From: Deltaproteobacteria bacterium IMCC39524
GTDB taxonomy: Bacteria; Desulfobacterota; Desulfuromonadia; Desulfuromonadales; BM103
DNA: 64,000 nucleotides
Direction of reading: 5' to 3'
Assembly (NCBI GenBank): GCA_029667085.1
Contig: JARUHJ010000004.1
Span: forward strand, 1-64,000
Shown in pieces: positions 1-64,000 of this stretch. Below the pieces are notes generated by a model. That model was not told where the DNA came from. It did no database searches and worked only from the letters and a program-made list of their open reading frames with translations. The translations under genes were made by a program, and so were the position numbers. Positions within the stretch are counted from its first letter, which is position 1; each line of letters begins with the position of its first letter.

Positions 1-205
1 AGCCAAACCCAATAGGCCTTTGAAATGAAGCCTCCCTACCTCGGAAGGTTATTAGCCAGAGCAAATAATTATACCCTAAAATTAGGCATGCATTTCTGAC
101 ACACAGAGAAATTCTCAGTACCCCTGATAAATAAAAAAATGGAGGCAACCCCCACTGCTGCACTCAACTTGATCTTACAATGGATGTAAAATCAAATTTG
201 ACCTA

Positions 206-853
206 CTACACTTTAACCAACGATGCGACAAGAACCTCGGCCTTCTGTCTAAACTCCTCCAGAGTTCCGTCATTGAGGATTTTGCCATCCCAGGCGGTAT
301 AATCATCCAGAGAGGTCTCACTGGCATGGTTATTCGCACCATCGAAGCCGGGACGCTCAATTTTAACGATGAGACCACCATGTTCCTTGATAACGTTCAA
401 CTCGTTCATGAAACGTACGTCGTCTACCAACACATACATCTGTTCGACGTCATACTCTGATATTTTTCTCCCCCAGGCTTTGGTCCAGTAATCAGGATCT
501 TGATCTCTGCGATATTCAGTGCCCCACCACTGCAGGATGCGTCTCACCGTGACCGCCGTCTGACCTGGGCGATCCTGAATCTCCTGGTGTTCCGAAATGA
601 AATGTGGCCACTTGGGACATTCTTGCAGAGCCTTCTTCTCGTCGACGTAAAAGACCCGAACCTTGTCATCCTGGCAACCATAGACCAAAGGCACCGACTC
701 CTCTGCGCCAATAGCACGAAGAAAAGCCTCCACTTCATCTCTCAGCACCATCGCCATAGGAATGATTTTGCATTCTTTATTGAGTAAGGGCTCCACATGC
801 TTTGCAGCCGTAGTTTTTCCAGTCGCCGCCTTACCGGCAAAACCGAGAATCAT
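206..853 (-). CDS. P-loop dNMP-kinase-like protein
   Basis: A 215-residue P-loop NTPase. The N-terminus carries a Walker A motif (GKAATGKTT, about residues 7-15). A motif of the form VLVDDVRFMNEL near residue 142 resembles the DVRFxNE segment of phage-type deoxynucleoside monophosphate kinases, which phosphorylate dNMPs using ATP. No signal peptide or membrane segment is visible, so it should be cytoplasmic. The ATG start is preceded by GGAG at good spacing. It stands alone, divergent from the next gene, with only uninformative sequence to the left edge of the window. The fold assignment is firm. The substrate is inferred, and another small-molecule kinase remains possible. A phage origin is conceivable, but no other phage gene is nearby. 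Confidence 0.6.
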   Translation of the reverse strand: MILGFAGKAATGKTTAAKHVEPLLNKECKIIPMAMVLRDEVEAFLRAIGAEESVPLVYGCQDDKVRVFYVDEKKALQECPKWPHFISEHQEIQDRPGQTAVTVRRILQWWGTEYRRDQDPDYWTKAWGRKISEYDVEQMYVLVDDVRFMNELNVIKEHGGLIVKIERPGFDGANNHASETSLDDYTAWDGKILNDGTLEEFRQKAEVLVASLVKV

Positions 854-1065
854 AGTATTTACTCCGGGGAAATATTGTAGGTTGAATTTGAGAGTGTACT
901 TGAATCGACCTTCTGCATCAATCCTAACCGGCGGGTAGACGCAAAAGATTTATCACCGTCTCTCCGGCCCCAAGAAACATAGATTTGTCAGCAGTTTAAA
1001 ACACTTGAAATTACAGGTTGTCTCTGCCTTACAAACAGCTATCCTATAAATATGAGGCAACGACC

Positions 1066-1665
1066 ATGAACATCATTTACATCCTTGACCTGATCGGCAC
1101 TGCTGCTTTTGCTGCGTCCGGGGCATGGGTCGGAGTGCGCAAACATATGGACCTGTTTGGTGTACTGGTCCTTGGAGTGGTCACCGCTGTCGGTGGCGGG
1201 ACTCTGCGTGACCTGCTACTTGGAGACATTCCACCCTTCTCCCTGAAAAATGAAAGCTATATCTACATCGCCATTGTCGTCTCACTGATCGTTTTTGCCA
1301 ACCGCGTACAGTTCAAGACTTTTGAGAAACCGCTTTTATATTTTGATGCCATCGGCCTGGGAACCTTTGTTGTGATCGGCACAACCAAGGCCCTTGACTT
1401 TCATCTGGGCCTGCTCGGAGCCATTCTGATGGGGGTGATGACAGGAACAGCAGGGGGCGTCATTCGTGATCTTTTTGCCAACCAAGTGCCATTGATTTTC
1501 CGCCGTGAGATTTACGCTTCAGCCTGCGTTGCCGGTGGACTGCTTCTTGTTACCCTGGAAACTGTCGGCACGGCTCGCCCGGTCGCAGCACTCCTATCTG
1601 CAGGCACAGTCATTTCGGTCCGTTTGCTGGCAATCCAATACAATTGGGCACTCCCAAAATCATAA
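1066..1665 (+). CDS. TRIC-type channel / YicG-family (UPF0126) membrane protein
   Basis: A 199-residue integral membrane protein with about seven hydrophobic segments arranged as two similar halves. Each half contains a glycine-rich signature followed by an Arg-Asp pair (GGGTLRDLLLG near residue 46 and GTAGGVIRDLF near residue 130). This is the hallmark of the YicG family, which is homologous to trimeric intracellular cation channels. The expected role is cation (K+) conductance across the inner membrane, although physiological roles in bacteria are poorly known. I chose the ATG at 1066 because GAGG lies just upstream; a TTG 48 bases earlier would add 16 hydrophilic residues without a clear ribosome binding site. 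It is monocistronic, convergent with the SYLF gene. Confidence 0.85.
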   Translation: MNIIYILDLIGTAAFAASGAWVGVRKHMDLFGVLVLGVVTAVGGGTLRDLLLGDIPPFSLKNESYIYIAIVVSLIVFANRVQFKTFEKPLLYFDAIGLGTFVVIGTTKALDFHLGLLGAILMGVMTGTAGGVIRDLFANQVPLIFRREIYASACVAGGLLLVTLETVGTARPVAALLSAGTVISVRLLAIQYNWALPKS

Positions 1666-1713
1666 AACTTAAGCTGGTAGAGAGGGCTGGAAAAGTGGCG
1701 AACAAATCATGAA

Positions 1714-1741
1714 TGGCCACCCGACGCTGTTCAGGTGGCCA
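1714..1741 (-). terminator. Hairpin terminator between convergent genes
   Basis: Perfect 8-bp stem TGGCCACC / GGTGGCCA with a 12-nt loop, between the convergent channel and SYLF genes. Read on the minus strand the left arm is GGCCACCTG, shared with two other hairpins in the window (11750 and 24014). The T-tract is weak, so termination is probable rather than certain. Confidence 0.5.
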
Positions 1742-1774
1742 ATCATATAGGCTTCACGGATATTGCGATACTTA

Positions 1775-2341
1775 TTAAAGGCCGGTGTAGCTGAACTTCT
1801 GCCCGCCAACCGTGGCTTCATACATAAGGCCACCTTTCGTAATGGTGTATGTCGCCATGCCTTTGTTGTAGCCGGCGCCGGTCGTGGAAGCATTATTTTT
1901 GCCTCCGCTGGCGGTCGCGGAACTCCCCGAAGTATTGGCGGAGGCCCCAGCGGCAGCGGTTATTGCGGTGGCTTGTGCCTCTGCACCGAATTCGAAATTA
2001 CCCTTTGTAAACTCTTCAAGAGCACGTTTATCCTGGAAGAAAACAACCTGGCTGAAACCCGCTCCTCCGAGTTGAAAGCCAACGGTCGCCTGGGTCATTG
2101 TCGTATTGCCAATGTGTTTGCCTTGTTGATAAACACGCCCTTTCCCGTAAGCACCCCCGACTAAAAAACCAGCTTTGCCAATAGTCGGAAACAGTGCATA
2201 GCCGTGGGCGCTGTCAAACATATTTGCAATGCCGGCATCAACGAACATTTTCTTGGTGTCCTCATACTCACCGGCATAGACACTTGCACAGGACAAAGCA
2301 ATGAGCAGCCCGATCATCAGAATCTTTAGTGTTGTCTTCAT
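1775..2341 (-). CDS. SYLF-domain (Ysc84-like) secreted protein
   Basis: A 188-residue protein with an N-terminal signal peptide (hydrophobic core LKILMIGLLIALSC, likely cleavage after SVYA) followed by a SYLF/Ysc84-type domain. Visible family features are the segment HGYALFPTIGKAGFLVGGAYG (split here by length limits: HGYALFPTIGKAG then FLVGGAYG, about residues 47-67) and the later VGFQLGGAGFSQVVFF. SYLF domains bind phospholipid in eukaryotes; bacterial members are exported proteins of unclear role. A Ser/Ala/Gly-rich stretch near residues 128-148 looks like a flexible insert. The ATG at 2341 is preceded by GGAG. It is a single gene, ending at the shared hairpin terminator. Confidence 0.75.
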   Translation of the reverse strand: MKTTLKILMIGLLIALSCASVYAGEYEDTKKMFVDAGIANMFDSAHGYALFPTIGKAGFLVGGAYGKGRVYQQGKHIGNTTMTQATVGFQLGGAGFSQVVFFQDKRALEEFTKGNFEFGAEAQATAITAAAGASANTSGSSATASGGKNNASTTGAGYNKGMATYTITKGGLMYEATVGGQKFSYTGL

Positions 2342-2490
2342 GGAGGGTCTCCTTTTGCATGATTTATCAGATCTAAAAAGTGACATTCTGACCACACTTT
2401 AGCGAGGATTTTGAAATATTCAATCCAGGCACAATTATCCTTTAACGAATAAACAGGCATCGAGAATAATCCGTTATCGATGTCTGCTGA

Positions 2491-2949
2491 TTATTTTTTC
2501 TTATTTTTACCACCCTTGCTTTTCTTACCATCTCTCTCTTGCTTGGCATCTCTCTCTTGCTTGGCATCTCTCTCTTGCTTGGCATCTCTCTCTTGTTTGG
2601 CATCTCTCTCTTGCTTGGCATCTCTCTCTTGCTTGGCATCTCTCTCTTGCTTGGCATCTCTCTCTTGCTTGCTATCTCTCTCTTGCTTGCTATCTCTTTC
2701 TTGGTTGCTTTCTCTGTCCCCTTTATCAAGATCATCGTCATCATCATGCATCTTTCCAAACCGTCCATGCTCTTCATCTTCATGACCTGGGCTCTTGTCT
2801 CGCTTGCCCTTTTGCAGATCATCCTCACGATTGAAACGTGCGTTGTCAGACGCATTATCCAGTGCATTTTCATTCGGGTTCGGGGCAGACAGAACGGGCA
2901 GAGGAAGGACAAGACAAAGCATCAAAACATAAACCAATACTCGACACAT
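2491..2949 (-). CDS. Secreted highly charged hexapeptide-repeat protein
   Basis: A 152-residue protein I cannot assign to a family. It has a signal peptide (VLVYVLMLCLVLPLPVLSA, likely cleaved before PNPNEN). An acidic and charged middle (DDDDDLDKGD) follows, then ten tandem hexapeptides of the form KQERDA, KQERDS or NQERDS, and a lysine-rich tail ending KNKKK. The repeat part should be disordered or a single alpha helix. It is strongly charged, so it could bind metal, polyanions or the cell wall; that is speculation. The ATG at 2949 has AAGGAG 8 bases upstream. The codon-level repeat is almost perfect, suggesting recent expansion. It lies next to the SYLF gene on the same strand, but the two are separated by 150 bases. 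Confidence 0.6.
   Translation of the reverse strand: MCRVLVYVLMLCLVLPLPVLSAPNPNENALDNASDNARFNREDDLQKGKRDKSPGHEDEEHGRFGKMHDDDDDLDKGDRESNQERDSKQERDSKQERDAKQERDAKQERDAKQERDAKQERDAKQERDAKQERDAKQERDGKKSKGGKNKKK
2528..2707 (-). repeat. Ten tandem 18-bp coding repeats (KQERDA)
   Basis: About ten in-frame copies of an 18-bp unit (plus strand ggcatctctctcttgctt) inside the secreted repeat protein. Seven units encode KQERDA almost without nucleotide change; the outer units vary at one or two positions. Copy number is likely to differ between strains. Confidence 0.9.
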
Positions 2950-3157
2950 ATTTATCTCCTTATCAGAAGCAGACTTCAAAATTTTTGAAATACTCCAACA
3001 GCGCACTTCTTTGAGAAGAGAGGGGCGCCATCAACATTCAAACAGTACCGCGATTCATGATTTTATCAACAAGCAGCAACAACGGCACGGGACAAAACCG
3101 CTCACAGCTGTTCTCTCTGTTCTTCCTTAGCACATACCTGACAACATCTACCATGAT

Positions 3158-3171
3158 TTGACCTGAGTCTT
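3158..3171 (+). promoter_or_regulatory. Possible CRP/FNR-family (HcpR-like) operator, distal copy
   Basis: TTGACCTGAGTCTT is a partial match to the TTGAC-N4-GTCAA palindrome I associate with HcpR-type regulators of sulfate- and metal-reducing bacteria. It repeats the first 12 bases of the site at 3332. Function is inferred only from this resemblance. Confidence 0.25.
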
Positions 3172-3273
3172 GCTTAAAGAGAAACATAGCCCTGGGCTTG
3201 AAGAAAAGTATCTGAAGTTAGTAAAAAGGTACGAGCCGCAAGCCGTCTAACAGACAAGGTTGAATCATTATCC

Positions 3274-3297
3274 AAAGGCCCACGAACCTGGGCTTTT
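3274..3297 (+). terminator. Orphan rho-independent terminator-like hairpin
   Basis: AAAGGCCCA and TGGGCTTT pair around a 6-nt loop with one bulge, followed by a T-rich stretch (TTTTGCTTTTATTT). No plus-strand gene ends upstream of it, so it may end an unannotated small transcript, or be a chance structure. Confidence 0.4.
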
Positions 3298-3331
3298 GCT
3301 TTTATTTCTCCTCATCGCAATTACAGGCTAG

Positions 3332-3345
3332 TTGACCTGAGTCAT
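3332..3345 (+). promoter_or_regulatory. Possible CRP/FNR-family (HcpR-like) operator, proximal copy
   Basis: TTGACCTGAGTCAT matches 9 of the 10 fixed positions of a TTGAC-N4-GTCAA palindrome. It lies about 95 bases before the start of the small Cys-rich gene at 3441. The regulator is not identified in the window. Confidence 0.3.
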
Positions 3346-3440
3346 ATTTTCGAAAACTGATTTGAGCTACGATTCGTAATCGACACAAAAAACCCACTAT
3401 TCTCTAACAAAGAAAAATCTTAGACAAAGGAGTTTATAAA

Positions 3441-3737
3441 ATGGGCTGTTGTTCAAACACAGGCGGCAACACAGGGCCTTTTGCCGAAGGCAGAGAGTTG
3501 GTTGAATTTGTCTACCAGGCTCATGGTGGAAGTTTAAGAAATCAGCCTATACCTAACGGCGGTTTAATGGCTGTCTGCCAGGGTTGCGGCGCGGGCTTCA
3601 CCCTGACCACATTTGTGGGCCAATGCACAGATTGTGGTGGCGTTCATGCTGTTTCCCCGCCACGCAGTGACAGTGCAGAAAACATTCAATTTGCAGGTAC
3701 AGACTTTAACCTCCCGAAAGGTTGTCAGTCTATCTGA
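3441..3737 (+). CDS. Small Cys-rich zinc-ribbon-like protein
   Basis: A 98-residue protein not assigned to a named family. It begins MGCCSNTGG and contains two CxxC pairs (CQGC near residue 47 and CTDCGG near residue 62) spaced as in a zinc ribbon, so metal binding is likely. There is no signal peptide or membrane helix. The ATG has AAGGAG upstream with good spacing (caaaggagtttataaaATG). It stands alone and ends at a hairpin terminator at 3821. Two TTGAC-N4-GTC dyads upstream suggest control by a CRP/FNR-family regulator, possibly in redox or nitrosative stress; this is inference. Confidence is high that it is a gene and low for any function. Confidence 0.7.
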   Translation: MGCCSNTGGNTGPFAEGRELVEFVYQAHGGSLRNQPIPNGGLMAVCQGCGAGFTLTTFVGQCTDCGGVHAVSPPRSDSAENIQFAGTDFNLPKGCQSI

Positions 3738-3820
3738 TCACCCAAACTCTCGACTTGAGGTAAAACAGCCAGCGGAAAGCGCTTGGACTTTTTTCTCTAC
3801 TCCTTACAGATTAAACAGAA

Positions 3821-3845
3821 AAGGCCACCGAACGTCGGTGCCCTT
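3821..3845 (+). terminator. Rho-independent terminator after the Cys-rich gene
   Basis: AAGG-c-CACCG and CGGTG-c-CCTT pair around the loop AACGT with a single C-C mismatch, followed by AATTTTTG. It sits 84 bases after the stop of the small Cys-rich gene. Confidence 0.6.
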
Positions 3846-3897
3846 AATTTTTGTGCGCAGAGAATCTGCACCTCGTCTATCAAGAAGAAATTTTATT

Positions 3898-4899
3898 CTA
3901 ATGTCCCAATCGAGAAGCCAACGGAATCAGCTGAAGATAATCGTCGTAGCTCAAGCTCGTCTGCCAATGATCAGTCAGCATGCCGGTTAATACTCCACCA
4001 CCAAAAAGCCCCATCACGATAACAACGAACGCGACCCCCGGAACAGGTCGCTTCCAGAACGCCATCGACAGTGCGCCCTTTTCAGGACAATGACTGACAC
4101 AAGTCAGGCAACCTGTACATTCTGGTGAGTGAATCTGCACCTTGTGCTGCACGTCGATCTGGGCCGGACAGGCACGACTGCATGCACCACAATCGATACA
4201 CTTATCCGGGTAGCGGGAGACCTTGAAGGGGCTGAGCATACTCAGCAAGCCAAGCAGCGCGCCGTAAGGGCAGAGGTAACGGCACCAGAAGTTTTTGTAA
4301 AAAACAGACAACAGCGAAAGCAGGGTGATCACCACCATGCTGGTCATCGACATTCCAGTAAAGAAATGAAGCATCTTTACATCGGCAATCGCCCAGTAAG
4401 GCGCTTTGAGAAATTCTTTCATTGCGACAACCGGCATGCCGAAGAGAATCAATTTTACAAAGAAGAAGAGCAACGCGTACTTGGCAAACTGCAGAAAAAG
4501 ATCGAGACCACGCCAGATACGAAGATTTCGGCCAAACAGCTTAACGCCAACTTTCCAGCTCGCCTCAGAAAGAGTGCCGACCGGGCAAATGAAAGAGCAG
4601 AAGGATTTCTTGGTCAAAAACGCCATGGCCAGAAAGGTCAAAAAGAGCACCAGTGCCGCAGGATGAATGGTGTCAAAGTGACCTGTGAACAACCAGGTTT
4701 TCAAGCTCACCAGTGCTCCGATCGGCAGAAAACCCTCAACTCCCGGGGGGCGAGAATAATAACCCGCCTGCCCTGCCGTTTCGAAGTGCCGCACGAAGAG
4801 GCCGAACTGGATGCCCAGGAAGAGGCACCAGCCGAGGAAAAGCCACTGGATCGTCAACCGCCAGTGACTAGCTTTTTTCCAACTGATTATTTTATTCAT
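3898..4899 (-). CDS. NapH/NosR-like membrane polyferredoxin (4Fe-4S)
   Basis: A 333-residue membrane iron-sulfur protein of the NapH/MauN type. Several transmembrane helices alternate with two CxxxCP motifs (CSFICP near residue 92 and CRYLCP near residue 210). The C-terminal third carries two classic ferredoxin clusters (CIDCGACSRACP and CTGCLTCVSHCP), and one more hydrophobic helix follows. Proteins of this type pass electrons between the quinone pool and periplasmic or cytoplasmic reductases. It is the last gene downstream of aceE-aceF-lpdA, 90 bases after lpdA, so it is probably co-transcribed; a link to pyruvate oxidation is inference. The ATG at 4899 has only a distant GGAG; a TTG at 4950 is the alternative start. 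Confidence 0.75.
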   Translation of the reverse strand: MNKIISWKKASHWRLTIQWLFLGWCLFLGIQFGLFVRHFETAGQAGYYSRPPGVEGFLPIGALVSLKTWLFTGHFDTIHPAALVLFLTFLAMAFLTKKSFCSFICPVGTLSEASWKVGVKLFGRNLRIWRGLDLFLQFAKYALLFFFVKLILFGMPVVAMKEFLKAPYWAIADVKMLHFFTGMSMTSMVVITLLSLLSVFYKNFWCRYLCPYGALLGLLSMLSPFKVSRYPDKCIDCGACSRACPAQIDVQHKVQIHSPECTGCLTCVSHCPEKGALSMAFWKRPVPGVAFVVIVMGLFGGGVLTGMLTDHWQTSLSYDDYLQLIPLASRLGH

Positions 4900-4989
4900 G
4901 ATGCGTTGAAGATACTCCGAATTGAGTATCAAAGAAATGACTTTGGTCAAATTTTCAAAGCGGCGACACTTCCATTGAAGTGTCCCCGC

Positions 4990-6396
4990 TCAACCTTTAA
5001 AGAGCATCTCAGCCGTTTCGTAGATCGTCTCGGAGAGAGTCGGATGCGGATGAATCGACTTGCGAAGATCTTCACTGACCGCAGCCATCTCCAACGCCAG
5101 CACCCCTTCAGCGATCAACTCCCCCGCGCCGGGGCCGGCAATAGCCACGCCGAGCAAGCGATCGGTGTCCGGATCAATGATCAGCTTGGTCATGCCATCA
5201 TCGCGACCGAGAGTAAGCGTACGCCCATTGCTGCGCCAGGGCATTTTAGCCGTTTTGATCTTGATTTTTTGTTCACGTGCTTCAGTTTCGGTCAAGCCGC
5301 ACCAGGCAATCTCTGGATCGGTAAAAACCACAGCCGGAATCGCGCGTGGGTCAAACACAGCTTTTCTGCCCGCAATCACCTCAGCAGCAACATTTGCTTC
5401 AGCATAAGCCTTATGTGCCAGCATCGGTTCACCGGCAATATCACCAATCGCAAAGATGTGCTCTTCGTCTGTCCGCATCTGGGCATCCACCTGAATGAAG
5501 CCCTTCTCGTTGACTTTTATGGATGTATTTTGAAGCCCCAGGTTCTCACTGTTAGGTTTACGGCCAATGGCAATCAAAACTTTACTGAAAAGGCTCTTGG
5601 TCGCTTGTCCCTGCTTATCCTCAACAGTGACCATCACGCCATTCTTCTGTTCTTTCAAATCGGTGACACGGGTATTCAACTTGATCTCGGAAAATTTTTT
5701 GTCAATCCGTCTTTTCAGCACTGAAACCAGATCACGATCACAGCCCGGCAGCAGACCAGCGGTCATTTCCACAACCGAGACTTTACTGCCGAGAGCAACG
5801 TAGGCAGAACCGAGCTCCAGCCCGATATAGCCACCGCCGACAACCAGCAGCGAAGAGGGAATATTCGGGATTTCAAGGGCGCCGGTTGAATCGATAATTT
5901 TGCTACTGCCAGCCGCCACGCCCGGCAGCATGATTGGTCTTGAACCGGTGGCGAGGATAGCTTTTTCGAACGACATCTCACCCGTGGTTCCGGCAGTGGC
6001 TGTCACAGTTAAAGTGTGCGCGTCCTTAAACTTCGCCATACCGCGAACATAGGTGATCTTCTGTTTTACGACTTTTCCGCCGAGACCTCCGGTCAACTTG
6101 CCGATGACTTCGTCTTTCCAGCTACGCACCCGGTCAAGATCTATTTGAGGCTTTTTGAAGGTGACGCCAATTTCTGTAGCTTCTTCAGCTTCTGCAACCA
6201 GTTTGGCAACGTGGAGCAAAGCCTTCGACGGAATGCAGCCACGATGCAGGCAGACGCCTCCCGGGTTCGCCTCCGGGTCAATCAGGGTGACATTCAAGCC
6301 CAGTTCAACAGCCTTGAAGGCGGCTGCATATCCACCCGGTCCTGCTCCTATAACAACCAGTTGCGCACTGGTGGGGATCTTTTCTGTGTTACTCAC
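4990..6396 (-). CDS. lpdA: Dihydrolipoyl dehydrogenase (E3 of pyruvate dehydrogenase)
   Basis: A 468-residue FAD disulfide oxidoreductase that reoxidises the dihydrolipoyl arm of E2 with NAD+. Visible features are the FAD-binding GAGPGGYAAA near residue 17, the redox-active disulfide CLHRGC near residue 49, the NAD-binding GGGYIGLELG near residue 187, GDIAGEPMLAHKA near residue 317 and the catalytic HPHPTLSE near residue 450. Length is normal for the family. It starts 4 bases after the aceF stop and is the third gene of the operon. The tight coupling to aceF means it serves pyruvate dehydrogenase, although it may also serve 2-oxoglutarate dehydrogenase or glycine cleavage. Confidence 0.96.
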   Translation of the reverse strand: MSNTEKIPTSAQLVVIGAGPGGYAAAFKAVELGLNVTLIDPEANPGGVCLHRGCIPSKALLHVAKLVAEAEEATEIGVTFKKPQIDLDRVRSWKDEVIGKLTGGLGGKVVKQKITYVRGMAKFKDAHTLTVTATAGTTGEMSFEKAILATGSRPIMLPGVAAGSSKIIDSTGALEIPNIPSSLLVVGGGYIGLELGSAYVALGSKVSVVEMTAGLLPGCDRDLVSVLKRRIDKKFSEIKLNTRVTDLKEQKNGVMVTVEDKQGQATKSLFSKVLIAIGRKPNSENLGLQNTSIKVNEKGFIQVDAQMRTDEEHIFAIGDIAGEPMLAHKAYAEANVAAEVIAGRKAVFDPRAIPAVVFTDPEIAWCGLTETEAREQKIKIKTAKMPWRSNGRTLTLGRDDGMTKLIIDPDTDRLLGVAIAGPGAGELIAEGVLALEMAAVSEDLRKSIHPHPTLSETIYETAEMLFKG

Positions 6397-6400
6397 ATCA

Positions 6401-7747
6401 TCATCCTTTCATGACCAGGTTCAGAGGGTTTTCAAGTGCCTCGCAAATCCAGCGCAGGAAACGGGCACCATCGGCACCGTCAACAACGCGGTGGTCATAG
6501 GTCAAAGAAAGCGGCATGATCCGTTGCGGGACAAACTGGTTGCCATCCCACACCGGCTGCATTGCAGCGGTCGAGATCCCCAGGATCGCCACCTGCGGGG
6601 CATAAACGATCGGCGTAAAAGAAGTCCCCCCAACCCCGCCGAGGTTGCTGATTGTAAAAGTTCCACCTTCCATATCGGCGGGACTGATCTTGCGCTCACG
6701 GGTCTTCTCGGCAAGTCCGTTCAATTCCGTGGCGAGTCGTTCGATGCCTTTCTGATCGGCATCACGAATCACAGGCACCAGCAAGCCACCGGGAGTATCA
6801 ACAGCAACGCCTATATGCACATAATCTTTCAACACAAGCTCTTTATTTGCCAGGTCCAGGCTGCTATTGACACCCGGAAACGCCTTAAGCGCTGCAGCAC
6901 AGACCTTGACCATGATGGCTGTCATGGTCAAACGATTTTCAGCATTGGCGCGCTGGTTGGTCTTCTGGCGAAACGCCTCGATCTCTGTTATCTGAGCATT
7001 GTCATACTGAGTGACCATGGGGATCGTCGACCAGGCATAGCCCATGGAGTCGGCAGTCAATTCACGAACCCGAGACAGTGGCTCACGACGGATCGCCCCC
7101 CAACGGCTGAAATCGGGCAATGGCCGCTGGGCATGCAGCCCTGGGAACTCTCCAACCACCGACGGAACTGAGCCTCCCCCGGTTATGCGCTGCATGGTTT
7201 CGCGAACGAAATTGCGCACATCATCTTCACTGATACGTCCGCCGGGGCCCGTGCCTTGCACCTGGTAAATATCGACGCCAAGCTCACGCGCCAATCGCCG
7301 CACGGAAGGAGCCGCGGGAGCAACAAGATCGTTGCGTCGTACAGTGCTCAGATCAACCTGAAGCTCATCACGCGGCGGTGTAGAAGAAGCCTGGATTTCA
7401 GCGGGTTCTGCCTGTTCAGTGACAACCGTAGAGACCGGTTCTGCTTCAACGACAGGTGCGGGGCTCTCTTCACTGTCTATCTCGGGGGCTTCGACCTCTT
7501 CGTCCCCCCCGGACGACTCCAGAACCATAATGACCGCACCAATCGCCACACGGTCACCTTCGGCCACCAGAACTTCGGTAATTTTACCTGCGTGGCTCGA
7601 GGGGACCTCGACAACCGCCTTGTCAGTCTCCAACTCCAGCAGAGTCTGCTCTACTTCAACGCTATCGCCGACAGCAACTGTGATATTAACAACGGTTCCT
7701 TCAGTGACACCTTCTGAAACGGCAGGAACTCTAATCTCGTGTTTCAT
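6401..7747 (-). CDS. aceF: Dihydrolipoamide acetyltransferase (E2 of pyruvate dehydrogenase)
   Basis: A 448-residue E2 core subunit that transfers the acetyl group from lipoamide to CoA. Domains in order: one lipoyl domain (residues 1-75, modified Lys in ELETDKAVVEVPS), an acidic Ala/Pro/Glu-rich linker (about 76-140), a peripheral-subunit-binding domain (APSVRRLARELGVD, about 150-185) and the catalytic domain from about 215, with the active-site motif HRVVDGADG near the C-terminus. A single lipoyl domain is fewer than the three of Escherichia coli AceF. The ATG at 7747 has GAGGAAA upstream; the in-frame extension to 7789 is unlikely. It lies 83 bases downstream of aceE. Confidence 0.95.
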   Translation of the reverse strand: MKHEIRVPAVSEGVTEGTVVNITVAVGDSVEVEQTLLELETDKAVVEVPSSHAGKITEVLVAEGDRVAIGAVIMVLESSGGDEEVEAPEIDSEESPAPVVEAEPVSTVVTEQAEPAEIQASSTPPRDELQVDLSTVRRNDLVAPAAPSVRRLARELGVDIYQVQGTGPGGRISEDDVRNFVRETMQRITGGGSVPSVVGEFPGLHAQRPLPDFSRWGAIRREPLSRVRELTADSMGYAWSTIPMVTQYDNAQITEIEAFRQKTNQRANAENRLTMTAIMVKVCAAALKAFPGVNSSLDLANKELVLKDYVHIGVAVDTPGGLLVPVIRDADQKGIERLATELNGLAEKTRERKISPADMEGGTFTISNLGGVGGTSFTPIVYAPQVAILGISTAAMQPVWDGNQFVPQRIMPLSLTYDHRVVDGADGARFLRWICEALENPLNLVMKG

Positions 7748-7830
7748 AGTTTTCCTCAATTTGACTCGTGATTCGCAAACAGCATCCACTTACAACAGAG
7801 GGACAGTTTCCGTTTGAGGGCAATGCCGTA

Positions 7831-10515
7831 TTAATCGACATGGGGGTTTAACTTCTCTGGATCAATCTTCAAATCAGCGATGGCTTTAGCCACCTCGTCA
7901 TTGCTAACCTCGCCGGCATCAGCCAGCTGTTTCAATGTCGCTACCACAATATAACGAGCATCGACTTCAAAGAAGTCACGCAGCCTCTCACGGCTGTCGC
8001 TGCGACCAAAGCCATCTGTTCCCAGGCAATACAAAGGTGCAGGGAACCAGGCTGATACAGCCGCCGGAAGAAGCTTCATATAATCCGAGGCCGCAACAAA
8101 GACACCCTTCTCCTTGGCGAGAAGAGTGCCGACATAGGGGACCTTGGCTTTCTTTTTCGGGTTCAGCAGGTTCCAACGCTCGCACTCAACGCTATCCTGG
8201 TAAAGCTCCTTATAGCTGGTCACACTCCAGACATCAGCAGCAACCGCATACTCCTCTTCCAGGATTTTCTGTGCCTTGATCGTTTCGTTGAGAATGGCAC
8301 CGCTGCCGAGCAAATGTGCCTTGCTTTTGCTCTTTTTCAAGTTCGAGGCTTTGAACTTGTACATGCCCTTGATGATACCTTCGCGCACACCCTTACCCTT
8401 CGGCATCGGCGGCATCAGGTAGGTTTCATTCATCACCGTAAGGTAATAGATCAGGTCCTCCTGATGACAATACATACGGGTCAATCCATCATGAATGATC
8501 ACGGCCAATTCATAAGCAAAGGCCGGGTCATAGGCCTTGATCTTGGTGGGCGTCATCGCCAATACATGACTGTGGCCATCCTGATGCTGCAGACCTTCTC
8601 CGGCGAGGGTGGTTCGACCCGAGGTCGCACCGATCAGGAAGCCCCTGGCGCGGCTGTCGCAAGCCTGCCAGATCTGGTCACCAACCCGCTGGAAACCGAA
8701 CATTGAATAAAAAGTGTAAAAAGGAATAGTCTGTACACCGTTGCTGGAATGGGAGGTTCCCGCGGCGATAAAGCTGGCCATGGAGCCAGCCTCGCTCAAG
8801 CCTTCTTCAAGGATAGCACCGGTTTTCTTCTCGTTGTAATGTAGCAGACTCCCTTTATCGACCGGTTCATAGAGTTGCCCTGCGTGGCTGTAGATACCTG
8901 CCTGTCTGAAGAGTGCTTCCATGCCGAAGGTCCGCGCTTCATCAGGAACAATCGGCACGATCAACTTACCGAGCTCCGGATCACGCAACAGCTTGGCCAG
9001 CAGGTGCACGTAAGCCATGGTCGTTGCCAGTTCACGATCACCTGAGCCATCAAGGTACTCGCGGATCAGACCATCGGTCTGGCAGGCGATCGGCGCCTGG
9101 CCGGAGAATCTTTTCGGCAATGAACCGCCGAGAGCTGCACGCCGCTCCTTGAGATACACCATTTCCGGGCTGTCTTCAGCCGGCTTGTAGAAAGGAGCTT
9201 CGGCAATCTCGCTATCACTGACCGGGATATTGAAGCGGGTGCGGAACTCTTTCAACTCGTCCTCGTTGAGTTTTTTCTGCGAGTGAGTGATGTTTTTTCC
9301 TTCACCAGCTTCTCCGAGACCATAACCCTTGATGGTATGCGCCAGGATTACGGTTGGCTTTTCATCCTGAGAGATTGCATTCTGGTAAGCAGCGTAGACC
9401 TTGTCAGGGTCGTGGCCACCACGGGTCAGGCGTCCCAGTTGCTCGTCACTATAGTTTTCTACTAATTTGAGTAATTCTGGATATTTGCCGAAAAATTTTT
9501 CACGGACATAATCACCTTTTTTCAGAGTGAAGTGCTGCATCTCACCATCAAGGACCTCGTCCATGCGCTTGACCAGCAGGCCCGTATCATCCTTTTCAAG
9601 CAGATGATCCCAGTCGTCGCCCCAGATCACTTTGATGACATTCCAGCCGGCACCACGGAAAGCTGCTTCCAGCTCCTGGATAATCTTGCCATTGCCTCGT
9701 ACAGGGCCGTCCAGGCGCTGCAAGTTGCAGTTGACGACAAAGATCAGGTTGTTGAGCTTCTCCCGTGACGCCAGGGTGATGGCGCCAAGCGATTCGGGTT
9801 CATCCATCTCACCGTCACCGAGCATTGCCCAGACTTTGCGACCGCTTGATTTGCGCAAACCCCGATCAACCAGGTAATGATTGAAACGGGCCTGGTAGAT
9901 CGCAGAGATTGCGGTCAGGCCCATGGAGACCGTCGGAAATTCCCAGAAGTCGGGCATAAGGAAGGGGTGAGGATAAGACGAAAGACCGCCTTCGGGAGCC
10001 AGCTCATTCCGAAAACGACTCAAATCTTCACTGCTGAGGCGCCCTTCGAGAAAGGCCCGTGCATAGGCCCCAGGTGCGGCGTGCCCCTGGAAATAAACCA
10101 TGTCACCGAGAAACTCGTCTGTGCGCCCTCTCCAGAAATGGTTGAAACCAACTTCCCAGAGGGTTGCAACCGAGGCATATGTGGAGATATGGCCACCGAT
10201 ACCGCTGCTCTCGCGATTGGCACGAACCACCATGGCCATGGCGTTCCAGCGGATGATTGACTTGATACGTCGCTCGATCTCACGGTTGCCCGGGAAAACC
10301 GGCTGCTGATTCCTGGGGATGGTGTTGATGTAAGGGGTGTTGGCGGTAAAAGGAACGCTGATCCCCTGCTCCTGAGCCCGCACCTGCAGCAGGCGTAGCA
10401 ACTCCTGGACCCGCTCCTCGCCTTGCGTCTGTAAAACATAGTCGAGTGAATCACGCCACTCGGCATTCTCAATATCGAGTAAAGAATCAGTAATTTTATG
10501 ATCATTTGAAGTCAT
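7831..10515 (-). CDS. aceE: Pyruvate dehydrogenase E1 component, homodimeric type
   Basis: An 894-residue thiamine-diphosphate enzyme that decarboxylates pyruvate and acetylates E2 lipoamide. It is of the large homodimeric (E. coli AceE) type rather than the alpha/beta type. Landmarks are GHAAPGAYARAFLEGR near residue 134, the thiamine-diphosphate motif beginning GDGEMDEPES near residue 229 and ending near NCNLQRLDG, and the C-terminal region with TDGFGRSDSRE. GAGGAG lies just before the ATG at 10515, which defines the start. It heads the aceE-aceF-lpdA-polyferredoxin operon. Aerobic-style PDH next to a polyferredoxin gene in a presumed anaerobe is notable, since such organisms usually rely on pyruvate:ferredoxin oxidoreductase. 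Confidence 0.96.
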   Translation of the reverse strand: MTSNDHKITDSLLDIENAEWRDSLDYVLQTQGEERVQELLRLLQVRAQEQGISVPFTANTPYINTIPRNQQPVFPGNREIERRIKSIIRWNAMAMVVRANRESSGIGGHISTYASVATLWEVGFNHFWRGRTDEFLGDMVYFQGHAAPGAYARAFLEGRLSSEDLSRFRNELAPEGGLSSYPHPFLMPDFWEFPTVSMGLTAISAIYQARFNHYLVDRGLRKSSGRKVWAMLGDGEMDEPESLGAITLASREKLNNLIFVVNCNLQRLDGPVRGNGKIIQELEAAFRGAGWNVIKVIWGDDWDHLLEKDDTGLLVKRMDEVLDGEMQHFTLKKGDYVREKFFGKYPELLKLVENYSDEQLGRLTRGGHDPDKVYAAYQNAISQDEKPTVILAHTIKGYGLGEAGEGKNITHSQKKLNEDELKEFRTRFNIPVSDSEIAEAPFYKPAEDSPEMVYLKERRAALGGSLPKRFSGQAPIACQTDGLIREYLDGSGDRELATTMAYVHLLAKLLRDPELGKLIVPIVPDEARTFGMEALFRQAGIYSHAGQLYEPVDKGSLLHYNEKKTGAILEEGLSEAGSMASFIAAGTSHSSNGVQTIPFYTFYSMFGFQRVGDQIWQACDSRARGFLIGATSGRTTLAGEGLQHQDGHSHVLAMTPTKIKAYDPAFAYELAVIIHDGLTRMYCHQEDLIYYLTVMNETYLMPPMPKGKGVREGIIKGMYKFKASNLKKSKSKAHLLGSGAILNETIKAQKILEEEYAVAADVWSVTSYKELYQDSVECERWNLLNPKKKAKVPYVGTLLAKEKGVFVAASDYMKLLPAAVSAWFPAPLYCLGTDGFGRSDSRERLRDFFEVDARYIVVATLKQLADAGEVSNDEVAKAIADLKIDPEKLNPHVD

Positions 10516-10872
10516 CTGTTCCAACTCCTCATATATAATGAAAGCGTATAAACAGCACGCTATCAATGAAGTAATATTTCAAATTTTTCTACACGTTAAA
10601 ATGTACCTGACATTTGATATTTAGCTACAATTGAAACGCGAAAAAAGGATTTCATTCAAAGCAGATACTGGAACAAAAGCAAAGAGCATCGGACCTACAA
10701 AGGACTTTTTTCTCAATAAGGGCTGTCTCGAAGAAGACTGAGAAAAGAGCGTCTCTGATCGTAGAATGTCCACAAGGATACAGATCGTGGCGATCATAAC
10801 GTTGAGGACTAAACGGCTTTCTATACATCGCCACCAAAAGGAAGGGATATTCCGTCAACGGGGCGGCTGTGG
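10516..10872. other. 357-bp intergenic region upstream of aceE
   Basis: No gene is supported. It contains the aceE ribosome binding site and presumably its promoter in AT-rich sequence. An imperfect dyad (TTTTCTCA and TGAGAAAA, about 10707-10747) could weakly terminate the upstream J-domain gene. I could not identify a known operator for PDH genes. Confidence 0.4.
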
Positions 10873-11481
10873 TTACTCATTTGCTGCCCGCAAACCTTCC
10901 TCACTTGCCTTCCGGCCTTGCGCAGTGTCGTCTGGAAGGTCATGAGCTTCAATCAACTTCTCCGGGCTTAGGGAGCGACTCTGCTCAACCTGATCAACAC
11001 CTTTTGCGGTGATTGACAAATGACCTGTATCGAGACGTTCGACCCACCCCTTTGTCCTGATGTACCACAGATGGAACTCAGTCAATTCGAGAGGCGTGTT
11101 AAGAAGTCGTGAAATTTCAACTTCCCCCAACCCAGGGCTTTTCATGCTGCGCCTTCGTTGAACATACAACAAGGAAAGGATACGCTCACGAGCGACCCTG
11201 TCGTCGCCGAGCTCGGACATATCGCTGGCCACCGACGCAAGCCGCCATTTGCGGTTCCAGTAATCTCTATACTTTACGTCATATCCGGCGCGGGTTTCAG
11301 GATCTATAAGTATCTGGTGGGCTTCAATGATCTGAATGAATCGGTCTTTGTTCGTTAAGTTGTTGTGATCAGGGTGGAATTTCTGGGCCAGATGCCGAAA
11401 TACGCGTTCAATGGTTTCGGCATCAGCATTGGAACTCAATTGCAGCAACTCGTAGTAATCAACAAACTCATTTGCGCCCAT
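10873..11481 (-). CDS. J-domain (DnaJ-like) protein with winged-helix-like C-terminus
   Basis: A 202-residue protein whose first 70 residues form a J domain: YYELLQLSSNADAETIERVF, then the essential HPD tripeptide in QKFHPDHN, then the helix IDPETRAGYD. J domains stimulate the ATPase of DnaK. The Gly/Phe and Cys-rich zinc domains of DnaJ itself are absent. Residues about 105-175 (YVQRRRSMKSPGLGEVEISRL through GHLSITAKGVDQVEQ, in separate parts) read like a winged helix, which could contact DNA or a client protein. It lies upstream of aceE on the same strand, 357 bases away. A specialised co-chaperone is the best call; the partner is unknown. Confidence 0.75.
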   Translation of the reverse strand: MGANEFVDYYELLQLSSNADAETIERVFRHLAQKFHPDHNNLTNKDRFIQIIEAHQILIDPETRAGYDVKYRDYWNRKWRLASVASDMSELGDDRVARERILSLLYVQRRRSMKSPGLGEVEISRLLNTPLELTEFHLWYIRTKGWVERLDTGHLSITAKGVDQVEQSRSLSPEKLIEAHDLPDDTAQGRKASEEGLRAANE

Positions 11482-11843
11482 AATGAGGACCTCTTAAATT
11501 TTTCGCTTTTATCCCATTAGAAGGGGATTCATTTACACTCGATGAAAATGTCTCCGGTTGAGACGAGTGTCGCTATTTTAGCTACGCAACGAACCAGCAA
11601 CAAAGTCTTTATTTAATTTTAATTTTATACCATCAATACATGACCAAACAAGTCATCTATTGGTTATATGTTGCTAATTTGTAACAGCTGGATTAACAGA
11701 TCAGCTCAACTGGACGTTTAAATTCAGACCTTTTGGTGTAAACAAGAACGGCCACCCAGAATTGCTACAGGTGGCCAGATGAAAGTTGCAGACGATCAGG
11801 TTGAACCGAACCACCAGATCTGACTATACCCACAAAAGCGGGC
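11482..11843. other. 362-bp intergenic region
   Basis: No gene is supported. It holds the J-domain gene promoter and the hairpin terminator of the small leftward gene (11750-11776). The rest is AT-rich and without clear structure. Confidence 0.4.
11750..11776 (-). terminator. Hairpin terminator of the GGCCACCTG type
   Basis: Perfect 7-bp stem GGCCACC / GGTGGCC with a 13-nt loop, 68 bases after the stop of the small leftward gene. On the minus strand it is followed by GTTCTTGTTT. It shares its stem with hairpins at 1714 and 24014. Confidence 0.55.
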
Positions 11844-12101
11844 TTACTCATTATCTTGATATTCAAGGGAACTTGATCCGCCAACCATCATATTGCCAAG
11901 CTTGTCCTTATCCTCACCCTCAATCTCTTCCCAGCCGCAAGTTTCTTCCGACTGGTCCAAAAGGCCCAACCAGGTCAACTCAGGAATCAAGCAATGACTG
12001 TCTGTTTCAAGGTGAATCTGCCCGGTGTGCTCAGGTTCGACAAGTTCCCACTCATCAGGGACTTCCAACCATCTTTCAACTACAACCTTGATTGTTTTCA
12101 T
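11844..12101 (-). CDS. Small acidic hypothetical protein
   Basis: An 85-residue acidic protein with no family I recognise. It starts MKTIKVVVERWLEVPDEWEL and is rich in Glu and Asp, with no signal peptide, membrane helix or Cys cluster. I chose the ATG at 12101 because GGGAG lies 7 bases upstream; an ATG two codons earlier is too close to it. It is flanked by ilvD (77 bases downstream of that gene's stop) on the same strand and followed by its own hairpin terminator, so it may be the last member of the ilv transcript. The ribosome binding site, terminator and amino-acid composition support a real gene. Confidence 0.55.
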   Translation of the reverse strand: MKTIKVVVERWLEVPDEWELVEPEHTGQIHLETDSHCLIPELTWLGLLDQSEETCGWEEIEGEDKDKLGNMMVGGSSSLEYQDNE

Positions 12102-12177
12102 ATGCATTCTCCCTTGAGCACTAAGTATCCGGCCGCCCTGATATTCATTAAAAACGGGTGAATTCTAAAAACAACTG

Positions 12178-13881
12178 TCAACTGGTCACAGCGCCACAAG
12201 ACGAGGAAGAGACCAGCTTGGCATATTTAGCCAGAACACCGCGAGCATAACGAATCTCGGGAGCCTGCCACTGCGCCAAGCGCTTGCTGATTTCCTCATC
12301 CTCAAGCATGAGGTTCAGCTCGCCATGGCCGAGGTCGATAGTAATCATATCCCCCTCTTGAACGAGTGCGATAAGTCCTCCGACCTGAGCTTCCGGAGCT
12401 ACGTGACCAATCATAATGCCGTGGGTGCCGCCGGAGAAACGGCCATCGGTAACCAGTGCGACATCCTTACCGAGTCCCGCCCCCATTAAAGCCGCCGAGG
12501 GGGATAGCATCTCGCGCATGCCGGGGCCACCTTTAGGGCCCTCATAACGGATAACGACAACATCTCCGGCATTGATCTTTCCTGCAAGGATGGCTTCGAG
12601 AGCTTCTTCCTCACGCTCAAACACCCGTGCCGGCCCGAAAAATTGAGTCATCTCCTTACCACTGAGCTTTATCACACAGCCCTCGGAGGCAAGATTGCCA
12701 CGTAAGACACGGATATGGCGATTGGGTGGTGCGTAAGGATGTTCCGGGCTGTAAATGACGTCCTGATTTTCGGGTCTTAGCGGTGCATCGGCGAGGTTTT
12801 CTGCCAGGGTTTTCCCGGTCACTGTCATGCAATCACCATGCAGATAACCGGCTTCAAGCAAGGTCTTCATCACCATCGGCAAACCGCCGATCTTGTGTAG
12901 GTCATTCATCACGTATTGACCGAAGGGCTTGAAGTCACCGATCAGCGGGACAGTGCTTGTAATCTCTTCGATATCCGCAAGGGTTAACGCGACTCCTGCT
13001 TCATGAGCGAGGGCCAGAATGTGCAAAACCGCGTTGGTCGAGCCACCGAGAGCCCAGGCCACCGTCAGGGCATTTTCAAACGCCTCGCGGGTCATAATGT
13101 CTCGGGCACTGATACCGGACTCCAGCAGACCAACCACGGCTTGGGCGACTCGGGCACAATCTTCACGTTTTTCTACAGAGATCTGGTTGCCTTCATCAAC
13201 AGCAAGATTGGAAGCAGAGCCGGGCAGGCTCATACCGAGAGCTTCGATGGCCGAAGCCATGGTGTTGGCCGTGTACATACCTGCGCATGAACCGGCACCG
13301 GGACATGAATGACATTCAACCGCATGCAATTCTTCAGCATCGATTTTACCGGCACAGTAAGCACCGACCGCCTCAAACGCGCTGACGATATTGAGAGCCC
13401 TGCCGTGGTATTCACCAGGTAGGATACTGCCGCCGTAGAGGGTCAGGCCGATCAGGTTGTTGCGAGCGATCGGCATCAGTGCAGCGGGAATGGTTTTATC
13501 ACAACCGGAGAGGGTGATCACGGCATCCACCCGGTAACCTTCGGTCATCAGTTCGATACTGTCGGCGATCACCTCGCGGCTCACCAACGAATATTTCATC
13601 GCTTCGGTGCCCATGGAGATGCCATCAGAGACGACCGGAGTGCCAAAGATAATCGCCTTGCCGCCCGCGACTTCGATGGCCTTCTGGACGATGTCACCGA
13701 GCGCCCGAACGTGATCATTGCAAGGCGTACCGTTGGTGTATGGCACAGCCAAAGCAATGATCGGTTTATCAAAATCCTCATCGGTAAAACGAACCGCGCG
13801 CAGCATGGTCCTCGCAGCGGTCCGTTCAACCCACTTTGCACCGTCCTTACGACCGGTTATTTCTTCGCTGCGACGTTTCAT
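12178..13881 (-). CDS. ilvD: Dihydroxy-acid dehydratase
   Basis: A 567-residue Fe-S dehydratase converting 2,3-dihydroxy-isovalerate and its isoleucine homologue to the 2-keto acids. The three conserved cluster cysteines are visible: TPCNDHV near residue 54, SGCDKTIPA near residue 125 and [18 protein letters not shown] near residue 195. The TPCN form of the first motif resembles the [2Fe-2S] branch of the family more than the GNCN form of E. coli; that is inference. The start is the ATG at 13881 with GAGG 8 bases upstream; a GTG at 13893 would overlap the ilvN stop by 4 bases. It follows ilvB and ilvN in the same operon. ilvC is not in the window. Confidence 0.95.
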
Positions 13882-13889
13882 CGACTGCC

Positions 13890-14375
13890 TCACTTATCCA
13901 TTGCTGTTACACCGGTCCTTGCTATTTCAATAAAATGTTCCGAGCCAACATCCTTCAAGAAACTGTCGATCCGCTCCGTTGGCCCTGCTATCTGAACGAT
14001 GTAGATATCGTGTGGCTGAGCATCGAGGATTTCAATCTGGTATTTCTTCTGCAGCTTTTCCAAAGTTTTCTTCTCGAGCTCGAACTTGATGACCGCAACT
14101 TCGCGCCAATAACTCTGCTCGCGATCCAGCTCCTTGGCCCGGATCACTTCGGTAAATTTTTCCAGCTGCCGTATGACCTGCAACACCTTGGCCTCATCAT
14201 CTTCACGCAAGGTGATGGTCATGCGGCTGACTCCCGCAGCCTTGGCCTTACAAACCGTCAAGGTGTCAACGTTGTACATCTTGCGTCGAATCATCATAGA
14301 GATTTTGTTGAGAGTGCCCGGCTTATCTTGAACGAAGGCCAGAATGGCCCTTCTTTTCATTTTTTTAACTGTCAT
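13890..14375 (-). CDS. ilvN: Acetolactate synthase small (regulatory) subunit
   Basis: A 161-residue regulatory subunit of acetohydroxyacid synthase. An ACT domain fills residues about 8-80 ([27 protein letters not shown]) and a C-terminal ALS small-subunit domain follows. It confers valine feedback inhibition on IlvB. It lies 27 bases downstream of ilvB and its stop is next to the ilvD start, so the three genes form one transcript. Length is typical of the IlvN/IlvH family. Confidence 0.93.
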
Positions 14376-14402
14376 TTTATATCCCCGTAAAAAGCATCAA
14401 GC

Positions 14403-16133
14403 TTAAGATTTAGGCCGCGATACGATCATGTCTCCAAAGCCACCTCCGGAAGGGATCATCGGCAGGATCACTTCAGAAGGGTCGCAGACAAACTCGAGGA
14501 GGTAAGCCCCGTTGTGATCGATAGCGGTACGAATCGCCGCATCGACCTGGTCAAGCTCGGTGACCTTCTGATAAGGCAGATTATAAGCCTTGGCAATGAA
14601 TTCATAATTCGGACTGATCATCGGTGTGCCAGCGTAACGGCCGTCAAAGAAAAGGGTCTGCCACTGACGAACCATTCCAAGGTAGCCATTATTCAGGATC
14701 ATGATTTTGACATCTGTGTCGTGTTCCATGATGGTACAGAGTTCCTGGATATTCATCTGGAAACCACCGTCGCCACTGATCGACCAGACCCGTTCGTCAG
14801 GTCTTGCCAGTTTAGCCCCGATCGCCATCGGCAAAGAACAACCCATCGTGCCGGCACCACCGGAGGTGAACCAACTGTTATTGGTCTGGAAGTTGTAGTA
14901 ACGCGCTGACATCATCTGGTGCTGACCGACATCGGGCACAATGATGTCTTTGCCTTCGGTAATATCTGACAAACGTCGGATGATGGTCTTCATCAGGAGC
15001 TTGCCGCCATCACCAACACCTGCGGCGACCTCGGCCTCAACCTCAGCAACGGTTTCCTGGCGATTCGTCTCGATTTCCTTCAACCAGCGGCGGCGTGGTT
15101 TGGAGACCAACTCCGGGTCATGCAACATGACATGCAGGGTCCGGGCGACATCGGCGTTAATAGGAACCGTTGTAGCGACATTTTTGTCGAGTTCGGAGGG
15201 ATCGATCTCCACGTGAATGACATCGGCATTCTTGGCGTACTCATTCAGTTTACCGGTCACGCGGTCGTCAAACCGCATACCGAAACTGATGATCAGATCG
15301 GCGTTCATAATGGCACGATTCGCTTCAACCGTACCGTGCATCCCCATCATTCCCAGGCTCAGAGGATGATCAACCGGCATTGCCGACAGACCATGCAGGG
15401 TAAAGGCAACCGGGATATTGGTTTTTTCTGCAAACTCCTGAAGCATTGCGCCAGCATTGCTGGAGATGACGCCGTGCCCGCAGAACATGACCGGTCGCTC
15501 ACTGCGATTCATCATCTCGATCGCCTGGTGAACAACTTCTCGCTCCGGCGAGGGATGGTAGTAAAAACCAGGAAGTTTCGGCCGAAAGGTTTTCGGGTTG
15601 AACGAATAGTTCTCATCAACACTTTGGATCTGTACATCTTTGGGAAGATCGATAACGACCGGGCCAAAACGTCCGGTCGTCGCAACGTAGAAGGCCTCGT
15701 GAACTGTTTTTTCGACCTCTTCAGTGGTCAACGGCATGTAGGTTTGCTTGCAGATCGGCATCATGACGCCAACCACATCACTTTCCTGAAAAGCATCCGT
15801 GGCGATAACACCTGTTGCGACCTGACCGGTGATTGAGACCATCGCCACGGAATCCATATGTGCATCTGCGATTCCGGTGACCAGGTTCATGGCTCCCGGT
15901 CCGGAGGTTGCCATACAGACACCGATTTGTGGCGTGTCGGTCGAAAGTGATGCGCGCGACAGGCCCTGGGCCATGAAAGTCGCGCCCTGCTCGTGACGAG
16001 GCATAACAAAAGTGAAAAGCTTCTGCTTTTCCATTTCATCAAAGATCGGCATGATCGCGCCGCCCGTGTAGCCAAAGATGTATTTCACACCTTTGGCATG
16101 CAATGCCCTTAAAACCAGTTCTGTTCCTTTCAT
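14403..16133 (-). CDS. ilvB: Acetolactate synthase large (catalytic) subunit
   Basis: A 576-residue thiamine-diphosphate enzyme that condenses two pyruvates, or pyruvate and 2-ketobutyrate, as the first common step of branched-chain amino acid synthesis. It has the N-terminal TPP pyrimidine-domain glutamate (RHEQGATFMAQG near residue 48), the central FAD-binding domain and the C-terminal metal/TPP motif starting GDGGFQMNIQEL and ending ILNNGYLG near residue 455. It heads ilvB-ilvN-ilvD. The 247 bases upstream hold a palindromic element (16209-16365) and a TATAAT box near 16170, so it may have its own promoter rather than depend on leuCD. Confidence 0.95.
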   Translation of the reverse strand: MKGTELVLRALHAKGVKYIFGYTGGAIMPIFDEMEKQKLFTFVMPRHEQGATFMAQGLSRASLSTDTPQIGVCMATSGPGAMNLVTGIADAHMDSVAMVSITGQVATGVIATDAFQESDVVGVMMPICKQTYMPLTTEEVEKTVHEAFYVATTGRFGPVVIDLPKDVQIQSVDENYSFNPKTFRPKLPGFYYHPSPEREVVHQAIEMMNRSERPVMFCGHGVISSNAGAMLQEFAEKTNIPVAFTLHGLSAMPVDHPLSLGMMGMHGTVEANRAIMNADLIISFGMRFDDRVTGKLNEYAKNADVIHVEIDPSELDKNVATTVPINADVARTLHVMLHDPELVSKPRRRWLKEIETNRQETVAEVEAEVAAGVGDGGKLLMKTIIRRLSDITEGKDIIVPDVGQHQMMSARYYNFQTNNSWFTSGGAGTMGCSLPMAIGAKLARPDERVWSISGDGGFQMNIQELCTIMEHDTDVKIMILNNGYLGMVRQWQTLFFDGRYAGTPMISPNYEFIAKAYNLPYQKVTELDQVDAAIRTAIDHNGAYLLEFVCDPSEVILPMIPSGGGFGDMIVSRPKS

Positions 16134-16208
16134 TGCGACCTCTTCTGTTGGGGTACTGTTTATGTCTCTTATTATAAAATACAGACTATAAAATCATTTT
16201 ATGGATCT

Positions 16209-16365
16209 AAACCATTAATTTGCCGCAGATAAAATCTGATCAACGCGGATAAATTCAAAAGCTAACCACTTATGACATTAACCAAAGCCCAAAACTTTAG
16301 GCTTTATTTGTTTTTCATCTTCTTACATCAGATTTTATCTGCGGCAAACAAGACCTTAATGGTTT
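16209..16365. repeat. MITE-like palindromic element between leuD and ilvB
   Basis: The left arm (16209-16240, AAACCATTAATTTGCCGCAG then ATAAAATCTGAT) is the exact reverse complement of the right arm (16327-16365) except for a 7-nt insertion (caagacc) in the right arm. The arms are separated by 86 nt that contain a smaller dyad (AAAGCC / GGCTTT). The arms resemble dispersed CGCAGATAAA-type repeats seen in related genomes. No coding sequence is inside. Confidence 0.75.
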
Positions 16366-16380
16366 TATTGTTTTTTTGGG

Positions 16381-17022
16381 CTATGAACCGAACAACCAAG
16401 GCTCCTCGACTCTCTTCTTTGCCTCGAAACCTTTGATCGCTTCGACATGCTGCAAGGTCAGACTGATGTCATCCAACCCCTTCAACAGACATTCTTTGCG
16501 GAACGCATCCACCGCAAACTCGAAAGCTTCACCGGAGGGCGTTATCACTTGCTGCTTCTCAAGGTCAACGATCAAGCGGTAGCCAGGAGTCGCTTCAACT
16601 TCATCGAACAGACGAGCGACCGTTTCGGCAGGGAGAACAACCGGAAGGATACTGTTCTTGGAACAGTTGTTGGCAAAAATTTCTGCAAAGCTCGGGGCAA
16701 TCACAGCCCTGAAGCCATAATCGAAAAGAGCCCAAGGAGCATGCTCACGCGACGAACCGCAGCCAAAATTATCACGCGTCAACAGGATTTCTGCGCCCTG
16801 ATAGCGAGGCTGATTGAGCACGAAATCAGTTTTGAGAGGACGCTGACTGCAATCCATATCGAGCTCACCATGATCGAGGTAGCGCCACTCGTCAAAGAGG
16901 TTCGGGCCGAAACCGGTGCGTTTGATCGACTTGAGAAACTGCTTCGGGATGATGGCGTCGGTATCAACATTGGAGCGATCCAGAGGAGCAACCAATCCAT
17001 TCAATCTACAAAAGGTATCCAT
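16381..17022 (-). CDS. leuD: 3-isopropylmalate dehydratase small subunit
   Basis: A 213-residue small subunit of isopropylmalate isomerase, the aconitase-like swivel domain. It begins with the family pattern [20 protein letters not shown] and contains [15 protein letters not shown] near residue 86, which closes the active site over the LeuC cluster. Length matches the E. coli-type LeuD (about 200 residues) rather than the short 160-residue archaeal type. It begins 3 bases after leuC ends, so the two subunits are translationally coupled. Confidence 0.96.
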
Positions 17023-17025
17023 GGG

Positions 17026-18435
17026 TCACACCTCCAGAGTGCGGACATCAACAAAGTGACCGACGATCGCAGCCGCAGCGGCCATAGCCGGACTGACCAG
17101 GTGGGTTCGTCCGCCCTGTCCCTGTCGGCCCTCGAAGTTCCGATTCGAGGTTGAAGCGCTGCGCTCCTGGGGCGCGAGACGGTCATCGTTCATACCGAGA
17201 CACATCGAGCATCCTGGCTCACGCCATTCAAAACCAGCCTGTAAAAAGATTTTATCCAGGCCTTCTGCTTCTGCCTGCTGTTTGACCAGACCAGAGCCTG
17301 GAACAACCAGGGCCCGCTTGATATTGGCTGCGATCTTATTGCCTTTAATAATCTCTGCTGCAGCCCGCAAATCCTCGATGCGCCCGTTGGTGCAGGAGCC
17401 GAGGAAAATCGTATCAGGATATATTTCAGTTATAGGGGTGTTTGCGGCCAGCCCCATATAAGTGAGGGCGGCCTGCATGCCTTCACGTTTGACAGGGTCG
17501 GGTTCGTCCGCCGGGTCCGGGACACAACCATCAACGGAAGTCACCATCTCGGGAGAAGTTCCCCAGGTCACCTGCGGCCGAATCGATGTGGCGTCAAGGT
17601 GAACAACCTCGTCGTACTCGGCGCCGGGGTCGCTCTGTAACGATTTCCAATAGCTTTCAGCTTGATCCCACTCCGCACCTTTTGGCGCATAAGGACGACC
17701 CCTAACGTAGGCAATGGTTTTCTCATCAACTGCAACCATCCCTGCTCGGGCGCCGGCTTCAATCGACATATTACAGACCGACATGCGACCTTCCATCGAC
17801 AGGGCGCGGATCGCATCGCCACCAAATTCGATAACATAGCCTGTACCACCGGCAGTGCCAATCTTACCGATAATCGCCAGCATGATGTCCTTGGCCGTGA
17901 TTCCCGGCCCAACCTGGCCATCCACACTGACCAGCATATTCTTGGCCTTCTTCTGAATCAGGCATTGCGTCGCCAGAACATGCTCAACCTCTGAAGTGCC
18001 GATACCGAAGGCTAGAGAGCCCAACGCACCGTGTGTCGAGGTATGTGAATCACCGCAGACGATGGTCATCCCGGGAAGCGTCACTCCCTGCTCGGGGCCA
18101 ATGATATGCACAATGCCCTGGCGGATATCGTTCATAGCAAACTCTTCGATACCAAAATCAACGCAGTTGGCATCAAGGGTCTCAACCTGCAAACGTGACA
18201 GGGGGTCCGAGATGCCTTGAGAGCGGTCGGTGGTGGGGACGTTATGGTCGGGAACGGCCAGGTTGGCCTCAGCACGCCAGGGTTTGCGTCCGGTCAGCCT
18301 CAAGCCTTCAAACGCCTGGGGAGAGGTCACTTCATGCACCAGCTGCCGATCGATATAAAGAAGACAGGTCCCATCATCATCGCAGCGAACGACGTGACGC
18401 TCCCAGAGTTTGTCGTAAAGGGTTTTTGCACTCAT
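17026..18435 (-). CDS. leuC: 3-isopropylmalate dehydratase large subunit
   Basis: A 469-residue aconitase-family subunit that isomerises 2- to 3-isopropylmalate in leucine synthesis. It carries the [4Fe-4S] ligands in [13 protein letters not shown] near residue 347 and [10 protein letters not shown] near residue 407, and the substrate-binding [13 protein letters not shown] near residue 132. Length is that of the bacterial LeuC. It forms a leuC-leuD pair. leuA and leuB are not in the window. About 190 bases of AT-rich sequence upstream should carry the promoter. Confidence 0.96.
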
Positions 18436-18630
18436 GACATGCTTTCCTGATTAAATGACTGTTTATCTACAAAGGGAACAAGAACTGTAATTATGAGTCA
18501 TACTGTACCTATGTCAATATATAAGCTAAACATCAGTTATCATTCTACTTACCCTATCTCATGACAGAATTATCACTGATCTTGTCATATTTCAACAAAC
18601 AAATTCACCGAGGTATCCTTGAAGATGTAA

Positions 18631-18660
18631 AAAGGGGCTTCCCCGATGGAAAGCCCCTTA
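18631..18660 (-). terminator. Rho-independent terminator of the rhodanese gene
   Basis: Plus-strand AAAGGGGCTT and AAGCCCCTTA arms form a strong hairpin. Read on the minus strand it is followed by TTTTTAC. It sits 30 bases after the distal stop of the rhodanese gene, which supports translation running through the UGA to that stop. Confidence 0.75.
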
Positions 18661-18689
18661 CATTAATCAACTTTTGCAGACGGGCCGAT

Positions 18690-19100
18690 TCATTTCGGCT
18701 CAACGGGAAACTGCCTGTTCTGCCATTCGCGCCAACCACCTTTAAGGGCATAAACCTTGGTAAAGCCTTTTTCCATCATTTTCAGTGCCACACTGGCACT
18801 CGTATGTTCATTACCTCAAGCGCAATAGAGAACGACCGTCTTCTCCCTGTCGTAGTTGTCGACCCACTGGTCAACACTTCTGGGGTCGACACGTTCGGCA
18901 CCGGAAACTTTCACTTCCGAGTTCGCCCAGTCGCCGCCGGAGCGAGCATCGAGAACCAGATAGTCCGCTTCGCCCAGATGCTCGTTGAGCTCATCAACAG
19001 TCATTCTTGGAACCGAGGCGGCCATCGCGGCGAAGCAGGCAGCAAAAAGAAATACGCTGGTCATTAGTGTCAGATAAATAAAAAAACGCTTATTATGCAT
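18690..19100 (-). CDS. Selenocysteine-containing periplasmic rhodanese (UGA read-through)
   Basis: A 136-residue rhodanese-domain protein if the in-frame UGA at 18816-18818 is read as selenocysteine. The N-terminus is a signal peptide (FIYLTLMTSVFLFAAC, then AMAA), so it is exported. The rhodanese domain has MTVDELNEHLGEADYLVLDAR near residue 32 (shown to 20: MTVDELNEHLGEADYLVLDA) and the active-site loop VVLYCA-U-GNEHTS. After the UGA the same frame continues for 42 codons with the C-terminal family signature GFTKVYALKGGWREW. Relatives I know have YCxCPNE here, so U replaces the second Cys. The UGA is followed by a bSECIS-like hairpin (18784-18800). ATG 19100 has GGGG 8 bases upstream. A sequencing error or nonsense mutation is the alternative. 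Confidence 0.8.
18777..18806 (-). promoter_or_regulatory. bSECIS-like hairpin downstream of the in-frame UGA
   Basis: On the minus strand a perfect 6-bp stem AGUGCC / GGCACU closes a 5-nt loop AGUGU; a lower CAU/AUG stem extends it across an internal loop. The stem begins 16 nt and the apical loop 22 nt after the UGA, inside the 16-37 nt window known for bacterial SECIS elements. A G is among the first two loop bases, as SelB recognition requires. Confidence 0.7.
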
Positions 19101-19208
19101 CGTCATAACCCCTTTCAATCTGATTCATTTCCCCAACTTTAACAGCTCTCGCTTATAGATGACAAGTGCAGTTGCCTTTGTTTTTTCCGGCGGGCGCTTT
19201 CAGAAGCT

Positions 19209-20846
19209 TTATAGATGCTTCTTGCGTAACAGCTTCTTGTCAATTTTGCCGACACTGGTCTTATCGATCTCATCGACAACCAGAACTTTCAGCATCATGG
19301 CATGTCGGGTCAGGCGACCCGAATCGACGAAGCTTTTGACAAAAGAGACCAGCTCCTTCTCGTTCGGCTCGGATTCACCGCGAACCACCAACGCCAGAGG
19401 TCGCTCGCCCCATTTGTCATCAGGCATACCAATTACAGCAACTTCGCTGACAGTCGCATGCTGGGCGATCAGGTCTTCAAGCTCAAGGGAGGAGACCCAC
19501 TCGCCGGCAATCTTGATAACATCCTTGGCCCGGTCAGTAATCTTGAAGTAACCGTTAGTATCCTTGTTGGCGACGTCACCGGTATGCAGGAAGCCTCCGC
19601 GCCAGAGCTGCTCTGAATTATGATGGTCTTTTAAATAACCCTGAGTCAACCAGGGTGCACGCAGCACGATCTCGCCGGTGCTTTCACCGTCATCGGGCAC
19701 AGGGTTCATCTCTTCATCGACAATGTGCATGCCGACCAGAGGTATCGCACGACCTGTTTTACAGCGAATCTTGACCTGCTCTTCCAGCGGTTTGTCGAGC
19801 TGATCTTCCGGAACATGCGCAAGAGCAACAACGGGACAGGTCTCTGACATCCCATAGCCGGTAAAGATATCAATACCGAGTTTAAGCGCGGCCAGGCAAA
19901 GAGACTGCGGCATGGCTGCGCCCCCGATGATCACCTTCCAGCGACTCAAATCAACAGACGCTACATCCGGGTGACTGAGGAGTATATGCAAAATGGTGGG
20001 GACACAGTGAGAGAAGGTAACATCCTCTACTTTGATCAGATTGAGCAACATTTCCGGAGCGTAACGCCCCGGATAAACCTGCTTGACACCGAGCGCCGTC
20101 GCCACATACGGAAGCCCCCAGGCATGCACGTGGAACATCGGCGTAATCGGCATATAGACATCCTGCTGATGCAATCGTCCCTGGGTCTTCGGGGTCCCTA
20201 TAGCCGCCAACGCACCGAGAGTGTGCAACACCAGCTGACGGTGGCTGAAATAAACACCTTTCGGCATACCGGTGGTGCCGGTGGTGTAGAAGGTCGTCGC
20301 GCGAGTATGCTCGTCAAGGTCGGGGAAATCAAAAGCTGTTGAGGCGTCAGCAAGGAGAGCTTCGTATTCGCCACAAAGAGGCACGTGAGTTTCAGGCGTC
20401 ACCGGATCATCAGTCAGCAAAACATAGTCATGTACGGTATCGATCCGCCCCTTGATCGCTTCAAGAATCGGCAGAAAATCACTATGCACTAGGATCACGT
20501 CATCTTCGGCATGATCGATGGTATAGAGGATCTGGTCAGGGGAGAGGCGCACGTTGATGGTATGCAGAACGGCGCCGATCATCGGTACTGCGAAGAAGCA
20601 CTCAAGGTAACGATGACTGTCCCAATCCATAACCGCCACCGTGTCGCCCGGCTTAACTCCCAACTTCGTCAGCGCATTGGCGAGGCGACAGATCCGTTCG
20701 CGCAAGGTCCGATAATCAAAACGCAATTGATCACGGTAGACAATCTCCTGGTCGGGATTATTGACGACCGGGTAGGCAAGCAGGTTTTTAATCAACAACG
20801 GATAGGTATAAGCGGAAGAGGTTCTTTCAATCAGCAGGTCATTCAC
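19209..20846 (-). CDS. Long/medium-chain fatty acid-CoA ligase
   Basis: A 545-residue member of the ANL (AMP-forming acyl-CoA synthetase) family that activates a carboxylic acid via acyl-AMP to acyl-CoA. The P-loop-like motif TTGTTGMPKGVYFSH lies near residue 180, the A5-type motif GYGMSETCPVV near residue 325, the hinge DRAKDVIKIAGEWVSS near residue 432 and the catalytic Lys in SVGKIDKK near the C-terminus. Its closest resemblance by eye is AlkK/medium-chain ligases. The start is the GTG at 20846, chosen because AAAGGAG lies 5 bases upstream; upstream in-frame sequence is low in coding character. The substrate chain length is not determined by sequence alone. Confidence 0.85.
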   Translation of the reverse strand: MNDLLIERTSSAYTYPLLIKNLLAYPVVNNPDQEIVYRDQLRFDYRTLRERICRLANALTKLGVKPGDTVAVMDWDSHRYLECFFAVPMIGAVLHTINVRLSPDQILYTIDHAEDDVILVHSDFLPILEAIKGRIDTVHDYVLLTDDPVTPETHVPLCGEYEALLADASTAFDFPDLDEHTRATTFYTTGTTGMPKGVYFSHRQLVLHTLGALAAIGTPKTQGRLHQQDVYMPITPMFHVHAWGLPYVATALGVKQVYPGRYAPEMLLNLIKVEDVTFSHCVPTILHILLSHPDVASVDLSRWKVIIGGAAMPQSLCLAALKLGIDIFTGYGMSETCPVVALAHVPEDQLDKPLEEQVKIRCKTGRAIPLVGMHIVDEEMNPVPDDGESTGEIVLRAPWLTQGYLKDHHNSEQLWRGGFLHTGDVANKDTNGYFKITDRAKDVIKIAGEWVSSLELEDLIAQHATVSEVAVIGMPDDKWGERPLALVVRGESEPNEKELVSFVKSFVDSGRLTRHAMMLKVLVVDEIDKTSVGKIDKKLLRKKHL

Positions 20847-21037
20847 GGAAACTCCTTTGCAACCAAGAGAAGAAGGATAGAGGTCAACGGGGCGAAAAAA
20901 AGAAGTGTTACATTCTTCCCACAAACACCAGAAAGGGCAAGGAGAAATCGTTGCTTCCGTCTGAATCATGTCAATGATTTTCTTACATTTGAGTGGATCT
21001 TTCAGGCTGGCAATGTCGCACAATTTAAGTTATTTTC

Positions 21038-21970
21038 ATGCAACTGGAATTCACCACGGAGCAGCTCTTGGCAAATTTTATCCTGATCGGGCTCTTTGTT
21101 TCACTGGGCATTCTGTTCCGCAGAATCAAAGCCTTCCCGAATGACACAGCGCAAACGCTCAACATGTTTGCGCTCTACGTGTCTCTGCCGGCAGTCATCC
21201 TGCTCAAAGCACCCGGTCTTTCCCTTACCGGCGAGACGGTCGTCGCGGCCATCGTCCCCTGGTGCATGCTGCTGATTTCCGCAGCAATCATCCTGCTTCT
21301 CGCAAAGCGATGCAACTGGTCACGGCCCACGACCGGAGTCCTGATGCTGGTGGTTCCCTTAGGCAACACCTCCTTCATGGGTGTGCCTATGGTTAATGCC
21401 TTCTTCGGCGAAGCAGGCATTCCGCACCTGATTCTTTACGACCAGATTGGCACCATGTTGATCTTCGCGACCTACGGCTCGGCGATTCTGGCTTACTACA
21501 GTGGCGAGAAAAGTGGCGCAAAGATCATGGTGCGACGGGCCCTGCTCTTTCCACCCACTCTGGCCCTGGTGGCGGGTCTACTGTTCCGCAACATGAGCTA
21601 CCCGGAAGCCATGGTAGACATCCTGGAGAGTCTATCCGGGACCTTAACACCACTCGTTATGACGGCCATCGGTTTTCAAATGACACTACGCCTGAGACCA
21701 ACCACGCTTGGTCCACTGGGCACTGGCCTCGCCATCAAACTTCTGGTCGCACCGGCGTTCGCCCTGCTCGGTTGCCGTCTCTTCGGCATAGAAAGTTTTG
21801 CTGCCGACATTGCCATCTTCGAAGCGGGCATGCCGCCGATGGTTACAGCCAGTGCCCTCGCCGCGGCTGCCGGCATGGGTGTTGAGCTTGCAGTCGCTCT
21901 GGCTGGCCTTGGCCTCGTCCTGGCGTTTGTCAGTCTGCCATTGCTCTATATGTTGATTCAACATCTCTGA
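21038..21970 (+). CDS. AEC (auxin efflux carrier) family permease
   Basis: A 310-residue integral membrane protein with about ten transmembrane helices and the conserved asparagine-containing segment LGNTSFMGVPMVNAFFGEAG near residue 108. The AEC family includes bacterial malonate, malate and lactate transporters; the substrate here is unknown. It is divergent from the fatty acid-CoA ligase (191 bases between starts). No clear ribosome binding site precedes the ATG at 21038, so the exact start is uncertain. Confidence 0.85.
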   Translation: MQLEFTTEQLLANFILIGLFVSLGILFRRIKAFPNDTAQTLNMFALYVSLPAVILLKAPGLSLTGETVVAAIVPWCMLLISAAIILLLAKRCNWSRPTTGVLMLVVPLGNTSFMGVPMVNAFFGEAGIPHLILYDQIGTMLIFATYGSAILAYYSGEKSGAKIMVRRALLFPPTLALVAGLLFRNMSYPEAMVDILESLSGTLTPLVMTAIGFQMTLRLRPTTLGPLGTGLAIKLLVAPAFALLGCRLFGIESFAADIAIFEAGMPPMVTASALAAAAGMGVELAVALAGLGLVLAFVSLPLLYMLIQHL

Positions 21971-22091
21971 GCTTCACGTCATCGACGACAGAGAGAAGCA
22001 GAAAAGGCCTAAATCTTCGAATCGGGGGAATTCAAAACAACAGACAAAAGGGACAGCTTGAGAAGAGCAGTGCGAAAACAGTGGATTGAAC

Positions 22092-23132
22092 CTAAGCGTT
22101 GGTTTTAACTTTCCATTGAACGTCCTGTCCGGCAAAAAAAGGTACAATCGGTTTCCCGTTCGGCAAGACAATCTCTTCCGGCACAGTCCAGGTCTCTTTG
22201 ACCAATGTCACGGTTTCCTGGTTACGAGGCAGACCGTAAAAGTCTGCACCATGACGCGAGGCAAAGTCGTCCAACTTATCAAGCACATTCAACTCTTCAA
22301 ACACCTGGGTATAAAGTTCGAGGGCACTCCAGGCCGAGTAGCATCCGGCACAGCCGCAAGCACTTTCTTTACGATGTTTCTCATGGGGAGCAGAATCTGT
22401 GCCGAGGAAATATTGACTGGACCCAGAGGACACGGCAGTTCGCAGTGCTTCCTGATGGGTGTTGCGTTTCAAGACCGGCAGGCAGAAGTTATGGGGACGA
22501 ATCCCTCCGACCAGCATATCGTTGCGATTTAGCAGCAAATGCTGGGGAGTGATGGTTGCTGCAACATTTTCAGGGGCTTCGTCCACAAACTGAACGGCTT
22601 CCGCAGTGGTGATATGCTCCAACACCACTTTCAAACCGGGATAATCCTGCACGATTTTTTGTAAGTGACGATCTATAAATGCTTTTTCGCGATCAAATAT
22701 ATCAATGTGCGCGTCAGTGACCTCACCGTGGACCAGCAGGGGCATCCCAACCTCTTGCATCACTTCAAACACCGGGGTCATGGCTGCCAGGTCACTGGGA
22801 GCGGCATCTGAATTTGTCGTACCCCCGGCCGGGTAAAGTTTGGCGGCAACGATCCCTGCGGCTTTTGCTCGACGAATATCATCCACGCCAGTGCCATTTG
22901 TCAAATACAGAGTCATCAAAGGTTTAAAACTGCTGCCAGCGGGAAGAGCTTTTTTGATCCGTTCATGGTAGGCTAAAGCCATCTCGGTATTCGCCACTGG
23001 TGGCACCAGGTTGGGCATTGCAATTGCGCGTTGGAAGCAACGAGCCGTGGCAGGAACCGTTTCCGCCAGCATGTCGCCATCCCGAAAGTGCAGGTGCCAG
23101 TCATCAGGCTTTTGAATGGTAATCTCTGTCAT
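22092..23132 (-). CDS. pyrC: Dihydroorotase (class II, PyrC type)
   Basis: A 346-residue zinc amidohydrolase that cyclises N-carbamoyl-aspartate to dihydroorotate in pyrimidine synthesis. Metal and substrate ligands are visible: DWHLHFRDG near residue 11, the carboxylated Lys in [13 protein letters not shown] near residue 98, LEHITT near residue 174 and LGTDSAPH near residue 245. Length matches E. coli PyrC (348). It begins 23 bases after the Sel1 gene stops, suggesting one transcript. A GTG one codon earlier is the only alternative start. Confidence 0.95.
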
Positions 23133-23155
23133 CACTGTTTTACACTTCTTTCACT

Positions 23156-23854
23156 TTAACGCCCGATATCCATACGGAGTTGCTCGGCGATCTGCTCAGA
23201 AATCTCTATCTCGACCTCTGTCATCTTCTTTTTGGTCGTCTCCAGCGCCCTCTGGGCAGTGGCCTCACCATTTTCCAGCGCCAAAGAATACCAGGCACAG
23301 GCAACCACAGGATTCTGGGAAACACCGCGACCTACATCATACATCACGCCAAGGCTTAGCTGAGCCTTGGAGTCACCACGCCTGGCGGCCATATGAAACC
23401 ATTTTGCCGCCTGGGCATCACTTTGTTGCACGCCCTGTCCCCTGGCATACATGACCCCCAGGTAACTTTGCGCATTCCGGTCACCCTGATTACCCGCCAG
23501 TCGAAACCAATGGACAGCTTTGTCGTAATCTACCTCAACAGACTGGCCCTGAATATAGAGCGCACCCAGATTTGTCTGCGCAGTTGCGTCACCCCCATCA
23601 GCTGCGGAACGGAACCACTTTAAAGCTTGCTGTTCATCTTTCGCGACACCCTGCCCTTTGAGATAGAGAATGCCCAGGTAGCCTTGAGCTACAGGATTTC
23701 CTTTTTCAGCCTCGACAAGCCAGAGGTTATGAGCCGTTTTAAAATTGCCAGACTCTGCAGCGGCCAAGCCGTCTTCTACGTTGCCGCCAAAGGCAACTGG
23801 GACTAAAACAGCAAGCAAGAGCAAGAGAACAGTGAAATGGGACAAGAACCTCAT
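23156..23854 (-). CDS. Secreted Sel1-repeat protein
   Basis: A 232-residue exported protein. A signal peptide (LLLLLAVLVPVAFGG) is followed by about five Sel1-like TPR repeats of 36 residues, with the recurrent pattern AQxxLGxxYxxGxGVxxDxxxAxxWFxxAAxxGD (written as a pattern). Sel1 proteins are scaffolds for protein-protein contacts, often in envelope processes. It sits between proC and pyrC on the same strand, 23 bases before pyrC; no functional tie to pyrimidine synthesis is evident. The repeat assignment is firm, the role is unknown. Confidence 0.85.
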   Translation of the reverse strand: MRFLSHFTVLLLLLAVLVPVAFGGNVEDGLAAAESGNFKTAHNLWLVEAEKGNPVAQGYLGILYLKGQGVAKDEQQALKWFRSAADGGDATAQTNLGALYIQGQSVEVDYDKAVHWFRLAGNQGDRNAQSYLGVMYARGQGVQQSDAQAAKWFHMAARRGDSKAQLSLGVMYDVGRGVSQNPVVACAWYSLALENGEATAQRALETTKKKMTEVEIEISEQIAEQLRMDIGR

Positions 23855-24013
23855 AAAATCTCCGGGTCAAACCTAAAAAAGCGGGAAGAGTCACCCTATT
23901 GGGCCTTTCCTGGCTTTTCTTGGCGTCTTTGCGTCGGTCTTTTGATTTCAGCTTTGACTGTTTTGGTGTAAAGACCTATTCCCTTTGTCTGGGTTATAGA
24001 CCCGTAAAACAAG

Positions 24014-24048
24014 GAAAGACCACCGCTTGGATACGCAGGTGGCCTTTC
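24014..24048 (-). terminator. Hairpin terminator after proC (GGCCACCTG type)
   Basis: An 11-bp stem (GAAAG-a-CCACC with GGTGG-c-CTTTC, one mismatch) lies 60 bases after proC. On the minus strand it begins GAAAGGCCACCTG and is followed by CTTGTTTT. It is the third member of the GGCCACCTG hairpin family. Confidence 0.6.
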
Positions 24049-24107
24049 AACAATTCAGACAATTGGCTTGATCAATTGATCGACCTCTCGCGGCAAAAAA
24101 GTAACTG

Positions 24108-24932
24108 TTATTTTTTTTCTTTGCCAAGTTCCCTGGACCGTGTCGTTGCGGCTCCCACGGCTTCCATCATCATTGCGCGCAAGCCCCGCTCTTCGAGAAC
24201 ACGGATGGCGCTAATCGTGGTTCCAGCCGGGCTACAGACCTTTTCGCGTAACAACGCCGGGTGTTCGCCAGTCGCTTTCACCAGGTGAGCCGCTCCAACG
24301 ACGGTCTGTACTGCCAAAGAATGAGCAATGTCGAGTCGTAAACCTTCCTGCACGCCCCCTGCCGTCAAAGCTTCAATAAAGGTGTAAACAAAGGCGGGGC
24401 CGGAACCAGAGAGCCCGGTCACCGCGTCCATCTGTCCTTCTTCCACCCAGAGCGCGATACCAACGGTTTCAAACAGATGCTGGGCAACACGACGATCTTC
24501 TTCGGTTACATTCTTACCGGGACAAAGAGCAGCAGCACCCTGCCCGGCCAGAGCCGGCGTATTCGGCATGGCTCGAACCACGCGGGCCTGACCGCCGAGG
24601 CCCTCCTCGAAGGTTGTTGTCGTTATACCCGCCAGGATGGAGATCAGAAGTTTTTCATCATTAAAGACGGTAACAATGTCTTCCAGGACCTTGTCCAGAA
24701 TTTGCGGTTTGGTGGCAACAACAACAATGTCGCTCTTGTTGACCAGCTCCATATTGTCAACAGCGCACGAGACCCCGTAACGCTCAATCATTAATTCGCG
24801 ACGCTTTTCATTCGGCTCAAAAAAGAGGATATCGGTAGCCGGAAAGCCGCCATTCATCAAACCCTTGATAAAGGCTTCGGCCATATTGCCGCCACCGATG
24901 AAACCTATTTTACCTACTGTTGTTAATGGCAC
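24108..24932 (-). CDS. proC: Pyrroline-5-carboxylate reductase
   Basis: A 274-residue NADPH-dependent reductase catalysing the last step of proline synthesis. It has the Rossmann motif IGFIGGGNMAEAFIKG near residue 9, the motif RAMPNTPALAGQG near residue 117 and the C-terminal signature VTGLSGSGPAFVY near residue 162 followed by SPAGTT. Length is standard. It is transcribed away from the DMT permease gene and is separated from the Sel1 gene by 253 bases containing a terminator, so it is likely monocistronic. Confidence 0.95.
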   Translation of the reverse strand: MPLTTVGKIGFIGGGNMAEAFIKGLMNGGFPATDILFFEPNEKRRELMIERYGVSCAVDNMELVNKSDIVVVATKPQILDKVLEDIVTVFNDEKLLISILAGITTTTFEEGLGGQARVVRAMPNTPALAGQGAAALCPGKNVTEEDRRVAQHLFETVGIALWVEEGQMDAVTGLSGSGPAFVYTFIEALTAGGVQEGLRLDIAHSLAVQTVVGAAHLVKATGEHPALLREKVCSPAGTTISAIRVLEERGLRAMMMEAVGAATTRSRELGKEKK

Positions 24933-25096
24933 CTTTTATTTCCTTTTCCGTAGTGTGAAAATGGATCTGACTGACTTCACGTCACAATCTTATAACTTAT
25001 CGTAGAGACTAAGAATTCCGGATCAAACAATAAGACATTTCTACATTAGGACCGAAATCGTGTCAAATCGAAAGCAGTTGCCTTTCTCCCTCTTCT

Positions 25097-26008
25097 ATGC
25101 GACTTATCACCGCTATGGATCGTTCTTCTCACATAAAAGGGCTGCTGATCACTTTTACCGCAGTCGTGATCCTCAGCCCGGACGCTCTTCTGGTGAGATT
25201 GATCCACTGTGATGTCTGGACCCTGCTTTTCTGGCGTTGTCTGCTAACGGGCAGTATGCAAGCTCTCTTCCTCGCGGTGCTCTATCGGCGACAGTTCGTG
25301 CAAAGTTTCCGCAACATAGGGCGTATAGGACTCTTCTCCGCGGGGATCGTAACCACAGGATCCTTCTTCTTTGTCAATGCGCTCAGACACACGGCAGCGG
25401 CAAATGCTCTGATTATACTTGCAGCCACCCCCCTGTTCAGCAGCCTCCTCAGCTGGCTCTTTCTACGTGACAGAATCGCTCGTCGCACCTGGCTTGCGAT
25501 TACGATCTGTTTCGGGGGAATCTTGCTGATATTTTCTGGAAGCCTGCGAAGCGGCTTGCTGTTTGGCGATTTACTGGCACTGGGAGCAACCCTTATGTGG
25601 GCAAGCAACCTGGTTGTTCTGCGCAAAGGGAAAGCCGTCAACATGGTTCCAGCGAATCTTCTCGGCAACCTGATGGTCGTTCCAATCACTCTTTTAGCCG
25701 GCGCACAACCCCTCTCTGTATCGCCAACCGACATGACCTACCTGATCGTTCTCGGCGGGATTGTTCTGCCCGTCTCTTTTACCCTGATCACCGTGGGGCC
25801 ACGTTATCTGCCGGCACCGGAAGTCAGCCTTATTTTACTGACCGAGACAATCCTGGGTCCGATCTGGGTCTGGCTCGCGCTCAACGAGGTGCCGCAAGCG
25901 ACAACCCTGGTTGCCGGGGCATTGATCATCTCCACCCTGGCAGTGCATACTTTTATGTCGCTATGGGCAACACGCCAGCACGGAGTTGCCGAAAAAGTCG
26001 AGGGTTAG
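25097..26008 (+). CDS. EamA-family (DMT superfamily) permease
   Basis: A 303-residue membrane protein with ten predicted helices arranged as two EamA repeats (for example TGSFFFVNALRHTAAANALI near residue 92 and PEVSLILLTETILGPIWVWL near residue 242). Members export amino acids, nucleosides or other metabolites; the substrate is unknown. No good ribosome binding site is seen before the ATG at 25097; an ATG six codons later is an alternative. It is divergent from proC and convergent with asnS, whose stop is only 17 bases away. Confidence 0.85.
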   Translation: MRLITAMDRSSHIKGLLITFTAVVILSPDALLVRLIHCDVWTLLFWRCLLTGSMQALFLAVLYRRQFVQSFRNIGRIGLFSAGIVTTGSFFFVNALRHTAAANALIILAATPLFSSLLSWLFLRDRIARRTWLAITICFGGILLIFSGSLRSGLLFGDLLALGATLMWASNLVVLRKGKAVNMVPANLLGNLMVVPITLLAGAQPLSVSPTDMTYLIVLGGIVLPVSFTLITVGPRYLPAPEVSLILLTETILGPIWVWLALNEVPQATTLVAGALIISTLAVHTFMSLWATRQHGVAEKVEG

Positions 26009-26024
26009 AACCAAGCAAGCGGGG

Positions 26025-27428
26025 TCAGAACCTGGCGTTCCCCGGCGTGCGTGGAAACGGAATCACATCGCGGACATTCTCCATGCCCGTGATATACATC
26101 AGAAAACGTTCAAAGCCGAGACCGAAACCAGCATGGGGGCAGCTGCCCCAGCGACGGGTGTCGAGATACCAGTCGAGGCTCTCCGGGTGGATGTCGAAGT
26201 CCTTCATCTTCTGTTCCAGGACATCCAGACGCTCTTCGCGCTGACTGCCACCGATGATCTCACCGACTTTCGGCACCAGCAGATCCATGGCGGCAACAGT
26301 GCGACCATCGTCATTATTCCGCATGTAGAAGGCCTTGATCCCTTTCGGGTAGTCGGTCACAAAAAGCGGCCCATCGACGATTTTCTCTGTCAGGTAACGC
26401 TCATGCTCTGACTGGAGGTCACACCCCCACTCCACGGGGAACTCGAAGGCCTGCCCGCTCTGCTGCAGGCGTTCGACAGCTTCCGTGTAGGTCATGGTCT
26501 GAAAATCCGTTCCGACAACCCTCTCCAAACGCTCGATCAAACCTTTATCGATAAACTGGTTGAAGAACTCAAGATCTTCACGGCAATGTTCCAGCGCATA
26601 GGCCACCATGAAGCGGAAAAAATCTTCAGCAAGCTGGCAGTTGTCAGCCAGATCAGCAAAAGCAATTTCGGGTTCAATCATCCAGAACTCAGAAGCATGA
26701 CGACTGGTATTGGAGTTTTCGGCCCGGAAGGTGGGCCCAAAGGTATAGACATCGGTAAAAGCCGTGGCAAAGAGCTCGGCTTGCAACTGACCGCTGACAG
26801 TCAGGCCGGTCTTTGTGCCAAAAAAATCATCGTGCCAGGCGATGCGCGTGTCAGCCATCGGTGGATTTTCCGGATCAAGCGTCGTCACACGGAACATTTC
26901 TCCAGCCCCCTCACAATCGTTGGAGGTGATGATCGGCGTATGCACATGCACGAAACCCCGTTCCTGAAAGAACGTGTGCACAGCATGGCTGATACGACTG
27001 CGGACACGAAAAACAGCACCGTAGGCGTTGGTTCTGGGCCGCAGATGGGCGATCGTGCGCAAGAACTCGAAGCCATGACGTTTTTTCTGCAAGGGGAAGC
27101 TCTCATCGACGTCTCCATAAACAAGGATCTCATCACCCTGGACTTCCCAACTTTGACCCGCCCCTGGCGACGCCACCATCTGGCCGCGGACACCGACACA
27201 GGAACCGGTCCCTAAACGACTGGCAACCTCAAAGGCCTTTGAATCACTGCCGACAACAATCTGCAAGCTATCCAGGCAAGAGCCATCATTCAACGCCAGG
27301 AAAGCGACGCCCTTGCTGGAACGAACTGTACGCAGCCAACCCTGGACAAAGACTTCCCCATGAGACCCTTCAGCCTGAAGCAAAGCTTTCACACGGCAAC
27401 GGCTCTGACGCCAATCTGTTTTTTTCAT
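26025..27428 (-). CDS. asnS: Asparaginyl-tRNA synthetase
   Basis: A 467-residue class IIb aminoacyl-tRNA synthetase. An N-terminal OB-fold anticodon-binding domain (about residues 15-115) precedes the catalytic core with motif 2 (FRAENSNTSRHASEFWMIEP near residue 221) and motif 3 (GFGLGFERFLMYITG near residue 440). The absence of the aspartate-enzyme insertion and the SNTSRH form favour AsnS over AspS. The ATG at 27428 has GAGGTG 5 bases upstream. Presence of AsnS implies direct asparaginylation in addition to, or instead of, the transamidation route. Confidence 0.95.
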   Translation of the reverse strand: MKKTDWRQSRCRVKALLQAEGSHGEVFVQGWLRTVRSSKGVAFLALNDGSCLDSLQIVVGSDSKAFEVASRLGTGSCVGVRGQMVASPGAGQSWEVQGDEILVYGDVDESFPLQKKRHGFEFLRTIAHLRPRTNAYGAVFRVRSRISHAVHTFFQERGFVHVHTPIITSNDCEGAGEMFRVTTLDPENPPMADTRIAWHDDFFGTKTGLTVSGQLQAELFATAFTDVYTFGPTFRAENSNTSRHASEFWMIEPEIAFADLADNCQLAEDFFRFMVAYALEHCREDLEFFNQFIDKGLIERLERVVGTDFQTMTYTEAVERLQQSGQAFEFPVEWGCDLQSEHERYLTEKIVDGPLFVTDYPKGIKAFYMRNNDDGRTVAAMDLLVPKVGEIIGGSQREERLDVLEQKMKDFDIHPESLDWYLDTRRWGSCPHAGFGLGFERFLMYITGMENVRDVIPFPRTPGNARF

Positions 27429-27510
27429 AAACACCTCAATATCATTGCTTAGAGATAGAAGTTATTTTTCATACAAAACTTTTCAGAATAGCAGTCTTTA
27501 CAAATAAACA

Positions 27511-27540
27511 ACGGGGATTGGCTTGTCAACCAATCCCCGT
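27511..27540 (-). terminator. Rho-independent terminator after prfC
   Basis: Perfect 11-bp stem ACGGGGATTGG / CCAATCCCCGT with an 8-nt loop. On the minus strand it is followed by TGTTTATTTGT, 54 bases after the prfC stop. Confidence 0.75.
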
Positions 27541-27593
27541 TGCAGCAGAGAAAATATCTATCATCAGGTGTTTTTGTTTTCAAATTTGAATAC

Positions 27594-29180
27594 CTAGTCG
27601 TGCTCCCTCGTCTTAGAAAACTCGATGTCCGGCCACTGTTCCATAACGTAGCCGAGACGCCACTCACTCGGGGCAAGGTAACTTAAATTACCCTCCGCAT
27701 CAAAAGCCAGGTTCGCCTGGCTCTTCTTCTCAAACTCAGCCATCTTTTTGGGGTCAGCACTCCCCACCCAACGTGCCGTGGCAAAATCCACGCTCTCGTA
27801 GATGGCGTCAACGCCATACTCTGTTTTCAGACGCTCCATGGTCACATCAAACTGCAAAACACCAACGGCACCAACAATATAATCATTGTTGATCAAAGGT
27901 CTGAACACCTGCACAGCGCCCTCTTCCGAGAGCTGCTTCAAACCCTTTTCAAGTTGCTTCGCCTTAAGAGGGGACTTCAGCCTCACCCGCCGGAAATGTT
28001 CCGCAGCGAAACTCGGAATTCCGGTAAATTTGAGGACTTCCTTGTCAGTGAAGGTGTCACCAACCTTAATCGTGCCATGGTTGTGCAAACCAATAATGTC
28101 CCCGGGGTAAGCTTCTTCGACGTTGGCCCGGTCCTGGGCCATGAAGATGATCGCCTTGGAGAGGTTGACGTCCTTGCCGATACGATGATGACGAACTTTC
28201 ATACCGCGCTGAAAACGCCCTGAACAGATGCGCAAAAAGGCGATGCGATCGCGATGAGCCGGGTCCATGTTCGCCTGGACCTTAAAGACGAAACCTGAGA
28301 AGTCTTCCTCTTCCGGCGCAACTTCGCGGCTCTGGGCTTGCCGTGGACCGGGGGCCGGGGCAATATCAACCAGAGCATCGAGCAATTCTTCAACACCAAA
28401 GTTATTGATCGCACTACCGAAAAACACTGGAGTCTGGTTCCCCTTGAGATATTCGTTCAGATCAAAGGGGTTGGCCGCGCCTTCGAGGAGCTCAATGTCT
28501 TCCCGCAATTCATCGGCCGCGCTACCGAGCAATTCATCAAGTTGGCTATCATTGATGTCTGTAATGACACGAACATCCTCGGTAAGTTTTTTTTCGCCCG
28601 GACGAAAGAGACGCAGCTCTTTACGGTAGAGATTGTAAACGCCCTTGAACCGCTTACCCATACCGATTGGCCATGACATAGGTGCGCATTCTATCTGCAG
28701 TTTCTCCTCAACATCAGAAAGCAGGTCGAGTGGATACTGTCCTTCACGGTCCATCTTGTTAATGAATGTCAGCACCGGCGTATTGCGCATCCGGCAGACA
28801 GCCATCAACTTCTCCGTCTGGGCCTCAACGCCCTTGGCACTGTCGATAACCATCAAGGCGCTGTCTACAGCGGTCAAAACCCGATAGGTGTCTTCAGAGA
28901 AGTCTTGGTGTCCCGGGGTATCGAGCAGGTTAATCTCACACTCGCGATGGCCGAACTTCATAACCGAGGTGGTCACCGAGATGCCACGCTCCTGCTCTAC
29001 CTTCATCCAGTCGCTGGTGGCATGACGACCCGCCTTACGAGCCTTGATGGCTCCGGCCATCTGGATAGCGCCGCCAAACAACAGCAGCTTTTCGGTCAGG
29101 GTGGTTTTACCGGCATCGGGATGGCTTATAATTCCGAAGGTCCTGCGTTTTTCGATCTCTTTTAAAAAATGGGTGCTCAA
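27594..29180 (-). CDS. prfC: Peptide chain release factor 3
   Basis: A 528-residue translational GTPase that recycles RF1/RF2 after peptide release. G motifs: [20 protein letters not shown] near residue 19 (G1), the RGISVTTSV effector region near residue 65, [14 protein letters not shown] near residue 88 (G3) and FINKMDRE near residue 143 (G4). Length equals E. coli RF3. The start is TTG at 29180, preceded by GAGG at good spacing and giving the standard N-terminus. It is a single gene bounded by terminators on both sides. Confidence 0.95.
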
Positions 29181-29214
29181 CTGTGCCTCTTCTATAGTGT
29201 GTCGCAGCTATTGA

Positions 29215-29240
29215 CAGAAAAAACGGGCATAAAGCCCGTT
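29215..29240 (-). terminator. Rho-independent terminator after the sensor kinase
   Basis: A 7-bp stem AACGGGC / GCCCGTT with a 5-nt loop. Read on the minus strand it runs directly into TTTTTT. It lies 57 bases after the kinase stop and just before prfC. Confidence 0.8.
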
Positions 29241-29296
29241 TCACTAGGGGTAATCGTAACGCATGTCTGAAAAACGGTCAATCAGGAAAGGCCGTG

Positions 29297-31183
29297 TTAA
29301 GAAGCTGAAAAAGGCAAGGGACTTTCAAGCTGTCCTCCTGGCGGTGACTTTGGCAGAGAGACCATGACCCTTGTCCCCCTGCCGAGTTGGCTTTCAATCT
29401 GGATATCACCATGGTGAGCCAGGACGATATTACGCACAATACTCATTCCCAGGCCGACACCCTGCACCGCGGTATCGGAAGAATCCGCGCGATAGAAACG
29501 ATCGAAGACGTGAACGAGTTGGCCTTCGTCCATGCCTATCCCCTCGTCTTCTACGTTGAGTTCGTACTTATTGTCGTTCAGGTTCAACTCCACACTGACA
29601 CGTCCCCCCTCAGGAGCATATTTAACAGCATTGCTGATCAGATGATCGACAACCTGCTTTAAACGCAACCGGTCGGCAATGATTGGCGAAGTCTCCCCCA
29701 CCAGAGTGACCACAAATTCATGCAAGACCTCTTCGCCATCGTAGCTGTCCACAACTTCACGAATCATACTGGCAAAGTCGAACTCCTGATAATCCAGGGT
29801 GAGAGGACGACCAGACTCCACTCGGCTTACATCAAGGAGATCATCGACCAGCCCTCCCAAGGACAGAGCCTTGTCGTGGATCAGCAACAGACAGTCCTTC
29901 TTCTGTTCAGCACTGAACTTGTCTGCTGTTTCTGGCGACGTAAGCAGTTCGCTATAGCCGATAATTGTTGTCAGCGGGGTATTCAATTCATGGGTGGCCA
30001 TGCCGAGAAATGCGCTCTTCATTCTTTCAACTTCACGCTCTCTGGTGACATCACGCAAGAGCAGAATGACGCCTTGAGACCCTTCTTCATCAGACACCAT
30101 CTGAGACACTCGGACCTGGTATATCTCTGAGTAGCTTGAATTCTCCCTCGACAATTCAAGGTCAAAAGAACGTGGGCCATGAGTGATATTGAGCTTCTGT
30201 GCAACTTTCTTGCGGAAATCGACTTCGCTATTGATCTGGCTGATCGACTGTCCCAAGATTTTTTCAAGTGGTGTGTCGAGAATCCGTTCTGCGGTCGCGT
30301 TCATATGCAAAACATTCAAGGCCTTGTCCGTCAGGACGACACCATCAGGAACCGAGCTCAGGATACCATTGAGTTTCTCGCGATCGACCTTGAGGTCCTC
30401 CATTGCACCCGCCAGAGCTATTTGCGCTTGGGTCCGCTCGGCAATTTGCTCAATCAGTTGCTCGTTGGCAGCCGAGAGCTCTCCTGTCCGTTCCTTAACC
30501 CTTTCCTCAAGGACTTCATTGGCAACCTTCAGGGACTCCTCTGCAGCATCTCTCTCCTGAAAACTCAGGTAAGCCCGCTTAAGAGCGATGCAGATAGCAA
30601 CCATGAATACCAAAGACAGCAACGCTGCCGTAAGAATGGACTGAAAAGAGATGGCCTGAACCTTGTCGATACTGTCGGTTACATCGTAGTAAACCTCTAT
30701 CGCACCGCCAAAAGAATCGTTCGCCATAAAGGGGACATAGGTTTCAACAATATCTATCTTGGTTGTTACACCGTCTGCAGTCTTCCGATCCTTCTGAACA
30801 ACTTTCGAGTAGACCTGCCCTTTGGCAACAATCTCACGAAAGTAAGCTCTGTCATTTAAGGTGCCTATCTCATCAGCTTCTGTAGAAAAAATAATTTCCC
30901 CAAGGGCCGAAAAAATACGCAGTTTGAGCAATTGTTTATCTCTTTTGACCGGCTGCAAGCTTTCAGCCAGAGCTTCTGGGAGTCGGTCTTTGATCAGAGA
31001 TTGGTTCTCAAGCCCGAGTGTTCTCACCATGTAACTGGCGTAGCGTACAGCTTCATTCTCCGTTTCTTCGATTAACAGATTTTTGTAGGAGGGATGGAGA
31101 ACAAAATATTCGTAGCCCGGCAAGAGAATCGTAATTGCCAGAGAAAGAAAGAGTAGATTGCGAAGAAGCTTGATGCGCAGCAT
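29297..31183 (-). CDS. Membrane sensor histidine kinase with PAS domain
   Basis: A 628-residue sensor kinase. A first transmembrane helix (residues about 7-27), a periplasmic sensing domain (about 28-175) and a second helix (LTAALLSLVFMVAICIAL, about 182-200) are followed by a coiled coil, a PAS domain (about 270-385) and the kinase core. The phospho-accepting His lies in MATHELNTPL near residue 397; the ATP-binding N box is HLISNAVKYAPEGG, then DEGIGMDEGQL and GVGLGMSIV. No response regulator gene is adjacent, so it is an orphan kinase. Its ligand is unknown. A terminator follows it. Confidence 0.9.
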   Translation of the reverse strand: MLRIKLLRNLLFLSLAITILLPGYEYFVLHPSYKNLLIEETENEAVRYASYMVRTLGLENQSLIKDRLPEALAESLQPVKRDKQLLKLRIFSALGEIIFSTEADEIGTLNDRAYFREIVAKGQVYSKVVQKDRKTADGVTTKIDIVETYVPFMANDSFGGAIEVYYDVTDSIDKVQAISFQSILTAALLSLVFMVAICIALKRAYLSFQERDAAEESLKVANEVLEERVKERTGELSAANEQLIEQIAERTQAQIALAGAMEDLKVDREKLNGILSSVPDGVVLTDKALNVLHMNATAERILDTPLEKILGQSISQINSEVDFRKKVAQKLNITHGPRSFDLELSRENSSYSEIYQVRVSQMVSDEEGSQGVILLLRDVTREREVERMKSAFLGMATHELNTPLTTIIGYSELLTSPETADKFSAEQKKDCLLLIHDKALSLGGLVDDLLDVSRVESGRPLTLDYQEFDFASMIREVVDSYDGEEVLHEFVVTLVGETSPIIADRLRLKQVVDHLISNAVKYAPEGGRVSVELNLNDNKYELNVEDEGIGMDEGQLVHVFDRFYRADSSDTAVQGVGLGMSIVRNIVLAHHGDIQIESQLGRGTRVMVSLPKSPPGGQLESPLPFSAS

Positions 31184-31404
31184 GCGGGGCCCAGTTAGTC
31201 ATGGATCATGTCAATTACGGAGGATAACAGCGCGCCAGATAAAAATTAGCAAGCGATTAGGAATATACATTAATTCTTTTAAACAGCCAATAGCTATAAA
31301 CTTTTTGGCAGAAAACCGTTATTGCCAAACGTGACTTTGCAAAAAAATCATCCTTGTTCAAACGATCACCTGTGGCATAATTCGCTCACAGGAGAAATAA
31401 TCTT

Positions 31405-32895
31405 ATGCAAAGGTCAAGTGGGATTCTACTGCACCCAACGGCCCTTTCGGGCCCTTTCAAAATTGGCGACCTCGGAAAAGAGGCTCGTCTTTTTATCGAT
31501 TTTCTCACCAAGGCAGGCCAGAGTGTCTGGCAGATCTTGCCCCTGGGGCCAACCGGATACGGCCACTCTCCCTATAATGCTCTCTCTGCTTTTGCTGGAA
31601 ATCCTGCCCTGATTGACCTTCAACAACTGGTTGACAGCGGAGAGCTTGAGTGCTCACACCTTGACCAGGCCACCAAAAAAAGCATGGTATTGGACTTTGC
31701 TCAGGTACATGACGTCAAAAACGACCTGCTTCTGGAAGCCGGCAAGGTTTTTTTCAAAGCTTGCGAAGGCCCCCGAAGAGAAGCTTTCGAGACTTTCTGT
31801 ATAGAGCAATCAGACTGGCTCGATGACTTCAGCCTCTTTATGGCCTTACGGGAGAAATTCTCCGGGCAGGCATGGTTTGAATGGCCAGAGGACCTGCGCA
31901 CCCGGCAGCAACAGACCTTGGAGGCATATCGGACAAAGCTTTCCCAAAGGTGCCTGTTACACAAGTATCAGCAATTCGTTTTTGCCGAGCAATGGACAGC
32001 GCTGAAAGATTATGCCAACGGCAAAGGCATTAGGATTTTTGGTGATATTCCTATCTTTGTGGCTTACGACTCAGCCGATGTCTGGGCCAATCAGCACCTG
32101 TTCCAGTTGGACGACAAAGGTCGGGCGTTAGCGGTGGCTGGCGTTCCACCGGACTATTTCAGTAAAACCGGCCAACGCTGGGGCAACCCTCTGTACCGTT
32201 GGGACCGTCTTGGTGATGACGAGTTTCACTGGTGGCAAAGACGCTTCGAACACCAACTGAAGTGCAGTGACCTGGTCAGGGTCGATCACTTTCGTGGTTT
32301 CCAGGCGTGCTGGTCGATCCCTGCAACGGAGACAACCGCCGTCAACGGCCACTGGGAGGAAGTCCCGGGACGTGAACTCTTTAAAAAACTCTTCTCACAC
32401 AGTCATGACTTGCCGATCATTGCCGAGGACCTTGGCATCATAACGCCGGCGGTAGAAAAACTCCGTGACGACTTCGGCTTGCCCGGCATGAAAATCCTGC
32501 AGTTTGCTTTTGATTCCGGGCCGGACAATCCCTACCTGCCAGAGAATCATGTCGCCAACAGCGTGGTCTACACTGGGACCCATGATAACAACACAACGCT
32601 GGGTTGGTGGCGAGGGCTCTCAAGTGAGCAGAAAGATCAGGTTCGGGACTACCTCCAATTAAACAGGCCGAAAATGCCGCAAGAGCTGATTCGCCTGGCC
32701 ATGTCCAGCGTTGCCAAGCTCTGCATCATTCCCTGCCAGGACATACTTGGTCTCGACAGCGGATCACGCTTCAATACCCCTGGTTGCGCAACCGGAAACT
32801 GGGAGTGGCAGATGAAGCCTGAAGTACTAACCGAGGAACTCGCTGAAAAGCTTTTTTGCCTTACACAAAAATATCATCGCACAATCGTTCGGTAG
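31405..32895 (+). CDS. malQ: 4-alpha-glucanotransferase (amylomaltase)
   Basis: A 496-residue GH77 enzyme that disproportionates maltooligosaccharides, here probably in glycogen or starch-like glucan turnover. The N-terminus GILLHPTALSGPF, the nucleophile region LVRVDHFRGFQACW near residue 290, the acid/base region IIAEDLGIITP near residue 338 and GTHDNNTTLGWW near residue 390 are all present. Length is typical. ACAGGAG lies upstream of the ATG. No other maltose or glycogen genes are adjacent, so it is a stand-alone gene. Confidence 0.95.
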   Translation: MQRSSGILLHPTALSGPFKIGDLGKEARLFIDFLTKAGQSVWQILPLGPTGYGHSPYNALSAFAGNPALIDLQQLVDSGELECSHLDQATKKSMVLDFAQVHDVKNDLLLEAGKVFFKACEGPRREAFETFCIEQSDWLDDFSLFMALREKFSGQAWFEWPEDLRTRQQQTLEAYRTKLSQRCLLHKYQQFVFAEQWTALKDYANGKGIRIFGDIPIFVAYDSADVWANQHLFQLDDKGRALAVAGVPPDYFSKTGQRWGNPLYRWDRLGDDEFHWWQRRFEHQLKCSDLVRVDHFRGFQACWSIPATETTAVNGHWEEVPGRELFKKLFSHSHDLPIIAEDLGIITPAVEKLRDDFGLPGMKILQFAFDSGPDNPYLPENHVANSVVYTGTHDNNTTLGWWRGLSSEQKDQVRDYLQLNRPKMPQELIRLAMSSVAKLCIIPCQDILGLDSGSRFNTPGCATGNWEWQMKPEVLTEELAEKLFCLTQKYHRTIVR

Positions 32896-33008
32896 GGCTT
32901 GCTGAGCTCTTGAATGGTGTGATATAGATATAAATTGTGTTTGAAACTTTTAACCCCGCAGGCATATCGCCTGGACATTACCTTTTTAACTATCGGAGGA
33001 CCTTACTC

Positions 33009-33782
33009 GTGAAACAAATGATGACTCTGTTCTGCATCGCGGCTTTCTCACTCACCCTTCTCGCCGGTTGCGGTGAAGACACTCCTGCTCCTACAACAGA
33101 AGCAGCGAAACCTTCTGCACAAACAGCTCCTGCAGCAGCACCTGAAGCCGCTCCGGGTAAAACTGGCAAGGTCACTGAAACCATGGACGCCGCTGGTTAT
33201 ACCTACGTTCAGGTTGACACCGGCGCAGAGCAGTTCTGGGCTGCAGCACCTCAATTTGCAGTCCAGGTTGGCGATGATGTTGTGGTTCCTGAAGGCATGC
33301 CGATGCCTGACTACCACAGCAAAACCCTCGATCGCACCTTCGACATGGTCTACTTCGTCCCATCCGTTATGGTTGGCGGCGCACAGGCTATGAGCGGCGA
33401 TATGCCCGCTGATCATCCTTCGATGGATGGTGGCAAAACTGTTGTTGAAGAAACAACTGTTGACCTCTCTGGGATTACTGTTGCGGAAGGTGGCGTCACT
33501 GTCGAAGATATGTTCACCAAGAAGGCTGAGCTTGCGGGTAAGACGGTCTCTGTACGCGGCAAAGTTGTCAAGTTTACCCCCGAGATCATGGGCAAGAACT
33601 GGATCCATCTTCAGGATGGCACAGGTGCAGAGGGTACCAGCGATCTGACCGTCACCACCAGCGCGTCAGCCAAGATGGGCGACACCGTGACCGTAAGCGG
33701 CGTTGTCGTCATCGACAAGGATTTTGGCTACGGCTACGCATACGATGTCATCATCGAAGATGCTGAAGTGACAGTCGAATAA
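33009..33782 (+). CDS. Lipoprotein with OB-fold-like C-terminal domain
   Basis: A 257-residue lipoprotein. The signal peptide ends in the lipobox LLAGC (Cys about residue 20). An Ala/Pro/Thr-rich linker leads to a first beta domain (GKVTETMDAAGYTYVQVDTG near residue 50), a second linker with Met/Asp/Pro, and a C-terminal domain with the pattern GKTVSVRGKVVKF, WIHLQDGTG and VTVSGVVVIDKDFG, which reads as an OB-fold like those of NrfJ-type and other delta-proteobacterial lipoproteins. The start is the GTG at 33009 with GGAGG 9 bases upstream. It is followed by a strong terminator. The function is unknown; a link to cytochrome maturation is speculation. Confidence 0.7.
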   Translation: MKQMMTLFCIAAFSLTLLAGCGEDTPAPTTEAAKPSAQTAPAAAPEAAPGKTGKVTETMDAAGYTYVQVDTGAEQFWAAAPQFAVQVGDDVVVPEGMPMPDYHSKTLDRTFDMVYFVPSVMVGGAQAMSGDMPADHPSMDGGKTVVEETTVDLSGITVAEGGVTVEDMFTKKAELAGKTVSVRGKVVKFTPEIMGKNWIHLQDGTGAEGTSDLTVTTSASAKMGDTVTVSGVVVIDKDFGYGYAYDVIIEDAEVTVE

Positions 33783-33805
33783 GCAAAAGCGACTAGACGT
33801 ATCGA

Positions 33806-33836
33806 AGGCCTCTGGGTTCTCCCAGAGGCCTTTTTT
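33806..33836 (+). terminator. Rho-independent terminator of the lipoprotein gene
   Basis: Perfect 12-bp stem AAGGCCTCTGGG / CCCAGAGGCCTT with a 4-nt loop, running into a T-tract. It lies 23 bases after the stop. Confidence 0.9.
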
Positions 33837-33892
33837 ATTGTCCTTTTCCTGTAACAACTGACCCACCACCCGTTCACTTCTGTTTTCTCGTG

Positions 33893-33958
33893 CCACAGAG
33901 GGCACAGAGAGAATCAACACCTCTTTTTCTTTTCTCTCTGTTCTCTGCGTCTCTGTTG
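33893..33958. repeat. CACAGAG-type imperfect inverted repeat
   Basis: CCACAGAGGGCACAGAGAGA and the reverse complement of TCTCTCTGTTCTCTGCGTCT pair with a few mismatches across about 20 nt. Such CACAGAG repeats are common between genes in related bacteria. No function is evident. Confidence 0.5.
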
Positions 33959-34139
33959 TTCAAGAATTTTTGCCAGCTCATCCTTATAGCGAGCAACAAG
34001 GCCATCCATTTTCAGCAAAGCCTACTCGGCAACAGGGTTAGCCCATGATGGCGTTCAGCTTGCCAATAGCTTACCTATAGTGTAATAATTCTAAAAATAG
34101 TAATTTCACTCAACACGACCTCTTGGAGGGTTTCTGATC

Positions 34140-34730
34140 ATGTTTACCGTTAAAAGATTATTTCTTATCGTCTTAATATTACTCATCCCCCACTTATCTT
34201 TCGCCGAGAACTGGAAAATTGACCCTGCCCACACGGCCGTAGAATTCAAGATCAAGCACCTGATGATCTCCTGGGTCAAGGGAACCTTTACCGACGTGAA
34301 GGGGTCTGTTGTCTATGACGAAGCGGAGCCTGGCAAATCAAGCGTCAATGTTGAGATTGCCACGGCATCCGTCGACACCAGAAATAAGAAGCGTGACGAC
34401 CATCTTCGCAGTCCTGACTTCTTCGACGTCGCCACCTACCCGGTGATGTCTTTCGTATCCAAAGACATTGTCGTTACCAACGGGATACCGACCCAAATCA
34501 ACGGAGAACTGACTCTGCATGGAGAAACCCGTACGGTGACACTTGATGTCGAGGAGTTTAGCCCGACGATAACCGATCCCTGGGGTAATACTCGACGTGG
34601 AGCTTCAGCATCGGCGACAATCAACAGGAAGGATTTTGGGCTCACCTGGAACAAAGCCCTCGAAGCCGGAGGCGTTGTCGTTGGTGAAGAGGTTCGGATC
34701 AGTCTCGAAGTGGAATTAATCAAAGAATAA
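34140..34730 (+). CDS. YceI-family periplasmic protein
   Basis: A 196-residue exported lipocalin-like protein. The signal peptide (LFLIVLILLIPHLSFA) is followed by the YceI pattern: ENWKIDPAHTAVEFKIKHLM near residue 22, ASVDTRNKKRDDHLRSPDFF near residue 77 and the C-terminal FGLTWNKALEAGGVVVGEEV near residue 164. YceI proteins bind polyprenoid or other amphipathic molecules and are often induced by stress. The ATG is preceded by TTGGAGG. It is monocistronic and converges on the dpp operon, sharing a hairpin. Confidence 0.92.
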   Translation: MFTVKRLFLIVLILLIPHLSFAENWKIDPAHTAVEFKIKHLMISWVKGTFTDVKGSVVYDEAEPGKSSVNVEIATASVDTRNKKRDDHLRSPDFFDVATYPVMSFVSKDIVVTNGIPTQINGELTLHGETRTVTLDVEEFSPTITDPWGNTRRGASASATINRKDFGLTWNKALEAGGVVVGEEVRISLEVELIKE

Positions 34731-34737
34731 CAAAAAC

Positions 34738-34767
34738 AGGGGCGACAGAGACAAACCTGTCGCCCCT
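34738..34767 (-). terminator. Terminator shared by yceI and the ABC importer operon
   Basis: Perfect 11-bp stem AGGGGCGACAG / CTGTCGCCCCT with an 8-nt loop. The T-tract (GTTTTTG) is on the minus strand, so it chiefly ends the leftward ABC operon. Confidence 0.75.
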
Positions 34768-34805
34768 GCCCCTATCATCACCATACCCCAATCCCCCGCG
34801 ACAAT

Positions 34806-35816
34806 TCAAAAACGACCTTCCTCCACGCCGTGACAGGCAACCTGCCGACCATCTTCAAGGCTTAAAAGCTGAGGATTTTCTGCTGTACAACGTGCATTGG
34901 CATGGGGGCAGCGTCCATGAAAAACACAACCACTAGGCAAGTTGATTGGAGTCGGGACCTCTCCCTTGAGACGAATATGTTTACTCGGCCCGCCTTCCAA
35001 TTTCGGAATCGCACTCATCAGTGCCTGGGTGTAAGGATGCCGTGGATTCTCGAAAAGGATGCCGGTTTCAGAGAGTTCACACATACTGCCCAGGTACATA
35101 ACTCCAACCCGGTCACTGAGATGTTCAACGACCGATAAATCATGCGCAACAAACAGGTAGGCGAGATTGCGCTGCTGCTGCAAATCCATCATCAAGTTGA
35201 GGATTTGTGCCTGAATCGAAACATCGAGGGCGGAGATCGGCTCATCGGCAACAATAAAATCCGGGTCAACGACCAGGGCGCGGGCAATGGAAATCCGCTG
35301 TCGTTGACCGCCGGAAAACTCATGCGGCATACGGCTGATCCACTGGGGATCGCTACCGACCTGAATCATCACTTCGTCAATCCGGTCCTTGACTTCAGAG
35401 TTATTTAAACTCGGATAATGATAACGTAACGGAGCTTCCAAAGCCTGACGAATAGTTTTGCGTGGATTCAATGAAGCGTAGGGATCCTGAAACACCATTT
35501 GCATTTTTTTGCGGTACGGCAACAGCCTCTTGTGGTCGAGATTGTCGATACGATTGCCTGAATAATGGATCTCACCGGCGTTCGGAGGGTAAAGGCCCAT
35601 AATCGTGCGCCCCAAAGTCGACTTACCGCACCCGGATTCACCAACCACACTAAATGTCTCCCCGGCTTGCAGATCGAAGCTGATATTATTGACCGCTTTG
35701 ACAAGAGTCCGTTGTCTATGCAACCTGCCGGCGCTAAAGGTGATCTGGTCAAGCAAGCCGCCGGAGATATCAAAGTGTTTATAAAGATTTTTAACTGAAA
35801 GCAGGGCATCAGTCAT
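34806..35816 (-). CDS. dppF: Dipeptide/oligopeptide ABC importer ATPase (DppF/OppF type)
   Basis: A 336-residue ABC ATPase. Walker A GESGCGKST near residue 57, signature FSGGQRQRISIA near residue 165 and Walker B DFIVADEPISALD near residue 187 are intact. The C-terminal oligopeptide-transporter extension carries Cys-containing motif CVFHGRCPHANARC, typical of DppD/F proteins that may bind Fe-S. It is the last gene of the operon dppA-dppB-dppC-dppD-dppF, 77 bases after dppD. Substrate is probably peptides, but nickel or other ligands of this ABC class cannot be excluded. Confidence 0.9.
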   Translation of the reverse strand: MTDALLSVKNLYKHFDISGGLLDQITFSAGRLHRQRTLVKAVNNISFDLQAGETFSVVGESGCGKSTLGRTIMGLYPPNAGEIHYSGNRIDNLDHKRLLPYRKKMQMVFQDPYASLNPRKTIRQALEAPLRYHYPSLNNSEVKDRIDEVMIQVGSDPQWISRMPHEFSGGQRQRISIARALVVDPDFIVADEPISALDVSIQAQILNLMMDLQQQRNLAYLFVAHDLSVVEHLSDRVGVMYLGSMCELSETGILFENPRHPYTQALMSAIPKLEGGPSKHIRLKGEVPTPINLPSGCVFHGRCPHANARCTAENPQLLSLEDGRQVACHGVEEGRF

Positions 35817-35893
35817 GGTGTTACGACTCCGTTAAACGATTGTTCATAGTTTACGCAAACTTCAAAAAATTCTGGAAGACTGCCACCCAAGAG

Positions 35894-36886
35894 TTACACC
35901 GCAGAAGGATTGACTGATTCCTCTGGATACAGATGACAGGCCGCCAGGTTGCCATTTTTGCCCGGCCTTAAGCCCGGGCTCTGTTGCCTGCATACTTCCA
36001 TCACATGCGGACAGCGCGGGTTAAAAGAACAACCGGGAGGGATGTTCTTAAGCGTCGGCATCATGCCGGGAATCTGGTTGAGGCGTTCGCCGTGACCACT
36101 GCTCTGCGGCAGAGCGGCAATCAAGCCTTGCGTGTAAGGATGCTGTGGATCGGCGACAACCTGTTCCGTTGGGCCTTTCTCGACCACGCTCCCGGCGTAC
36201 ATCACGGCAATATTCTGAGTCACCTGAGCAACCACCGCCAGGTCATGGGTTATAAGGATCAAGCCCATATCGTCGGTTTCACAGAGCTCCATGAGCAAGT
36301 CCATGATTTCTGCCTGAATCGTCACGTCGAGCGCAGTCGTCGGTTCATCGGCGATAATCAGTTCAGGATCGGTCAGCAGGGCGATGGCAATGATGATCCG
36401 CTGCCGCATGCCACCGGAAAACTCGTGCGGGTATTGGTCAAGTCGCTTTTCCGGTGAAGGGATATGAACCTTACGCAGTTTGTCGAGGGCTATGTTGCGT
36501 GCTTCATCTTTATTCATCTTTGGGTTGTGCTGGTGTAAGGTCTCAGTCATCTGGGTCCCGATCGTCAGCACCGGGTTGAGGGTCATCATCGGGTCCTGAA
36601 ATATCATGCTGATCCGGTTGCCGCGGATACTGCGAATCCGCTCATCGCTGACCCTGGCGAGATTCTCACCAAGAAAATTAACCTCACCGGAAGCGATGTA
36701 GCCCGGTTTGCTAATCAGGTTGATGATCGAGAAACCGGTCACCGACTTGCCGGCTCCCGACTCACCAACCAACCCAAGCCGCTCCCCCTTTTCCAAGGTG
36801 AAACTGACACCATTGGTGGCTGTCACCTCACCGCTACGCAGGGCAAACTTGATAACCAGGTCTTTGACTTCCAACAAACTCGTCAT
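35894..36886 (-). CDS. dppD: Dipeptide/oligopeptide ABC importer ATPase (DppD/OppD type)
   Basis: A 330-residue ABC ATPase, partner of the DppF-type protein. Walker [10 protein letters not shown] near residue 38, signature [12 protein letters not shown] near residue 155 and Walker [14 protein letters not shown] near residue 177 are present; the C-terminal extension contains [17 protein letters not shown] place the start at the ATG at 36886, 4 bases after the dppC stop, with AAGGG upstream. It acts at the inner face of the cytoplasmic membrane to energise peptide uptake. Confidence 0.9.
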
Positions 36887-36890
36887 ACTG

Positions 36891-37808
36891 TTAACCCTTA
36901 TATAGCTTCGGATTGAAGACATCGCGCAGGAAGTCTCCGAGCATATTGATCGATAGCACCAGAATCACCAGCAACAGGCCAGGCAGAGCAGTAATCCACC
37001 AAGCACCGCTAAAGATAAGTTCAAACCCAGAGTTAATCAAAGAACCGAGTGACGGCCGATCGATCGGCATCCCGAGACCCAAAAAGGAAAGAGCTGCTTC
37101 GCTCATGACTGCGTTTGCAACCTGGATCGTTGAGAGCACCAGGATCGGCGACAGTGTGTTGGGGAAAATCTGATCGAGGATAATCCGTGACGAAGTAAAC
37201 CCGGCCACCCTGGCTGCTTCCACATACTCCTTTTTTCTCTCAGCCAGAACCGAGGCCCGAACGGTTCGAGCATATTGCGGCCATTGCGAAAGTCCGATCA
37301 CCAGGACCAGGAAAGGAATAGCGATCTCGCCAAACTTTGCGACCCCGACCACGGCCTGGAGGATTGCACTCATGAAGATAGCAACCATCAGGTAAGAGAA
37401 GGAGAGCTGGACATCTGCGGCACGCATGAAGAAAGCATCCAGTCGGCCACCATGATACCCGGCAAAGAGCCCTATCAGAACCCCCAGGATGGCCTGAAGA
37501 GCGACAGCGCCAAGGCCGATGATGATAGAAATGCGCATTCCGTAAATCATGGTCGAAAGCATATCGCGACCCTGGGAATCGGTCCCGAGCAGGAACTCTG
37601 CAACCCCTTCTTCCTCCCAGGCCGGCGGAATCTCGGAATTCATAATATCGATCATTTCCGGATCGTAGGGATTGTAAGGTGCAATCAGCGGGGCGAAGAT
37701 TGCAGTCAGAGCCAGGACCAGCAACACTATCAGACTGGCGATCGCGACCTTATCGCGCTTGAAGCTGTACCAGAGGAAGCTTTCTCGAAACTTGTCGAGG
37801 CGATTCAT
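36891..37808 (-). CDS. dppC: Dipeptide/oligopeptide ABC importer permease (DppC/OppC type)
   Basis: A 305-residue inner-membrane permease with an N-terminal helix (IASLIVLLVLALTAIFAPLI), the OppC N-terminal domain and five further helices. The EAA loop, which contacts the ATPases, reads EYVEAARVAGFTSSRII near residue 195. Its ATG follows directly on the TAG stop of dppB, so the two permeases are translationally coupled. Confidence 0.92.
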   Translation of the reverse strand: MNRLDKFRESFLWYSFKRDKVAIASLIVLLVLALTAIFAPLIAPYNPYDPEMIDIMNSEIPPAWEEEGVAEFLLGTDSQGRDMLSTMIYGMRISIIIGLGAVALQAILGVLIGLFAGYHGGRLDAFFMRAADVQLSFSYLMVAIFMSAILQAVVGVAKFGEIAIPFLVLVIGLSQWPQYARTVRASVLAERKKEYVEAARVAGFTSSRIILDQIFPNTLSPILVLSTIQVANAVMSEAALSFLGLGMPIDRPSLGSLINSGFELIFSGAWWITALPGLLLVILVLSINMLGDFLRDVFNPKLYKG

Positions 37809-38783
37809 CTATTTCACCCCCGCGATGCGGATGGTTGGATTGACCAACCCATAGATCAGATCAACAATGGTGTTGACCCCGACCATGACGATGCCGACAA
37901 ACATCAGATAAGCGACCAACAAGGGCGCATCGGAGCGCTCAACCGCCTCCATGAACATGAAGCCGAGTCCCTGCCATTGAAAAACCGTTTCGGTCAGAAT
38001 AGTGAAGGCGATAGTGACACCAAGCTGCACTCCACCAACGGTAATCACCGGCAGAAGAGTGTTTTTGAAGGCATGGATGAACCAGACCCGCCGGTGAGAC
38101 AACCCCTTGGCCCACGCGTACTTGATGTACTCTGACTCAAGAACCTCCATCATCTCCGATCGAATCAGACGTATAAAGAGCGGCAGCATAATCGAGCTTA
38201 GAGCGATGCTCGGCATCAGGATATGCAGCCAGCCATCCACAGTCAGCAAGCCGGTCCCCCAGCCCCCAAGCATGACCAACTCTCCGCGTCCGTATGATGG
38301 GAGCCAGCCGAGCTTGATGGAGAACAAATAGACCATCATAATCGCGGTCAGAAAGACCGGAATCGAAACCCCGACAATGCTGCTTCCCATCAGGGCACGC
38401 GAGAACAGGCTGTCCGGCTTGATCGCCGAGAACACCCCCAGCGGAACGGAAAAAAACAGAATAATCAGACTGCTGACCAATACCAACTCGAGCGTCGCAG
38501 GCGCCTTCTCCAGGATAACCTCGGTAGCCGGTCGCTTGTAGAAGAAGGAGGTACCCAGGTCTCCCTGAATAGCGTCACCGAAAAAACGCCCATACTGAAC
38601 ATACCAAGGGTCGTTGAGACCCAGCTTCTCTCTGAACTCATCGCGTTCTTCTTCGGAAACTGAAATCCCGGTCAGTTCGCGCACCGGGTCACCCACACTT
38701 TGCTTGATGGCAAAACCGATGACGCTGATAATGAAGATGACGATCAGTGCCTGGAACAGACGGCGGATCATGAAAGCTATCAT
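37809..38783 (-). CDS. dppB: Dipeptide/oligopeptide ABC importer permease (DppB/OppB type)
   Basis: A 324-residue inner-membrane permease beginning MIAFMIRRLFQALIVIFIIS, the conserved OppB N-terminus, with six helices. The EAA loop reads YIKYAWAKGLSHRRVWFIHA near residue 217. GGAG precedes the ATG. A strong hairpin lies between it and dppA upstream, likely lowering its expression relative to the binding protein. Confidence 0.92.
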   Translation of the reverse strand: MIAFMIRRLFQALIVIFIISVIGFAIKQSVGDPVRELTGISVSEEERDEFREKLGLNDPWYVQYGRFFGDAIQGDLGTSFFYKRPATEVILEKAPATLELVLVSSLIILFFSVPLGVFSAIKPDSLFSRALMGSSIVGVSIPVFLTAIMMVYLFSIKLGWLPSYGRGELVMLGGWGTGLLTVDGWLHILMPSIALSSIMLPLFIRLIRSEMMEVLESEYIKYAWAKGLSHRRVWFIHAFKNTLLPVITVGGVQLGVTIAFTILTETVFQWQGLGFMFMEAVERSDAPLLVAYLMFVGIVMVGVNTIVDLIYGLVNPTIRIAGVK

Positions 38784-38802
38784 CTTTTATCTCCAAAACA
38801 CT

Positions 38803-38836
38803 TCAAGGGGGAGCACCTGCGGGTACTCCCCCTTGA
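38803..38836 (-). terminator. Intra-operon hairpin between dppA and dppB
   Basis: Perfect 11-bp stem TCAAGGGGGAG / CTCCCCCTTGA with a 12-nt loop, followed on the minus strand by AGTGTTTTGG. It begins 22 bases after the dppA stop. It is probably an attenuator or mRNA 3-prime stabiliser that keeps the binding protein in excess of the permease. Confidence 0.7.
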
Positions 38837-38857
38837 GAGTGACTCTGCTACCTCAGC

Positions 38858-40405
38858 TTACTTGATGACCAGGTCACCAAAGTAGGGAAAATTCATGACG
38901 TTGACAATCGATTCTATACCAAGATTTTTCTTACCTGCCCAGGAAAGGTCCTGCCAGTGCAACGGCACAAAAGCAGCATCATCGTAAGCAATTCTTTCCA
39001 TCTTCTGCAACATAGCGGTCCGCTTGACCTCATCGGTCTCGGCCTGCACCTTAAGTGTCAGACTATCAACCTCTTGATTGCAGTAATTGCCTGAGTTGTA
39101 TTGACCGTAACCGGTCTCCTTGTTCGGACACATGAGCAGGAACTCGAAGAAGTTGCCGGTATCTTCGGTATCTGAATGCCAACCGATCATCTGGATGTCT
39201 GCGACCTGCAGGTCGAACTGATCCCAGTACTGGGCTTTCGGCATAGTTTTCAGATTAACCTTGATGCCGATTTTGCCGAGCATTGAAGCCGCCGCCTCGG
39301 CAATCTTCTCGTCGTTTACATAACGGTTATTCGGCGCCACCATGCTGACTTCAAAACCCTTTTCGTAACCAGCCTCTTTCATCAATTGCTTGGCTTTTTT
39401 CAGATCGTAGCGTGGAGTCAGCTCCGGATTATGTCCAGCATACCCCTTCGGACTGTTCTGAGCGCCAACGGTCGCCCGCCCCTTCATCAGTTTTTCGGCG
39501 ATGCCTGCGTTATTGATGGCATAGACGATTGCTTGACGAACCTTGGGGTTCTTGAACGCTTCAACACGGTTCTGGTTGAGCTGCAGAGTGATAATTCGTG
39601 TTCCGCTCATGGTCACCAATTTTACATTGTCTGATTTCTCAATCCTGTCCATATCCTGAGGTGGAACCGGCATGATAAAGTCGACGTCACCGGAAAGCAG
39701 TGCCGCAACACGGGTCGCATCATTTTTGATCGGAGTCAGAATAATCTTATCTACGTTGCCGGGAGACTGTTTGTCCCAGTATCCGGGGAAGGCCTCGAAG
39801 ACCACCTTGACGCCCTGCTGACGTTCAGAGACCGTATATTTGCCGGTTCCTGAGAGGTTGTCGTTGGCAAAAGAATAGCCCGTTTTGTTAATGGCCGCCT
39901 TGTCCATCCCCTTGTCGTCCTTGCCAGAGTAAAACTTGCTATCCATCGGGAAGATGTAAGTGGCGGTGCTAACTAACAGTGGATAAGGAACCTTGGTGAC
40001 GATATCAACCGTGTACTTGTCGACCTTGAGCGGCGAATTGAACTGCTCGAAAATCCCTTTGAAATCAACAGATTCTTTCAAGCGATTGACGGTCCATACG
40101 ACATCATCGGCAGTCAACTCATTGCCACTGTGAAATTTGATTCCCTTCTTCAGGTGGAAGCGCACGGTCTTGTCGTCGAGACGCTCCCATTTATCAGCAA
40201 GGCGACCCTCAATGGTTGTCTCCTTGGTCCAGCGAACCAATGGATCGAATACCATATGAGAATACTGAAGCATTCCCCCGGATAGTTGCATATGAGGATC
40301 AAGAGAGACTGGGTCGGCATCCATGGCCAGCTTCAAAGTCTTCGCCTGAGCCAAACCGCTCAGTGCAAGGACCAGCAATAATGTGAGCATAAAATGCTTT
40401 TTCAT
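38858..40405 (-). CDS. dppA: Dipeptide/oligopeptide ABC importer substrate-binding protein
   Basis: A 515-residue periplasmic solute-binding protein of family 5. The signal peptide (FMLTLLLVLALSGLAQA) is followed by KTLKLAMDADPVSLDPHMQL, typical of DppA/OppA/NikA proteins, and the family region WERLDDKTVRFHLKKGIKFH near residue 73. CAGGAGG lies 9 bases before the ATG. It heads the five-gene importer operon. The binding-site sequence does not let me fix the ligand; peptides are the default. Confidence 0.9.
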   Translation of the reverse strand: MKKHFMLTLLLVLALSGLAQAKTLKLAMDADPVSLDPHMQLSGGMLQYSHMVFDPLVRWTKETTIEGRLADKWERLDDKTVRFHLKKGIKFHSGNELTADDVVWTVNRLKESVDFKGIFEQFNSPLKVDKYTVDIVTKVPYPLLVSTATYIFPMDSKFYSGKDDKGMDKAAINKTGYSFANDNLSGTGKYTVSERQQGVKVVFEAFPGYWDKQSPGNVDKIILTPIKNDATRVAALLSGDVDFIMPVPPQDMDRIEKSDNVKLVTMSGTRIITLQLNQNRVEAFKNPKVRQAIVYAINNAGIAEKLMKGRATVGAQNSPKGYAGHNPELTPRYDLKKAKQLMKEAGYEKGFEVSMVAPNNRYVNDEKIAEAAASMLGKIGIKVNLKTMPKAQYWDQFDLQVADIQMIGWHSDTEDTGNFFEFLLMCPNKETGYGQYNSGNYCNQEVDSLTLKVQAETDEVKRTAMLQKMERIAYDDAAFVPLHWQDLSWAGKKNLGIESIVNVMNFPYFGDLVIK

Positions 40406-40607
40406 TCCAATTGCCTCCTGAAATTAATTGAGACCTGCATTAATGTGAGCAAAGCCAGTGACACCGGAAACAAGCCCCTGCAGCCAGCGGCCAAGCATGA
40501 ATGGGACCTAATCACTTCTACAATACGGTATAGCCTTTGTCAAACCCGGGACCGCTCATCCAGGCACGGCTCCTGACGAACCATGGCTGCGGTAGAAGTC
40601 GACTTAC

Positions 40608-42434
40608 TCAACCATGAAAAAAATGATAAACCTCTTCGACAGTCCGTATTGGCAAACCCGGCATCGCTCTTAACTCCTCCAGGCTGGCCGCCTTGATCTT
40701 TTTCAGACTTCCGAAATGCTTCAGCAGGGCCTTTTGTCGTTTTTCTCCGACCCCAGGGATCTCTGACAATACAGATTGAAGTTGCGCTTTACCACGCACC
40801 TTGCGGTGATGAGTAATGGCAAAGCGGTGCGCCTCGTCACGCAATCTTTCAAGCAGGAACAAAGCTGCAGAGCCGCCACGTAAGATGACGGGATTTTTTC
40901 GCCCCGGCAGGAAGAACCTCTCTGCACTGCGTTCTACGACACGCCCGCGGACATTCGCTTTAACACGACTTTTGGCAATTCCGGCGATATCGACAACATC
41001 GAACAAGCCAAGCTCCTCGAGCACCATTGCCAGGACTCCCAGTTGCCCTTTACCGCCATCAATCAGGATAAAATCAGGGAGCTTCTGCTCTTCGATACCT
41101 CGCTGTAATCTCCTGAGCAATACTTCTCTTAAGGCCGCATAGTCGTCGGTCCCTTCCACGCTCTTCACCTTGTAGTGTCTGTACTCTCCCGTAACAGGTT
41201 CACCGCCCACGACCACCGCCATACTGGCGACGGTCGCATGACCCTGAATCGTTGAGATATCAAAGCACTCTATGCGCTGCGGCATTCTCTGAAGATGCAG
41301 GCGCTGCATGACCTCTTCGAGGACTCTACGACGTGCTTCCTCTCGACTCCCCCGCTCCTGCCACGCCTCTTTGGCGTTACGGTTTGCCAATTCAACCAGG
41401 TGACGCCGCTCGCCCCGCTGCGGCGTCACAACCTGGACCTTGCGGCTACGGCGTTCTGTGAGCCATTCCGACAAGGCGTCGCCCCCTTCAATCTCCAGCG
41501 GCAAGACGACTTCATCAGGAACAGGCACATCGCGCCCGTAGAACTGGGAGAGGAACTCAGCCAGCAGCTCATCTTCATCCAACTGCCAGTTGAGGTTATA
41601 ATTGCGCCTGGCGGTCAGTTTGCCTTGACGATAGAAGAGAACCACAACCTCAACTTCACCACCCTGCCGAAAAATGCCGACCACATCCTGGTCTATGGCT
41701 CCGTAACGGACAGACTTCTGCTGTTCAACCGTTTTATCGATCGCCCTGATCTGGTCACGCAATGAAGCCGCTTCCTCGTAACGTTGCTCGCTCGCGGCAA
41801 GAGACATTCGCTGGCGCAACAGCTCAACGACTTCTCCCTGGCGACCCTCAAGAAGAGCCAAAACACCAGCAACGAGTTTCCCATAGGCAGAAGAAGAGAT
41901 ATGTCCATGACAGGGTGCGCTGCACTGACCGATCTGATGAAAGAGACAAGGCCGGCCGCGCTGCCGGCACTTGGCCGGCGGGTAATGGCGCAACGGGAAG
42001 ATGCGATAAATTTCCTTGAGCGTCTGGCGTAAAGCCGATGAGGAGGCAAAAGGTCCGAAATAACGGGCGCCGTCCTGACGAACCCGCCGGACAACTTCCA
42101 GCATCGGAAACTCATCACGTAAATCGATACGGAGTGAAACGAAAGTTTTATCGTCACGCAAATGAATGTTGTAGCGCGGACGATGCTTTTTAATCAGGGT
42201 ATTTTCGAGGATCAGAGCTTCTTTTTCCGTGTCGGTGACAATCGTTTCAATGGTCGCGGCCCGCTCCATCAAAAACTTGATCTGCGGCCGGGTATCACGC
42301 TCGGCCTGCATATAACTGCGCAAGCGGGCACGCAGGTTTTTTGCCTTGCCGACATAGAGAATCACCCCGGCATCATCCTTCATCAGGTAAACACCGGCAG
42401 AGGTCGGCTGTCTGCGCAGGTCAAAAGTTGTCAC
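40608..42434 (-). CDS. uvrC: Excinuclease ABC subunit C
   Basis: A 608-residue nucleotide-excision-repair nuclease that makes both incisions in the UvrB-DNA complex. It has the N-terminal GIY-YIG nuclease (AGVYLMKDDAGVILYVGKAK, about residues 11-31), a Cys-rich stretch (CRQRGRPCLFHQIGQCSAPC near residue 148), a UVR domain (EEAASLRDQI near residue 215), the RNase H-like C-terminal nuclease (IECFDISTIQGHATVASMAV near residue 383) and a C-terminal helix-hairpin-helix (IPGVGEKRQKALLKHFGSLK near residue 559). The start is the GTG at 42434 with AAGGAG upstream. It lies downstream of nothing on its strand and appears monocistronic. Confidence 0.96.
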   Translation of the reverse strand: MTTFDLRRQPTSAGVYLMKDDAGVILYVGKAKNLRARLRSYMQAERDTRPQIKFLMERAATIETIVTDTEKEALILENTLIKKHRPRYNIHLRDDKTFVSLRIDLRDEFPMLEVVRRVRQDGARYFGPFASSSALRQTLKEIYRIFPLRHYPPAKCRQRGRPCLFHQIGQCSAPCHGHISSSAYGKLVAGVLALLEGRQGEVVELLRQRMSLAASEQRYEEAASLRDQIRAIDKTVEQQKSVRYGAIDQDVVGIFRQGGEVEVVVLFYRQGKLTARRNYNLNWQLDEDELLAEFLSQFYGRDVPVPDEVVLPLEIEGGDALSEWLTERRSRKVQVVTPQRGERRHLVELANRNAKEAWQERGSREEARRRVLEEVMQRLHLQRMPQRIECFDISTIQGHATVASMAVVVGGEPVTGEYRHYKVKSVEGTDDYAALREVLLRRLQRGIEEQKLPDFILIDGGKGQLGVLAMVLEELGLFDVVDIAGIAKSRVKANVRGRVVERSAERFFLPGRKNPVILRGGSAALFLLERLRDEAHRFAITHHRKVRGKAQLQSVLSEIPGVGEKRQKALLKHFGSLKKIKAASLEELRAMPGLPIRTVEEVYHFFHG

Positions 42435-42575
42435 AGAAGCTCCTTGCAACTGGCTAAACAATCGATTATCTTGAAGATACGCTGATTCTGAAGCGCTTTT
42501 TCATCTTCGTATTTTCAAGGTATCAATGCTCTATAAGAGGTGTCAACCAACGGCTCTTTGTGGAGGTAATTTTAT

Positions 42576-43448
42576 ATGCTTCGATCCTCTCTCGTGATTC
42601 TGCTTTTTCTGATTCTGACCACACCGGCAATTCTCTTTGCCAACGACGATCTGACCGTTCTTGAAAAGGTCGTTGCAGCAAACGCTCTCACACAACCAGA
42701 GCTGCAGAACTACCTGGTCACCGTGGAGACATCACGGATTGAGGAGATGATGTCCAGCATGACCGCTGGCATGCCGGAAGACGTCAAACCACCGGCCCCC
42801 CCTGTCATCGTCAAGTTCTGGCAGCGCAACGGAGAAGGGCTCGTCTTTGCGAAAAAAGAAACCCTGACTCCATATGTTGAAAAGATGGTCAACCGTCTCT
42901 CCGCCAACTTGGCGATTGAACTGTACGAGATGATCCTGCCCGCGGACCAAGCCGATGCACGCCAGGTACTGATCAAAAACGCCAAGCTCAAGTCAAGCGA
43001 AGTCTCCCTGGCCGAACAGTTGATTCAACGACTGGAAATCACATTCAACAAGCCAACAGATCTAAACGGAGCCTTTTATGTCAGCGGCATGCGTTTGCCA
43101 CAAAAACAGATCAACACGCTGACCTTTGACATTGACACCCGGACAAACACCGTAAACGAGATGAGTCTTACTGTCGAGGGTGGCCTGCAGTTGACCGTTG
43201 AGATTCGTTATCGCGCAGTGACCGGGGGACACCTCCCCGAGCGTTTTCAGATCACCAGCCCGGATGGCAAAGTAGAAGATATTTTTGAAGCAACTCTCGC
43301 AGAGGTCGATAACTTCGTCCTGCCGACAAGTATGCTGCGCACGATCAACCGCCCTGAGTTGCAGGAGACGCTGGAAGTCTTTTTCAAGGGCTACCAGCTC
43401 AACCAACCGATCCCCGAGGACATCCAGACCCGTCTCAAAGTCAAATAA
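42576..43448 (+). CDS. Exported hypothetical protein (LolA-like beta fold possible)
   Basis: A 290-residue protein I cannot name. The signal peptide (LVILLFLILTTPAILFA) indicates export. The rest alternates short beta-like segments with a Pro-rich stretch (KPPAPPVIVKFW near residue 70) and has no Cys, no membrane helix and no obvious catalytic motif. The overall pattern, with outer-membrane-lipoprotein-sorting style beta strands (LTFDIDTRTNTVNEMSLTVE near residue 186), could be LolA-like, but this is a weak impression. TGGAGG precedes the ATG. It is the first of four co-directional genes and lies 12 bases from the cNMP-binding gene. Confidence 0.6.
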   Translation: MLRSSLVILLFLILTTPAILFANDDLTVLEKVVAANALTQPELQNYLVTVETSRIEEMMSSMTAGMPEDVKPPAPPVIVKFWQRNGEGLVFAKKETLTPYVEKMVNRLSANLAIELYEMILPADQADARQVLIKNAKLKSSEVSLAEQLIQRLEITFNKPTDLNGAFYVSGMRLPQKQINTLTFDIDTRTNTVNEMSLTVEGGLQLTVEIRYRAVTGGHLPERFQITSPDGKVEDIFEATLAEVDNFVLPTSMLRTINRPELQETLEVFFKGYQLNQPIPEDIQTRLKVK

Positions 43449-43460
43449 CAGGAGAAACCG

Positions 43461-43994
43461 ATGGATCCCCTCTGGACTAATATTTTCCACAAAAAACTGG
43501 ACGAAGAATCCCTAGCCTACTTCCTTAAGCACCTGCCGATCTTCTCCGAACTCTCGCCGAGGTCATTAGCAACCCTCGAAAACATTGTCCACGTGCGCAA
43601 CTACAAGACAAACGAAACCGTCTTCGAAGAGAATGATCCTGGTTCCGGTATGTACATGATCCGCAGCGGCATGGTGAAGATTTACGCCAGGGAGCAGAAT
43701 GGTGTGGAAGAGGAGTTAGCCAGACTTGGTCCCGGCGACTTCTTTGGTGAAACCACCCTGACGGCTCCTGCGCCACGGACAGCATCGGCCAGGACACTCG
43801 AGAACACCGAACTGGTCGGACTGTTTCGCGCTGACATCCTGGAACTGGCGGAACGCAGGCCTGCCATCTCAAGCAGTATCTTTCTTGGCTTGACCCGGGT
43901 CGTCAGCGAACGCCTGCAGGCAGCGAGTCTGGAGATTCGGCGTTTGCAGAATCAACTGGGGGAAGACATTTCTCCTGAGAATGTCGAGACATGA
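43461..43994 (+). CDS. Cyclic-nucleotide-binding domain protein without HTH
   Basis: A 177-residue single-domain protein of the CRP effector-binding type. Visible parts are IFSELSPRSLATLENIV near residue 24, the beta-roll NDPGSGMYMIRSGMVKIYAR near residue 57 and the phosphate-binding cassette GPGDFFGETTLTAPAPRTAS near residue 90. A helix follows, but no helix-turn-helix, so it is unlikely to bind DNA directly. The cassette keeps the Gly-Glu but the position normally occupied by Arg-Ser is Arg-Thr-Ala. It overlaps the next gene by 4 bases (ATGA), suggesting it senses a signal for that membrane protein. CAGGAG precedes its ATG. Confidence 0.8.
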   Translation: MDPLWTNIFHKKLDEESLAYFLKHLPIFSELSPRSLATLENIVHVRNYKTNETVFEENDPGSGMYMIRSGMVKIYAREQNGVEEELARLGPGDFFGETTLTAPAPRTASARTLENTELVGLFRADILELAERRPAISSSIFLGLTRVVSERLQAASLEIRRLQNQLGEDISPENVET

Positions 43995-45124
43995 GCAGTG
44001 TCGGCCAAAGCCCTCGGGGCTGGACTCGTAGCCAGGTGGCTTTGGCCTTCCTGGTTCTCAGCGCAGCGATCGCCTGTGGTCTGGCGGTCTACTCATCGGT
44101 TTCATCGCTGACCGGTCTTTCCCGTGCGGCCTTTTCTGTCCTTTTTCTGCCGCTCCTCTTGTCGCTGGTGCTCTCTTTTCTCCTCGATCCACTGGTTAGC
44201 CAGATGGAAAGGTTCTGTACCCGCACCGGCAGCATATTCATTGTCTACATTCTGGCCCTGGGACTGTTTTTGCTGGCGGCCCTCTGGCTGACGCCACACT
44301 GGCAGGAGTTCTGGAGTAATATGCGGACCGATTTCCCTCGCTACACTGCGCAGGTAATCGATACGCTAAAGAGCCTCATGACAGGTCTTCACGAACGCTT
44401 CCCACTGATTGAAGGTTATGCGTTCCCGACCAAGGTCCGCATCTGGGCAGAACAGCTGATGGCCGCCGTCCTGACGCAAACGCCTCAATCCGCCATGAAG
44501 GTCGGCGGTCTGACGATCATCGTCCCGCTCTTTACTTTCTTTTTCCTGCGTGACGGGCGCAAGATCATGCGCTCCTGTGTTGCCCTTGCACCGAATCGGC
44601 ATTTCGAAATGATCCGCGACCTCTCCTACCTGATCAGTCGCCAGCTTGCGCACTTCATCCGCGGCAGGATCATAGAGGCAATCATCATCGGTCTGGTCAT
44701 AACAGCGGGTTTGTCACTGACTGACATTCGCTATGCGCCCATGCTCGGCATATTCGCTGGCGTTACCAACCTGATCCCTTATATTGGACCAATTATCGGC
44801 ATGGTCCCCGGCATTCTGATTGCCTTCGTCGATCTTGGGGCGGGTGGTCAGTTCTGGTGGATTGTTATCCTCTACATCCTCATCGCCCAGGTCTTGATCG
44901 ACAACTTTATCCTGATCCCGGTTCTTATCTCGAGAGTTTCCAACCTGCATCCGTTGCTGGTTTTCTTCGCCATCATCGTCGGCGGCAAGCTCTACGGAAT
45001 TATCGGCATGATCATCGGTGTGCCGATCGTCAGTATCATTAAAATCACCCTGCTTGAGATTCGCGCCTACCGCCGGACGTTCCGCCTGCCGGAAACCGCA
45101 CTCGAGAGCGACCGACCACATTAA
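43991..45124 (+). CDS. AI-2E/PerM-family membrane protein
   Basis: A 377-residue membrane protein with about eight helices in the AI-2E (PerM/YdiK) family arrangement: two N-terminal helices, a periplasmic region (about 90-160), and the conserved C-terminal helices with FAGVTNLIPYIGPIIGMVPG near residue 254 and LIDNFILIPVLISRVSNLHP near residue 301. Members are proposed exporters or Na+/H+ antiporters; the substrate is unknown. It overlaps the cNMP-binding gene by 4 bases and is followed after 19 bases by the methyltransferase gene, so three to four genes probably form one transcript. Confidence 0.87.
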   Translation: MSSVGQSPRGWTRSQVALAFLVLSAAIACGLAVYSSVSSLTGLSRAAFSVLFLPLLLSLVLSFLLDPLVSQMERFCTRTGSIFIVYILALGLFLLAALWLTPHWQEFWSNMRTDFPRYTAQVIDTLKSLMTGLHERFPLIEGYAFPTKVRIWAEQLMAAVLTQTPQSAMKVGGLTIIVPLFTFFFLRDGRKIMRSCVALAPNRHFEMIRDLSYLISRQLAHFIRGRIIEAIIIGLVITAGLSLTDIRYAPMLGIFAGVTNLIPYIGPIIGMVPGILIAFVDLGAGGQFWWIVILYILIAQVLIDNFILIPVLISRVSNLHPLLVFFAIIVGGKLYGIIGMIIGVPIVSIIKITLLEIRAYRRTFRLPETALESDRPH

Positions 45125-45143
45125 CGACCATCGAAAGTAAATA

Positions 45144-46265
45144 ATGAAGTTTTTTGCAACGACTACAAAAGGCCTCGAAGACGTCCTCGCCGCCGAACTG
45201 ATCACTCTTGGCACTCGCGATGTCGTCCCTGGCAACGGCGGCGTCAATTTCAGCGGCACCTTTAAAGACGGCTACAAAGCCTGTCTCTGGTTGCGCACAG
45301 CCAACCGGGTTCTGCAGCCGATAGCCAGCTTTCCCTGCCCTTCCGAAGAAGCTCTATATGAAGGTGTCTATGCTCTCAACTGGGACGAGCTGATGACTTC
45401 GCAGATGACCCTGGCCGTTGGAGCCAAGCTGCGCGATTCAGAGATCACCCACTCTCATTATGCCGCGCTGAAAACCAAGGACGCCATCGTCGACAAGATC
45501 AGGGATCGGACCGGTCAGAGGCCGAATGTTGATGCGAAAGATCCGGATCTGCGCATTAATATGCATCTGGCACGCAACCAGTGCACCATCAGCCTCGACC
45601 TGGCGGGAACCGGTCTGCATAAACGTGGTTATCGAAGAGACCCGACGATCGCGCCACTAAAGGAAACCCTGGCCGCCGGGCTCTTAGCCCTGACCGGTTG
45701 GGATCAGACGTCTCCCTTTGTCGACCCCATGTGCGGCTCCGGCAGCCTGCCCCTTGAAGCCGCCCAGCTCGCCAGCAACCATGCAGCGGGTCTGCTCTCT
45801 CCCGACTTTGGTTTTCAGCGCTGGCCGGATTTCAACGCCGCACTCTGGAAAAATTTGCTCGAAGAAGCCGAGACAGCAAAGAGGGAACTCCCGGCCAATT
45901 TAATCTTCGGCAGTGACCGGGACAAACGCTCCGTTGACCTGGCGCGTCGAAACGCGGACAGTGCCGGTATCGGTGCAATAATTCGTTGGTCCTACAACGA
46001 CTTTGCCAAACTGGAAGCGCCCGCCTCACAAGGCACACTGATCTGCAACCCACCTTATGGTGAACGCCTCGGCAACGAAGAAGAGCTTACTGCCTTCTAC
46101 CGCAAAATCGGCGACACCTTCAAACAGAACTGGAAAGGCTGGACCGCCTGGGTGTTTACCGGCAACCTTACCCTCGCCAAACAAGTCGGCCTGAAAGCCT
46201 CCCGCCGCATCGTGCTCTATAATGGTCCGATTGAATGTCGTTTGCTGAAGTATGAACTTTATTGA
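45144..46265 (+). CDS. THUMP-domain RNA methyltransferase (RlmL N-terminal type)
   Basis: A 373-residue class I SAM-dependent RNA methyltransferase. The N-terminus has a ferredoxin-like and THUMP module (MKFFATTTKGLEDVLAAEL, then DPDLRINMHLARNQCTISLD near residue 131). The catalytic domain has motif I FVDPMCGSGSLPLEAA near residue 191 and the NPPY motif ICNPPYGERLG near residue 298, as in N2-guanine methyltransferases. It matches the RlmL half of E. coli RlmKL, so 23S rRNA m2G2445 is the likely target. The RlmK half is absent, as in most bacteria outside gammaproteobacteria. Confidence 0.88.
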   Translation: MKFFATTTKGLEDVLAAELITLGTRDVVPGNGGVNFSGTFKDGYKACLWLRTANRVLQPIASFPCPSEEALYEGVYALNWDELMTSQMTLAVGAKLRDSEITHSHYAALKTKDAIVDKIRDRTGQRPNVDAKDPDLRINMHLARNQCTISLDLAGTGLHKRGYRRDPTIAPLKETLAAGLLALTGWDQTSPFVDPMCGSGSLPLEAAQLASNHAAGLLSPDFGFQRWPDFNAALWKNLLEEAETAKRELPANLIFGSDRDKRSVDLARRNADSAGIGAIIRWSYNDFAKLEAPASQGTLICNPPYGERLGNEEELTAFYRKIGDTFKQNWKGWTAWVFTGNLTLAKQVGLKASRRIVLYNGPIECRLLKYELY

Positions 46266-46289
46266 CTTTAACGGTTTGGGTTCAGGGTC

Positions 46290-46362
46290 AAGGGTAAAGG
46301 GATCACGGCTAGGAACACAGGGTAAAGAGCGAACAGCCTTTAGCCCTGCTCCCTTTACCCTT
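46290..46362. repeat. Nested palindromic intergenic element
   Basis: A perfect 13-bp inverted repeat (AAGGGTAAAGGGA at 46290-46302 and TCCCTTTACCCTT at 46350-46362) encloses a second dyad (CAGGGTAAAG with CTTTAGCCCTG). It lies between the methyltransferase and the sensor kinase and could act as a terminator, though it lacks a T-tract. Confidence 0.6.
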
Positions 46363-46458
46363 CACCTGCTCTTATCACTTCCTGAACGATACCGCCCTTG
46401 CTTTTCCATATCTTATACCTCATAATCGCCTCGTTTCTAAACCTGAGTTAATGCGATT

Positions 46459-48423
46459 ATGAGCCGTCACCTTTTCAAATTCGTCAATAACCTCAAAATC
46501 CGCTGGAAGATGACTGTCGTCGTCCTGCCGCTGGTTTTGATCCCGCTTTTCGTTGTAGGCACGGTGGTCGGCTGGATCGCATACCGTCAGGCACACCTCG
46601 GCATCACACAGACCAGCATGGCCGATCTCGACCATCTGGCCGCCTTCACCATCGACCTGCTCGATGCCCACAATCAACAATTCCAGGTTTACCGTGAAGA
46701 CAAGAAATCCGCCACCGAACAGGAGTTGGCCAGCCTGACCAATCTCGCCTACGGCATGGTCGAGGCCCAGGACAAACAATTCCGCAACGGTGAGATTGAT
46801 ATCGAAAGTGCCAAACAAGCGGCTCGCAGTGCCCTGAAGAGGGTCCAGGTTGGAGAGACCGGCTACATCTACGCCATGACCAGCAAAGGTGACCTGGCGG
46901 TGCACATTGCCCGGGAGGGTGAAAACGTCTATAGCGAAACAGATGAAGATGGCAGACATTTCATCCGCGCCATGTGCAAGGCGGCTAAGAAAACAACTCC
47001 AGACAAACTGCTGACAATCATCTATCCCTGGCGGAATGCCGAGCTTGGTGACAAGGTCGGCCGTCAGAAGATGGTCGTCTATCGTTACTATGAGCCCTGG
47101 GACTGGATTATCGCCACCGGGGGCTATCTGGATGAGACCTACGAGAATCCCGCTGCCAAGCAAAAGGCTTTTACAGAACTCAAGAACAGGATCAATGACA
47201 AACTGGTCGGCCAGACCGGCTACATCTACTGCATGGATCGTAAGGGAACGCTGACCATCCACCCCGAGGCCGAAGGTGAAAATATTTACGCCTCCAAGGA
47301 TTCGGACGGTACACCCTTTATAGAACGCATGTGCAAACAGCGCGAAGGGTGGATCCGTTATCCCTGGCAGAACCCTGGTGAGAAGAAGGCCCGGCGCAAA
47401 ATCGTCCGCTACCTTCACTATCAGCCCTGGGACTGGATCGTCGCCGTCGGTTCCTATGAAGATGAGTTTTACCGTGAGACCAACCTGATCAAGGGCCGGA
47501 TTCTCGGCAGCCTCGGAGTTATCTCTCTGCTGGTCGGCACGATTGCCATTCTCCTGGTTTTCCTGGCCGCCAAGATCCTCTCCGACCCGATACGTCACAT
47601 GACATCGGTGATCCGCGACATCAAACGTGGTCAGTTCCATCGCCAGATGGAGATCACCAGCCGCGACGAGCTTGGAGAACTGGCCGTTACCTTTAACCGC
47701 ATGACCAGTAGCCTGCAACGCAACCGCGAACTTGAAGCCAGCCTCGCTCAGCAGGGCAAGATGGCCTCTCTCGGCATCCTTTCATCGGGAGTCGCACACG
47801 AGATCAACAACCCCCTCGGTGTCATCCTCGGCTACGCCGGCTACCTCGAGAACAAACTCGACCCGGAAGACCCAAATCACCACTTTATCCACGAGATCAA
47901 ACGTGAGAGCAAACGTTGCAAGAAGATCGTTCAGGACCTGCTTAACTACGCTCGGACACCGCAGCCTGAGTTTGCTGAAACCGACCTCAACCAGTTACTC
48001 GACCAGATCGTCAGCTTTGCTGCCAACCACACCGATATGCACGGCGTGAAAATCGACAGGAAATTTACTGATGGCTTGCCAGAGCTTCTGATCGACGGTG
48101 ACCAGATTCGCCAGGTGGCAATCAACCTGATCCTCAATGCCGGAGCAGCCATGGAGGATGGTGGCATACTCACTGTAAGGACCTATCGAGAAGAGGACGA
48201 TGTCGTGATGACCTTCGCCGACTCTGGCAGCGGCATTGACGAAGCAGACCTTGAGCGTATTTTCGAACCTTTCTACACGACTAAAGATCGCGGAACCGGC
48301 CTCGGCCTGGCGATCACCAGGCAAATCATTGAACAGCATCACGGCAGCATCCAGATGACCAGTCGCCCGAAGCAGGGCACGACAGTCACTATTCGCCTGC
48401 CGCTTTTCCGGGAGGAATTCTGA
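46459..48423 (+). CDS. Sensor histidine kinase with two Cache domains
   Basis: A 654-residue membrane kinase. After a first helix (VVVLPLVLIPLFVVGTVVGW, residues about 17-36) come two tandem Cache-type sensor domains that are clearly duplicated: GETGYIYAMTSKG ... YEPWDWIIATGGYLDE and GQTGYIYCMDRKG ... YQPWDWIVAVGSYEDE. A second helix (about 348-372) leads to HAMP, a HisKA domain (VAHEINNPLGVILGYAG, His about 446) and an ATPase domain (DSGSGIDEADL, GTGLGLAI). Cache domains of this kind commonly bind small carboxylates. Its stop overlaps the start of the adjacent NtrC-type regulator, and the next gene downstream is an acetate-type transporter, so a carboxylate ligand is inferred. Confidence 0.93.
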   Translation: MSRHLFKFVNNLKIRWKMTVVVLPLVLIPLFVVGTVVGWIAYRQAHLGITQTSMADLDHLAAFTIDLLDAHNQQFQVYREDKKSATEQELASLTNLAYGMVEAQDKQFRNGEIDIESAKQAARSALKRVQVGETGYIYAMTSKGDLAVHIAREGENVYSETDEDGRHFIRAMCKAAKKTTPDKLLTIIYPWRNAELGDKVGRQKMVVYRYYEPWDWIIATGGYLDETYENPAAKQKAFTELKNRINDKLVGQTGYIYCMDRKGTLTIHPEAEGENIYASKDSDGTPFIERMCKQREGWIRYPWQNPGEKKARRKIVRYLHYQPWDWIVAVGSYEDEFYRETNLIKGRILGSLGVISLLVGTIAILLVFLAAKILSDPIRHMTSVIRDIKRGQFHRQMEITSRDELGELAVTFNRMTSSLQRNRELEASLAQQGKMASLGILSSGVAHEINNPLGVILGYAGYLENKLDPEDPNHHFIHEIKRESKRCKKIVQDLLNYARTPQPEFAETDLNQLLDQIVSFAANHTDMHGVKIDRKFTDGLPELLIDGDQIRQVAINLILNAGAAMEDGGILTVRTYREEDDVVMTFADSGSGIDEADLERIFEPFYTTKDRGTGLGLAITRQIIEQHHGSIQMTSRPKQGTTVTIRLPLFREEF

Positions 48424-49790
48424 TGGCGCCTCAGCGCATTATGTTGATCGACAACGAAGAAGGACTCTGTCGCATGATGGAGGCAGTTCTCAAGGACCAG
48501 GGTTACCTGGTCAAGAGCTTCACCCGACCGGTTCAGGCTGTCGCAGAATTCGCTGCCGGCGATTACGACCTGATCATCAGCGATATCAAGATGCCGGAAA
48601 TGGATGGTCTTGAGGTGCTGCAACACGTTCGTAATCGCGATCCGGAGGTGCCGATCATCATGATCACTGCCTATGCGACGGTAGAAATGTCGATTCAGGC
48701 GCTCCGCCGTGGCGCTTACGACATGCTGACCAAACCCTTCGAACCCGACGAGCTGATCTACCGGGTCAAAAACGCGCTGCAACACCACGAACTTGTCGAA
48801 GAAAACCGCGGGCTGCGCGAGGATCTCTCAAGCCAATTCACCTTTGAAAACATTATCGGTGCGGCACCTTCCATCCGGGCGTTATTGGAAAAGGTGGGCA
48901 AAGTAGCTGTTCGCGACACCTCGGTCTTGATCACCGGCGAGTCGGGGACCGGTAAAGAGTTGATTGCCCAGGCCGTACACCATAATTCATCCAGACGTAA
49001 TCATCGCTTTATCGCCGTCAATTGTGGCGCCCTACCCGAGAACATTCTGGAAAGCGAGCTCTTTGGTTACCGCAAAGGAGCCTTTACCGGAGCCTTGGAA
49101 AACCGCAAAGGGCTGCTTGACGCAGCCAATGGCGGCACCCTCTTTCTCGATGAAGTTGGCAACCTGCCCTTGAGCATGCAGAAGACCCTCTTGCGCTTTC
49201 TCCAAGAACAGGAGTTTTGCCGCCTGGGCGACACAACCCCAACCAAGGTGGATGTGCGGATTATCTCGGCAACCAATTCTGATTTAAGCGCGGAAGTCTC
49301 TCAAGGCATTTTCCGTGAAGACCTCTTCTACCGACTGAATGTCATCAATCTCCACTTGCCGCCATTGCGGGAGCGCAAGGATGACATTCCACTTCTGGCC
49401 GCCCATTTCATCCGAGAGCAGAACGTCAAATTCGGCACCGAATTCAAAGGGTTGACCGCCGAAGCGATGGACGCTTTACGCTCATATGCATGGCCTGGCA
49501 ACATTCGCCAGCTCTGCAACGTCATTGAAGCAACCATGGCCATTTCAAGCGGCAACTACATCGGTTTGCCGGAGCTTGCACAGCTGATAGAGACAAATCA
49601 ATCCGTTCAATCGGGAGACCAGGCAGACTACACATCGGCACTCAGTAGCTTCGAAACCGATTACCTGACCCGACTGCTGCGCAAACATGGCGGCAATGTC
49701 GAGGACGCAGCGGCTGAGGCCGGCATGAACATGGCGACCATCTACCGCAAGCTCAAAAAATACGGTATCAACAAGAAGGACATTGAATAG
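48423..49790 (+). CDS. Sigma-54-dependent response regulator (NtrC family)
   Basis: A 455-residue activator with a receiver domain (residues 5-120, acceptor Asp in LIISDIKMPEMDG), an AAA+ domain (Walker A GESGTGKELIA near 171, the sigma-54 contact loop GAFTGA near 219, Walker B LFLDEVGNLPL near 240) and a Fis-type HTH at the C-terminus (GNVEDAAAEAGMNMATIYRK). All catalytic features are intact. Its start codon overlaps the kinase stop (TGATGG), making a cognate pair. The likely target is the acetate-type transporter promoter 320 bases downstream, which has two palindromes and a sigma-54 promoter, and probably the OFA transporter at 57.7 kb. Confidence 0.95.
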   Translation: MAPQRIMLIDNEEGLCRMMEAVLKDQGYLVKSFTRPVQAVAEFAAGDYDLIISDIKMPEMDGLEVLQHVRNRDPEVPIIMITAYATVEMSIQALRRGAYDMLTKPFEPDELIYRVKNALQHHELVEENRGLREDLSSQFTFENIIGAAPSIRALLEKVGKVAVRDTSVLITGESGTGKELIAQAVHHNSSRRNHRFIAVNCGALPENILESELFGYRKGAFTGALENRKGLLDAANGGTLFLDEVGNLPLSMQKTLLRFLQEQEFCRLGDTTPTKVDVRIISATNSDLSAEVSQGIFREDLFYRLNVINLHLPPLRERKDDIPLLAAHFIREQNVKFGTEFKGLTAEAMDALRSYAWPGNIRQLCNVIEATMAISSGNYIGLPELAQLIETNQSVQSGDQADYTSALSSFETDYLTRLLRKHGGNVEDAAAEAGMNMATIYRKLKKYGINKKDIE

Positions 49791-49800
49791 CATCAAGCTG

Positions 49801-49884
49801 GAGGCTGGAGGCTGGAGGCTGGAGGCTGGAGGCTGGAGGCTGGAGGCTGGAGGCTGGAGGCTGGAGGCTGGAGGCTGGAGGCTG
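49801..49884. repeat. Twelve tandem copies of GAGGCTG
   Basis: A perfect 84-bp array of the 7-mer GAGGCTG starting 10 bases after the response-regulator stop. Such an array is prone to slippage. An open frame through it on the opposite strand is an artefact. Confidence 0.95.
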
Positions 49885-49961
49885 AGGGTAAAACCATTTC
49901 ATACCTACCATACAAGGGCTTTCCTTGCCCGAAGTAGCGCTTAAGCTTCACTGTTGTCCTG

Positions 49962-49977
49962 TTTGCATAAATGCAAA
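49962..49977 (+). promoter_or_regulatory. Enhancer palindrome 1 for the acetate-type transporter
   Basis: TTTGCATAAATGCAAA, a near-perfect TTTGCA-N4-TGCAAA palindrome. Its centre lies about 165 bases before the predicted sigma-54 start. It is probably bound by the adjacent NtrC-type regulator. Confidence 0.65.
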
Positions 49978-49993
49978 AGTGAATTTCATCATA

Positions 49994-50009
49994 TTTGCAA
50001 ATCTGCAAA
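49994..50009 (+). promoter_or_regulatory. Enhancer palindrome 2 for the acetate-type transporter
   Basis: TTTGCAAATCTGCAAA, exactly 32 bp (three helical turns) centre to centre from palindrome 1 and about 133 bases before the predicted start. The same pair spacing recurs upstream of the OFA transporter. Confidence 0.65.
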
Positions 50010-50065
50010 TACAGTGTTCATAGCGGCAAACATCCCTCGCACACAAAACAAACATAACACGCTGT

Positions 50066-50078
50066 AATCACTAGATTA
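50066..50078 (+). promoter_or_regulatory. Possible IHF site between enhancer and promoter
   Basis: AATCACTAGATTA matches the IHF consensus WATCARNNNNTTR with one mismatch and lies between the palindromes and the sigma-54 promoter, where IHF bending usually acts. Confidence 0.3.
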
Positions 50079-50107
50079 GTACTGGAATATTTTTTCAGAG
50101 CTGATTT

Positions 50108-50123
50108 TGGTATACGCCTTGCT
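50108..50123 (+). promoter_or_regulatory. Sigma-54 promoter of the acetate-type transporter
   Basis: TGGTATACGCCTTGCT has the invariant GG and GC at the correct 10-base separation and matches TGGYAY-N5-TTGCW fully. Predicted start near 50134. An almost identical element lies upstream of the OFA transporter. Confidence 0.75.
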
Positions 50124-50148
50124 CTTTAAGGATCACGTGACTCCAATG

Positions 50149-50225
50149 GGGTCCGGCCGAGCTTCAGTGTTGCCGAAAGGCCGGGCCCAATTTTTCACAA
50201 GATGCCATCGGATGAAAACCGATGC
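50149..50225 (+). promoter_or_regulatory. Structured leader with terminator-like and RBS-proximal hairpins
   Basis: The first hairpin (50149-50188) has a 10-bp GC-rich stem with one G-U pair, GGGTCCGGCC side against GGCCGGGCCC, and is followed by AATTTTTC, so it could attenuate transcription. The second (50204-50225) has a 6-bp stem CATCGG / CCGATG and ends just before the AGGAGG ribosome binding site. I do not recognise a known riboswitch class. Confidence 0.45.
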
Positions 50226-50236
50226 AGGAGGCGAAA

Positions 50237-51016
50237 ATGAAAGACACAGCGGTCTGCCCCTACTTTGATCTGGATGAGGATGCCTGCGACGTAGGTTGCG
50301 GCTATATTTCATCCCACGATGCCAGCATGATCATCAAGTTCTGCTCGTGCCAGTTCGACACCTGCCAGAAATATCGTGAATTAACAGACCGTCTCATCGA
50401 GCAGGAACCGGCTTTACCCGTTGTCAACCAGCCGTCTCCGGCAAGACCTGCGACTATTTGCAACAACATTCCTGTTCTCGGTCTTTTCAGTTATGGCGTT
50501 ACGGCAGCATGCTATGCCGCAGACAAGCTGCCACTGCTGTCAATCAACCTTCACTTACTGGCAATCATTATCATGCTGGGCGCCGTTGGCCAGATTTCGG
50601 CCGGCTTGAACGCCCTGAAAAGCAATCCTCTGCGTGCCATCGCCTTCACCGGATTTGGTCTCTTCTGGCTTTCAATTCTGGCGCTCGACATCCTGCCAAG
50701 GGCAGGTTACGGCTCGGTTCCTGGTCCTATCCCGATGATGGGTTATTTCGCCATGTGGGGGATGTTCAGCCTGATTATCTGCCAGGGGTTGGAACAGCTG
50801 GTACGTATCAGCCGGGTTGTCTTCGCGCTGATGACAGCTTTCCTGCTTACCCTCGCGTTGGCTCACGCGACACAGAACACATCGCTCCTGCATAGCGCGG
50901 GATTGATCGGACTGGCCAGTTCCCTGCCGGGGCTCTACCTTGGGTTACGTCATATCGGGGAAGAGGCAATCCATCTGTTCCAGCCCACAGTTGCATCAGA
51001 CAAGATACGTTCTTGA
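50237..51016 (+). CDS. Acetate uptake (GPR1/FUN34/YaaH family) transporter with Cys-rich N-terminal domain
   Basis: A 259-residue membrane protein. Residues 1-60 are a soluble domain with six to seven Cys (CPYFDLDEDACDVGCGYI, then FCSCQFDTC) that should bind zinc or a cluster. Residues 75-245 form six helices with YaaH/SatP family features: IPVLGLFSYGVTAA near residue 76 and LKSNPLRAIAFTGFGLFWLS near residue 128. The family takes up acetate or succinate with protons. The ATG at 50237 is chosen because AGGAGG is 6 bases upstream; an ATG at 50222 would embed that site in the gene. It is controlled by sigma-54 and probably by the two-component system upstream. A Cys-rich fusion is unusual for the family. 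Confidence 0.8.
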   Translation: MKDTAVCPYFDLDEDACDVGCGYISSHDASMIIKFCSCQFDTCQKYRELTDRLIEQEPALPVVNQPSPARPATICNNIPVLGLFSYGVTAACYAADKLPLLSINLHLLAIIIMLGAVGQISAGLNALKSNPLRAIAFTGFGLFWLSILALDILPRAGYGSVPGPIPMMGYFAMWGMFSLIICQGLEQLVRISRVVFALMTAFLLTLALAHATQNTSLLHSAGLIGLASSLPGLYLGLRHIGEEAIHLFQPTVASDKIRS

Positions 51017-51076
51017 CACACAAGCAGGTTGTCGATAATTTTATAGCATGACTACAAGGAAAGAGACTCTCAGCAT

Positions 51077-51463
51077 ATGAACGCGAAGCTCAGCCGCCAG
51101 ATGACCCTGCTCGGGCTCGGTGTGCTGGCATTTTATGCCGGCGTGCTGGGAACCGGACACGCTTCACTGGAGATCCTTCCCCAGTTTGCGATCTCTGCGG
51201 TGATTTTTCTCAGCTCCGGGAAAATCATGAAACAGATGGCTGAGAAGCTGCCGGCGAAGGAAGAGACTGAAAACGAAGAGGTTGAAGAGCCGAACTGGGA
51301 ATTGCGTAATCTGGTCCTCAACTGGGTCGCAGCGGCCGCCGTCGTCAGCATCGTCGCCCTCTTTCTGGTCAAACCCGCCAGCATGACCTTTAACGATTTC
51401 GGCCGTTTCCTGCTGAAGATGGATACTGTCATCACCGATTACGACATGCCGATAGCGCCTTAG
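51077..51463 (+). CDS. Small hypothetical membrane protein
   Basis: A 128-residue membrane protein I do not recognise. It has two N-terminal helices (about 8-26 and 32-46), a short highly acidic cytoplasmic linker (KEETENEEVEEPNWE near residue 62) and a third helix (VLNWVAAAAVVSIVALFLV near residue 81). It starts 60 bases after the acetate-type transporter stops and is followed by a terminator, so it probably belongs to the same transcript and could be an accessory subunit; that is inference. Confidence 0.6.
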   Translation: MNAKLSRQMTLLGLGVLAFYAGVLGTGHASLEILPQFAISAVIFLSSGKIMKQMAEKLPAKEETENEEVEEPNWELRNLVLNWVAAAAVVSIVALFLVKPASMTFNDFGRFLLKMDTVITDYDMPIAP

Positions 51464-51507
51464 GAGCAGGTACGGGGTACGGGGAACGCGGAAACCTTAT
51501 AACCTAG

Positions 51508-51546
51508 AAAAGCCATGTAGACATTTATCGTCTCATGGCTTTTTTT
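51508..51546 (+). terminator. Rho-independent terminator of the acetate-type transporter operon
   Basis: A long hairpin: AAAGCCATG pairs with CATGGCTTT and, inside a one-base step, AGAC pairs with GTCT; the loop is 7 nt and a T-tract of six or more follows. Confidence 0.85.
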
Positions 51547-51565
51547 GTGGGTTAATTCCTTAGAT

Positions 51566-52189
51566 TTAAACCGCGTCTCGCGTCCAGCGTTCCTCGTACC
51601 GTTTTAATTGCTTATCATGCCATCGTGACAACAACAGCAATGCCATGATCGCCCCCGTCAGAGCGTACATCATATCCGACTGGGTATCCCAGATATAACC
51701 CTGGGTGCCAAGAAAAGCCTCTGCAGACGCCTCGGAAATGAGTGCAACCCACCACTCGATTAATTCGTAAAATGCGCTGATCGCCAAACAGACAGAGACA
51801 ATAATAAATGCCAGCCAGCCTTCTCCGGAAACGACCTGCTTACGGATCAGAATTTCGCGAGAGATGATCGCTGGCACAAAGCCTTGTACAAAGTGACCAA
51901 CCTTGTCGTAGTTATTCCTCTCCAGATCAAACCCGTCACGAAGCCAGTCAAAAAGAGGGACTTCAGCATAGGTGTAATGCCCGCCCACCATCAGGATGAT
52001 GCAATGAAAGAGAATTAAAGCGTAGGTTAAACCAGTTAAGGGGAACGTGCGGCGGGTTGTGACCAGAATGACCAGGCCGATAACCGCTGGCAAAACCTCG
52101 AGAACCCAGGTCGGGTAATCTTTGGGGCCGATGCCCGACCAGACCAGCGTGACAAAAAAGAGGCTCAACCAGAGATAGCGCATGGGCAT
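51566..52189 (-). CDS. YjdF-family (DUF2238) inner-membrane protein
   Basis: A 207-residue protein with six helices and the family core HYTYAEVPLFDWL near residue 72, NNYDKVGHFVQGF near residue 92 and the acidic IWDTQSDMMYALTGA near residue 166. E. coli YjdF (about 209 residues) is the same size. The function is unknown. The final ten codons, ending WTRDAV, are encoded by a CGCGTC-type low-complexity repeat that pairs with sequence beyond the terminator, so the native C-terminus may have been altered by repeat spread. An ATG two codons later is an alternative start. Confidence 0.85.
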   Translation of the reverse strand: MPMRYLWLSLFFVTLVWSGIGPKDYPTWVLEVLPAVIGLVILVTTRRTFPLTGLTYALILFHCIILMVGGHYTYAEVPLFDWLRDGFDLERNNYDKVGHFVQGFVPAIISREILIRKQVVSGEGWLAFIIVSVCLAISAFYELIEWWVALISEASAEAFLGTQGYIWDTQSDMMYALTGAIMALLLLSRWHDKQLKRYEERWTRDAV

Positions 52190-52249
52190 CGACTTTCTCG
52201 AACGATTATATTGCTATAAAAGACATCGCGTTTTCGGAAGGACAGAAAG

Positions 52250-52621
52250 TTACTGTGCAAGCAACCAGCGTTTTGCCTCGGCGACGTCATGAAATAATTT
52301 GCCATTGAGAAGACCGCGATTAAGGAGAACCGTCTCCAGAAACTTGATGCTGCCAACAGCTTCGCGGTTCAATTCGACCCAGGCAATCTGGTATTTACGG
52401 GTAATAAAAAAATCCTGGAAGAGCTTGGTATGGTTAATAGAGTCCATGGTTGACATTGGCTTGGTGGACTCGCCTATACCAAGGACTTTGTAGCAGTCGT
52501 GCTCATCACAGACCCTGATGATCTCGCTCCAGAGCGCCACCGCGGTCTGGTAACTCTTGTCACCTGTGGAGCGCGCTTCAACATAACCGCCCATGAAAGT
52601 GACGGACATTTGATAATTCAT
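52250..52621 (-). CDS. STAS/SpoIIAA-like hypothetical protein
   Basis: A 123-residue cytoplasmic protein with alternating beta and alpha segments ([19 protein letters not shown] at the start, then [20 protein letters not shown] near residue 30 and [15 protein letters not shown] near residue 71) that read like a STAS/SpoIIAA fold, although the family is not certain. Such proteins are often signalling adaptors. I chose the ATG at 52621 with GAGGAA upstream; a TTG five codons earlier is in frame. It is 61 bases upstream of the YjdF gene on the same strand. Confidence 0.55.
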
Positions 52622-52832
52622 TATGACATTCCTCAATACATTGTCAGTATCGAATCAACGAATATCATTCTAACAGGTTGAGCTTCTTTGCATAGCGCGA
52701 CTGGGCCGATGAGCTTCAGGTCATGTGCAAGAGGGTTATACGTCCGCTGCCCTCTGTTCCCAAGAGAACCGCACCACAGAATCAGACCATCCAGAAAACG
52801 AGTCCGAATCATGCCGAGATCGGGGCCTTGGA

Positions 52833-53453
52833 TCAATCCAACAATTTCAGCTGTCCCTGGCCGGCACTGAGATCATCGAACATTTCGCAGAAACCGTCCC
52901 GGCTCTCTTCCGGTAAGCGGAACCGGCAGCCAACTTTTTCGCCATAGTCCATATCAAGGACTTCTGCTTCAAACTCTGCCAGACGGCGCTCAAAGGGCGT
53001 CACCAGGGCATAGTCAAAGGTAGCCAGAAAACTGACCCAGGCAACGCGTTCCGCACGGGAGAGCTGCTCCAGGGCCGTCTTCACCGCAGCCGTGTAGGCC
53101 TTGACCATGCCGCCTTTGCCAAGCTTGACACCACCGAAATAACGGCTGACAACCACCGCTGTGTCGCCGAGGCCACTGTACTGAAGGGCAACCAGCATCG
53201 GCTTGCCGGCAACACCGTGCGGCTCACCGTCATCACTCAACCCGACTTGATCAGTGCTCTCCGGGGGGCCGACCAGGTAAGCCCAGCAGTTGTGGTTGGC
53301 ATCAGGGAATTCCGTCTTGATGGAAGCAATAAAAGCTTGTGCTTCAGCTGTTGAAGTCACCGGTTGCACAGTCGCGATAAAACGACTGCGCTCCACTTCG
53401 ATCTCACTACGGAAACGACCGGCGGGAATGGGATATCTTTGCGAAGGTGTCAT
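52833..53453 (-). CDS. YigZ/IMPACT-family protein
   Basis: A 206-residue member of the YigZ/IMPACT family. The N-terminal domain (residues about 10-125) carries the motifs ERSRFIATVQP near residue 21, SDDGEPHGVAGKPML near residue 73 and VVSRYFGGVKLGKGG near residue 101; a C-terminal DUF1949-type domain follows. Bacterial members have an unclear role in translation or RNA binding. It overlaps the end of rlmD by 4 bases (ATGA), so both are translated from one mRNA. Confidence 0.9.
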   Translation of the reverse strand: MTPSQRYPIPAGRFRSEIEVERSRFIATVQPVTSTAEAQAFIASIKTEFPDANHNCWAYLVGPPESTDQVGLSDDGEPHGVAGKPMLVALQYSGLGDTAVVVSRYFGGVKLGKGGMVKAYTAAVKTALEQLSRAERVAWVSFLATFDYALVTPFERRLAEFEAEVLDMDYGEKVGCRFRLPEESRDGFCEMFDDLSAGQGQLKLLD

Positions 53454-54898
53454 TTTCTCTTTGTTGGTTTTGCCTCTGATCGCTTAACAGGCTGACTCAC
53501 GCCAACAAACTTCAAGCGGGCTACATTCTCGACATGCGGCGTCTGCGGGAACATGTCGACCGGCTGAACCTGCTCGACACGAAAGCCCTGCTCAGCCAGA
53601 AGCGCGAGGTCCCGGGCAAGACTGTCCGGATGACAGGAGACATAGACTAGGGTTCGCGGCTGCATGGCAGCAATCGCTGCCAACACCTGTGGAGCGCAAC
53701 CTGATCGGGGCGGGTTTACAACAACGGCACCGAGCTTGCCGGTCAAGGGCAGATCATCAGCGAGGATTTCCTCGGCATCACCTGCGACAAACTTGCAGTT
53801 ATTAAAGCCGTTCATCGTGGCGTTGGCCTGAGCATGACGAACCGCTTCGGTGACAGTCTCTATACCCAGGACCTGATGCGCCTGGCTGGCCAGATGCAGG
53901 CTGATACCACCGACCCCGCAGTAAAGGTCGAGAGCCGACTCGCCAGGCTGAAGATCGCACCAATCACGAACCAGTCGATAGATACGTGCAGCCTGGGCGT
54001 GATGCACCTGCAGAAACGAAGTCGGCCCAAGGCGCAAGCGCACGTCGCCGACCTGGTCAATCAGGTCGGGGGTGCCGAGGACTTTGAAAGTTTCCCGACC
54101 ATAAATCACGTTGCCTGTGCTGGAGTTCACATTCTGATGCACGGAGATCACTTCCGGGACCTTACGCTGCAGCCACTTGGCCAGATGGGTCACCTCACGA
54201 TAGTTGCGTTCACTGGTCACAAAAGTCACCATCGCTTTATCATAAGAAGGGCTGACCCGTACCAGCAGATAGCGTAAAAGGCCACGCCGGTGGTTGGCGT
54301 CGTAGGCGGAGATATTACGACGATCGAGTTCTTCTCGGACAACAGCAGCAACGCGGTTGATCAGCGGATGATGCAAAGGACAATCGGCAATATCGACAAC
54401 ATCGTGGCTGCCACGTCGATACATACCAACCTGACCTTTACCACGCTTACGGGCCACAACCAGCTTGGCGCTGGCCCGGTAACCAAGAGTTTCGGGCGCA
54501 GCCCAGACCTCACCCAACTGAACATCATAAAGCTCGGGATAAGTGGCCAGGGCGTCAGCCACTCTTTGGGACTTGCGCTCCAATTGTGCAGGATATTTCC
54601 AGCTCAACAGTGCACAACCCTGGCAGGAGCGATAATGCGGACAGGATGTCTTGGCCACGCGCTCTCGTGAAGGCTGCAGGACACGGTGGGTACTGGCGAT
54701 GATCCTGTGCCGCCCGGTATGCGCTACTCGGGCAACAACCTTCTCTCCGGGGAGAGCGTCGAATACCACCACACGTTTCCCTTCATGGGTCGCCAAGCCG
54801 AGACCATCCTCATCAATTTGCTCAATGGTCAAGGTCAGTTCTTCGGCGCGGGGCTTATGGACATGTTTCGATTTTGGGCGTCGCGGTTGGGCGGTCAT
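53450..54898 (-). CDS. rlmD: 23S rRNA (uracil-5-)-methyltransferase, RlmD/RumA type
   Basis: A 482-residue RNA methyltransferase. It has an N-terminal TRAM domain (LTIEQIDEDGLGLATHEGK near residue 22), four Cys for a [4Fe-4S] cluster (CPHYRSCQGCALL near residue 86, with a further Cys later), SAM motif ALDLYCGVGGISLHLA near residue 321 and the catalytic Cys in LVYVSCHPDSLARDL near residue 417. CAGGAG precedes the ATG. It methylates U1939-like positions by homology. It is coupled to the YigZ gene downstream. Confidence 0.9.
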   Translation of the reverse strand: MTAQPRRPKSKHVHKPRAEELTLTIEQIDEDGLGLATHEGKRVVVFDALPGEKVVARVAHTGRHRIIASTHRVLQPSRERVAKTSCPHYRSCQGCALLSWKYPAQLERKSQRVADALATYPELYDVQLGEVWAAPETLGYRASAKLVVARKRGKGQVGMYRRGSHDVVDIADCPLHHPLINRVAAVVREELDRRNISAYDANHRRGLLRYLLVRVSPSYDKAMVTFVTSERNYREVTHLAKWLQRKVPEVISVHQNVNSSTGNVIYGRETFKVLGTPDLIDQVGDVRLRLGPTSFLQVHHAQAARIYRLVRDWCDLQPGESALDLYCGVGGISLHLASQAHQVLGIETVTEAVRHAQANATMNGFNNCKFVAGDAEEILADDLPLTGKLGAVVVNPPRSGCAPQVLAAIAAMQPRTLVYVSCHPDSLARDLALLAEQGFRVEQVQPVDMFPQTPHVENVARLKFVGVSQPVKRSEAKPTKRK

Positions 54899-55017
54899 GG
54901 CATCTCCTGAAAAGAGCCGTCATATTGCGGTAAGAGCAGCGGTCTGTCAATGCTGCTCTGCGTCGTGCAGAGTCATTTGTTACAATGATAGCAAAGATGT
55001 CTGCCAAGGAGATAAAT

Positions 55018-55380
55018 ATGAGATATCCAACTCTTTGTGCTTTGCTTATTTTATGCTTTGTCGGGTCGGTTTTTGGTGGTGAAGCAGATGTCGTTGCAGT
55101 TGAAGTCAAGAGCCCAGGTAATCAAACATACCGTTTCAATGTGACAGTGAGTCATGCGGCCCATGGCTGGGATCATTATGCCGACCGATGGGAGATCATA
55201 GCTCCGGACGGCGAGATTCTGGCCAGGCGTGTATTGGCTCACCCGCACACCAACGAGCAGCCCTTTACCCGCAGTCTCTCAGGAGTGAAGATTCCGGTCG
55301 ATATTCACCAGATCACGGTCAGAGCCCATGATTCAGTGCATGCTTATGGAGGGGCAACAAAGAGGATTGTACTGGATTGA
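55018..55380 (+). CDS. Small exported hypothetical protein
   Basis: A 120-residue protein with a signal peptide (LCALLILCFVGSVFG) followed by a beta-rich domain: VTVSHAAHGWDHYADRWEII near residue 40 and ITVRAHDSVHAYGGATKRIV near residue 100 (several conserved-looking His and Asp residues that could bind metal). I do not recognise a named family, though similar short periplasmic proteins occur in many proteobacteria. AAGGAG is 7 bases before the ATG at 55018. It is a single gene, convergent with the WaaP-like kinase. Confidence 0.7.
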   Translation: MRYPTLCALLILCFVGSVFGGEADVVAVEVKSPGNQTYRFNVTVSHAAHGWDHYADRWEIIAPDGEILARRVLAHPHTNEQPFTRSLSGVKIPVDIHQITVRAHDSVHAYGGATKRIVLD

Positions 55381-55410
55381 GTCAGTGGATTAAAGGCCGT
55401 TGGAATTCGT

Positions 55411-56166
55411 TCAATCCCGCCCCTTGAAATAAACGATAACCTTTGTGATGATTTCACGGTCTCTGGCGGAGAGAACCTTACACTGACGGTATTCTTTGTA
55501 AAACCTGAGACGTTGTGTCCTGCTTAAAGCCCGTCTGCCCACTTTATCCAGGCAAGCCAGGTCCTTAATGATGCGAGAGTCGAAAAAAGGCCCGAAAAAG
55601 CGCTGCCCAACCGGGCAGTCGATCAGGTAGACCTGCGGGCTCTCCAACTGTTGCGAGACCAGCAGGTTGCGCCACTTCAGGTCATTATGACAGAAGTGGT
55701 GCTGATGCAGAGTCCGCGTAATTTCGGCGACCTGGTTGATCACCTGATTGACCCATGGCCGACTTTTAAAAAGGTCCGGCTGGTTAGTCGCCATCCATGC
55801 CAGATCCCTGGTGTCATCGATAGACGCCGTAATCAGGCCACCACGAAAGGTACGGCTTAAGATATGCTCCTCTCCATAAGCCACAACCTGTGCCGCCGGC
55901 AAGCCGATGCGACTGAACCAGAGTTGGTTGCGGGCTTCCTGTCGAATACGAGAAAGACCAAACCAACTGCGGATCCCCTTGGTGGAGTGATATTGCTTTA
56001 CATAGTAGCGTTGCCCATCGATGCAGACGCAGAAGACAAGGCTTACCTTATCCTGGGAAACAGGTGTTCCTGACAAGGCAAAGACCTTATCGAATGATGA
56101 AAAGGCCTCACCTGCTGAGGTGTTTCGCCAGGGTTCGGTTACAGTCCAGGTTTTTCTTTTGATCAT
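55411..56166 (-). CDS. Lipopolysaccharide (Kdo/WaaP-type) kinase
   Basis: A 251-residue protein-kinase-fold enzyme of the Kdo/WaaP family that phosphorylates a sugar in the lipopolysaccharide core. The catalytic loop is HHFCHNDLKWRNLLV near residue 157 (HxDLKxxN form) and the metal-binding Asp is in VYLIDCPVGQ near residue 181; the beta-strand Lys lies in YYVKQYHS near residue 55. It indicates a Gram-negative envelope. It has no neighbouring LPS genes here. The start ATG at 56166 has no clear ribosome binding site. Confidence 0.85.
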   Translation of the reverse strand: MIKRKTWTVTEPWRNTSAGEAFSSFDKVFALSGTPVSQDKVSLVFCVCIDGQRYYVKQYHSTKGIRSWFGLSRIRQEARNQLWFSRIGLPAAQVVAYGEEHILSRTFRGGLITASIDDTRDLAWMATNQPDLFKSRPWVNQVINQVAEITRTLHQHHFCHNDLKWRNLLVSQQLESPQVYLIDCPVGQRFFGPFFDSRIIKDLACLDKVGRRALSRTQRLRFYKEYRQCKVLSARDREIITKVIVYFKGRD

Positions 56167-56329
56167 TGGGAACCAGCCTTGCTTGTATCGGTATTCACGG
56201 ATGTCGAAAAAGCTCAGGCCCTAGCTTGCTTGGCAGTGACCAGAATGTCAACTCGAGAAATCTCTGAAAACCAAATTCACCGCCAGACAACCCCTGGTTT
56301 CACACAAGACATTTATCGCCCAAATCAAA

Positions 56330-56357
56330 ACGGCCCCGCCAGTAATGGCGGGGCCGT
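56330..56357 (-). terminator. Rho-independent terminator of the OFA transporter
   Basis: Perfect 11-bp stem ACGGCCCCGCC / GGCGGGGCCGT with a 6-nt loop; on the minus strand it continues TTTGATTTG. It lies 46 bases after the transporter stop. Confidence 0.8.
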
Positions 56358-56402
56358 GGCCGTTTGATCCTGAAGGAGGGTTTGCAAACGGTAGAGAACG
56401 AA

Positions 56403-57716
56403 TTATTCGTTGCTGGCTTTCGAAAGAACCAGATCTTCCTCGCCTTCGAGAGCACCTTCGAGTGCAGGAACTGCGGCTTTGCGGGTTTTCAAAGTGCCCG
56501 CGAGCATGGCACCGACAACCAGCAGAGCACCGGCAGCAGCAAAAGACATGGTGAAGCCACCGGTCTTGACGCGCAGCATCTCGGAGACGCGTACCAGTGC
56601 AAAGGCACCAACACCCCAGGCTGAGAAGAGGACACCGTAATTCATGCCGAAGTGCTTGGCACCCCAGAGGTCCTTGGCGAAGGACGGGAAGAGCGACAGG
56701 TTGGTCCCGTAGTTGAAGACCATGAAGGTTACCAGCAGAGGCATTGCCAATGGGTTGTTGTAAGTACCATCAATCACCGGAATAGCCAGGAACATCAGGA
56801 CCGCCTGGAAGACGAGCATGATAACCAAAGTGTTGGCACGACCGATCTTGTCGGAGACCACGCCGGCGACGATACGACCGGCAGCATTACCGACAGACAT
56901 GATGGCCACAACCAGGAAGGCCATCTCGCCCATACTGGCCTTGGCCAGGCCTTTAGCGCTACCGATGACCATGAGACCGGCACCAGCGCCGATGAAGAAA
57001 CAGGTCCAGAGTGTATAAAATTTGGCCGTTTTGAGAATTTCTGAAGGCGCTTTATCCTCTGTAACGACCGCTTTGGCCGTAGACTTAGCAGCATTCGGAT
57101 CAGCAACATAACCTTCGGGAGGATTGGCGAGGAACATGCCGAAGAAACAGGTGATGGCGACAAAACCAAAACCGAAGTAAAGCATCGATTGTTGCAGACC
57201 GTAGGCACCGAGCAGATACTGAGCCAGAGGAGCAATGTAGACTGACGCGAGACCGAAGCCGGCGACAACGATACCGGCGATCAGGCCGGTCTTGGCAGGA
57301 GGAAACCATTTCAAAGCAGGCGGGGTGGCAGCAGAGTAGCCGAAGCCGATGCCCATACCGGCCATGCAACCAAAGCCGACTATCCATGCCCAGTAGTCGG
57401 TGGTCTGCGAGATCCACATAAATCCGGTACCAACCATCAGGCCACCGATGATACAGGTAACGCGGGGACCGAACTTGTCCTGAACCTTACCGGCAACAAT
57501 CATGGCCACAGCAAACATAAGGCAGGCCGTTGCGTAAGGGTCGTTGATTGAGGCCTTGTCCCAGGTAAAGGCTCCCGTTCCGCCTGCAGCGATTGACTCT
57601 GCGATAGCGCCTTTAAAGATACTCCAGGTATAAAGGATGCCCAGCGCCAGGTTGATGCCGGTCCCGGCCAGAACCACTGTCCAACCGCGTTTTGATGATA
57701 CATTCTGCTTGCTCAT
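56403..57716 (-). CDS. OFA-family (oxalate/formate antiporter type) MFS transporter
   Basis: A 437-residue major-facilitator protein with twelve helices. It begins RGWTVVLAGTGINLALGILY, the OFA family N-terminus, and has the loop motif KVQDKFGPRVTCIIGGLMVG near residue 79 and the second-half equivalent GVVSDKIGRANTL near residue 288. OFA members move oxalate, formate, lactate, pyruvate or other carboxylates. GGAGG precedes the ATG at 57716. It has a sigma-54 promoter about 190 bases upstream and three TTTGCA-N4-TGCAAA palindromes, matching the control region of the acetate-type transporter, so it probably belongs to the same carboxylate regulon. Confidence 0.9.
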   Translation of the reverse strand: MSKQNVSSKRGWTVVLAGTGINLALGILYTWSIFKGAIAESIAAGGTGAFTWDKASINDPYATACLMFAVAMIVAGKVQDKFGPRVTCIIGGLMVGTGFMWISQTTDYWAWIVGFGCMAGMGIGFGYSAATPPALKWFPPAKTGLIAGIVVAGFGLASVYIAPLAQYLLGAYGLQQSMLYFGFGFVAITCFFGMFLANPPEGYVADPNAAKSTAKAVVTEDKAPSEILKTAKFYTLWTCFFIGAGAGLMVIGSAKGLAKASMGEMAFLVVAIMSVGNAAGRIVAGVVSDKIGRANTLVIMLVFQAVLMFLAIPVIDGTYNNPLAMPLLVTFMVFNYGTNLSLFPSFAKDLWGAKHFGMNYGVLFSAWGVGAFALVRVSEMLRVKTGGFTMSFAAAGALLVVGAMLAGTLKTRKAAVPALEGALEGEEDLVLSKASNE

Positions 57717-57909
57717 GTTTTCCTCCCTTGTAATCGGTATTGAGTTATCCAAACCGTATTGTCTCAATTGCTGAACCCGGTATGACAATGGCCACCGGGC
57801 CTTGAAGGCTCCGATGACTGGTTTTCTTCTAGCGCCTCCGGGTTTTTGTAAATGCATAGGTTTCGCTCTTTTCCGCCACACGTTTGAGCAACTTATGACT
57901 AAGAACAAT

Positions 57910-57925
57910 GGCAATCCGTATACCA
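57910..57925 (-). promoter_or_regulatory. Sigma-54 promoter of the OFA transporter
   Basis: On the minus strand TGGTATACGGATTGCC, with GG and GC at the correct spacing; it shares its first nine bases with the acetate-type transporter promoter (TGGTATACG). Predicted start near 57899, leaving a leader of about 180 nt that includes a CCCGGT/ACCGGG hairpin. Confidence 0.7.
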
Positions 57926-58022
57926 AACAATCGGCACGCCTAAAAAAGTTTTTTTGTTCAATAATTACAGACACTTAACCACTAACTCTCGGAAGGTTCT
58001 GAGCTCTGGATAAAATCGTGTT

Positions 58023-58038
58023 TTTGCACAAACGCAAA
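58023..58038 (-). promoter_or_regulatory. Enhancer palindrome A for the OFA transporter
   Basis: TTTGCACAAACGCAAA (plus-strand reading), a variant of TTTGCA-N4-TGCAAA. Its centre is about 131 bases before the predicted start, the same distance as palindrome 2 of the acetate-type transporter (133). Confidence 0.55.
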
Positions 58039-58151
58039 CAACGCCAGGACGCGGCCTGAAGGCATGGAGACTGGTCCGGGACAATGAAAAGAGGAGAAAG
58101 GGCGTATACAGTGGGGTTTACGATGGGAAGTAATGAGACTTAAAACGCGGT

Positions 58152-58167
58152 TTTGCATAACTGCAAG
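58152..58167 (-). promoter_or_regulatory. Enhancer palindrome B for the OFA transporter
   Basis: TTTGCATAACTGCAAG, one mismatch from the consensus, about 260 bases before the predicted start. Confidence 0.5.
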
Positions 58168-58183
58168 AGCTTTTCTGAAGCTT

Positions 58184-58199
58184 TTTGCAAAAATGCGAA
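58184..58199 (-). promoter_or_regulatory. Enhancer palindrome C for the OFA transporter
   Basis: TTTGCAAAAATGCGAA, one mismatch from the consensus and exactly 32 bp centre to centre from palindrome B, the same pair spacing as upstream of the acetate-type transporter. Confidence 0.5.
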
Positions 58200-58257
58200 T
58201 TTTGTAGTCTTCTCTGCACAGCGAGTGACATAGCAAAGCAGAAGAACAAAAAAAATA

Positions 58258-58282
58258 GGGCCAACTAAATTGAGTCGGCCCC
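58258..58282 (-). terminator. Rho-independent terminator of efpL
   Basis: GGGCC and GGCCC arms with an additional inner ACT/AGT pairing; on the minus strand the hairpin is followed by TATTTTTTTTG. It lies about 50 bases after the efpL stop. Confidence 0.75.
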
Positions 58283-58334
58283 ATTACAAATAATATTTTT
58301 TCCCGCTACGCGCTACACGCCACGCGCCACAGGA

Positions 58335-58895
58335 CTACGCCCTGGAGACGAATCGTCCCTCACGCGTATCGACCTTGACCCTTTCATCCGTCTCGAGATA
58401 AGAGGGAACCTGAAGCCTCAGGCCTGTCTCTAAAACAGCTTCCTTGGTTTGCGCCTGGGCAGTGGCATTCTTGATCGCAGGTGCCGTCTCCGTAACCAGC
58501 AACTCCACGATCATCGGCGGCTCGATAGAGACAACCTGCCCTTCGAAAACGCCCATAATAACTTCGGTGCCGTCAAGCAAGAAGCCTTTCACCGGGCCGT
58601 ACATATCATCGCCCAGTTCATACTGTTCATAACTCTCAAGGTCCATGAATACGCCATTGTCGCCATCGGCATAAAGGAATTGCCCTTTGCGCTTTTCAAA
58701 ATCAGCATCGTCAACACGCTCACCGGCTTTGAATGTCTTTTCCAGCACTTGCCCAGTGAGCAGGTTACGGTACTTGGTTTTAATCAGGGTGCTGCCGCCG
58801 CGTGCTGAAGGACTCTGGCTGCTGAGGTCAAGAACCAGGCACGGAGCGCTATCAAGCAGAAAGACCAGCCCGCGTTTCAGATCGTTGGATGTCAT
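58335..58895 (-). CDS. efpL: Elongation factor P-like protein EfpL (YeiP)
   Basis: A 186-residue three-domain EF-P paralogue. The tip loop of domain I reads SQSPSARGGSTLIKTKYRNL near residue 26, with Arg in the SARG tip as in E. coli YeiP/EfpL (SPTARG) rather than the Lys of canonical EF-P. The C-terminal ETGLRLQVPSYLETDERVKV near residue 156 is the EF-P domain III signature. It is expected to relieve ribosome stalling at proline-rich or other difficult sequences without the usual lysine modification. AAGGAG precedes the ATG. It is monocistronic with its own terminator. Confidence 0.9.
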   Translation of the reverse strand: MTSNDLKRGLVFLLDSAPCLVLDLSSQSPSARGGSTLIKTKYRNLLTGQVLEKTFKAGERVDDADFEKRKGQFLYADGDNGVFMDLESYEQYELGDDMYGPVKGFLLDGTEVIMGVFEGQVVSIEPPMIVELLVTETAPAIKNATAQAQTKEAVLETGLRLQVPSYLETDERVKVDTREGRFVSRA

Positions 58896-59200
58896 ATATA
58901 CTTCTCCTTCAGGGAATCGTTTTTAACAGGTGCGGCAATGTAGCATAAGATGATCAGGCAGTGAAGTTGGATATACGTGCGATGTGCAGAAAGAGGAATC
59001 TAGAGTCGGAAGCGTTTAACTGCAAAAAGAGTCACATGAACTTTACCAGACAGCCATTCACGTAATAAAGGAATCAATCAGATTAAAGAGTTAATGATTA
59101 TCGGCTTAAATAGGGCAAGGTCTTTTGCGAGAGCCCAGGGATGTTTCTCGTAAACATTCTTAGGTGTCAGGCTTGGGAGAGGACGGGCTCTCTTCCAACG

Positions 59201-59216
59201 TGTTCCCCCAGTTACA
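59201..59216 (+). promoter_or_regulatory. TGT-N10-ACA sequence (NifA-type enhancer look-alike)
   Basis: TGTTCCCCCAGTTACA fits TGT-N10-ACA, 47 bases before the sigma-54 promoter. Related Geobacter species control nif with NtrC-type and ANTAR proteins rather than NifA, and this pattern is short, so it may be chance. Confidence 0.2.
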
Positions 59217-59262
59217 ATGTAAGACAATTTATGGGGAGCTCTGACTAACCATGGCTAGCAGT

Positions 59263-59278
59263 TGGCACCCTCAATGCA
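59263..59278 (+). promoter_or_regulatory. Sigma-54 promoter upstream of draT
   Basis: TGGCACCCTCAATGCA has GG and GC at the right spacing and a perfect TGGCAC -24 box. Its -12 box ATGC is the same variant as in the sigma-54 promoter at 63768. Predicted start near 59289, about 200 nt before the draT ATG. Confidence 0.6.
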
Positions 59279-59327
59279 ATGATAGATTGCTAGTAAAGTA
59301 TTCCTGCACGACAATATTTACAGCCTT

Positions 59328-59375
59328 TTCCGCAACGCCGCGGAATATCTCCATAATTTAAACTCAAAGTCGAGT
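59328..59375 (+). promoter_or_regulatory. Two hexaloop hairpins (ANTAR-type) in the draT leader
   Basis: Hairpin 1 is a perfect 6-bp stem with hexaloop, TTCCGC-AACGCC-GCGGAA (59328-59345). Hairpin 2, 16 nt later, is ACTC-AAAGTC-GAGT (59362-59375). Both loops have A at position 1 and G at position 4, the two conserved bases of ANTAR target RNAs. No strong terminator is visible after them; only a weak AT-rich dyad before TTTTT near 59470. Confidence 0.45.
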
Positions 59376-59488
59376 CGCTCATTCGTATGTCGAGCTACGT
59401 TTGGGGTCTACCAAGCAAAAAAATTAGGCACGTGCTTCTGATAATTAAGCGCTGACTTGTCGAATTATAGTGGTTTTTGAGGATTGTT

Positions 59489-60286
59489 ATGGTCTATCCG
59501 ACATCAATGAATAGGTGCAATTTGCCACCGTGGGCGATTGCCTCGAAACATTACAACAGCCATCCTCAGGCCATCGAAATCCAGGGAGTTAGTCATAATG
59601 GACGACCGCTTTTTGAAAAGCTTGAGACAGAAGAAGACCCCGAAATACGTGGACTGATATTCCATGACTTCATGGATGTTCGTTACCAGTTGCATCAGTG
59701 GCAGCGCGAGGAGACGAAGAACAGCCGAAAAAGTCTAAAAAACAGTTACCTGCGTTTTTTGCGCGGCTGGTTATTTGACAGCAACTCGGTCGAGGGCGCG
59801 GTCCTCAAGGGTTGGGTGGAATCCCGGCTTGGCCTGCCCCCTACTTTTCACTACAAGGCAATCAACGATATTCACTCGGAAGCCTATTTCCGTTATACGG
59901 TTGACAGGATGAAGGGTTCTGAGCGAACCAGCGCAATTATGCCGCAGTTCGACCTGCTCTATGAGTTTGTTCAGTACGAGCTTTCGCGACGGTTTTCCGC
60001 CCGGACGCACCTGAAACTCTATCGGGGTATTTATGATTTTGATGAGCATCAGGTAATCGAAAAGTATGGCAAAAATCGTTACCTTTTGCGCCTTAATAAC
60101 CTGAATTCCTTTACTGATGACTTTGAAAGGGCCTGGGAGTTTGGTAGCCGGGTTCTTGAAGTGGACGTGCCGATGACCAAGATCTTTTTCATGGGAGGCC
60201 TGCTACCGAAATCGCTCTTTAAAGGTGAGGGCGAGGTTCTGGTGATAGGTGGTGAATTTGAAGTCAAGGTTCTTATCGGGGGGTAA
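59489..60286 (+). CDS. draT: Dinitrogenase reductase ADP-ribosyltransferase (DraT)
   Basis: A 265-residue DraT. It transfers ADP-ribose from NAD+ to an Arg of NifH and so switches nitrogenase off under ammonium or in energy limitation. Recognisable segments are the N-terminal RCNLPPWAIASKHYNSHPQA with IEIQGV, the NAD-binding LKLYRGIYDF near residue 172, RLNNLNSFTDDFERAWEFGS near residue 196 and the C-terminal glutamate region FKGEGEVLVIGGEFEV near residue 243. The ATG at 59489 has GAGG 6 bases upstream. draG follows 59 bases later. A sigma-54 promoter and two hexaloop hairpins lie upstream, suggesting nif-type control. Confidence 0.9.
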   Translation: MVYPTSMNRCNLPPWAIASKHYNSHPQAIEIQGVSHNGRPLFEKLETEEDPEIRGLIFHDFMDVRYQLHQWQREETKNSRKSLKNSYLRFLRGWLFDSNSVEGAVLKGWVESRLGLPPTFHYKAINDIHSEAYFRYTVDRMKGSERTSAIMPQFDLLYEFVQYELSRRFSARTHLKLYRGIYDFDEHQVIEKYGKNRYLLRLNNLNSFTDDFERAWEFGSRVLEVDVPMTKIFFMGGLLPKSLFKGEGEVLVIGGEFEVKVLIGG

Positions 60287-60345
60287 CGCGACGCCAGGAT
60301 GAGGGCAGCGAAAGTTAAAATCAAGGAATTTACAGGACAAACATC

Positions 60346-61338
60346 TTGAAGGATACTCTTCGACACACAAATAAGCATGACATTGAGGAGGCCTTAAAGA
60401 TTTCCTCGTCCCGCATCCCTCGTCCCGCGTCTCTTGATTCTGTTTTTGAAAGAACTCGTGCTGCTTACCTGGGTCTTGCTATCGGCGATGCGTTGGGAGC
60501 CACCACCGAATTCATGATGCCTGGTGAGATCAAAGCCACTTACAAGGTACATCGCAAGATCATCGGAGGTGGTTGGCTTTATCTCAAGCCTGGGCATGTT
60601 ACAGATGACACCGAAATGTCGCTGGCACTTGGGCGAGCACTACTAACAACCGGCACATGGGAATTGTCCCGGATTGCGGACAATTTCCTGGCCTGGATGA
60701 AGAGTAAACCTGTTGATATAGGTTCAACCTGTCGTCGCGGGATTCGTGATTACATGCTTAAAGGTCAGTTGGAGACACCATACAACGAGTGGGATGCCGG
60801 TAATGGCGCCGCCATGCGCATGGCCCCGGTCGCTCTCTTCACCTTGGGAGATGACGCTTTAATGGCACGTTGCGCCATAGCACAGGCTCACCTGACCCAT
60901 AACCATGCTTTGTCCGATGCAGCCTGCATTGCTATCGGCACTATGCTGCAGAAGGCGATCTTCGGTTGCAACCGGTTTGAGCTACATGAGATAACCCGTG
61001 ACCTGGTTGCAGAATATGGTAGCTTTCGATTTAACAACTATCGTGGCAACGCCAGCTCTTATGTGGTTGATACTTTGCAGACAGTCTTTCACTACCTGTT
61101 TACAACCGGCAGTTTTGAAGAGTGTCTGATCGGTGTGGTCAATCAGGGAGGGGATGCCGACACCACGGGTGCAATTGCCGGGATGATTGCAGGTGCCTTT
61201 TATGGGCTGGATGAGATACCGAAACGCTGGCTAAAGAAATTAAAGTCGGAGGTCAGGGAAGAGGTTGAGGACCAGGCAGTCAAGCTGGTCAAAATCTCGC
61301 CTTGGGGAGATCAGAACGCAGAAGAGATAGACGATTAA
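60346..61338 (+). CDS. draG: ADP-ribosyl-[dinitrogenase reductase] hydrolase (DraG)
   Basis: A 330-residue Mn-dependent ADP-ribosylglycohydrolase that removes ADP-ribose from NifH and reactivates nitrogenase. Family motifs: YLGLAIGDALGATTEFM near residue 39, the metal-binding PGHVTDDTEMSLALG near residue 79 and the C-terminal QGGDADTTGAIAGMIAG near residue 265. The only in-frame start before the core is TTG at 60346 (AGGA upstream). That gives about 33 extra N-terminal residues compared with other DraG proteins; part of them (SSSRIPRPASL) comes from a 14-bp CTCGTCCCGC duplication, so repeat spread may have altered the 5-prime end. Confidence 0.92.
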   Translation: MKDTLRHTNKHDIEEALKISSSRIPRPASLDSVFERTRAAYLGLAIGDALGATTEFMMPGEIKATYKVHRKIIGGGWLYLKPGHVTDDTEMSLALGRALLTTGTWELSRIADNFLAWMKSKPVDIGSTCRRGIRDYMLKGQLETPYNEWDAGNGAAMRMAPVALFTLGDDALMARCAIAQAHLTHNHALSDAACIAIGTMLQKAIFGCNRFELHEITRDLVAEYGSFRFNNYRGNASSYVVDTLQTVFHYLFTTGSFEECLIGVVNQGGDADTTGAIAGMIAGAFYGLDEIPKRWLKKLKSEVREEVEDQAVKLVKISPWGDQNAEEIDD

Positions 61339-61499
61339 ACTGACATTGGATCGATACGGTCTCACTTAGTAAAAGTTCAGGCTGTCGATACCCTACAGAT
61401 CAATGCAAGGCTGTCGATTTCAGGGTTTTAGCTTTTTAGGCACTCATGATGCAATAGTGTCAGCTGTTAACTCTCACAAGAGAATAGGAGTACCATATT

Positions 61500-62063
61500 A
61501 TGAAGCGTGCATTAGTTGTTGATGACGAACCCTTATTACGGCGTCAAGTCGCCGAAATCGTTTCTGGCTATGGGTTTGACGAAATCCTTGAGGCAGAAAA
61601 TGGCGTTCAGGCTGTCGAGATAGCGATTCACCAGGAAGTCCTTTTGGTTGTCATGGATGTTGGCATGCCTGTTATGGATGGTATCACTGCTGCTGAAAAA
61701 ATTGGCAAAGCGAAACCATTACCGATTGTTTTGGTGACCGCTAACACGGAAGCCGAAACAATTGAACGGGCGCGACTGGCCGGAGTGATGAATTATGTTG
61801 TTAAACCGGTTCGGGCCGAGCAGCTCTTTGCCGCTGTTGATCTTGCGATACATCAGTTTGTAGAGCTTTCCAGCCTCCGTGATGAGGTTTCCATGCTGAA
61901 GGAAACGCTCGAGTCCAGAAAAGTGATTGATCGTGCCAAGGGTGTGCTGATGAAGCGAGGAATGGATGAGCCACAGGCTTTTCGGCGTCTACAGAAGCTG
62001 GCAATGGATAAGCGTAAATCGTTGAGAGAGGTTGCTGAAGCGGTTTTACTGACAGAAGATTAA
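61500..62063 (+). CDS. REC-ANTAR response regulator (GnfR/NasT-like antiterminator)
   Basis: A 187-residue RNA-binding response regulator. The receiver domain (residues 1-120) has the acidic pair in VVDDEPLL, the phospho-acceptor in VVMDVGMPVMDG near residue 53 and the conserved Lys in YVVKPVRAEQ near residue 101. The ANTAR domain (about 125-185) reads VIDRAKGVLMKRGMDEPQAF with LREVAEAVLL. ANTAR proteins bind RNA with paired hexaloop hairpins and prevent terminator formation. In Geobacter a protein of this type, GnfR, controls nitrogen-fixation genes; orthology is inferred from context. A matching leader follows directly at 62073. The partner kinase is not in the window. AGGAG lies upstream of the ATG. 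Confidence 0.88.
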   Translation: MKRALVVDDEPLLRRQVAEIVSGYGFDEILEAENGVQAVEIAIHQEVLLVVMDVGMPVMDGITAAEKIGKAKPLPIVLVTANTEAETIERARLAGVMNYVVKPVRAEQLFAAVDLAIHQFVELSSLRDEVSMLKETLESRKVIDRAKGVLMKRGMDEPQAFRRLQKLAMDKRKSLREVAEAVLLTED

Positions 62064-62072
62064 TGACATTCC

Positions 62073-62145
62073 GGCCACAATGAGGTGACCGCAACTCTGG
62101 AGCAATGACGCTCGTTCGGAATGATTCCGTGCGGGCTTTATTTTT
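62073..62145 (+). promoter_or_regulatory. ANTAR target leader with overlapping terminator
   Basis: P1 is GGCCAC-AATGAG-GTGACC (62073-62090, one C-A mismatch), P2 is GAGC-AATGAC-GCTC (62100-62113) after a 10-nt linker. Both hexaloops have A1 and G4. The right arm of P2 is also the start of a long hairpin (62110-62136, 12 positions with one mismatch and two G-U pairs) followed by TTTATTTTT. P2 and the terminator are therefore mutually exclusive, the known ANTAR antitermination layout. It sits between the ANTAR gene and the four-gene group beginning at 62190. Confidence 0.75.
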
Positions 62146-62189
62146 AGGTAGCGGATGCAAGACAACTTAATTTAAGGAAAAAGACGGTT

Positions 62190-62432
62190 ATGGAAGATCT
62201 GAAAGAAAAACTGCCCCTTTCAATTGTTGCAGAGAAAATGAATACCACCCCCTTGAATGTTCTCATGCACATCAAGCGTAACCTGTTGCATGGAGTCGAA
62301 GAAGATGGCGTCTGGATGATCGATTGCCAGAGTCTCGAGGTCCTGCTGACAAAAACCGGTGGCAGCAAGGCCGAAGACGTGTGTGCCAGCGGTTGCAGCA
62401 AAAAACACTCCTGCGGCGGTGGTTGCAGTTAA
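62190..62432 (+). CDS. Small nif-cluster protein with Cys-rich tail
   Basis: An 80-residue protein of unknown family. The first 55 residues look like a small winged or helix-turn-helix fold (LSIVAEKMNTTPLNVLMHIK, then GVEEDGVWMIDCQSLEVLL). The last 20 are Cys-rich (CASGCSKKHSCGGGC), suggesting metal or Fe-S binding. Similar short Cys-tailed proteins occur in nitrogen-fixation clusters. It is the first gene after the ANTAR leader and is followed 17 bases later by the next gene, so its expression should depend on antitermination. AAGGAAAAAG precedes the ATG, a moderate ribosome binding site. Confidence 0.65.
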   Translation: MEDLKEKLPLSIVAEKMNTTPLNVLMHIKRNLLHGVEEDGVWMIDCQSLEVLLTKTGGSKAEDVCASGCSKKHSCGGGCS

Positions 62433-62449
62433 CGAAAGAGGGAATCATT

Positions 62450-62791
62450 ATGGAACTCGAAATAAAACCTTCGGATCTTTACTTTAAATACCGCCGCAAC
62501 AAGGAGTTGCGTGGTGAACCCAAATTTACCGGCAAGCCCGATTCCAACACTTATGATCGCGACGATCTCTACGACGTAATTCCCATGCTCAGCGCTGTGA
62601 TGGATAAACTGCAGTGCCAGGACGCCAACGTCCTTCATCGCCTGGAAGAATTGGCCGGTGATGAAATGCCGAAATTCATAACCAGCCGTGAAGAGGTCTT
62701 TGATTTTCTGGTGAATGTCATGGGTGACATGCTTGGACAACCAACGGGTCTCAGCACGGATGACGCGGTTCACGAAGAAACAAAACCATAA
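62450..62791 (+). CDS. nif-cluster hypothetical protein
   Basis: A 113-residue soluble protein I do not recognise. It begins MELEIKPSDLYFKYRRNKEL and is mostly polar and predicted helical (VIPMLSAVMDKLQCQDANVL near residue 43), with an acidic C-terminus. GAGGG lies upstream of the ATG at 62450. Its stop overlaps the ATG of the macro-domain gene by one base (TAATG), so the two are translationally coupled and probably act in the same process. A nitrogenase maturation or switch-off role is plausible but not shown. Confidence 0.65.
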   Translation: MELEIKPSDLYFKYRRNKELRGEPKFTGKPDSNTYDRDDLYDVIPMLSAVMDKLQCQDANVLHRLEELAGDEMPKFITSREEVFDFLVNVMGDMLGQPTGLSTDDAVHEETKP

Positions 62792-63228
62792 TGAAAGAGA
62801 TCATTGGTGATATGTGGCAGGAGCACGCAGAAGGCGCTGTCGTGGCGATCACCACAAACGGTGCGGTGAATAAGGTCGGCAGGGCCGTTATGTTGCGTGG
62901 CTGTGCACGCCAGGCGAGGGAGCATTTCCCGGAGCTCATGAAAACGCTCGGTTCCTTGATTAGTCAGCACGGCAACCATGTCTTCGATCTCGGCCATCAA
63001 ATCGTCAGCTTTCCGGTTGAAACTGATCCATACCAGGTTCCGGAAATGGGTTTGATCGAGCAGTCCTGCCGGGAGCTGGTTGAACTTGCCGATTACAAAG
63101 GCTGGCAGAAGGTTGTCGTGCCGCGCCCTGGTTGCGGTGGTGGCGGCCTGGAATGGCTGGAGGTAAAGACCATTCTTGAACGGCATTTCGATGAACGCTT
63201 TCATGTGATTACAATTCAGGAGCAATAG
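62791..63228 (+). CDS. Macro-domain (ADP-ribose-binding) protein
   Basis: A 145-residue single macro domain. The N-terminal IIGDMWQEHAEGAVVAITTN, the glycine loop VNKVGRAVMLRGCARQA near residue 27 and the second phosphate-loop motif VVVPRPGCGGGGLEW near residue 107 match the phage-like macro subfamily that binds ADP-ribose or hydrolyses ADP-ribosyl groups. Placement in a DraT/DraG cluster suggests it handles free or protein-bound ADP-ribose during nitrogenase control; this is inference. It is coupled to the genes on both sides (1-bp overlap upstream, 1-bp gap to the FKBP gene). Confidence 0.8.
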   Translation: MKEIIGDMWQEHAEGAVVAITTNGAVNKVGRAVMLRGCARQAREHFPELMKTLGSLISQHGNHVFDLGHQIVSFPVETDPYQVPEMGLIEQSCRELVELADYKGWQKVVVPRPGCGGGGLEWLEVKTILERHFDERFHVITIQEQ

Positions 63229-63229
63229 T

Positions 63230-63658
63230 ATGCTAAGGGCACAAAAAGGTGACCGCGTCACGGTTCACTTCATCGGCACACTCGACAATGGCCATATCTT
63301 TGATCAACGTGATGGTGATGAACCGCTTTCCTTTGTTATTGGCGCAGGAGAAATTTTTCCCGACATGGAGACAGAAATCATCGGCATGAAAGTTGGTGAG
63401 GTGAAGAATATCCATCTTGCCGCAGAACAGGCGTACGGCTTAAGACTCGATGAGAACCTTCTGAAAATTTCACGGAATTTGTTTCCTGCAGATCGTGAGT
63501 TACGTATCGGTCGCAAATTGAACATTGAACTGGCTGGCAACGAGCAACGGATGATGAGGATTCGTCATGTTGATGAGCAGGAAGTGTTGCTCGATGGTAA
63601 TCACGATTTGGCCGGGTGTGATCTGACCTTTGCATTGGAATTGATGGAGATCGTGTGA
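63230..63658 (+). CDS. FKBP-type peptidyl-prolyl isomerase (SlyD-like)
   Basis: A 142-residue FKBP of the SlyD type without the metal-binding His-rich tail. It has GDRVTVHFIGTLDNGHIFDQ near residue 7, EPLSFVIGAGEIFPDMETEI near residue 30 and the returning FKBP strand DLAGCDLTFALELMEI at the end, with the SlyD insert-in-flap region around residues 67-120. It should catalyse prolyl isomerisation or act as a chaperone, perhaps for nitrogenase components since such genes recur in nif clusters. CAGGAG precedes the ATG. It is the last gene of the four-gene group. Confidence 0.88.
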   Translation: MLRAQKGDRVTVHFIGTLDNGHIFDQRDGDEPLSFVIGAGEIFPDMETEIIGMKVGEVKNIHLAAEQAYGLRLDENLLKISRNLFPADRELRIGRKLNIELAGNEQRMMRIRHVDEQEVLLDGNHDLAGCDLTFALELMEIV

Positions 63659-63688
63659 ATAGATTCTGTTCATTCCTGTTCAACAGAT

Positions 63689-63705
63689 GTGCATTTCGTA
63701 AGCAC
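63689..63705 (+). promoter_or_regulatory. Dyad GTGC-N9-GCAC upstream of a sigma-54 promoter
   Basis: GTGCATTTCGTAAGCAC lies about 97 bases before the predicted start at 63794, a position suitable for an activator site. The motif is short and the regulator unknown. Confidence 0.25.
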
Positions 63706-63767
63706 TTGAGACCATAGCCTTAAGTATATACCCACGTAACTACCCTAAAACAGGGGTTTTGTTTTTT

Positions 63768-63783
63768 TGGCACATCTGATGCT
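63768..63783 (+). promoter_or_regulatory. Sigma-54 promoter at the right end (nif-type)
   Basis: TGGCACATCTGATGCT has a perfect -24 box and GC at the right spacing; the -12 box ATGC equals that of the draT promoter. Predicted start near 63794, directly ahead of the hexaloop hairpins. The controlled gene lies beyond the window on the plus strand. Confidence 0.65.
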
Positions 63784-63806
63784 ATATAGCTTTGACATCA
63801 CAAAAA

Positions 63807-63877
63807 AGGTACACAGCTGTACCTCCTTCAGGCAAAGAGGCCCATTGAGTGAGTAACTGCATTCGTGGGCCTTTTCC
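63807..63877 (+). promoter_or_regulatory. ANTAR-type leader A with terminator
   Basis: P1 is a perfect 6-bp stem with hexaloop, AGGTAC-ACAGCT-GTACCT (63807-63824, loop A1 and G4). P2 is CTT-CAGGCA-AAG with flanking pairs (63822-63840; the loop has G4 but C at position 1). Its right arm AAGAGG runs into the left arm of a terminator, AGGCCCA (63838-63844) against TGGGCCT (63866-63872), followed by TTTTCC. P2 and the terminator exclude each other. Confidence 0.55.
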
Positions 63878-63900
63878 ATTTTGAGAATTCTGTAAATATC

Positions 63901-63970
63901 GCGGCACAATGATTGCGCCGCCGGGCATTGACGCCCTATCCAAATTGCTTGGGTAGGGCGTTTTGTATTT
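63901..63970 (+). promoter_or_regulatory. ANTAR-type leader B with terminator
   Basis: P1 is a GCGGC/GCCGC stem (63901-63921) with an inner CA/TG step and loop containing AATGAT. P2 is GGGC-ATTGAC-GCCC (63923-63936), a hexaloop with A1 and G4. The right arm of P2 lies inside the left arm of a 13-bp terminator stem, ACGCCCTATCCAA (63931-63943) with TTGGGTAGGGCGT (63949-63961), followed by TTTGTATTTG. No gene is present between this leader and the window end. Confidence 0.65.
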
Positions 63971-64000
63971 GTACATCAGGTTTTTCTTCGGACACATCAA

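Follow-up and report, generated by a model that had tools for sequence, protein, structure and literature searches.

Rhodanese-like selenoproteins with a CxU motif have already been predicted in bacteria, where the family appears as a table row in two reviews, PMC13188914 and PMC9312934. In PMC13188914 (2026), the entry is called "Rhodanese-like domain-containing protein form 3", with the model NF041203, the motif CxU and the example TKB26178.1, and it is credited to reference 13 of that paper, Zhang and Gladyshev 2005. The same example is listed in PMC9312934 as COG0607 form 2, CxU, under "Predicted"; motif and example are identical, and COG0607 form 2 appears to be an earlier name of the form 3 entry. 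Selenoprotein sulfurtransferases are also listed in PMC1088965 and PMC2398784, and the accessible portions of these papers do not give the CxU rhodanese motif; in the accessible portion of PMC1794560, the word rhodanese occurs only within the reference list. A literature search that covered abstract openings and few subscription papers returned no experimental work on the NF041203 family.

Two other kinds of protein are useful for comparison. TsoB (NF045694) is a selenoprotein resembling a rhodanese/DsbD fusion, with two selenocysteine (Sec) residues arranged as UxxxxU. The single-domain rhodaneses GlpE and PspE share the rhodanese domain with the protein described below. To our knowledge, neither GlpE nor PspE contains Sec.

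The rhodanese-like gene and its internal UGA

The window analyzed here is a stretch of 64,000 nucleotides from Deltaproteobacteria bacterium IMCC39524 (contig JARUHJ010000004.1). Its minus strand carries, from 19100 to 18690, a rhodanese-like frame of 136 residues with a single internal UGA at 18816-18818. We propose that this gene encodes a single-domain rhodanese-like selenoprotein, probably exported, with Sec at UGA codon 95, a reading to which we assign a probability of about 0.96.

From the ATG at 19098-19100, the frame runs through 94 sense codons to the UGA, continues for 41 sense codons and ends at a second UGA (18690-18692). A previous reading of the sequence alone had counted 94 codons before the internal UGA, which the minus-strand sequence and its translation bear out, and 42 after it; the continuation is real, and the count becomes 41 when the final stop, included in the 42, is set apart. 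A ribosome-binding-like AAAGGGG (19109-19115, minus strand) lies 8 bases ahead of the ATG. The first 28 residues or so (19017-19100, minus strand) make up an N-terminus that is hydrophobic and bears an AMA-A cleavage-like site; it reads as a probable export signal, so the protein is probably exported; in the AlphaFold model, residues 3-24 of this segment are helical, with a pLDDT of about 61-63. Beyond the stop codon, a G+C-rich hairpin followed by a U tract (18625-18663, minus strand) folds at -26.7 kcal/mol (z -3.75) and is probably an intrinsic terminator. The strong terminator announced by the previous reading is therefore backed by folding, while a simple terminator scan reported none 3′ of the gene.

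A plain listing of open reading frames truncates the protein at the internal UGA, and reading through it restores the whole domain. With the Pfam rhodanese model (PF00581), the separate halves score 21.9 and 22.7 bits, at the edge of the gathering cut-off of 22.2, and the joined protein reaches 54.1 bits and covers positions 1-101 of the 102 in the profile, in line with the claim that the C-terminal half of the domain is encoded past the UGA. The family model NF041203 (rhodanese_LYCAU, "rhodanese-related (seleno)protein", an equivalog) gives 84.6 and 65.5 bits for the halves and 167.9 for the whole protein with UGA read as Sec, against a curated cut-off of 115. The motif that names the model is present: VVLYCAU corresponds to residues 89-95, with Sec two residues past Cys. 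By score, CxU motif and its one Sec, the protein belongs to the same family as NF041203, and we found no substantive difference between them.

The GlpE and PspE models lie much further away, with 38.8 bits (NF001195) and 17 bits (NF007627), respectively, both far below an equivalog cut-off of 102. The match to TsoB is also weak, 31 bits where the cut-off of NF045694 is 805. An AlphaFold model with Cys substituted for Sec (pLDDT 88.6, pTM 0.76) was used as a Foldseek query; many of the 50 matches listed bear rhodanese or sulfurtransferase titles, and GlpE ranks 32nd among them. It is thus well supported that the gene belongs to a selenoprotein family already known by prediction. As NF041203 and the CxU rhodaneses are already listed as selenoproteins, the finding is sound, and its kind is not new.

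Selenocysteine machinery

The genome that contains the window (G000; 3.78 Mb in 19 contigs, 99.99% complete) has all four genes whose presence the previous reading had made a check of its proposal, selA, selB, selD and selC, the last being tRNA-Sec. The profile scores of selB (405.5 bits), selA (620.6) and selD (361.8) are all above their cut-offs, and the three genes adjoin at C2:158,492-162,931. The tRNA-Sec scores 75.3 bits and is called tRNA-SeC(tca) by ARAGORN. A second match above the cut-off of the tRNA-Sec model (48.2 bits) was discarded, as ARAGORN identifies it as tRNA-Trp.

The selD gene itself (G000:C2:158492-159415, minus strand) has an early in-frame UGA within an SGU motif, and so looks like a second selenoprotein gene of this genome. 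The 51 bases from that UGA fold at -23.2 kcal/mol, an energy taken alone and without a control.

The machinery was also surveyed in 32 genomes, comprising 30 with a UGA form above the NF041203 cut-off, one with a Cys form (G149) and one below the cut-off (G189). With at most 94 tRNA candidates scored per genome, selA was found above its cut-off in 29 of the 32 and tRNA-Sec in 26; for the 30 UGA-form genomes under the same restriction, the figures are 28 and 24. Only one of these 30, the 59% complete G004, yielded neither selA nor, among the up to 94 candidates scored, tRNA-Sec. G149 has a tRNA-Sec and, close to a contig end, a partial selA; its Cys form thus occurs beside Sec machinery.

A conserved UGA and selection downstream of it

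Among 58 genomes searched, one of them G000, each of the best 25 rows contains exactly one in-frame TGA. Extending the search to 277 genomes of the class gave 34 NF041203 matches above the cut-off in 31 genomes, including the gene of the window. One in-frame TGA is present in 33 of these 34, and the remaining match, in G149, has no TGA and carries Cys in that column.

For alignment, we extracted 56 loci, 46 with an in-frame UGA (33 above the NF041203 cut-off and 13 below it) and 10 without; other class rows below the cut-off, with and without TGA, were kept out of this set. Of the 46 loci with a UGA, 45 share a single loop column for it, G213b having it elsewhere in the loop, and a second in-frame TGA is absent in 44 of 45 loci, with G189b as the exception. 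In the 10 extracted homologues that lack the UGA, its column is occupied by Cys. The proposal that homologues would show Cys or Sec at this position is hence borne out, and the YCxCPNE type of loop that accompanied it is absent from the 10 Cys homologues, one of which has FCGCKDD and nine [YF]SxC[PL]G[DE]E.

The same UGA is present in other assemblies, the nearest relative having 94% protein identity. Three public MAG contigs (JAOUDB010000441.1, SBFN01000136.1 and JAAXQF010000343.1), two labeled Desulfuromonadales, an order within the class Desulfuromonadia, and one labeled Deltaproteobacteria, also turned up; these belong to G003, G004 and G007 and do not count as further cases. Conservation of the UGA across genomes excludes chance.

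Below the NF041203 cut-off, twelve relatives with a UGA (L048-L052 and L094-L100) have it in the same column, nine of them in TYCTU loops, and were included in the hairpin alignment described below. One further locus (L091, G135:C13:3472-4265) contains two tandem UGA-bearing rhodanese copies, both above the cut-off.

The 41 codons past the UGA were compared in 14 non-independent pairs, several with dS near saturation. The dN/dS ratio is finite in 12 pairs, and all 12 values lie between 0.07 and 0.26; the two pairs without a finite ratio are G000-G003, with one replacement and no synonymous difference, and G000-G012, which is saturated. Three of the 12 pairs with a finite ratio (G000-G002, G000-G009 and G002-G009) have a higher dN/dS downstream than upstream. 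Downstream ratios this low indicate that the tail is not dead.

A SECIS-like hairpin downstream of the UGA

A SECIS-like hairpin occupies 18783-18801 on the minus strand, with core pairs spanning 18785-18799, a five-base loop at 18790-18794 and an invariant G at 18793. Its conservation was examined in 45 UGA-bearing rows (G213b left out), each trimmed to the same offset from the UGA, which makes the alignment gapless by construction. All five core pairs, from 20-34 to 24-30, form in 43 of the 45 sequences, and every one of the 45 has the loop G at position 26. Among the 10 Cys homologues, the core forms in none, and the G is found in five.

The strongest signal comes from columns 21 and 33. 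These are third codon positions and are occupied by C-G in 25 sequences, U-A in 15, U-G in 5 and C-A in none (Fisher p 4.5e-8, with relatedness ignored). The third positions 24 and 30 are invariant in the 45 UGA-bearing sequences and variable in the 10 Cys homologues. The outer pairs are less regular: of the 44 distinct sequences, 16 break the pair 18-36 and 18 the pair 19-35. For the seven-pair helix as a whole, 88.3% of cells are paired versus 83.6% in shuffled alignments, and the covariation score is 0.180 versus 0.109, with none of 500 shuffles as high by either measure. Two of the five covariation measures gave no excess over the shuffles, 294 and 239 of 500 of which reached the observed value.

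Folding of the window gene alone gave z -2.54 against dinucleotide shuffles and z -0.76 against synonymous shuffles, 45 of 200 of which fold at least as well. With synonymous shuffles of the 46 UGA-bearing loci, the mean z was -0.95, and nine loci were below -1.5; the corresponding values were -0.15 (5/46) for upstream control windows and -0.18 (0/10) for the Cys homologues. At its gathering thresholds, Rfam has no match in the window. Viewed comparatively, what characterizes a bacterial SECIS is nonetheless there, namely a hairpin shortly past the UGA whose small apical loop contains a G, and the relatives provide, through synonymous covariation, clean comparative support for a SECIS in the rhodanese gene. 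The sel genes, the conserved UGA/Cys column and the covariation of the hairpin together give strong support to the selenocysteine that the sequence-only reading had called probable.

Under the selenoprotein interpretation, a ribosome reaching UGA codon 95 would meet SelB with Sec-tRNA-Sec, placed by the downstream SECIS hairpin, and selenocysteine would be inserted. The C-terminal part of the domain would then be translated up to termination at the second UGA, and the mature protein would display the C93-A-Sec95 motif within the rhodanese active-site loop.

Other explanations of the UGA

Under table 11, the UGA interrupts the domain, just as it would in a rhodanese gene that had acquired a nonsense mutation and was decaying. 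Decay would hardly leave one TGA in the same loop column of 33 of 34 above-cut-off class matches, nor 44 of 45 loci free of a second one, nor downstream dN/dS values confined to 0.07-0.26 in 12 of 14 pairs; with both the UGA and the codons past it conserved, we reject a pseudogene as highly improbable, and the earlier argument that a decayed gene was unlikely is vindicated. An error of sequencing or assembly at 18816-18818 is conceivable because the UGA is one base away from TGC or TGT. It would have had to recur in independent assemblies that carry the same UGA, which leaves this explanation a vanishingly small chance, and it is rejected as well.

General recoding or suppression, by which the UGA would be decoded as some other amino acid, draws on the fact that the frame alone is directly seen. 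The gene itself ends in UGA, at a place where its relatives stop at TAA, TAG or TGA; the genome has Sec genes; and the 10 homologues without UGA all have Cys in the column and all lack the hairpin core. We therefore reject general recoding, which strikes us as very improbable, and retain the assignment of UGA 18816-18818 as Sec95, which the conserved TGA and the loop-column alignment place at the same position in all UGA-bearing loci extracted except G213b.

The active-site loop

The codon for Cys93, the first residue of the C-A-U motif, is at 18822-18824 on the minus strand. A MAFFT alignment was made with 12 additional ordinary rhodanese-like stretches, seven from the genome of the window and five from relatives. 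The C93 column contains Cys in 11 of these 12, which we take to be the catalytic cysteine of rhodaneses, and the Sec column contains Cys in none. The loop of the NF041203 family is two residues longer than that of nine of the 12, as in YCAVGSR--SAQ (ordinary) versus YCAUGNEHTSAS (window protein); of the other three, L025 and L028 equal the family in length and L029 is one residue shorter. An alignment with 3tp9 puts its YC under Y92-C93, and an alignment with 6mxv puts, for both of its domains, the cysteine of YC under the Sec column instead.

According to most alignments, then, C93 would fall on the usual catalytic cysteine and Sec95 two residues past it, and 6mxv disagrees. The earlier placement of the UGA at the active site holds for the active-site loop; a position on the usual cysteine itself agrees with 6mxv and not with most alignments. 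In the AlphaFold model (Cys for Sec), a strand ends at residue 92 and a helix begins at 96, and neither C93 nor the Sec column varies across alignment A2 (34 sequences).

Several relatives depart from the CxU arrangement. The nine [YF]SxC rhodanese-like homologues (L100-L108: G189c, G252c, G250c, G233c, G144c, G222c, G209c, G157c and G256c) have Ser at the C93 column and keep Cys at the Sec column. A gene of G189 (L100, G189:C24:102101-102457, minus strand) reads YUSUPHE, with a second in-frame UGA two codons after the first, and has a single hairpin at the usual place past the second one; its product is a possible UxU rhodanese, a motif that we did not find in the main text of PMC13188914. 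In L109 (G213:C121:28472-28846), which is rhodanese-like, the in-frame UGA lies five residues past the usual cysteine (YCSGSTU), a place occupied by Cys in L025 and L028, both ordinary rhodanese-like stretches from the genome of the window.

Gene neighborhood

We compared 19 neighborhoods (the window and 18 relatives), considering ORFs of at least 90 aa within about 4.5 kb. No neighboring gene is common to more than seven of the 19, and the neighborhoods did not yield a functional lead. An ORF of 469-498 aa, which we read as LeuC, is found downstream in seven, all of the same genus or family, and its presence there is most simply due to descent. Another ORF family lies upstream in five of the 19 and is absent from the window; the one copy scanned, in G009, is Rubrerythrin-like (PF02915, 25.1 bits versus 22.8).

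Possible chemistry

The Cys-x-Sec pair hints at reversible chemistry of the selenenylsulfide or persulfide type. The protein could catalyze reversible sulfane-sulfur transfer or thiol-disulfide-type exchange in the periplasm, by way of a Cys persulfide and a Cys-Sec selenenylsulfide; we consider the odds of such a periplasmic activity to be about even. That the C93/Sec95 pair itself performs the persulfide or thiol-disulfide exchange is our guess.

How the two residues would share the work can be envisaged in different ways. Sec usually sits at the reactive site of a protein, and Sec95 could accordingly be the essential nucleophile, with C93 as its partner or resolving residue. The nine homologues with Cys at the Sec column and Ser at the C93 column, and the position of the YC cysteine in both 6mxv domains, favor this assignment; the invariance of C93 in the 34 sequences of A2 and its match to Cys in all but one of the 12 ordinary rhodanese-like sequences, which never have Cys at the Sec column, oppose it, and we see the balance as tilting somewhat against it. 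A classical thiosulfate or polysulfide sulfurtransferase acting through C93, with Sec95 tuning the rate or restoring the reduced enzyme, would agree with the rhodanese domain and fold and with the usual place of C93 in the MAFFT alignment. Such an enzyme sits less easily with GlpE and PspE scores (38.8 and 17 against 102) so far below their cut-offs and with a loop two residues longer than in nine of 12 rhodanese-like sequences, and we hold it to be rather doubtful.

More boldly, the lengthened loop may have moved the chemistry two positions past the usual cysteine, leaving the Sec or Cys there as the sole indispensable chalcogen, as the [YF]SxC homologues, which lack the usual cysteine, would suggest; we judge this speculation unlikely to be right. 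If the chemistry has indeed shifted to the Sec column, the rhodanese fold would serve as the scaffold of a selenium-based oxidoreductase for persulfides or thiols in the periplasm, and the protein would not be a sulfurtransferase. The CxU, UxU, CxC and SxC forms among the relatives offer a natural set of variants for asking what selenium contributes to rhodanese chemistry.
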